A DNA stretch of 33,503 nucleotides from Hondaea fermentalgiana (taxonomy: Eukaryota; Sar; Bigyra; Thraustochytrida; Thraustochytriidae): the NCBI GenBank assembly GCA_014084085.1, contig NPFB01000032.1:190904-224406 (forward strand), in the 5' to 3' direction. Position numbers and translations under genes: made by a program. Each line of letters begins with the position of its first letter. The stretch's first letter is position 1. The notes under the pieces are model-generated. The model was given only the letters and a program-made list of their open reading frames with translations. It had not been told where the DNA came from and searched no databases. Positions 1 through 33,503 of the stretch are shown here, piece by piece.

Positions 1-52
<52 letters not shown>
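1..52. repeat. (CTGG)13 microsatellite
   Basis: Thirteen uninterrupted CTGG units start the window, followed by degenerate GGCT units to about position 66. The array is cut by the window edge, so its full length is unknown. Confidence 0.95.
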
Positions 53-55
<3 letters not shown>

Positions 56-458
56 GCTGGCTGGCTGCGTGTGGCAGTCAGTGGCTGGCTGGAGGCGGCG
101 CGAGCGAGGCGTCGGCGGTCAGTGGCAGCAGGCAGGAGCAGGAGCAGGAGCAGGGTTTCCTTGCTTGCTTCCTGCTCGCCATCATCGGGGTTCATCGTCC
201 GTGGATCCATCCATCCGTCCGTCCGTCTGGGCATCGATCGACCAGCTAGATAGAGCAGCCGCAAGAAGCGCGGCGTGGTGCAAGGTTGATCGATCGAGGG
301 ACGCTCGCCAGCCAGGTCGCAGCAGGCAGAGACAGGCGTCGGCTCTGTCTCGGGCCCCGTCTCGGAATCCCCTGCGGCGTGCAGCCAGGTGCTTGTTTTT
401 GCTCGTTCCCGCTGGCTGTTGCCAACTTGTGGTCACACCACGACGGGTCTTGCTTGCC

Positions 459-484
459 TTGTCTTGTCTTGTCTTGTCTTGTCT
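459..484. repeat. (GTCTT)n pentanucleotide repeat
   Basis: About five copies of GTCTT lie in the upstream region of the AP2 gene. No coding signal overlaps it. Confidence 0.9.
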
Positions 485-860
485 CACCCCGCCAGCTCAG
501 CTGTCAGGCCGCAGCACACGGCTGAACGGTTTTCTCTTTCCTTGGCTCGTTTCGCTCTTTCCATCCATCCATGCATCCACACGTCTATCCGCTGGCCGTC
601 CAACCATCCATCAATGCCCTTTTCTTTTCGACGCCAGCCAGCTCTTCGCTCCGGCCGCGCGCGAGTGGTTCGTCGAGAGGTGATCGCTCGATATCTATTC
701 TCGATCGAGACGATCTGTTTGACCAAGACAGAGAAAAAAGAAGGAAAGAATAAAATGCAGGAAAACCAGAGTGCCGGAAAGAAAGCAAACACACGACAGA
801 GCAGGGAGCGGCAAAAGGCAAACGCGGGACCGCCGCTCCTTCCCCGCCCATCCGCCCGCC

Positions 861-882
861 GCTCGCTCGCTCGCTCGCTCGC
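861..882. repeat. (GCTC)n repeat
   Basis: Five and a half GCTC units lie within the ATG-free tract upstream of the AP2 gene. Confidence 0.9.
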
Positions 883-925
883 GTGCTCCCGCGGCCCAGT
901 AGACCGTTTCGCCCGTGCCCGCCAA

Positions 926-960
926 GCAGCGCAGCGCAGCGCAGCGCAGCGCAACGCAGC
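926..960. repeat. (GCAGC)n repeat
   Basis: About seven GCAGC units, the last ones degenerate, lie within the ATG-free tract upstream of the AP2 gene. Confidence 0.85.
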
Positions 961-1801
961 ACGCAGAGTGGTAGCGTGCGGTGGCTCGCGTCTTGGCGCC
1001 AGGGTACAACCTCGCGCTCCCTGCGTCGCATCGGGCTCGCTCTCGCCCGGACCCACCCAGCCTCTTCTGCGGAGTCCCTGCCTCGCCGCGGGCCGCGACC
1101 GAGCGGCTTCCCGTCGCGCTCGCTCGCGCGCGGGCCGACGCCGGCCGCGAGCTGCGGCGCGACGCAGCCCAGACTTGCCTGCGTCGCGCGAGCGAGAGCA
1201 GTCGCGGCAGGCGCTGCGATCGCGGCGCAGCAGCAGCTCGCATCGTCGCCTCTGTCTGCATCCATCCATCCATTCATCGCTCGCCGCATCTCCTTCTCCA
1301 TCTCCGTCACCCGTCCAGCGCTCGCAGAGCAGGAGCGGCGAGCTGGCTGGCGGCCGCCGGCGCTCGGCCTCTCGCGCGCAGACGCGGCGAGAGTCTCGCT
1401 CGCCGGGCGCTCTTGATCTCGCCTCGACGCGAAGGCGCCGCGAGCGCGAAAAAAGCGACCAGGAAAAGAGGAGGGAGAGAAAGAAAGAGGACGACAGCGA
1501 GCGAGCCTCGGAGCGACTCGCAGATTTGGCGGAAAAACGATTGCGCCGCGCGCCTTCTTCCTGCGCGCCCGCGCTTCTTCCTGTCCGCCCGCAGCCCGCT
1601 CTTCGCCTGTCTCGCCTCACACCGCCCTCCTCCTGGCCTGCCCTTCTCCGCGCCTCACTCCCGCGTTTATCCGCCCGCGCTCGAGTCCCGGCCCGCTCGG
1701 GGCTGGAGCACGCGGAGCGCGTCCGAATCGGCTCGGATCCACTCGACTTTGCGCGGCGCGGGACGGCTTTCTTGATCGATCGACGGGCTGGGTGGCGTGG
1801 T

Positions 1802-1880
1802 GCGTGGTGTCTGCTGCCACTTTTTTTGCAGGTTTTACCTTACCCCTCCCTTCTCCCTTTCTTCTTTCCTCCCCTTCCAG
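1802..1880 (+). other. Two tandem splice-acceptor-like sites in the AP2 leader
   Basis: A T-rich run ends in GCAG at 1831, and a second 45-base C/T-rich run ends in CCAG at 1880. Each has the polypyrimidine-plus-CAG form of a spliceosomal acceptor. I could not match them to a strong donor within the window; a weak GAG|GTGATC occurs near 680, and a donor could lie to the left of the window. If used, they would mark a 5'-UTR intron of the AP2 gene. Confidence 0.3.
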
Positions 1881-2149
1881 GGTTCCGGGCGTCCGGGACC
1901 GGCAGAGGAAGAAGGCGCGAAGGAAGGAAATCCGGCGTCGCCGGGACTTTGCGTTTTCGAGGTCGCGGCAGGCCGGCCAGGTGTACCTCGAGGAACTTGA
2001 AAGAAACGTGGGAGGACGTCAAGGCGGGAACGCACTCACGCACGTAGCAGAGTCAATCTCGAGGCCAACAAGCGAGCGGAGCTGAGGACATCAACAACAA
2101 GGAAGGAAGCCAAAAAAGAAAGTCTTGCTCCAGCTAGCTCTAGCTTTAG

Positions 2150-2190
2150 CTTTGCTTGACTTTGCTTTGCTTTACTTTGCTTTGCGTCGG
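2150..2190. repeat. Degenerate (TTTGC)n / TAGCTT repeat
   Basis: A run of TTTGCT, TTTAGC and related units gives a strand-asymmetric T/G/C tract with few A residues. Confidence 0.75.
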
Positions 2191-2470
2191 TGAGGCTTGC
2201 CTTTTGCCTAGCTTGGCTTTGCTTAGCTTTCGCGTACCCAGTCTCCGCGAAACTCCCCAACGAAGCAAGTTTCACCCGAACGCGCGCTCCAAGGGACCCA
2301 GGGTTTCGTGAGCCAATTAGTCAGTCAGTCACCCACGTACGGACGCACGACATACCCAGGCTCGGCCACCTCCGTCGGATCGGAAGCGCCGTCTTTCCGA
2401 GGGCTTCCTCTGCTCCTTGACCGCGTCCCGTTCCTCCTCGTCACCCTCTCCCTCCCTCGCACGCACACAT

Positions 2471-2503
2471 CCGTCCATCCGTCCATCCATCCATCCATCG
2501 ATC
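2471..2503. repeat. (CCAT/CCGT)n repeat
   Basis: Eight four-base units alternate CCGT and CCAT. The orientation places CAT, not ATG, on the sense strand of the AP2 leader. Confidence 0.9.
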
Positions 2504-3071
2504 CGCCGTCAATTGGGCGCTGCATCCTTGGGCCCTCTGTCGCGCCTCCCTTCATTCACTTCTTTCTCGCCTACCACTGCCAGCCAGCCACAGCAGCTCT
2601 ACTCGCTTGCTTCCCCCCGCCCGCAGAGCCAGGTGTGGCCCACAGATAAATCGCGCGCTGCGGTGCGCTGCGGAGTGCGCGCTGCGGGAATCGGGGCTGG
2701 CGCGGCGGGACCTGGAACCTCCTGGAACCTCGCGCCTGCAGGCCTGCTTTCATTTTCACTGGTTTATCTATCTGCCTCCTATTCCTCCTCGCGTGCGCAC
2801 CGCCGGCGCTGTCCTGCCACGATTCGCAACCCCTCCTCAAGACACATCGTTTCCCCCCGAGCGAGCGTGCGTCGCTCGAGCTCGCGCGTTTCTGTCCGGA
2901 GGACGCGGGAGAGAGGAAGGAGGCTCGCGAGGCGCGGCACGGCGAGAGGGACAGAAAAACTCCGGCCGGTCAGAGGCGGCGGGCCTCGCTGGAACGGGCA
3001 GACAGACTACAATCTAGAGCGGCCGGCGCACGGACCGCGAAGGACAGGAGAGGAAAGGCGCGCTCACAAGC

Positions 3072-3089
3072 ACGTACGTACGTACGTAC
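3072..3089. repeat. (ACGT)n self-complementary repeat
   Basis: Four and a half ACGT units form a fully self-complementary block about 380 bases upstream of the AP2 start, followed by two ACAT units. Confidence 0.9.
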
Positions 3090-3148
3090 ATACATCGGCG
3101 GAAAGACAAGCGCCGCAACCGAGTCGGGTCTCCGTTTCTCTCTCTCTG

Positions 3149-3170
3149 ACAGTCAGTCAGTCAGTCAGTC
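3149..3170. repeat. (AGTC)n repeat
   Basis: Five and a half AGTC units. The same unit recurs at 2319-2331 and, much longer, at 32312-32354. Confidence 0.9.
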
Positions 3171-3463
3171 GTTTAACCTGGAGCGTCTGGGCCTCGGGCG
3201 AGGGCAAGCAATTTTGCAACTCCAGCGAGCAAGGGAACCGAGCCTCGCCAAGCAACCAAGCAACCAATCAAGTGACCGAGGGAGAGCCGCTTCGCCGCGA
3301 GAAAGGCAAAGGAGGCCAGGGACGGACGGGACGCACAGGCGGAAACGCGTGGGCTTTGCCTCGGGGCAGAGCCCGCGAACGCAGCTTCAGCACGCTGGAG
3401 CGCCAACCCGTGGGCGTGCTGGGACCGGGCTTCCTCTCGCTGCCCTTCCTCACGTCCAACTTT

Positions 3464-5335
3464 ATGATGGTCAAGAATGAGCTCGCGGACTTGCAAAAGG
3501 CAACCTCGCCACGTAAACAGCAGCAAGAATCGCAACAGGAGACACCAAAACAAAACGACCAATCTCTGCGCAAGAATGAAAAAGCAAACGAGGGAAATGA
3601 GCAGAACAAGAACGCCCCTGACGCCGAATCGAGCGAGTCCACTGGCCAAATCGAAAAACAGAAACAATCCCAAGCCTCCGCACCATTAGTGTCGGCAACA
3701 AAGGCCCACGTAGATGGTCGTGATGTCAAGACTGAAGCGACGTCGGGCAGCGCAAGCAGTCACATCGAAAAAACTGAAAAACATTTACGCTCCAGCTCCG
3801 GGTCCGCGCTCTCCACGTCGAGCCAAGGGTCGTCGGCCTCTGGGGCCAAGTCGAGCACCAGCGCCCGGCGCTCTGGCCTGAAACGCTCGCGACCGAGCTC
3901 ATGTACGAGCAAATTCAGAGGTGTTAGCTGGTTCAAGGCAAACCACGTTTGGAAGGCTCAAATCACCGTCAACGGCAAGTACGAATATCTGGGCTACTTT
4001 GAAAAGGAAACAGACGCCGCCTGGGCCTACGATATTCGCGCTCTTCAGGTGCACGGGACGTGGGCCCAACTCAACTTTCCCGACAAAATCGACCAGCTCC
4101 GCGAGGACACTCAAAACGATTGGATCGCAAAGCATAAGGAGAGTCAGGGTCTCAAGCGCTCGCGCAAACGTTCCGCAGGAGCAGCAGCGGCAGCGGCGGC
4201 GGCAGCAACCTCCTTGTCATCCTCCTCCTCCTCGTCATCCAAACCTTCCTCGTCGTCTGCGTCTTCTTCTTCCTCGTCGTCGCCAAATACTCGACCCATT
4301 CAGCTCGGCTTACCGATTGGACAAGGTCTCAACTTGAGCCCCATCCTCTCTGCTGCGCAAGAGCGGCAAAACTCCCCTGCCTCGCTCTCGGTCTCGTCTG
4401 CCTCTTCTTTGGCACAGCATCGGGGCTTGCTCGCTTCGCAACCGCTCTCCACGGCTTCGAGCTCGGGGACAATCACACCCACACACTCTTCGCCGGCAGC
4501 ACTTCTCGCTGCACTTTCACCGAATGGTCTTACATCTGCACCCATGGGCTCGCAGACTCCTCTAATGCAAGGAACTATGCCCGGACTTCAAGGCCTTGCA
4601 GGCTTGCATGAGCTCTTGGCGCAAAGCCGAAGTGCATCTCAGACGCAAGAGGCACAATCTATGCAAGGCGAAATGCTCCAGCTGCAGCAGCAGCAGCAGC
4701 GACTGCCCCCCGGGCTCTGGTCGTCCGCGAGCTCTCCTGCTTCTGCTCTTGCCGGTGTTGCTGCCAACGCTGCCAACAATGCCGACCGCGCAGCACTGGA
4801 AGGCATCATTGCGACACATGTGCTAGACATGCGCCGTCGAATGACTTTGCAACGCATTCGCTATCTGAAGCTCGAAGCCCAAGTTGTTGCAAACTGTGTA
4901 CCCGTGGACCCTGCGCTCGTGGCACGGTACCTCGACACGCGGATTGCGCTGGCACCTTCGCAGGAGGTCGATCTTCTCGGTAATATCCTCACAGACTTTC
5001 TTGACACATATCAAAACGCTGCTGCGCGTGTCACGCTTCTCGATCGTGTGCGAGGCATGGTCAGTGCGCTCGTGCGTCAGCTCGGGATCGACACCGCCAT
5101 CATTCAAGCTCGCGCAGGTGTCAGCATGCAGCACTTCATTCAGCTCATGCCAGAAACAAGTGAGCTCGATACGGCCACCCTTGAAACCAACACAGAACTC
5201 CTCACGGCGCTCAAGCAGCTCATCATTTTCTTGGTGGCAAGCCTGCAAAGTGCGCAACTTGGACAGGTTGCCGACGTTCTTTGGAATGCTGCAGCAGACG
5301 CTGGGCTTGTTGTCTCTGCGAACACGGCCACGTGA
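3464..5335 (+). CDS. AP2/ERF-domain transcription factor
   Basis: Single-exon CDS of 623 residues. I start at 3464, the first of two adjacent ATGs and the first ATG on this strand for 2.7 kb. Residues 1-148 are polar and charged (K/Q/E/S-rich), with no domain I recognise. Residues about 149-208 form one AP2 domain: FRGVSW is the YRG-type strand region, followed by WKAQI and YLGYFEKETDAAWAYD, the RAYD-type element. AP2 domains bind GC-rich DNA in plants, algae and alveolates, so a nuclear DNA-binding role is expected. Then come polyalanine, long polyserine (about 240-280) and short polyglutamine tracts. Residues about 440-620 look alpha-helical and ordered and match no family I know. The AP2 call is secure; target genes are unknown. 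Confidence 0.9.
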   Translation: MMVKNELADLQKATSPRKQQQESQQETPKQNDQSLRKNEKANEGNEQNKNAPDAESSESTGQIEKQKQSQASAPLVSATKAHVDGRDVKTEATSGSASSHIEKTEKHLRSSSGSALSTSSQGSSASGAKSSTSARRSGLKRSRPSSCTSKFRGVSWFKANHVWKAQITVNGKYEYLGYFEKETDAAWAYDIRALQVHGTWAQLNFPDKIDQLREDTQNDWIAKHKESQGLKRSRKRSAGAAAAAAAAATSLSSSSSSSSKPSSSSASSSSSSSPNTRPIQLGLPIGQGLNLSPILSAAQERQNSPASLSVSSASSLAQHRGLLASQPLSTASSSGTITPTHSSPAALLAALSPNGLTSAPMGSQTPLMQGTMPGLQGLAGLHELLAQSRSASQTQEAQSMQGEMLQLQQQQQRLPPGLWSSASSPASALAGVAANAANNADRAALEGIIATHVLDMRRRMTLQRIRYLKLEAQVVANCVPVDPALVARYLDTRIALAPSQEVDLLGNILTDFLDTYQNAAARVTLLDRVRGMVSALVRQLGIDTAIIQARAGVSMQHFIQLMPETSELDTATLETNTELLTALKQLIIFLVASLQSAQLGQVADVLWNAAADAGLVVSANTAT

Positions 5336-6112
5336 TGGCCTCGATAGAAAGACCAAAAATATAAAGTATAAAACGCAAACGAAACTCACGATGTATACTG
5401 CATATTTTCACATAACTTGTTGCCGGGTCCCTAAAATTTTCCGAAACGAAATCTTCTTGGAACGATGAGTAGTCTTTGAGCAATAAAATGGAAGTCCATG
5501 CTGTTCAGGAACTTGATTCGCCACTTCCCAAGAGTCTGCACGGCACCAGACGAGCTCACGAAGCAAAGCGGAAAGGTCTGCTGGCACCAGCGTTTCCCTT
5601 TCAGAGGAACAATGCTACGTTCTCATTTCTGCATCTCGGACGAGATTCGAAACCGTCAACGCGCTCATTATGACAGAGAGAGACTGTTGGAATAGCTTAA
5701 GTCAAATGGATTGCTAGTAAAGCTATGTACGCTGTGATCGCCAGGGTCAGTTGTCGAGCTCGATGTTCTCGCCACCTTAAAGGTTCGTCTAGAGGTTGTT
5801 GTTTAGAGCTTGCTGATCCTAAATTCCTTGGTCGTGCTTGTCCATACTGCGAGCGCTGCTAGACTTACCTTAATGTCGCATGAAGTAGTGGCAATCGTAG
5901 TTGCCATGAAACTTCCCATGGGTGCAAGATTGGCCTTACCGCTTCTGTAGCGCTGCTTTCTGTTCACGTCATTTCCATTTCCCACAAGAGACTCTCAAGG
6001 GGAAGCTGGACGCCTTGGTGGACGCAAACCCGAAAAACAAAATGTAAAAGTAATCTTGAAAGAAAACAAAGCAGCAGCAATCACTTTTTGCACGATACGA
6101 TGCTGCGGAGAT
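5336..6112. other. Convergent 3' spacer (AP2 and IQ-protein genes)
   Basis: These 777 bases separate two stop codons facing each other. The DNA is visibly more A/T-rich than the 5' regions and lacks the microsatellites common there. AATAAA at 5482-5487, about 150 bases after the AP2 stop, is a candidate polyadenylation signal. Short open frames here look like chance. I see no further gene. Confidence 0.6.
5482..5487 (+). terminator. Candidate polyadenylation signal of the AP2 gene
   Basis: A canonical AATAAA hexamer lies about 147 bases after the AP2 stop. ATAAAG and ATAAAA motifs closer to the stop are weaker alternatives. Whether this lineage depends on AATAAA is not known from the sequence. 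Confidence 0.35.
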
Positions 6113-8263
6113 TTACAGAGGCAGAACCACCTTTTTGCCTGTTGAATATGTGTTCCAGCGTTTTTGAGCTCCGAAACCAGGCGAATGCAAAGCCTCAACA
6201 GAACCTTCACGTTTATGGATAGCCGGCAGCCGCACACTTGCCTCCTCGTTCCGTTCGTCGCCGAGATGGTCATGAGCTCGCGACAGAGTCTTTCGATTGC
6301 TGTAATGCTGAGATTCATGTGAAATTGTCGAATCTTGAGGAATGCGCTGACGCTGACGCTGCTGGCGCACCTGTGTAGAGTAACTCCACGAATATGTGTC
6401 ATCGCGCCGCGAGGGTCGCACGGGCTTGCGAGCCGCTGTCTTGCGAACTGGTTTGCGTACGGGTGGCAAAACGCGCGACCGTCGTTCCGGTACCTTGTAG
6501 ATGCGTGGCCGCAACCGATTCTGGGGGAAGGGCGGCGCTTTCATTTCGGTTCCATTACTTCCTACTCGCGACCCGGTAGACCCGTACAGACGGCCACCAC
6601 CGGCTCGAGACATTGGCAAAGTCTTTGCGTCTCCATGCAGACGCGTCTCTTTATGCTTCTCTTGTTCGTCTAGCCGCGGGCTGCCCGTCTCGGGAACACT
6701 TTGCTTTTGATCGACACGGTAATCGTGAGCAATGTTTCTTTTGTCACAACGCTTGGCACGTACAAAGCGCTGTAATTTCAGGGCCGCTTCGCGCTCGCGG
6801 CGAGCACGGGTTCTTCTGTCACGGGCTTTTCGGGCATCACTTGCGCGGCGACGTCCTAGCACACCACGATAATTACATTGGATACGAGTTGCCGCTGCAA
6901 AGGCTGCCGCCTCTTGCAAAGCACGCAGGTTTCCATGCTCATGTCGCCACCATGACTGCAAAAGCGCTGCAGCCCTTGCCTTGTCCTGCGCAACACATCG
7001 TTGCCGCCGAGACACAATATAGATTCGAAAGAATGCTTGGATGCACTGCGCCGCCCCATGTTGTCTTCTGGACCGGGTCCGGAGTCTCCACCACGTTGCA
7101 CAAGTGCTTGCAGCGTTAGCTCGAAGCTCTTGAGCAGCGCGAAATTGAGCTTTCCGCGTTGCACGATCCCTTCGCGCAGCAGTAATTCTTTTCCAATGAG
7201 CCTGGAGAGAGCTTGCGGCTTCTTGTCGCCGTCGAAGCTCATGTGCAGCGCGCCATTCTGCTTTCCGTGTTGCTCGAGTTTTTCGGGCAGTAAGAATTCC
7301 TCTATAGTGGGATTGGATAGCACTCGCCGCAAAGCGTCGCCGTCTGCGCCAGAGCTCAAGTTTCCACCATGTGACGCATCGCTTGGAGGCGACAAGGATC
7401 CTTTTTTGCCTCCAGGAACGCCACGCGCTTTGCAGTTTGCAGGCACTTTGCGCTCTAAGACGACAATGCTGCGCGTACGCTTTTCGCCACCACGCTTGCA
7501 AGCGAGAAGCAGCATCGATCCGAAGACTCTGAAGAAGATGCCACGCTCGCTGAATTCGACGTGCACAGAGAAAAAATTGCCGGCGTTGGGCCTGACGCAG
7601 TCTTGATTCGCGGACTGCGCGTTCATAGGCGCGAGCTCTGGCGGCTAGCATCGCCCTTTGTATGGTACAGGCTGCAGCGGTCTTTCGCAAGAGCTCGAGC
7701 GCTCGTTTTTCACGAGCTCGTGCGTGTCGCGCGCGAATGTGAGCTTGCAAAAGACGGACAACAAAGCGGAATCGCCGAAAAGGAGAGCTCGCGACGGCGC
7801 GTCGAAAGCGCATGCATCGCCATGCCATCTGAAAACGCTCCGCGGCATAGTTTCGAATCGCCTTGCGTCGAGTACGGTCTGCTTCTGCTTGTTGAAACAG
7901 GAGATCATCTGCCAGACGTTCTTGTACACTTGTAATGACGTCCTCGAGTTGTCTACGGATGGAAGGAGTGATGGATTTGCTCAAAACACGCTCCAGGGTT
8001 TCGAAAACCTCATCAAAGTCGTCGTCAGGGTCGCGCAGACGGCTTTCGAGGTGCGCTACGGCCTTTGTCATCCACGTTTCCTTGGGCGCGAAATCTTGTT
8101 TCCCCTTTTGGTTTGTCGCGGTGTCTTCGCTCTGGATTTCGAGCCATTCTGTCAGGTCTGCGTCCCCACTGCGCAGGATCTCGCTGATTTCGGCGAGCAC
8201 CGGTTCAAGTCCCCGCCAGTGTCGCTCGTTCCATACCTCACGTAGACCTCGCTGCGGCGCCAT
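6113..8263 (-). CDS. IQ-motif repeat protein (putative calmodulin-binding)
   Basis: Intact 716-residue single-exon CDS. Residues 1-140 form an acidic-to-mixed helical N-terminus without a motif I recognise. From about 140 to 505 there are roughly ten to twelve IQ or IQ-like units, such as CTIQRAMLAARAR (about 199), SAIQSHYRGILTARK (about 314) and TRIQCNYRGVLGRRR (about 459), often with W or L replacing parts of the consensus. Such arrays bind calmodulin or light-chain-like EF-hand proteins in unconventional myosins, ASPM-like spindle proteins and ciliary proteins; no motor domain is present here. Residues 510-716 are basic, Arg/Pro/Ser-rich and probably disordered. A cytoskeletal or basal-body scaffold is my inference. 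A perfect inverted repeat lies 40-67 bases upstream of the start. Confidence 0.85.
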   Translation of the reverse strand: MAPQRGLREVWNERHWRGLEPVLAEISEILRSGDADLTEWLEIQSEDTATNQKGKQDFAPKETWMTKAVAHLESRLRDPDDDFDEVFETLERVLSKSITPSIRRQLEDVITSVQERLADDLLFQQAEADRTRRKAIRNYAAERFQMAWRCMRFRRAVASSPFRRFRFVVRLLQAHIRARHARAREKRALELLRKTAAACTIQRAMLAARARAYERAVRESRLRQAQRRQFFLCARRIQRAWHLLQSLRIDAASRLQAWWRKAYAQHCRLRAQSACKLQSAWRSWRQKRILVASKRCVTWWKLELWRRRRRFAASAIQSHYRGILTARKTRATRKAEWRAAHELRRRQEAASSLQAHWKRITAARRDRATRKAQFRAAQELRANAASTCATWWRLRTRSRRQHGAAQCIQAFFRIYIVSRRQRCVAQDKARAAALLQSWWRHEHGNLRALQEAAAFAAATRIQCNYRGVLGRRRASDARKARDRRTRARREREAALKLQRFVRAKRCDKRNIAHDYRVDQKQSVPETGSPRLDEQEKHKETRLHGDAKTLPMSRAGGGRLYGSTGSRVGSNGTEMKAPPFPQNRLRPRIYKVPERRSRVLPPVRKPVRKTAARKPVRPSRRDDTYSWSYSTQVRQQRQRQRIPQDSTISHESQHYSNRKTLSRAHDHLGDERNEEASVRLPAIHKREGSVEALHSPGFGAQKRWNTYSTGKKVVLPL

Positions 8264-8302
8264 ACCGCCAGTGCCGCCGTCGCGTCTTCGTGCATCAACA
8301 AA

Positions 8303-8330
8303 TTGATCGATCGAGTGAGCGATCGATCAA
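8303..8330. promoter_or_regulatory. Perfect 11-bp inverted repeat upstream of the IQ gene
   Basis: TTGATCGATCG, a 6-base spacer AGTGAG, then CGATCGATCAA. The arms are perfectly complementary. It starts 40 bases upstream of the IQ-protein ATG, so it could be a 5'-UTR hairpin or a dimeric protein-binding site. Both arms are built from the GATC tetramer common in this region, so microsatellite origin is possible. Confidence 0.6.
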
Positions 8331-9192
8331 CCTATCAATCGGTCGATCGATGCATTCGTCCATTGGCTTCTCGTCGTGCAAGCAGCAACAATCATCGCTG
8401 TAGTAGCCGTTGAGGGAGAAAATAAGGGCCCTGTTCTTTTCAATTCGTTCCGTTCTCGAAGCTGTTCTTGTTCTTGTTCTTTATGACAGGCGCAGCAAGA
8501 TTGTAATGCTGACACGCGGCACCGCTTTTCCCTGAGCGGCGTCGCGATGACCACGTGTTTTATCCGTCAGCAACCTTCTATGCATGAGGTGGTGGTTTGC
8601 TTCTTGTACAATGAGGAGCTTTTCCAGCGTACAAGGCTGCTCGCGGTTTTGCAGCAGGGGTAGTAGTAAATGCTTATCGGGGATGTTGACAACAAGACGA
8701 AAAAAGCCAAGCCAGCCAAGGCATTATACGCCTACCAAGACCTTTTGGCCGCCACAATGTGACAAAAACAAACAAAAAACCGGAGACGGGGGGAACAAGC
8801 AACCAACCAAGCGCCAACCTTTTCTAGCAGGCTAACAGCTTGCTTGCAAATGCCGCCTACAGCTCAGCTTTCGTGCTGCGCTTCCCACTTCTTCTGTGTC
8901 GCCTGGCGGTGGTATGGGCTGCTGCTCTGCAATCACGCACGTTCACTGACGCCTGCAGCTGCAGCTGCAGCTGGCCGCACGCAGGGATCCGAGAAGGCGC
9001 TCAAAGACTTCCACGAGGATCCGCGCCGGTCGCGTCGCCGCCGCGTTCCCACGCCAGCCCGTTTCCCTGCCTGAGCTCCGTGACGACCGACCGACCGCCG
9101 GCGTTCACGATACGGGAGCGGCGCCTCGAGACCGTGAGAGCCAAAACTTTCGAGCTGAGCCGCACGCCACTTCTACAAAAAAAAATCTCGCG

Positions 9193-9214
9193 CACGTGCC
9201 CCATTCTGCACGTG
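9193..9214. promoter_or_regulatory. Pair of CACGTG (E-box/G-box) palindromes in an 11-base direct repeat
   Basis: GCACGTGCCCC occurs twice, with the CACGTG cores at 9193-9198 and 9209-9214. CACGTG is the classic site for bHLH or bZIP factors in many eukaryotes. No gene start is recognised nearby, so function is open. Confidence 0.4.
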
Positions 9215-9231
9215 CCCCGCTCTGCTCCGCA

Positions 9232-9262
9232 GCGAGGCGAGGCGAGGCGAGGCGAGGCGAGG
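9232..9262. repeat. (GGCGA)6 repeat
   Basis: Six GGCGA units directly follow the paired CACGTG sites. Confidence 0.9.
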
Positions 9263-9560
9263 CAAGAACGTATTGCCCAGAGCCGCTTCCGGGCCGGTTC
9301 GCGCCGCCCGTCACAGCCAGCGAGCTGCAGCTGCTGCGGCCGACCCTGGAGGGCCTGGCGAGGCGACCTCGTTTCTTGTCTCTGTCCTCGACCTTGCCGA
9401 GAATCGCGGTGGTGAGTGGCAGGCGCCAGTCCCTCCCTGCCTGGCGGACGGCACCAGCAACTTTTGGCGAGCCGCTGCCGCGGCCGCTGCCACGCCGCGT
9501 GACGCAGCCGCTTGCGGCCACCATCACGCTCAGGATCTTGATAGCGGTGACGGTGACGGT

Positions 9561-9594
9561 CACGATCACGATCACGATCACGATCACGATCACG
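9561..9594. repeat. (CACGAT)n hexanucleotide repeat
   Basis: Five and a half CACGAT units, preceded by GGTGAC units at 9546-9559. It reads His-Asp or Ile-Val in different frames, which explains repetitive open frames here that are not genes. Confidence 0.9.
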
Positions 9595-9825
9595 CGGCAG
9601 GCGCAGCGTGGCGAGCGTGGTTCCGCCAGCGCGGCGCGGCCATCGCTCGCTCGCTCGAGCTGACTTGAGTTGACTTGACTTGAGTTGACTTGAGGGAAAG
9701 TCTCGCTCCGGACCGTGGCTTTCGTCTCGCTCCGGCACGGCGTGGCTCGCAGTCACCCGCTCCTGTGATCTGGACGGGCCAGCGTCTGCGACATCTGGCG
9801 CTGCGATTGTCGGAGGAGCAAACGA

Positions 9826-9909
9826 ATGGCGATGGCGGCGACGATGCTTTCTTTGGCCATGGTGGTTGGCAGTGGTTGGTTGCTGGGTTGTTTGCTCGGT
9901 CCATCATGA
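9826..9909 (+). CDS. Possible 27-residue hydrophobic small ORF
   Basis: This is the first plus-strand ATG after 909 ATG-free bases. It encodes 27 residues, strongly hydrophobic with four Met, resembling a signal peptide or single membrane segment. Its TGA overlaps the ATG of a second open frame (9906-10087, about 60 residues, Pro/Ser/Arg-rich) as ATGA. Nothing else supports translation. It could equally be a first exon, an upstream ORF or chance. Confidence 0.15.
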   Translation: MAMAATMLSLAMVVGSGWLLGCLLGPS

Positions 9910-10487
9910 GGTGGCGATGACCGGCTGGCCTGTTCGACCTCCGTCCCCGCGGTCGCTGTCGCTTCCCTCGCCCGTCCCGTCCCGTGAGATCGTCTCCGGA
10001 AAGGAAGGTCTGCAGCAAGCGCAAGCACTAGCTGCGAAGCGCACGTCGCGGCCTCTCTGTCACTCGCTCGGCCAGCCCACCGCGTAAACGCCCGCGACGA
10101 ATACGACGTGCAGGGTTTTCTTCTTGAGACAACTCACAGCAGCCAGGTCGCTCCGATGCCTGCAAGCCAGCCAGGCGTGAGCGAGACCACGGCGGGCGGA
10201 TCTAGCTGGCTGGCTTGGGTTACACTGGCGGCTTGGGCGCGGCTGGTGGCCACTGGCAGGCTGGCTGCGTGCGTGCGCACGGACGCACGCGCGCGGCAGG
10301 CTGCTGCTGCACGAGCCCAGTGCGCGTCCGCGCTCTCTCGCCAAAAGCGTAGCTCTCCCCCTCATACAACTGAGTAGTATACAACAATCTCGCGGCCCAC
10401 ACCTCGGCCGCCTTTACTGTTTCCACTTGTAAACCCTTGCAGCGCTGTAGCCACCGACCGATTGCTTTCCCGCTTTCTTGAGGCGTT

Positions 10488-10531
10488 CTTGGCTCTCGAG
10501 CTTGGCTCTCGAGCTTGGCTCTCGAGCCAAG
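10488..10531. repeat. Three 13-bp direct repeats ending in an inverted repeat
   Basis: CTTGGCTCTCGAG is repeated exactly three times (10488, 10501, 10514). The last copy runs into CCAAG, giving CTTGGCTC-TC-GAGCCAAG, a perfect 8-bp inverted repeat with a 2-base spacer. The regular 13-bp spacing and terminal palindrome could be a protein-binding array or the result of slippage. Confidence 0.8.
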
Positions 10532-11557
10532 CTTGCGACCTGCCTCTGATGATTGGACTCTTGCTTCATGCCTTGCTCCTGCGCCCTTGAGGACGGAGGA
10601 TGGATGGGTGGATGGACGGACGCCTGAGGCTACAGCGGACAACGCGAAGCAGGCGCGCCATCGCAGACGGCCGTGCGTTTTCCGCGAGGCTTGGCGAGAA
10701 AGTCTTCGCATCGAAGGTGCTGCCCCGCGCCAACCCTGCCCGTGCTGCTGCAGCTGCTGCTTGCCTGCGGCCTCGCAGAGGAGGGATTTTGCAGACGTTA
10801 TCGGCGGACCGATTGAAGGCCGCAGCTGCGGGCGTGGACACGGCGTGGACACGGTGCACGCTCGGGCGGAGCGCTTTTCCCGCTCGGTGCTTGAGCGCCC
10901 GGAAATTTGCTTGTCACTGTCAGTTAGGTCGTTTGTTCCTTCGTTCGTTCGTTGGCAGTGGCGAGAGGTTGTTGCCGACAGGGGTAGTCCTAGTTGAGCT
11001 GATTGGTCGGTTTGGCTGTTTGGGTCGCAGTTTGTCGTTGGCGAACGAGCTGCGAAGAATTCACCGCGCATCTCCAGCCTCCGCTCACGACGCTGACGCA
11101 GCTGCGCTGGGACACGGCTCAAGCGAACCGCAAGGGAAGCAGTTGTGCAAGCGGTGCGAGCAGGAGAGCACGTTGGCAGGCTCTCTGAGCAGGAAAACAC
11201 GCTCGAGCCAAGGCTTATATCAATCAAAACGTTGGTGGGTGCTGCCGCCATCGCTCATCTTCATCAAGCTGCCAGGTAGATGGGTAGAGACGGATGGATA
11301 TAAATTCAATCGATCGAATTGGCGCGGTGGCGGGCGAGGAGCTTCTTTCTTCTCGCGCCTGAGACCTGCAGCGGCGACGTAGCCACCGATGCTTGCACCA
11401 GTGGCCCTTCTTTGCCAGCAGGAACACTGGTGTTGTTGTAAGCAAGTCCCGCTGCGCCGGCTATTCAGCGCTCAACAGCACTTGAAGGTGGGCGAGGTCA
11501 CCAAAGCCTGGACTGACTGCGCTTCCTTCCTCAGCCCGATGCTGCGCTGTTGCTACC

Positions 11558-11917
11558 ATGGCTACCGCTGCACCGCATTCCTTTGCACGCGCGGTCGGCG
11601 CCTGGCTTGAAAACAATTTAACCACCTGGCAGCACTTTACGTTGCTGGCCGCGCTCCTTCCTCCCCTTGGCTGCCCGAGCCAGGGTTTTCTTTTCGCGAA
11701 CGGCTCCCTCCCTCCCTCCCTTGCTTCCTTCCTCCCCGGCCAGGGCGACTGGCCGATCAAGCAACTTGAAAGTTGCGGCGCCCGCGAGGCGACTGCGAGC
11801 GTCACTTGGTTGGCCGCCAATCGTTCTTTGCCTTCTTTTGTGGGCCCGACTTGCCAGAGCGCAGGCGACCTTGGCTGGAAAAAAGGGGCCTGCGTGGGAT
11901 GGATCATGATGAGATGA
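11558..11917 (+). CDS. Possible small ORF, 119 residues, unknown
   Basis: An ATG in a good context (TACCATGG) opens 119 codons ending in TGA. The translation is less Arg-rich and less repeat-like than its surroundings, with a stretch near residues 14-38 that looks like a plausible helix followed by a small hydrophobic run. I recognise no family. A longer open frame lies antisense (11461-12456, minus), so at most one is likely real. It could be an orphan gene, one exon of a gene, or chance in GC-rich DNA. Confidence 0.2.
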   Translation: MATAAPHSFARAVGAWLENNLTTWQHFTLLAALLPPLGCPSQGFLFANGSLPPSLASFLPGQGDWPIKQLESCGAREATASVTWLAANRSLPSFVGPTCQSAGDLGWKKGACVGWIMMR

Positions 11918-11951
11918 AATGGAACGGGACGCCTCGAGCCGCCTGCCTCGC

Positions 11952-12001
11952 GAGGCTGGCGAGGCCGGGCGAGGCTGGGTGAGGCTGGGCGAGGCTGGGC
12001 T
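11952..12001. repeat. 10-bp tandem repeat (GAGGCTGGGC)5
   Basis: Five units of a ten-base motif, the first ones degenerate. This period is longer than the 4-5 bases typical of this window. Confidence 0.85.
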
Positions 12002-12518
12002 GGACGAGCGCCCCGCGCGTCGCTTCCCTCGGCGCCTCGCTGCTCCAGGCCGGTAGCGCATCGGTGGCACCCGCGATAATCGGTGGCGCTGCTCTTGCAA
12101 GGACCTTGCAATGTGACGGATGCAATGCGATGGGATGGATGCATGCGAGGGAGGTCGCAAGCTCCGGGTCCGTCGCCTCTCCGAGGAGCTGGGCTTACGT
12201 GGAGAAGACGCGCTGGCAAGACCTGCACGTCGCTGTCGCTGCTGTCGCTAGCAGGGCTGGAGCGGTCGGCGGCGGATCGATTCGCTGGCGGGGCACGCGC
12301 TGCGGCGCGAGGCGATCCCGGAGGAATCCTCGCGGCCTCTCGAAGCCAAGTCGAACCAGTTGGCATGCATGCAAGCAAGCAGGCGACTTCGCGCGTGATG
12401 TCTGCTTTCGCGCCATACAGCAGGTTGCCCATACTCGCGCTTCCCCGGAAACTCATCCCTTACCCGTCGTCCGGCAACTCGCCGCCAAAGCTGCAGAGCG
12501 TCAGCAAATGATCGCTCT

Positions 12519-12552
12519 CGATCGATCGCTCGATCGATCGATCGATCGATCA
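12519..12552. repeat. (CGAT)n self-complementary repeat
   Basis: About eight CGAT units with one CGCT variant. The block is self-complementary and could extrude as a hairpin. Confidence 0.9.
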
Positions 12553-12801
12553 AGCGGACCCTCATGGCAGCTGCAGACGCCGGCGGGAGCGGCGCGCGCG
12601 GATTCGGATCCGGGTTCGGGCTGGATTTGCGTCGCCACTCCAGTCTTGCCTTGCCTTTTTACTTGTGGCCGAAGACCCGCCCCAGGGGACGGGCGACCCA
12701 GGGTCCTCGACGGCTCCAAGAAGCCAATCATGATGGTGCGAGACGCGCGCCGCCACCGCTGCCAGCAATGCAACCAATCCACCAGCCAGCTCCACCAAGC
12801 A

Positions 12802-12839
12802 AGCCAGCCAGCCAGCCAGCCGGGCGGGCGGGCGGGCGC
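12802..12839. repeat. (AGCC)n followed by (GGGC)n
   Basis: Five AGCC units run directly into five GGGC units. (GCCAA)n follows at 12866-12887. Confidence 0.9.
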
Positions 12840-13277
12840 GAGCGCAGCGTGCCAAGAAAAAAGCAGCCAAGCCAAGCCAAGCCAAGCCTGGTCGGCACGG
12901 CGCGCCGCACTGGCTCTGCGCAAGCAAGGGCCGCATCACGAAGCGGTGATCCGCGCGGGACAAAGAAAGAAAGGTGGCGCGCCGTCGCCTGGGCCCCGCA
13001 ACCGGCCCGTCCCCCTTACCCCCCTGCTTCCCTCCCTCTCCCGCCGCCACTGGTGGCCCGGCGCCTATCTTCCTGCTGGCAACGACGGACCGGCCGGCGC
13101 CGGCGCGCGAAAAGAACGCGAGGCCGTCCTTGGCGCACGAAACCGTTCTGTTCCAGCACGGGCGGCGCGTGCAGGCGGTGCGGCGCAAGTGTGTCCGCGG
13201 GAAGAAGGAAGAGAGAATCGGAAGCAGCGATCTGCGGGCCGAGAGGCGCCGGAGGGGACGGGAGCTATCCGTCCTGC

Positions 13278-13351
13278 TTCTTTCTTTCTTGTTTTTCCAT
13301 TCTTTCTTTCATTCTTTCAATCTTCTTTTCTTTCTTTTCTTTCTTTTTTCC
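13278..13351. repeat. (TTTC)n pyrimidine tract
   Basis: About 74 bases, almost all T and C, with CAT, TTG and CAA interruptions, in the zinc-finger leader. Confidence 0.85.
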
Positions 13352-13587
13352 ATCTTGCTCTTTACCACATTTGTAAATACAACAAGCAAACAAGAAAGCT
13401 AGCAAACAAGCGAGCGAGCGGGGGCGAGAGAGAGATAGAAGGAACACAGAGAGCGCGAGCGAGGGCACGCCGCGTGCGAGCCTGGTTGCCGGCCCCGGGA
13501 AGTGCGGCGCGGGGGCCCCAGGCTCCGAAGCGACGAGGCAGGCGGCTGCAGCTCTGCAGCAGAAGGTTGCGGTCGGCAGACTCCTAG

Positions 13588-13613
13588 CGAGCGAGCGAGC
13601 GAGCGAGCGAGCG
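13588..13613. repeat. (GAGC)n repeat
   Basis: Six and a half GAGC units lie in the putative zinc-finger leader. Related (ACGC)n at 14074-14095 and (AGCGAACG)n at 14251-14278 follow in the same tract. Confidence 0.9.
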
Positions 13614-14954
13614 GCACAGCTCCTCGCATCGATCGCATCGGCGCCACCTTGCGTGCTTACTCGCTCGCTCTTTGAAGGTCCTTGCCTCCGTGAGCCCAGC
13701 GTAGGTTGCGCGCGCGCAGAGAAGCCCAGCGCAGAGCCGCGCAGAGCAGAGCAGAGCAGAGCGCAATCCCACGCGCAGACGACGCGAAGCGCAAGGCGTG
13801 GTGAAGGTGACGCGAAACGAGGTGACCTGCAGAAGGCAGTAGCACCAGCGCCAAGGGTGCCGGCGACACGACGTGCAAGTAAGAGGCGAGGCCAGCAAGT
13901 TAGCAAGCGGCCAGTGGCAGCCGCACGCTCGCCTGGCACCTACCTGGCTCTCATCATCAGCCAGTCAGGAAACTCCAAACAAGGAAACAAACAGCCCAAA
14001 CTGGAATTCTGGACGGACGCAAAGACCAAGGTGCCTCCACATCCCTTGTCTGGCTGGCTGCTTGGCTGACGATACGCACGCACGCACGCACGCACCTGCA
14101 CGCCCTTGCGCATACATACATATACACCAGTGCAGCAGACCCGCTCGACCCCCTTCAGAAAACCACGCTTTTACGCTCGCGTGCACGGTCTGCGTTCTCA
14201 CCTTTGGCCAATAAATTTACTCGTCTCGCCCAGCCCAAGCGACGTCGGCAAGCGAGCGAACGAGCGAACGAGCGAACGCAGGCACAGACTTCTTTCGGCG
14301 AGACGAGCTTGGCCAAGGTTTGGACTCAATTTGTTTTCTGTCGCGGCAGCTTGAAGGCTTGTGATTCATTCATTCAAGACGTTCCTCAACCGTGGTAGGA
14401 GAATAAGCAAGCGAACAAAGACAAGCAAACGTCCTTGCTGGTTGCGCGCATCGAGTCAACTCTGTCATCAAACAACCAATCAGCCCGACAAGCGAGTCTC
14501 CCTCTCCCTCTCCCTCTCCGCCCCTCCCTCAGGCAAACTCGTATTGCATAGCATCGCATCGCGACGCGAGTCCTCTGCCAGCTAGGTGTCCTGAGTCTGG
14601 GTCCGGGTCCGGGCTGCGTCCCCCGCCGTCCAGCCCACCACCACTCGCGCTCGGCGCGGGCCTCGCCTCCGCCGCGCGCTCCGAGCGAGCGAGCGTCCTC
14701 GGTCGGGGTCGAGGGAGCGGAGCAAGCAGAGTTTAGCAGAGTCTCCCGGAGGCGCCGCGCGAGGGAACCCGCGCCTCCGTCGGGATCGACTGCATCTATC
14801 TTCGCCCGTCCATCCGTCCATTGCGCCCGCTCGATCCATCCATCCACCGCTCGACCGGGCGGGCGCGCGTCGCGCCCCGTAGCCTGCTCGCGCGCGTGCC
14901 TCGCGAGCGTGCGCCCCGTGCGTGCGCTGCGAAAGCAGCGCAAGGCGGGACACG

Positions 14955-14963
14955 CAGGTGAGT
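14955..14963 (+). other. Strong splice-donor consensus (CAG|GTGAGT)
   Basis: A perfect GT-AG donor consensus with cut 14957/14958. A pyrimidine-containing acceptor candidate ending in GCAG lies only 86 bases downstream (15043), which would define a short leader intron. No transcript evidence is available. Confidence 0.4.
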
Positions 14964-15243
14964 ATCTGACACGGACTCGAAGCCCGCGAGCCCGGCTCGC
15001 CTCGCGCGGCTTTTTCGGGCCGTCGCTTCTATAGCTTGCGCAGCTTTGGTTGGAGCCTGCCTGGACGTGCCCGCGCGTGTCGACTTCGTCAAGCTCGCGC
15101 TGCGCGAACAGGCCGAAAGCTTAAGACGAAGCAAACAGCTTGGACGAGAGTAAGAACCGGAGAGCAAAGCAAGAAAGCAAAGGCACTGGCAGTGACCAGT
15201 GGTCCATCCATTCGAGCAGCAGCAGCAGCAGCTCTCGCGAAGA

Positions 15244-15252
15244 AAGGTACGT
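15244..15252 (+). other. Strong splice-donor consensus (AAG|GTACGT) opening the ATG island
   Basis: Cut 15246/15247. The first plus-strand ATG after 2.6 kb lies 100 bases downstream. An intron starting here and ending at an acceptor such as 17258 (CTCTTCTCCTGCTTGCGTGTCCAG form) or 17578 (CTGAC branch-like sequence, then GCCGCAG) would remove every ATG between 12771 and the zinc-finger start. Confidence 0.4.
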
Positions 15253-15346
15253 GCATCATCGTTCGTTGTCGCCGTGACAAAGTTCGAGGAGAGGAGGGGA
15301 AAGGAGACCTTGAGGAGGGGGGGGGGAAGAGAGGACGCGGCAATCG

Positions 15347-16236
15347 ATGACCGCGAGCGGGAGAGCGGGAGAGCGAGTGGACAAGATCCTGGCGCGAGCC
15401 CAGCCCAGTCGCCCCCTTGCGGGACACAGCCCGCCCGCTCGCTCCCGCAAGCGAGTGCGTGAGTGAGTGCGGGAGCGCGTGAGTGCCGTGCGTGCGTGCG
15501 TGAGTGAGCGCGCGCGACCCCGAGGTTCGCACAATCGTGCGCGTGCGCTTTCATTCTTTGTTTCTTTGTTGTTGTTTTTCTCCGCCAGCCCCGCTCCGCT
15601 CTGCTTTGCTGGGCCGTCCCGTCCAGGCGCGCGACGACGGCCGCGGCGGCCTCCTTTCCCCTCTCCTCGCCAGCCGGCTTTCGCCGCAGCTCGTGCGCGA
15701 TCTTCCTCTCCGCAGCTCTTGGGAGTTCACGCACGCAGAGAGCGCACCGAGGATGAAAGGAACGCGCGACAGAGCAAACAAAGCAAACGGAGCAGCAGCA
15801 CGACGAGCGCCGCGCTCGATGCAGACGAAGGAGGCGGCTGGGCCTCCCTCGCGCGCATGCAGGGCGGGAGGCCCGCGCGGCAAGTGCTCGGGCCGCGTCA
15901 GCGTAGCGTTGCGGCGCGAGAGCGGCAGAGGAATGTGAGCCGAGCTCGCGCACTCTGCCGCTGCGGTACACACTCGCAGTCTCGGGCAGCCAGGCCGCCA
16001 GGCGAAGCCTTCATGCATGTACGCGTGTGTAATAAACGAAGGCCCTCGCTCGCCTGCGAAAGCTTGCCAGCTAGCTCGGCTTGCTAGCTCGCTTGCTTGC
16101 TTGCGTGTGAGCTTGAGGGAGAGACCGCGCTCGCCAGGCCCGGTACCTTCCGGGCCGCGACGCGAAGCCGCAGGAAGAGGCGAGGGGCGCGAGGCGAGGG
16201 ACGCGAGGCGAGGCGCGAAGGCCGTCGATGCACATG
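15347..16236 (+). other. ATG-containing island, putative intron segment in the zinc-finger leader
   Basis: About nine plus-strand ATGs (15347, 15752, 15819, 15856, 15932, 16013, 16017, 16228, 16234) occur in 890 bases, an ordinary density for this composition, between two ATG-free tracts. No recognisable protein is encoded. Confidence 0.35.
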
Positions 16237-16667
16237 CCTGCGCGCCGTGTCGCTGCCGCTGCCGCGAGCGCGAGCGGAGGCCAGGCGAGTGTGCGGTGAA
16301 GAGCAGGAGGAGGGCGAGAGAGTAAGCAAGCACACCGGCGGTTGTGCCAGCCGGTCGCACGCGAGGAGGGCAGAAGGAGCGCTTGGTCGCGGCGCACACC
16401 GATAAAAACAAGCGAGGAGAGGAAAAGACGGACTTGCCGCGGTGGCGGAGCGAGCGTCTAGCACGACCCGGGCAGGCGGGACTGACGCGCGCGGCGGCGG
16501 GGAGGAGGAGGGTGGAGGGACGGGGGAAAGAGGGTGCGCGCGCGGCGGCACCAATAGGAGCAAAGTGCACCGACCAACTGACGAACTTGCGGGCCGCGCA
16601 GCGCAGAAGATTTTCACGGAGCTTACGAGCGCAGACAGCATTCGAAGAGAGAAAGGACAAAGGCCAG

Positions 16668-16742
16668 AGAAAGAAAAGGAAAGGAAAGGAAAGGAAAGAA
16701 AAAACTTTTTCTTTCTTTTCTTTTCTTTTCTTTTCTTTTTTC
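16668..16742. repeat. Purine tract followed by complementary pyrimidine tract
   Basis: A (GGAAA)n-type purine run of about 37 bases is followed, after AAAAAAC, by a (CTTTT)n-type run of similar length. As RNA, the arms could pair over about 30 positions using A-U, G-C and G-U pairs. Confidence 0.75.
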
Positions 16743-16904
16743 CTTTACATTCCACTCTCGCTGCTCTTTCTGGTGGCTCGAGCACGGCGGCACGCCTGGC
16801 TGAGCAGTTCGAACTGGCTGGCTGATTGCGCGATAGCCTGTGTGTATACTGAGAGACGACTTTTTCGCTCTCATTTACGCCGGGCCACGCACTCACTCAC
16901 GCAC

Positions 16905-16924
16905 ACGGGTGTACACACACCCGT
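16905..16924. promoter_or_regulatory. 8-bp perfect inverted repeat in the zinc-finger leader
   Basis: ACGGGTGT, spacer ACAC, then ACACCCGT. The GC-containing 8-bp stem with a 4-base loop is a plausible RNA hairpin or DNA-binding site. Confidence 0.55.
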
Positions 16925-17027
16925 CCCTGGCGGGTTCCGGCGGTAAAGCGTAAACCAGCGGGGGAGAAAGAAAAGAAAAGAAAAACCAGGAAAAAAGCTG
17001 CGTGTGCGCTTTTTCCAATTTCCATTT

Positions 17028-17048
17028 TCTCTCTCTCTCTCTCTCTCT
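17028..17048. repeat. (TC)n dinucleotide repeat
   Basis: Ten TC units follow a TTTTCC-rich stretch, then TTGCCAAG. It may act as the polypyrimidine tract of an acceptor. Confidence 0.9.
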
Positions 17049-17748
17049 TGCCAAGCCTCGCGTCAAGAGAGCCACCGTCGCCCACGCAGGTAGTGCAGAC
17101 CGCCTTCGCTCCTCGCGCCGCTCCCCTCGCCCGTTTTGTCCCGAGCAAAGCAAAGCAAAGCGAAAAGCGAGGCAGCCGTGGCCACAGAGCCTGAGCAGTC
17201 GTCGTCCCTCAAGCCCGCGGCAGAGCATCCCACCCTCTTCTCCTGCTTGCGTGTCCAGGCGCCCCGCCACTCGTTTGCCGGCGCTCCGGCTTGCGAGGCA
17301 GAACAAGCAACCAGAGCAAAGCAAAGCAAGCAAAAGCAAGCTTAGCAAAGCTCGCCCAGGGACGCGGCTCGACAGCCGTAGAAGCAGGTATCGCTCACTG
17401 CGACCTCGGCCGGCCAGGCCCGGGCGCCAAACGACAAACAAGCAACGTCACGGGCCAGAACTAGGCGCCGCCGAATCGCGGCGAGGAAGATCTGCGCACG
17501 GCCAGCTAGGAAGGGAAGGAAGGAAGGCAATCAGAGCCTGGCGCTAGCTCTCGCTGACTGGTTTGGTTGGTGCCGCAGGGAACCCACGGAAAGGGAAAGT
17601 AAAGGTAAAGGCAAGAAGCCCACCCAGCCGAGAGAGGAAGGAAAGAAGGAAGCAAGGAAGCAAGGCCCAGGCGGCCGCAGATCTGCAACGCGCGGAGCAG
17701 GGAGGGACGGCCCTCGCGGCGCCGCGCTGGTAAAAGACACAACAGACC

Positions 17749-19551
17749 ATGTACGAGACCGTCGGCAACGAGAACATCGGCAACGAGGCCGGCGAGGAGA
17801 TGGCGTGGCTCGACAATTTCGAGGACATCGAGGACGAGCACGGCGCACCGTCAGACATTAGCATCGCGTGGTCGCGAGAGGACGCCGAACGAGGCGGCAA
17901 CGCCAAGGACGACCTTGTAAGCCCCTCAATCGGCCCTTCGCAGGCCGCGGCAGAAGAAGATGGCTTGGAGGCCCTTCAGCTCAAGCCCATCGACCTCATC
18001 TTTCTCAACGAGCCAGACGCAGAGACCGAAGCACACGAAGGCGACCACGCAGCAGCACGCATGGCATCACAAAACGCTGCCACCGCTCCTGCTGCTCCTT
18101 CTGCTGCAGCTACTGCTACTGTCAGCGCCGCGGCAGACGCACCGCCATCAAGACCCAGGCACGCCATGATGCCTACACACATGCCACGACACTCCGAAGC
18201 CGCTCTGTCCTCCAGGGAGGAGCGACGTTCGCGTGAGGAACGCATGCTCGCCCGCTCGCCCGCAAACCCATCCGCCTCGTCAGTCCACGTGCACCCGGGC
18301 CACATGCCCGCCATGGCACCGTACCCATATGCGCTCGGGGCTCCTCCTCATCATCATCAACAACATCCCTACCCCATGGCGGCGGCGCCAGTGTACAGAG
18401 CAGGCCCTGACCCCTCGCACATCGATGCACACCTTAAACTTCAGGAGCGACAGCTGCTTGCTCAATACCACGAAATTCAGCTCGCGCGTCATGCCCTGCA
18501 GGTGCGAGCGCAATACATGCACGAAGCACAATACATGCACGATGCACATCTTCTCGCGAGAGAACAGCAAGCGCAATACATGCACGCTGCTGCTGCGGCG
18601 GCGGCGGCTGCTGGTGCTGCACCCATGACTCCAGCGGCCGCGGCAGCATACCAAACACATCGGCAAGGACCGCTCGGTCACTCGCGCCACGCCATGCTGC
18701 AGCGTGCAAATTCGGACGGATGCGCAACAATGAGACCGCTTGGATCCGCTGCGTATGCAAACGGAGTTGCGCACCATGGTCCAGTCACAGCCGCTGCAGC
18801 TGCAGCTGCAGCAACCCCTTTGTCAGCTTCGGCAAGGGCTGCTGCTGCTGCGGGTGGAGCGGCTGGTGCTTCTGACCTGCACCGAGCCACCTCCGACGAT
18901 CGTCATTGCGCCAAACGCCGCTTGTCTGAACATTACGGCCACCACGGCTGCATCAGCCCCAAGAACGCCAACGTAAAGCGATTTGCTGCGCTCGGCATCA
19001 ACGACACGCCTAGCCCAACGTCGAGCCCAGAACCCGACACAAATCAGGGCGTCAAAACTGCCATGCCAGAGCTGCACGCCACCCGTGTTACCAAGGCGAA
19101 CCGTCGCAGCGTGTGCGAGTTTTGCTTGCGCAAATTCGACGCCCCAGACGACTTGCTCGAGCATCGCGAGAAACACATTCTTGGCGAAAACAGCTTCACC
19201 TGCGTGCAGCCTGGCTGCCACAAGACGTACTCTACGGGTGAAGGTCTGCGTCTTCATGTGCGCAACGTTCATCTCGACGCCAAGATTTGGAGGTGCCTGG
19301 CTGATGACTGTGGTCGCTCCTTCGTGCGACAGTCAGACCTTCGCATGCACATCATCCGCATCCATTCGAACATTCGCCCCTTTCCTTGCGTGCTCGAGAC
19401 ATGCAAAAAGTCATTTGCTTGCCACTCCGAGCTCCGTCGCCACGTCCAATCGTGCCACAAGGTGTCGTGCCCCAAACCTGAAGACTGCAAGCCCGTCGTC
19501 AACCCGATGGACCTTGCTTTTGTCAAACGACTCATGCTCAAGCTCGAGTAG
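17749..19551 (+). CDS. C2H2 zinc-finger transcription factor
   Basis: Single-exon CDS of 600 residues, started at the first ATG after 1.5 kb. Residues 1-110 are acidic (D/E-rich), like an activation region. The middle, about 110-440, is low complexity: polyalanine, His-rich HHHQQH, and QYMH-centred repeats near 253-281. Four C2H2 fingers occupy 456-570. Finger 1 is C-x2-C-x12-H-x3-H; fingers 2 to 4 are C-x4-C-x12-H-x4-H. The spacing of the last three resembles TFIIIA- or Zic/Gli-type fingers and suggests sequence-specific DNA binding. TFIIIA itself usually has nine fingers, so a general regulatory factor is more likely. The C-terminus ends in a short amphipathic helix. The very long ATG-poor upstream region points to controlled translation or transcription. 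Confidence 0.9.
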   Translation: MYETVGNENIGNEAGEEMAWLDNFEDIEDEHGAPSDISIAWSREDAERGGNAKDDLVSPSIGPSQAAAEEDGLEALQLKPIDLIFLNEPDAETEAHEGDHAAARMASQNAATAPAAPSAAATATVSAAADAPPSRPRHAMMPTHMPRHSEAALSSREERRSREERMLARSPANPSASSVHVHPGHMPAMAPYPYALGAPPHHHQQHPYPMAAAPVYRAGPDPSHIDAHLKLQERQLLAQYHEIQLARHALQVRAQYMHEAQYMHDAHLLAREQQAQYMHAAAAAAAAAGAAPMTPAAAAAYQTHRQGPLGHSRHAMLQRANSDGCATMRPLGSAAYANGVAHHGPVTAAAAAAAATPLSASARAAAAAGGAAGASDLHRATSDDRHCAKRRLSEHYGHHGCISPKNANVKRFAALGINDTPSPTSSPEPDTNQGVKTAMPELHATRVTKANRRSVCEFCLRKFDAPDDLLEHREKHILGENSFTCVQPGCHKTYSTGEGLRLHVRNVHLDAKIWRCLADDCGRSFVRQSDLRMHIIRIHSNIRPFPCVLETCKKSFACHSELRRHVQSCHKVSCPKPEDCKPVVNPMDLAFVKRLMLKLE

Positions 19552-19894
19552 CTCCATGGCTTCTCGAGGAGCTTTTTGTTTCATTCGTTGCGCCCATTTT
19601 TTCGCCATCACTACGTGTTCTTCTACACGCCTCTTCTGCTGCTCTCTTTTATCCATGACTATCCATGACCATAGACGATTATACACCCTGTCAATGCCTA
19701 TAGTTCTCCTTTATCAACTCGATCATCTTTCCCTCGCTCTTTATTGCAACAGCCAGCACCCCGCGTGTGCACATACATCTAACCCCTCCTTGCGGCAATC
19801 CTGTGTCCGTGCTCGTTCGGTCCCGCTCTTCAGCCATGCACGTCAGTCACGGTCTCCCTCGTGCACACGAGTTCGGGCTTTGCCTGCCTCCGCG

Positions 19895-19956
19895 GCTGCG
19901 ACTGCGACTGCGACTGCCTGCCTGCTTGCTTGCCTGCATGCCTGCCTGCCTGCCTG
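19895..19956. repeat. (CTGCGA)n and (CTGC)n repeats
   Basis: Three and a half CTGCGA units are followed by ten CTGC-type units with TTGC and CATG variants. Confidence 0.85.
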
Positions 19957-20532
19957 GCCACTCACGGTTCTTCTGCCCCAGGTCAAGGATGGCGGCAGTG
20001 CGTGAGTGCGTGAGTGCAGAGCAGAGCCGTGCCGTGTGCACGACTCGCGCCCCCGGGCTTCCTTCCTTTGCTCTTCTCCCGTATCAACCTCCAATGGCGT
20101 GCTTGCCTGTTTCCTTGCTTGCGCGGGGCAGTCGGTCGATGGTCTACTCAAAGACGCACGCCGCGAGTTGGAACCCACTCGACTCGCCCGCTGCTGCGCC
20201 ACGACTCGCGAGGCCTCGCATACTCGCGCCGCCGAGACCGACTCTCCTCGCGCGTGCATCTTGCATGCTTTTCTGTAGAGCACGCAGACGCGCGGCCTGG
20301 ATCATCGCATCAGCAGCTCGGACCGTCACACTCGCGGACGCACGCGTGCATGATGCTCACGAGTACGGGCCGCGCCGCACGCGGGGATGAGGCGTCTTCA
20401 TCCGTGCGCTTTGCTCCTCGAGAGATCGCTCGCTCGCTGTCGCTGTCTCTGCCCGCCTTCCACGCTCGCAGCAGCAAAGCACCTCAAGGCTCGTGCTTCG
20501 CAGCGCAGCGCGAGCTCTCGAGCCTGCGCGAA

Positions 20533-20556
20533 GCTGCTGCTGCTGCTGCTGCTGCT
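20533..20556. repeat. (GCT)8 trinucleotide repeat
   Basis: Eight GCT units outside any recognised gene. Confidence 0.9.
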
Positions 20557-21032
20557 CCTGGTCCACGCGTGGAGCCCGGCGGGCGGGGCGCGACGGGCCT
20601 CCTCTGCGATACGGTTCTGCTGATCGATTGCTCGTTCGATGAATGAATGATCCATGTAAGATCGAGAGGTCCATCGACCGTCCTCGCCTCACAAGTACTA
20701 TACACAACACATGCGCGTCGTACCTCGCGCCGTTTCCGCTCCGACTCGCTGCTGAGCGCGCCGTGTTGACTGATTTTGATTTGACTTGATTAGTGGGTTG
20801 ATTGACTGATTGGTGGATTTGGTTGATTGTGGATGGATTGACGGATTGACTGGTGGGGTTGGTCGAGCGACAGCGTTACCTTATTACGCCGTCCTCGACG
20901 CCCGCCCGCGAGGCAAGTACCATCTGCCAATGCTGGACACGAGCTGTAGCTTTCGCCGCAGCGTGATTCTGCGGCGCGCGAGTCGATCGTATTCGATCAT
21001 TCGTGGGTGGCCGCTGTCTAGTATGGTAAATA

Positions 21033-21060
21033 GATGGATGGATGGATGGATGGATGGATG
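21033..21060. repeat. (GATG)7 repeat
   Basis: Seven GATG units place many ATGs on the plus strand, the opposite orientation to the CATC repeats in the ATG-free leaders. Confidence 0.95.
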
Positions 21061-22790
21061 AATGGATGCGTAGATGCATGCATGCAAGTGTTACCGTTGC
21101 TCTCGCCTCCTCGAGAGGCTGCGGACAGGCTTGCATGATGGGGACGAATGGCGCGAAGTCGGTCGTCGATGGGTGAGTCAATCGATCAAGCGCGTATCGC
21201 CGGAGAGAAGAACTCTCGCTCTAGCTCTAGGTCTAGCTAGCGAGCGTCGTTCTTGCGGTCGCCGTGGGTATGGATCGAGGCGTCAAACTCGCACTTGTGT
21301 AGGAGCCATCAATCGTGCCAGTGAGGCAGGTGTCCTCGCCGCCTGCACGTGCTGCAGATGCGGTCGCAAGGCGCGCAGCGGCGCGGACGGCAACGAGGAC
21401 GTCGTCCCCGTAGGGTGTTTGCCAGCCGGCTGGCTGGCCGGCCGGCCTGCCGGCCGAGCGTGCGCGAGAGGAGTCTAACCCACGAGCCAGCGCGGCAGGC
21501 CGATGGCGACCGCGGATGCGCAGCAGGCCGCGAGAAAATGAGCGCAAGCCTCAAAATTGAGCGCAACGCTGCTTTATTAGGCTGTCTACCGACAAACCAT
21601 CTCACCGACCGACCAAACGGCCGACCGACCTGAGAAGGAAGAACTGCACGACCGTACGAGGGAAGAATCGGATCCGGGCGAGGCAGCGTCTGGTTGCGGC
21701 CCATAAAGACCTTCCATCCCTCATTGGACGAGCGTCTTCATTCAATCATTCATTCATTTGTTCATTTGTTCATCATTCGTCTCGCTCACGTGCATTTCGC
21801 ATTCGAGCCCGCACGGAGGAGTGCGTGATTGGCCAAGAACCAGCAACCAAGCCAGCCAGCCACCTGCGCCCACCTGGCTATACCCACCCACTCAGCCACC
21901 CCACCAATTGCGCCACATCGCGCCAGGCCACCGCGGGACGCTGTCCGGCGGTCATCCAAAGACCGACCGCGAGACTCGACATCGAACATGGAGCACCTTC
22001 GTTTCTGAATCCAATTGGCGCGGAAAAGCGTTATTATGGACGATCGATCGACAAACGAAGATCAAAGACAATCCAGCAAGCTAAGACTCTGTGCACACTA
22101 CAGCCAGGCCTCCCCGATCATACAATGAGCGCACTGCAGCCAGCTGCAGCCAGCCAGCCAGCCAGACCTCTCCAGGCCACACGCCACCGACACTGCGCGG
22201 CCCCGTGCGTCTCCCGACCGACGCCGCCGCCGCGGAGCCCCAAGATCGCCGCCGCCGCGCGTCGAGAGTGCACAGTCCTCGACGCACGGCCGTCCGTGCG
22301 CGTCCCAGCACGGGGTGTGCGCCCCCCACGGTGTGCGCCCTGGCCCCGCACCCGCGGGCGTAGCAGTGACGTAGCTGTGGGAGCGAGCGCGGCTGTGGAC
22401 AGCGCCGGGACAGACACGGCCCGTGCTTGAGGCGGGGCGAAAAAGGGTTGTGCAAGCAAAAGGGTTGCGCACACACTTGGGGGTCCGCGCCGCGCAGCCC
22501 TGCTAATGAAAGAGAGAGAGACGCTCTCAAGGAGCGCCATTTCTTTGAGCGCGGAGTTACCACGACGCGACGAGTCGCGACGCGACGAGACGAAGCAGCA
22601 GGAGGTCTCTCGTGGAGGCGCGCAGAGGGCGCGCCGCGAGCGAGGTCCCGCGGCCGGGCGATAGCAGCGAAAGTCGGTGTCTGGCTGGCGAGAAGAGCCG
22701 CCGCGGGCAAACCTCGCCCGACCGGTCGAGGCGAGGAGGAACAGATTGATTGCATTGCATCGTGAAACGAGGAGGGCCGAGGTGGGGAAG

Positions 22791-25700
22791 ATGCAGGCGC
22801 TTGCGCTGAGTGAAAGCGCAGGCTGCCCCCACGTACAATCCTCGGCCAGTCTCGTGCGGCGAAGACAGGAGCTTGCAGACGCTGCACAAGCAGACACAAG
22901 TGATAGTAATCAACACCACTGGGTTGGCGCCGCAAAAGAAGGCGACATCGAGGTCAATCTTCAGAAACTTGCGCGCGTGGCACTACGACATGGTCGCTAC
23001 ACCACCTATAAGCAGCTCCAAAAGCGCCTCAAATCCATCGAAGGTCCGCCATCAAGAAAAGACCAGGAAGCCAAACGCAGAAATGCGCGGTTGCGTCGCC
23101 TCCTCACATCGCGCGCGCGAACAGCGCGAAACTTTGCGGCGCAGACAGGTTCCCAAGACCTCAATACACCCGGAGACACTGTGGAAGCCAGCACTCTTGA
23201 TGGTCTCTTCGATGTCTCCGACCTCCAAGGCATCTGTTTCTCAGGACATCGAGGACCTCGAATATGGGATCCTCCCGCGCAGCTCCCTTCCGTACAATTC
23301 TTGCAGCGACCAGCGACCTCGCACGGAGATATGCCGAGGCAAAACAGCACCGACGAGCCCCAAGCCAACACACCGAACTCGCGAGATGGCGATTGCTTCG
23401 AAAGAGATCCTGGTAGCTGTTCGAGCGGCGACGAAGAAGAAAAACAAACAAAAGAAGAAAAAGGCCTTTTCTCGTCACCGGGCAGGCGGCAAACTGTACG
23501 CCCAAAGACCTCCCTCAGTCCACCCCGACGAGCGCACAAGCGCTTGGATCTCACACCACAAAAGCCTGGACAACGAGTCATTGCTGTCCTTCCACAAAAA
23601 CAGCAACTGAAGCAGATTCTTTACGAGCGATTCCAGGGCGTCGACCGCAAGGCAGACTCCCCTCGAACAATGTATGCCGAGTACTGTCAAAAACAACGCC
23701 TTCTACCCGAGCCGCTTGGCCTCTCCGAGACCGAGCCCCGGGCTCTGAATTTAAGCCACTTTGGTATTGGCGATGCGCATGCGGGCGCCATGGCGCAAGG
23801 TCTCCGGAATATGCAGGGCCTCCGCACGCTCGACCTGCGAGAAAATCGTCTCGGTGACTCGGCCATTACCGTGCTCCTGCAAAATACGGCGCATCTCAAG
23901 CTTCGAAAGCTCGATCTTAGCCATAGCTGCGTGTCCCGGGGCGCCGCCAAAGCTCTCGGGGCCTTATTGCGCGAGTCTGCGTCGCTACGTGTCGTCATTC
24001 TCAATAAGGTTCGCTTTGAAGGCGATTCCTTCGAGCGAATCTGTCGTGCGCTACGCACACCAACGTGCACGCTGCGCTTTCTTCACCTATGCGACACTGG
24101 GATGGGCCACACGCTCGCTACTGCCGAGACGCTCGGAAAGATGCTCTCGCAAAACAAGTCCCTCGTGGCTCTCAATATTGCGTGGAACAATATTTCCGGA
24201 GCCGGAGCCGAAGCACTTGCCCAGGGTATTCGAGCCAATCGCACACTCCACACGCTCGATGCACGCTGGAACATGCTAGGCACGGCGGCCACGGCACTCG
24301 GCGCCGCGCTCGCCAAGAACCGCGTGCTCTCGCATCTCGATCTCTCATACAATCACATTACCGCCGACCAGTGCAAGGAACTTGCGCAGGGCCTCAACCT
24401 CAATCACTCCTTGCTTGGCCTGCACATGGCCGGCAATGCCTACAAAGTGTCTCCTGCAGGGTTTCTCATCCCGCGGAAATATGCAGTTCTCGATTCCACG
24501 AACGCCCACAAGGCCCTCGTCGGTCAGACCATGGACACCATTTGCAATGCCGAACTTCGCCACGACCCAAAGGCCGGGCTCAAACGCAGGGCAGCTCTTC
24601 AGCGCGAAAAGGCAGCCAAAGAGGCCGAAGATCGCGCTTACAACAAGGCCCATGACCCATTCGCTACGGGCTCGGGGCCGCGCCGCCGAGGCCGCCTCGC
24701 CATTCACGGTGGACAACAACAGCCTCCCGGTGTCAGTCCATTTGGCGAAGATGCTCCGACCGCGCATGAGCGGCTCGCGGCAGCGACAAGCGCAGTCACC
24801 GGTCACGACACCACAGCTTCTGAAACAGCAACAAATGGCCCTGTCAATGAACACCAGCACGGATCACCTTCTGGACGCGTCATCTCCTTTCGATCTGCCA
24901 TTGTGGCCGTCACGACACGGAATCGGAACAAAAGGCACCTCCCGAACCTCCTCGATGTCGTTCGGCTCAAACGCGAGCAAGACAAAAAGAAAAAGACGCC
25001 GCATCTCGAGAACTCCGAGCCCGAGTGCGAACACTGCTGGATCTGCGCGCGCTGGCGCGAAGTCCGCGTCGACTTTGTTGACTTTGCTGCCGCCGAAGAG
25101 GCCGCCATGGCCTCTGCCGCCGAGGAGCTTCGCCGCCAGGAAGAGCGCGAGGAGATCCGCCGTCAAATGGAAAATAATCCTTTTAAGCAGCGCGTCGTTG
25201 CCCAAAAAACGGCACCCAAGCCAAAAACAACCTTTAAGCCCCGTCACATCGAGATGTTTCTCAGTATTGACGGCTTTCGCCGCCCGCGCAAGCTCGCTTA
25301 CGTGGATGGAGACTTCAAGTACGAGGCCCATGTCATGCTCCCTCCTGGCCGCTGCGAGTTCTTCTTTACGGTCGATGGCGAAATGAATAGAGTTCTTGCC
25401 TCCAACATGCATGCGGCCGAGGCCTCGCCCGAGGCCCGACATGCTTTCGAGCTTCTCATCAAACGCAAGCAGGAGAGTAAAGATGGAGACACCATCCCGT
25501 TGCCATGGCGGCTCAAGGACAAGAACCAACAACCGCACAAGCAACGCTACAGCCCGGACGGCCCCCTGCGTCTGCACAGCTTTGCCATTCTCGAGCGCCT
25601 CGAAAAGACCTTGCCGGACACGATTCGGGCCATTCCGCGTCGTCAAAACGCGCGTGCGATACCTCGGCGGCGACTGTCTTTTCTGCAAGAAGACGGGGTC

Positions 25701-27149
25701 TTTGCAGCACTGGGAAAGGAAAGTACCGAGGACACCGTCAAAGCCTTCAAGGCGGACTGCTCCCATGCAAAGTTCCAGCGGGTTGTTAAAGACAAGGACG
25801 AGCGCAACAATATGCTCTCTGCGCTTCAAGAGAACTACTCCATCCTGCGCGTTGTTTACCAGCTGTTCTGCGCAAACCACACGGGCCTCAGCGTCACATC
25901 AGTTTCCTGGCACTCCTTTTTCGAATTCTGTCAAATGTGCCTTATTGTGGACGACAAGCTCGATCAAAAGGATCTCGAAAACATGTTTGTGGCTGTCAAC
26001 GTCAACGACGCATCCAGAGATCAGGGCGTCGACATGACGGGCCGAAAGCTGAACCCGGATCGCGATCTCTGTCGCTACGAGTTTGTCGAGATCGTTGGTC
26101 GTATTGCCATTAAAAAGTTCTTTCAGCGAGGCCTTGTCGACTCGCCTGCAGATGCGGTGCGCCGGCTCGTGGAAACGCACTTTTTACCCTATCTCGACAT
26201 TGAGGCACCGCAAGTCTTTCGCGAACGCTTCATGTTCAATCAACCGGTGGACCTCATTTTCCAGCACTTTCTTCCTGTCATGCAACGTCTCTTTCGACGC
26301 GCAGCCGATTCGCATCTGAATCGAAAGTCCAAGCGAATGACCTTTATGGCGTGGAGGAATCTTATTACCAAGTCAGGCATTTTTAGTAATGCCGCATGCA
26401 CGGAGCGGGAGTCTCGCATTGCATACCGACTTTCAATGAAATACGTCGAGGACGAAATGAAGACGGACAAGCACCTCAGCATCGGCTTTCTCGAATTTCT
26501 CGAGGCTCTCGCGCGACTGGCCTTTCTCTCGGACCAGGCCTCCCTGGCGCATCTTGTCAAGCGCTTTTCACAGATCTTCGACGCGCAAAGTCGTCTCGAA
26601 GAAAGCTTCAAGAAGACTAACGACAACAACACTGACGCTGCCGCCACGAAGGGTCAGGCGCTTACGGTGTCGCCTGCAGAAGAGGATGCAGACAAGAGAG
26701 CCAACAACACCAAGACCAAAACCTTGCCGTCTCCCAAGAAAATTCGAGATGAAAGCACGAAGACGGCCCTCTCTACATTATCGGAGCCGCAATCGCCACG
26801 CTCCGTGCTGCGTCAGTCGACACTGAGTGAAGGCGAGCTTGAGGCCCTCTTGCGTGAGGACCCGGATGCAGAGGATTCGAGTCTGGACAGTAGCAGTGAG
26901 GATGACAATGAGGAAGACGAAAACGGCCGAGGCGCTGGTTGTGGTCAGGGAAAGGATTTTGGCGTTGTCCATCTAAATCTGACCTCGGGCTTTCCATTAA
27001 AGCTTTCCCTCCTCTTGCGGATTCTCATTTGGCATCCTATCATCTATGACCGTGCGAACCTCAAAGCCATTACTTCCGAAAAGCGCCATCAGGAACTTTT
27101 GTCACGAAGGGGCTCACTGCGAATTACTGCCAGCTCCCACTTGCACTGA
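22791..27149 (+). CDS. Large LRR protein with E-set/CBM-like and EF-hand-like regions
   Basis: Single-exon CDS of 1,452 residues. I start at 22791, the first in-frame ATG; the open frame extends 38 codons further upstream but only from a GTG. Residues 1-310 are charged and low complexity. About 314-550 carry ribonuclease-inhibitor-type leucine-rich repeats (LRTLDLRENRLGDSAI, LVALNIAWNNISGAGAEAL, LSHLDLSYNHITADQ). About 818-873 resemble a small beta-sandwich of the E-set/AMPK glycogen-binding type (FLSIDGFRRPRKLAYVDG, then PPGRCEFFFTVDG). About 1015-1260 are helical and resemble EF-hand pairs without canonical calcium loops. The C-terminus is acidic, then hydrophobic. Related architectures I associate with protist ciliary proteins, so an axonemal or scaffold role is a guess. 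The last 60 residues are uncertain. Confidence 0.85.
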   Translation: MQALALSESAGCPHVQSSASLVRRRQELADAAQADTSDSNQHHWVGAAKEGDIEVNLQKLARVALRHGRYTTYKQLQKRLKSIEGPPSRKDQEAKRRNARLRRLLTSRARTARNFAAQTGSQDLNTPGDTVEASTLDGLFDVSDLQGICFSGHRGPRIWDPPAQLPSVQFLQRPATSHGDMPRQNSTDEPQANTPNSRDGDCFERDPGSCSSGDEEEKQTKEEKGLFSSPGRRQTVRPKTSLSPPRRAHKRLDLTPQKPGQRVIAVLPQKQQLKQILYERFQGVDRKADSPRTMYAEYCQKQRLLPEPLGLSETEPRALNLSHFGIGDAHAGAMAQGLRNMQGLRTLDLRENRLGDSAITVLLQNTAHLKLRKLDLSHSCVSRGAAKALGALLRESASLRVVILNKVRFEGDSFERICRALRTPTCTLRFLHLCDTGMGHTLATAETLGKMLSQNKSLVALNIAWNNISGAGAEALAQGIRANRTLHTLDARWNMLGTAATALGAALAKNRVLSHLDLSYNHITADQCKELAQGLNLNHSLLGLHMAGNAYKVSPAGFLIPRKYAVLDSTNAHKALVGQTMDTICNAELRHDPKAGLKRRAALQREKAAKEAEDRAYNKAHDPFATGSGPRRRGRLAIHGGQQQPPGVSPFGEDAPTAHERLAAATSAVTGHDTTASETATNGPVNEHQHGSPSGRVISFRSAIVAVTTRNRNKRHLPNLLDVVRLKREQDKKKKTPHLENSEPECEHCWICARWREVRVDFVDFAAAEEAAMASAAEELRRQEEREEIRRQMENNPFKQRVVAQKTAPKPKTTFKPRHIEMFLSIDGFRRPRKLAYVDGDFKYEAHVMLPPGRCEFFFTVDGEMNRVLASNMHAAEASPEARHAFELLIKRKQESKDGDTIPLPWRLKDKNQQPHKQRYSPDGPLRLHSFAILERLEKTLPDTIRAIPRRQNARAIPRRRLSFLQEDGVFAALGKESTEDTVKAFKADCSHAKFQRVVKDKDERNNMLSALQENYSILRVVYQLFCANHTGLSVTSVSWHSFFEFCQMCLIVDDKLDQKDLENMFVAVNVNDASRDQGVDMTGRKLNPDRDLCRYEFVEIVGRIAIKKFFQRGLVDSPADAVRRLVETHFLPYLDIEAPQVFRERFMFNQPVDLIFQHFLPVMQRLFRRAADSHLNRKSKRMTFMAWRNLITKSGIFSNAACTERESRIAYRLSMKYVEDEMKTDKHLSIGFLEFLEALARLAFLSDQASLAHLVKRFSQIFDAQSRLEESFKKTNDNNTDAAATKGQALTVSPAEEDADKRANNTKTKTLPSPKKIRDESTKTALSTLSEPQSPRSVLRQSTLSEGELEALLREDPDAEDSSLDSSSEDDNEEDENGRGAGCGQGKDFGVVHLNLTSGFPLKLSLLLRILIWHPIIYDRANLKAITSEKRHQELLSRRGSLRITASSHLH

Positions 27150-27431
27150 CAGTGAGAGTTACACATTCAAAGAGCTCGACTTTGAGATGATTATTCGAAA
27201 AAAGTTAATCGAGTCCTACAAAGCCTAAACCCTATTCGCCGACCGCGACCAAGTAAGCGAGGAAGTTCGCCGCAGATCTTCGCGGGTGCGCTTCGATTTG
27301 TGGAGGTCGAGCACACAAACATATATAATTATCTTTTCTTCTTTACTTTGTGCGTTCCCTCGATACGAAAGCCGATGAGCTGGAATAGTTGGGGAAAATA
27401 AAAGAGAGCCTTTTCCCCTGAATCAACATAA
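27150..27431. other. Short convergent 3' spacer
   Basis: These 282 bases lie between the stops of the LRR gene (+) and the EF-hand-like gene (-). AATAAA at 27397-27402 on the plus strand may be the LRR gene's polyadenylation signal. A separate plus-strand frame ending at 27228 could be an alternative C-terminus of the LRR protein. Confidence 0.45.
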
Positions 27432-27884
27432 CTAGAGAAGAAGAATCTCGGTGACAAAGCTCTCAATCTGTACGTGACCGCGCGAATCTCGCTTGAGATT
27501 GGCCTTGCGAATGGCTTCAAGCAGAACTCCAGCATCGGCCGTTGCAGATGCTTGGCCAAAACTCGCCACGGCAGAACATAGATCTTCCTCCGGAATGTAA
27601 TCGCTGTCGATGCCACGCACCTGGTTAAAGTCGCGAAGAGCAGTGATGGCTGTGGACCTGGCATCACCGACAGTTTCCCGCGCGCGCCGCAGCAAGCTCA
27701 CAAAGTCTTCCTCTGACATTTGCGAAGATGGCCCACCAACGCCCGTCAGCACTGCCTCGGACTCTCGCTGGGTCAGCGGAAGCCCGCATTCGCGCAGCAT
27801 ATGACTAGCGATCTTCGCGGCGACAAGCGGTGCACCTTGCGCATGGCTCGTGAACACGCGCCGCGCAATCATTTCGTCGTCCAT
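27432..27884 (-). CDS. Small EF-hand-like (calmodulin-superfamily) protein
   Basis: 150-residue CDS starting in a strong context (GCCATGG). The pattern of paired helices, for example SEEDFVSLLRRA near 56-67, IPEEDLCSAVASFG near 96-109 and HVQIESFVTEILLL at the C-terminus, matches the calmodulin/myosin light-chain fold. The loops lack the D-x-D-x-G calcium ligands, as in many essential light chains. Such proteins typically clamp IQ motifs, so the neighbouring IQ-array protein (6113-8263) is a conceivable partner, but nothing in the sequence shows it. No organelle signal is visible. Family is likely; exact function unknown. Confidence 0.75.
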   Translation of the reverse strand: MDDEMIARRVFTSHAQGAPLVAAKIASHMLRECGLPLTQRESEAVLTGVGGPSSQMSEEDFVSLLRRARETVGDARSTAITALRDFNQVRGIDSDYIPEEDLCSAVASFGQASATADAGVLLEAIRKANLKRDSRGHVQIESFVTEILLL

Positions 27885-27961
27885 GGCTGCCTAGTCCTCG
27901 GTTTATGATCGTGCGATCACTCGCGTTGATGCGCTGCACTGCACTACAATAACTTGCCTCG

Positions 27962-27978
27962 CACTGCGCTGCGCAGTG
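27962..27978. promoter_or_regulatory. 8-bp perfect inverted repeat
   Basis: CACTGCGC, one base T, then GCGCAGTG. It lies about 78-94 bases upstream of the EF-hand-like gene's ATG, a plausible dimeric factor site near its promoter. Confidence 0.45.
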
Positions 27979-28018
27979 TTGCAATGCATGCGCTTTATGC
28001 GTGTGTGTCTGTGCTCCA

Positions 28019-28058
28019 TTTTTTTTGTCCGCGAACAACAAAGTTCGTGCGGAAAAAG
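28019..28058. terminator. Imperfect hairpin flanked by T and A runs
   Basis: A T run, TCCGCGAAC, loop AACAAA, GTTCGTGCGGA and an A-rich run. The arms pair except for one extra base. Located between MED11's stop and the EF-hand-like start; it could be a transcript-end structure for MED11 or have no role. Confidence 0.3.
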
Positions 28059-28292
28059 AAAAAGGCGGATAGGTCCGTTACAGAGATCAGTCCTCTGCGT
28101 CCTCGAGCAAGATAGAAGTTGGTGAGGAAAAGGAAAGAGGCCCAATCTCATAGTCAGACAGGGAGTGAGGAGAGTCTCATTCCCACTCTGCGCTGCTGGC
28201 CCAAGGCCTTATTCTAACCTGACAATCCACCATCGGCTGCGAGCAAACGGCCTTTCCTTTTCAAGATCTCGACTCCGCGAACAGTATGAGGA

Positions 28293-28850
28293 TCATGTCT
28301 GATTTGGCGCTGTGACTGCGCCTTCTGTTGGAGAAGGCTCATCGATCAGTTCGAGAGTGCGGGCGAGATGATTCCGCGCAAAGTCGAGCTTGCCCTGAGC
28401 AATCGCGGCGTCCTTTTTCTTTCCGTACGAGCTTCGTTCGAAAGGAACGTACTTGACGAGGTTCGGGATTTCGCGGGAAAGTCGATCGTGTACTTCGTCG
28501 AGGGTAGAAATGAGATTGTCGCCTGTCTTGGATAGTTGTGGCAAGTTGACGCGTTGGCCAAGCGACCTGCTCTCAATATGTTCGACAGCAGACTCGGTGT
28601 GCTCCAACACTGCGTGAAGGAGCGCCTCGGCAGCCTCGAGATTAGCCAGAGTTGCGGCGACCTCTTTGGCAGAGGACTTTGCTCCAGGCCCATTCGGTTT
28701 CAGGCCATTACTCCGCGCCGAGGACATGCTGGACCCCGACCGGGTGAGAGTTGGCGTTTTCGTTGGCGAGCTCGCGCCGTTTCTCACGGGAGAAGACGAC
28801 GAAGAAGTCCCTGTAGCGACGCTCATGCTCGCGCCTGTCGGCGCAGCGCC

Positions 28851-28892
<42 letters not shown>

Positions 28893-28928
28893 TGTGCCCG
28901 CGCTGGTCCTGTCCGTGGGCGCCGACAT
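28293..28928 (-). CDS. MED11: Mediator complex subunit 11
   Basis: 211-residue CDS. The N-terminal 85 residues are low complexity, with a Gly-Ala repeat (about 13-27) encoded by a GCGCCC microsatellite, then a Ser/Thr/Pro-rich stretch. Residues about 88-203 match the MED11 family: a long helix starting near LEAAEALLHAVLEHTE, a second helix, then the family signature FERSSYGKKKDAAIA followed by KLDFARNHLARTLELID, corresponding to the HEGSSY..RKD..MAL..VDYA region I know from animal MED11. MED11 pairs with MED22 in the Mediator head module and helps recruit TFIIH and RNA polymerase II in the nucleus. Animal MED11 is about 117 residues; the extra length here is the disordered N-terminus. It shares a 1.7-kb divergent upstream region with the ACMSD-like gene. 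Confidence 0.75.
28846..28903. repeat. (GCGCCC)n coding microsatellite in MED11
   Basis: About nine hexamers in the MED11 reading frame encode alternating Gly-Ala on the minus strand. Length variation would change the protein in steps of two residues. Confidence 0.9.
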
Positions 28929-30668
28929 TGTTGCTATAGTTTTGCTGGGCCTCGAAGGCGAAGACGCTCGCTCCGTCGTCCTCGTCGATCTCGTTGACTC
29001 CAGCTGTGTCTACCTCTCGAGGTTCTTCGTGAGCGCGACTTGGCGACGAGGACGATCGACAGTACCTCGTCCTGATGTCTGTCTCTCCTGCTCCCAAGCG
29101 TCTTTCTCTGCTGCGGCGGCGTGCGCCGGGCTCGACAATCTTCTGATATCTCTGTCTCTCGTCGATCAATGCCGGGCCGGCCTATCAGCGGTCGGTCGCG
29201 TCGCGTCGTGGCGCGTCCAGGGAGCATGGGCCACTTTCATTTTCAATCAATGTAGTGTTATCAGAGAGGGACCGACCGAACATCGAATGCAACCAGCCTG
29301 GCCGGCGTCATGATGAGCATCAACCTCAGCATGATCATCATCAACAACAGCAAATTCATCATCACCATTATCAACCAGATCATAACATCAATATCAGCAG
29401 CTAGGTCTAGGTCAAGGCAGGCAACTCCTCGTCGTTCATGAAACTAGAGTATAACCTTCGCCGAAGCTGTGTCGGTGCAAGACTGCAAGGTCGCACTGAG
29501 GCGGTCGCGTTGCCCATCCGCCATGACCCTCGAGCACTTCCGCATCGTGGCGTCCATGCCTGCGACAGCGACGAGCAGCATCGTGGCGAATCCATTTCGC
29601 CCCCACCTCGAGGATACCATTATCATCACACTCCCGACCCGACATCCTACTACGTCTTCCCGCGAGTAAAGAAAAGCCCGCGCTGCGCCTGCGACCAGCC
29701 ATCCCGAGCTTCACCTCGCCGTGCCTGGCCGGCGCCGCTCGCCTCCTCGCAATCGGGATCGCGGACCGCGCAACTTTTTTCGGAGCGGCTGCCGCGTCCA
29801 CCCGCTGCACATCGACCGACCGAGCGACCGAGCGACGCGAGAGGATCAAGAGCCGAATGCACGAGTGCTTGACAACCCGCGAGCGAATGAATGAACGAAT
29901 AAACGGCCGAGTCTGGTGAGAACTCAAATGAATGGATACTCCGTGTATAGCTTGCCTCCCTCCTCTCTCTCTCTGACCGCCCGCGTGTGTGTGTCTGGCG
30001 GCGGTGGTTACGCACGCCCAGTGGCGGCGCCGGCAGTGGCGTAAAGAGCGGCCCGAAGTGCGCGTCGCGGCGGCGCAAGTGGCGCTTCTGCGGGCGCAAG
30101 TGCGGAATGCACACGCTTGGCCGCTCCTTTCTCCGACGCAGACCGAGTCAGCTTTGCTGCAGAGCAGAGCAGAGCAGCAGCAGCGCAGAGCAGCTGCAGA
30201 GCGACTCGACCCGACTCAAAGCAAGCAGGGCGAAGCAACGCACGGCGCAGCGCGGAACAGAAACGCGCTGCAGCTTGCAAGGCAGCCACGCAGCGCGAGG
30301 CCGCCCTGCTCCGCGCGGCGCAGACGCGAAGAGCGCGGCAGAGCGGCAGAGCAGAGCAGAGCGCGATCGCGGGGAGGAAAGGCGCCGCGGCCGACAAAAC
30401 AACCAGCGCAGCTCAGGCCGGAGCTCGCTTGCTTGCTTGCGAAGCGGCGAGAGCCTTCGTGCCTTCGCTCGGGCCCGCGGAGAGCGGGCGGCACGCCGGC
30501 GCCAGACGCAGAAGGAGGAGAAGGCGCGCAGGAGGCCCAGCGAGCGCGCGGCAAATAGGGGGCGCGAGCCAGCGCGGGAGAGCGCAGCCAGCCCGCGGCC
30601 GCTGCCGCCGCACGGAGCGCGTCTCTCGCGCCGCTGCTCCGCAGAAGAGGGAAAGAAGAGAGGACGCC
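28929..30668. promoter_or_regulatory. Divergent upstream region of MED11 and the ACMSD-like gene
   Basis: These 1,740 bases lie between two start codons pointing away from each other. On the MED11 side, 296 bases upstream of its start lack ATG on the minus strand. On the ACMSD side, 559 bases (30110-30668) lack ATG on the plus strand, though AT dinucleotides are rare there. A CAT/CAN-rich trinucleotide tract occupies about 29306-29405, reading His/Gln-rich in one frame. The 300-600 bases before the ACMSD start are very G/C/A-rich with GCAGAG units. No gene is seen inside. Confidence 0.5.
29306..29405. repeat. Degenerate ATC/CAT trinucleotide tract
   Basis: About 100 bases made of ATC, AAC, AGC and CAT-type triplets. 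One frame reads His/Gln-rich, another Ile/Asn-rich with a start ATG at 29311. Both stop near 29405. Triplet periodicity suggests a decayed microsatellite more than a gene. Confidence 0.6.
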
Positions 30669-31931
30669 ATGACGGACGCCGGCGCGCAAGCCAGCCCTGC
30701 GGGCCAGCGCAGCAGCAGCAGCAGCAGCAGCGCGGCGGACGCGTCCAAGGGGGTCAAGGAGAGCGGCAAGACGCGCATCGACTTTCACACGCACATCGTG
30801 CCCAGAACGTGGCCCGACCCTTCCCGGCGCTACGGGTATGGCGGCTTCTTCAATATTGACCACGATCCGGCAGAGGTGGAGACGGCCGGCAACGCCCGTC
30901 TGCTAAAAGATTCGGAACCCTATCTGGAGCTCGGCCCCAACTGCTGGGACGTCGACGCGCGCCTTGTAGATATGGACGCTGCAGGCATCGACGTCCAGGT
31001 CCTGAGCACAATCCCGGAAATGTTCTCGTACTGGGCCAAGCCAGAGGATACGGCAGATCTTGCTCGCATCCTTAATAACGACATGGCCGAGCAAATCGGC
31101 AAACACCCCAATCGCTTCGTGGGCCTGTGCACAGTTCCTCTGCAGGCGCCTGATCTGGCAATCACAGAACTTACGCGCTGCGTGAAAGAGCTTGGCTTTG
31201 CCGGCGCAATTGTCGGCACCTACGTCAACGAGTGGAACCTCGATGCGCAGGAGCTTATTCCGTTCTGGGAAGCCGCCGAGGACCTCGGCGCCGTTGTCTT
31301 TATTCACCCCAACAATCTTGACACCAAGCGCGCATCCGACGACTTGCTCGTCCCGCGTATCGTGGCAATGCCTGCCGAGCTTTGCCACTCGGTAACGTGC
31401 TTTTTGACGGGTGGTCTTTTGGAGAATTTCCCCAAGCTCAAGGTCTGTTTCGCGAACGGAGGCGGAACTTTTCCGTACGTGCGTGGCCAAATTGAGCAAG
31501 AGCTCTCATGCTCGAGCAGCGATGTTCTTCTCGACGCTGCTGCGCGAATGGCATGCATGTTGGAGCCCGGCCGCTTCGCCGTGGACTCCATTGTGCATAG
31601 CCGGGATGCAACCGAGTTCCTCTTCAAGACCATGTCTTCTGATTCAGTCGTCTTTGGCTCCGATTACCCGGCTCCGCTCGGCGGTCTGACGGGAAGACGT
31701 TCCAACGACAAGTATCCAGTTGATCCCTTGACCGCCTATGATTATCTGGAACAGGCCACGCTCGTTGCCATGCTTTGCGACAACCCTGCAAATATTCTTC
31801 AAGAGTCGCTTCCCGCAACAACCACGGCAACGGAAGAAAGTGCCGCACTGACAAAGGAAGACGAGGTTGACGATGTTGAGGTCGACGGCGACTCGGACAA
31901 GAGCGCAACCGAGGTCGCCTCCGAGCGATGA
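30669..31931 (+). CDS. ACMSD-like amidohydrolase (altered active site)
   Basis: 420-residue single-exon CDS, starting at the first ATG after 559 bases. After a Ser-rich leader (1-35) it follows 2-amino-3-carboxymuconate-6-semialdehyde decarboxylase closely: FHTHIVP, RRYGYGGF, NCWD, STIPEMFSYWAKPEDT, CVKELGFAGAIVGTYVNEWNLDAQEL. ACMSD diverts kynurenine-pathway ACMS from quinolinate/NAD synthesis, using a zinc site in a TIM barrel. The zinc ligands are present: H40 and H42 (HxH), H213 (IHP) and D332 (GSDYP). However, residue 263, in FANGGG, is Asn where family members have the catalytic His (H228 in the Pseudomonas fluorescens enzyme), and residue 274 is Gln where R239 binds substrate from the neighbouring subunit. 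The Arg equivalent to R51 is kept. Activity may differ. An acidic tail (about 395-420) is extra. Predicted cytosolic. Confidence 0.85.
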   Translation: MTDAGAQASPAGQRSSSSSSSAADASKGVKESGKTRIDFHTHIVPRTWPDPSRRYGYGGFFNIDHDPAEVETAGNARLLKDSEPYLELGPNCWDVDARLVDMDAAGIDVQVLSTIPEMFSYWAKPEDTADLARILNNDMAEQIGKHPNRFVGLCTVPLQAPDLAITELTRCVKELGFAGAIVGTYVNEWNLDAQELIPFWEAAEDLGAVVFIHPNNLDTKRASDDLLVPRIVAMPAELCHSVTCFLTGGLLENFPKLKVCFANGGGTFPYVRGQIEQELSCSSSDVLLDAAARMACMLEPGRFAVDSIVHSRDATEFLFKTMSSDSVVFGSDYPAPLGGLTGRRSNDKYPVDPLTAYDYLEQATLVAMLCDNPANILQESLPATTTATEESAALTKEDEVDDVEVDGDSDKSATEVASER

Positions 31932-32071
31932 AACCTTGAATTCGTTGCGCGCATCGAGTCGCACACAAGCGTTGTAAGTAGCTAGCCACACACACACACA
32001 CCCTTTTTTTTTACATGTGAAAAGAGTATCTTTTTATGGTCAGTCACAGAAGAGTGCACTTGCGAATAGGT

Positions 32072-32100
32072 CTGCCCTGCCCTGCCCTGCCCTGCCCTGC
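32072..32100. repeat. (CTGCC)n repeat
   Basis: Nearly six CTGCC units in the ACMSD-side 3' spacer. Confidence 0.9.
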
Positions 32101-32311
32101 GAGGCTTGAACGTAGAGAAAATAGTCAGATAGCTTCTAGGCTTATTCGAAAACACTTTTTCGAAAACACTGTGACCGGCCTCTTGCGCTCGGTTTGACAG
32201 ATGTAGTTGCTTCTCTCTCGTTTCGTCTTGATTGTTTGGAAGCAAGCTCCTTTGCAAAAACTCGAGCACACAATCGAAACCGCTAATTCCTCGCTCTCTG
32301 TCATTTAGTCA

Positions 32312-32354
32312 AGTCAGTCAGTCAGTCAGTCAGTCAGTCAGTCAGTCAGTCAGT
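32312..32354. repeat. (AGTC)n microsatellite
   Basis: Almost eleven uninterrupted AGTC units, the longest uninterrupted array away from the window edge. The same unit occurs upstream of the AP2 gene. Confidence 0.95.
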
Positions 32355-32511
32355 TGGTCAGAGTCGAAAACGAGTTAAGACTGGACTAAATTATACTCTC
32401 GCGTTCGCGTTCCTTTGAAAACAAAGTTGTCGTCATGAACCTTTCTCTTAATTTTATAAACACAGATGAGTAGGGTGTAGTGATCGAGTTGTAGCAATCA
32501 GGATTTCAGGT

Positions 32512-33503
32512 CTATTCACACGAGAGCACTGCCGCAACCGTGGTTGGCGCACGGCTCAGCACGGCGAGACCTGGAAGCAAGTCGAGCAGCGCCCGGTCCA
32601 ATGGATTGAATTGCCAGCTCCTGATTCCAATGCAGTTGTTGGGATTGAGCAGCGCGCCAGCCTCGTTGTCATCGATAATGGCAATACGGCTCAAGTCGCT
32701 GCTCACAACGCGCAAATCCTTTAAATGGTAGCCTCCGACGGTCTGACAGTGCTGACGGTAGTAACGCTCCTTGAGAATGCCGTTGCCGTCGTCCAAAAAG
32801 TCAATGATTGGATCCGCGTAGCTACGGTCTCCTGCTGTAAAAACGGCGAGATCGAACCACTGTGAAGCGAGCCGAAGGAAGTCGCGCAAATGTGGTCGTA
32901 ATGCGACGTTAATGTGCACGAACTGATTCGAAAGAATGACAGTAACGGGCGCACACTCCACGCCGCCAAGACGCATAAGGAGCGGGGTCGCGCCGACAAA
33001 GGTGTGCACGAGCGTTTCGTCGAGGTCCAGCACAAGTTTGATACGTGTGCCCCGCGAAACTGGTCCTAGGTGCTTCCACGTGTCCGCCGGATGCGGTGAC
33101 TGTCACGGCGATACCGGTCACGTGTCGCGCATGATTTTTGATGAGCGTCAGCGTAAATAATTCACTTACGTACGAGAAATGCAAAGATTCGGGCAGCACG
33201 CTCGCGAAATCATTGATTGACAGTGAGTGATCGTACTTACCAGAAATGCAGTCACGACGGCTGCCAATTCGCCCAAGAGATCTTCGCGAACTGCGCTTGC
33301 GAGGCTGCTCGAGGCAGCGAGCGCCATGGCCCACCTGTTGCTGTCATCCGTGGGGCCTCCGGCAAGGCCGGCGGCATGCGTTCCGAGCTTGTCGCCCCCG
33401 GAGAGTCTCCTCGCGCGGCACGTTTCCCACGAACGTCGCACGCGCTTGAGCGCTTTGACAGCGAAGTGCGCCTCGCCAGCGAGGAAGCCGCCGTCGCCGC
33501 CGC
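32512..33503 (-). CDS. FCP1/SCP-type (DxDxT) protein phosphatase, 5' partial, one intron
   Basis: The gene runs off the right edge. Exon 33503-33241 is open to the window end; exon 33099-32512 carries the catalytic part. Joining across a GTAAGT...CAG intron (33240-33100) keeps one open frame, giving AAVVTAFL then SPHPADTWKHLGPV before the catalytic KLVLDLDETLVH. This is the HAD-fold FCP homology motif DxDxT, whose first Asp is phosphorylated. Downstream FTAGDRSYADPIIDFLD and IAIIDDN match the later conserved blocks, and SWQFNPLDRALLDLLPGL the SCP-type C-terminus. Family members dephosphorylate the RNA polymerase II C-terminal tail or other phosphoproteins. About 282 residues are in view. Family is secure; subtype (SCP, Dullard or plant SSP-like) is not. 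Confidence 0.85.
33100..33240 (-). other. Predicted 141-base phase-0 intron in the phosphatase gene
   Basis: Minus-strand donor CTG|GTAAGT (cut 33241/33240), a CTGAC branch-like sequence in TTTACGCTGACGCTC, and acceptor GTGACAG|TCA (cut 33100/33099). Both exons are open and phase 0 at the junction. Without splicing, the catalytic frame meets a TGA just upstream of the acceptor. A second GTAAGT (minus strand, around 33171-33166) lies inside the intron. Confidence 0.65.

Follow-up and report, generated by a model that had tools for sequence, protein, structure and literature searches.

This locus raises the question of why the DNA directly upstream of an AP2-domain gene of Hondaea fermentalgiana lacks ATG over 2.7 kb on the sense strand, and whether a 5′ leader of that length could account for it. 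The gene lies in the window, the whole stretch of 33,503 nucleotides that was analysed. An earlier note on this DNA had claimed that the absence of ATG is confined to one strand, ends exactly at the AP2 start codon, is very unlikely to have arisen by chance and points to a leader that is either very long or spliced. An ATG desert of this kind would be a footprint, readable from sequence only, of an RNA that is transcribed and scanned.

The ATG-free stretch upstream of the AP2 gene

The AP2 gene and its upstream region comprise the following features.

3464..5335, plus strand: AP2-domain transcription-factor gene, 623 aa (coding score, phmmer)
758..3463, plus strand: ATG-free stretch, proposed as all or part of the AP2 5′ leader (shuffles, coding score)
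571..757, plus strand: the sole three ATGs of the AP2 upstream region (571, 614 and 755)
1..570, plus strand: further ATG-free stretch 5′ of the focal desert (0 ATG, 8 CAT, 5.2 ATG expected)
1843..1880, plus strand: candidate 3′ splice site, a long pyrimidine tract ending in CAG (pattern scan)

The focal gene encodes a predicted sequence-specific transcription factor. Its AP2 domain was placed at residues 149–195 by homology (phmmer against plant WRI1 from the PDB, 5.6e-10); the Pfam AP2 model gave 17.2 bits (E = 0.0062), below the cut-off of 33.3, and the gene is absent from the 22 Pfam matches. The protein shares 43% identity with a protein annotated with PF00847; over the AP2 domain it is 76–77% identical to two relatives, each 512 aa long, in a comparison that scored the 7979 candidates with the most words in common. 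Coding potential was scored by hexamers, with 36 long ORFs from the sampled DNA, possibly including the focal gene, as the training set; this score is 0.65–0.83 in the AP2 frame over the first 180 bases from 3464 and lies near or below zero across most of 758–3463 in all six frames; antisense or N-terminal coding within the desert was rejected on account of this small signal. The first ATG of the gene, at 3464, is in a weak context (T at −3) and the second, at 3467, in a strong one (A at −3, G at +4); a purine occupies position −3 in 41 of the 54 sampled starts.

The counts given in the earlier note were reproduced: 758–3463 contains 0 ATG on the plus strand and 24 CAT, corresponding to the minus-strand ATGs that had been put at about 24, and the ATG at 755 is followed only by those at 3464, 3467 and 3477, so that the desert does end at the AP2 start. 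The plus strand of the span holds 49 AT dinucleotides, from which 9.9–10.0 ATGs are expected on a first-order model of local dinucleotides. The span was picked as extreme, and its shuffle and probability values are uncorrected for this choice: none of 8000 dinucleotide shuffles lacked ATG, and one of 8000 did so once the CATC/CATT repeats had been collapsed, which retains 42 AT and 17 of the 24 CAT; at the rate at which G follows AT in intergenic DNA (986 of 3335 in sampled DNA lying over 500 nt 5′ of genes, focal gene excluded), 14.5 ATGs are expected and the probability of finding none is 3.5e-8, or 4e-7 after collapsing. The sub-spans are weaker than the whole, and individually weak, ATG being absent in 43 of 4000 shuffles of 758–1880, 4 of 4000 of 1881–3463 and 9 of 4000 of 758–2463, the part that stops over 1 kb short of the start codon.

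ATG is the sole trinucleotide missing from the span; after it, TAA falls proportionately furthest below its expected count (2 versus 7.9). TAA is also strand-skewed in 758–3463 (2 TAA, 9 TTA), a skew that is not seen when five deserts are pooled. The span has a GC content of 65%, compared with 59.5% for the whole window. A lower degree of structure in the sense strand was considered and rejected, the difference in predicted folding being non-significant (mean MFE per 150 nt of −52 kcal/mol for the sense and −56 for the antisense strand, p = 0.10). An origin from a repeat or transposon was likewise rejected: apart from itself, the desert matches at least 41 other places, all over just 30–106 bases and mainly within two simple-repeat stretches (of 48 candidates, 40 were scored), and it is otherwise single-copy. 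The window is densely populated by tetra- and pentanucleotide repeats (CATC, CTGG, AGTC, GCTTT), mostly outside genes; its tandem-repeat list has 85 rows. An Rfam search of the window matched no known RNA element, and the window contains no tRNA genes.

The depletion extends 5′ beyond 758, the whole upstream region 1–3463 containing 3 ATGs compared with 18.2 expected. The stretch 1..570 is cut off on its 5′ side by an unsequenced scaffold gap that directly precedes the window; this gap measures ~4.3 kb (L043, 1700–6000) and has simple repeats on either side. The longest acceptor-like pyrimidine tract of 1–3463 ends at 1880. Such sites are not rare, since a second one is found at 3135. A consensus scan of 1–3463 found no strict-consensus splice donor; the donor of any leader intron would therefore be weak or lie in the scaffold gap.

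Comparable deserts and upstream ATGs in the genome sample

A second regulator gene of the same window has a related arrangement.

17749..19551, plus strand: C2H2 zinc-finger gene, 600 aa (PF00096, 1e-9)
12769..15346, plus strand: second ATG desert, proposed as the first leader exon of the zinc-finger gene
14955..14963, plus strand: donor-like site CAG/GTGAGT inside the second desert (consensus scan)
15244, plus strand: donor-like site AAG/GTACGT inside the second desert (consensus scan)
15347..16236, plus strand: cluster of 9 ATGs, 5.1 expected
16237..17748, plus strand: third ATG-free stretch, up to the zinc-finger start codon (17 of 3000 shuffles without ATG)

The second desert contains 0 ATG, compared with 14.3–14.4 expected, and 29 CAT; none of 3000 shuffles lacked ATG. 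It ends 2.4 kb before the zinc-finger start codon. In 12000–17748 the only strict-consensus donors are the two listed above (14955 and 15244); they lie a short way 5′ of the ATG cluster, which we propose to be part of a leader intron. The scan found several acceptor-like sites before the cluster and none after it.

ATG-free stretches of at least 100 nt were listed on both strands of the window and of loci L023–L043 (231 kb, 208 kb without N). Ranked by expected ATGs, the first is L027 2737–6934 (17.6 expected, 29 CAT), the second is the zinc-finger desert and the third the focal desert; all three are on the sense strand and upstream of regulator genes, and the next stretches reach 7.9 (L032), 7.8 and 7.5 expected. 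L027 is an AP2 paralogue with an ATG-free run of ~4.2 kb that is open at its 5′ end at a scaffold gap and ends at a single weak-context ATG (6935), the start of a 14-codon uORF, with the main start (7004) following 69 nt downstream; the L027 upstream region thus has 1 ATG in 4269 nt, compared with 18.4 expected. The desert at L027 2737–7004 is stronger than the focal one. A per-gene score that allows up to three upstream ATGs, with p values uncorrected for the choice of run or the number of genes (54), gave 2e-7 for L027, 1.4e-5 for the focal gene, 3.7e-4 for L032 and 0.003 for L023, the best antisense control being 0.0015. L032, an AP2 paralogue with a run of 1635 nt, was set aside: the scoring interval that precedes its ATG already has a coding score of 0.62, so that the run may include the edge of a coding exon. 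Five deserts, among them the doubtful L032, were pooled; as they were chosen for the absence of ATG, their count of 0 compared with 54 expected is not independent. CTG, GTG, TTG and ACG stand at 1.02–1.22 of expectation in this pool, and the depletion of stop codons is similar on the two strands. A shorter stretch of ~560 nt without ATG (30108–30668) leads up to an amidohydrolase start codon, where the antisense strand also lacks ATG, over 858 nt.

The sample drawn from the genome (36.0 Mb in 238 contigs) comprises 288 kb besides the window, with overlaps between loci. The ratios of observed to expected (O/E) ATG and CAT upstream of the sampled genes, in a count that treats one AP2 gene (L025) as a non-transcription-factor gene, were as follows for distances of 0–100, 100–250, 250–500 and 500–1000 nt.

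50 non-focal genes, ATG: 0.63, 0.69, 0.79, 0.97
50 non-focal genes, CAT: 1.00, 0.80, 1.11, 0.95
25 transcription-factor genes, ATG: 0.38, 0.41, 0.72, 0.95
25 transcription-factor genes, CAT: 1.18, 0.63, 1.22, 0.91

The depletion fades within ~500 nt, and ordinary leaders therefore appear to be a few hundred nucleotides long; a kilobase desert is not the rule among the 51 sampled genes. There is also a weaker depletion far upstream, with ATG at 0.86 and 0.75 and CAT at 1.02 and 0.97 in the bins of 2–3 and 3–5 kb, which take in the L027 and zinc-finger deserts without separating them. The 500 nt that follow stop codons show no depletion of ATG (261 versus 252.2 expected). This comparison of ATG with CAT had been proposed in the earlier note, and half of the outcome that it had named as contrary to its view was found, in that the depletion covers only ~500 nt on average.

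In a corrected set of 54 genes, which adds the AP2 genes L013, L028 and L036, the median ATG-free run is 388 nt in 30 transcription-factor genes and 179.5 nt in 24 others, the latter being a non-random sample made up of neighbours of AP2 and window genes (p = 0.006, or 0.009 without the focal gene). Runs of at least 1 kb occur in 3 of the 30 and in 0 of the 24. The ATG-free run exceeds the CAT-free run in the transcription-factor genes (p = 0.0006; for the remaining genes p = 0.10). ATG-free runs measure 80, 795, 659, 677, 97 and 388 nt in three HSF and three C2H2 genes. A partial match to the PUFA synthase PfaA was also found in the genome (461.9 bits, below the cut-off of 1010); PfaA matches occur in 11 of 14 control genomes, none of them over the cut-off. 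Taken with the GC content and the repeats, this match would point to a thraustochytrid.

The view that chance is very unlikely is upheld locally by the shuffles, but on the scale of the genome the focal desert alone is only moderately significant; the three deserts together are strong evidence.

A proposed long leader weighed against its alternatives

The focal desert is probably the 5′ leader of the AP2 gene, whether unspliced or spliced. This reading is the best supported because the depletion is specific to ATG, is confined to the sense strand, ends at the coding start and recurs in independent sequence, once before the AP2 paralogue L027 (4.2 kb) and once before the window's zinc-finger gene. 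The earlier proposal of a very long or spliced leader is supported in part on these points, but the average over the sampled genes, at only ~500 nt, does not bear it out. We infer that the AP2 leader is transcribed and scanned, and we extend the inference to splicing and to any regulatory role. The leader would measure at least ~1.6 kb (1881–3463), a length of 2.7 kb or more being probable; it may contain an intron with its acceptor at 1880. Cap-bound 40S subunits would scan it, and any AUG within it would divert them, so that new ATGs would be selected against, though on the sense strand alone; CAT and near-cognate codons could arise freely. The scanning ribosome would meet the weak-context AUG at 3464 and then the strong-context AUG at 3467. 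Such a length would allow translation to be controlled through structure, leader-binding proteins or alternative start sites.

Several observations speak against a leader of this kind. The average depletion in transcription-factor genes is over by ~500 nt, CAT is also low in these genes at 100–250 nt, and the first AP2 start codon is in a weak context. A leader of 65% GC would be strongly folded, and scanning should therefore be hindered. The TAA strand skew of the focal desert is unexplained by the leader model.

It is quite possible, if somewhat short of an even chance, that the leader is spliced, consisting of an exon at 1881–3463 and another 5′ of 571 or in the scaffold gap. The intron would then hold the ATGs at 571–755, which possibly are intronic, and a part of the desert that is ATG-free by chance; part of the desert may indeed be intronic, and no selection would be expected there. 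The acceptor-like tract ending at 1880, the absence of ATG from 1–570 and the similar layout of the zinc-finger gene with its consensus donors fit such an arrangement, and chance could account for 758–1880 at the shuffle frequency given above; the lack of a strict donor and the second acceptor-like site at 3135 count against it.

Alternatively, the leader may be short and the far part of the desert promoter or enhancer DNA with strand-biased motifs that have nothing to do with translation. The limit of ~500 nt on the average depletion would suit this explanation, as would the other strand skews of the span (GAT 11 versus ATC 36, besides that of TAA), but we consider it unlikely, because ATG alone is absent and the trinucleotides that share its TG, namely CTG, GTG and TTG, are at or above expectation.

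It is quite unlikely that the desert arose by chance, in intergenic DNA that is GC-rich, poor in AT and furnished with CATC repeats, and was picked as extreme. A Poisson probability of ~e^-9.9 per gene is rare for 54 genes, but a run of this size could be met somewhere in a genome of 36 Mb, where genes presumably number in the thousands, and the sub-spans are individually weak; against this, the top three deserts in 231 kb (17.6, 14.3 and 10.0 expected) all lie in the sense orientation upstream of regulators, and no antisense control falls below the per-gene value of 0.0015.

A non-AUG N-terminal extension or an upstream coding exon is very unlikely, for although no stop codon interrupts the AP2 frame back to 2318 (381 codons) and small positive in-frame scores (0.13–0.25) occur at 3164–3283 and 3404–3463, the coding score rises only from 3464 and the relatives P0002 and P0003 start with MEL and MMEL, the focal protein with MM.

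If the long-leader reading is right, ribosomes in this lineage would scan several kilobases productively, implying that scanning is highly processive and that the translation of transcription factors has a dedicated layer of control, and deserts would mark, in the genomic sequence itself, regulator genes with long leaders open to such control. Tentatively, and as something rather doubtful, we propose that uAUG-free leaders of 2.7 to more than 4 kb characterize a class of regulator genes in this lineage.

Comparison with known leaders

Long leaders are known in apicomplexans. In the thraustochytrid and protist literature on leaders and start sites no report on leader length was found, and the text of a Schizochytrium ATAC-seq paper (PMC10840233) makes no mention of UTR or untranslated. 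The earlier note had known of no named system among protists; none was found there, but kilobase leaders of transcription-factor genes are described for Candida albicans in the accessible text of PMC6034079, with 3041 nt for UME6, 2978 nt for WOR1, 2071 nt for CZF1 and 1139 nt for EFG1. As far as the available parts of the sources go, the leaders of UME6, WOR1 and EFG1 alter translation (PMC6034079; PMC7849906), and that of EFG1 carries a 4-codon uORF in one strain that is absent in another. The present locus resembles these four genes in that transcription-factor genes have kilobase leaders (1.1–3.0 kb there, putative here). Unlike the fungal leaders, which in those texts were studied at the RNA level, those proposed here are known from DNA, with the absence of uAUGs as their defining property.

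Eukaryotic genomes in general have fewer ATGs before their starts than randomized genomes do, the selected 5′UTR region having a mean length of 27.1, apparently in codons, according to the available part of PMC3708879. The same selective logic would apply here. In contrast to that general avoidance, with its mean of 27.1, the stretch involved here is 2.7 kb or more, and 4.2 kb in L027; leaders of 2.7 to more than 4 kb would be longer than any that we found described as cleared of AUG by selection.
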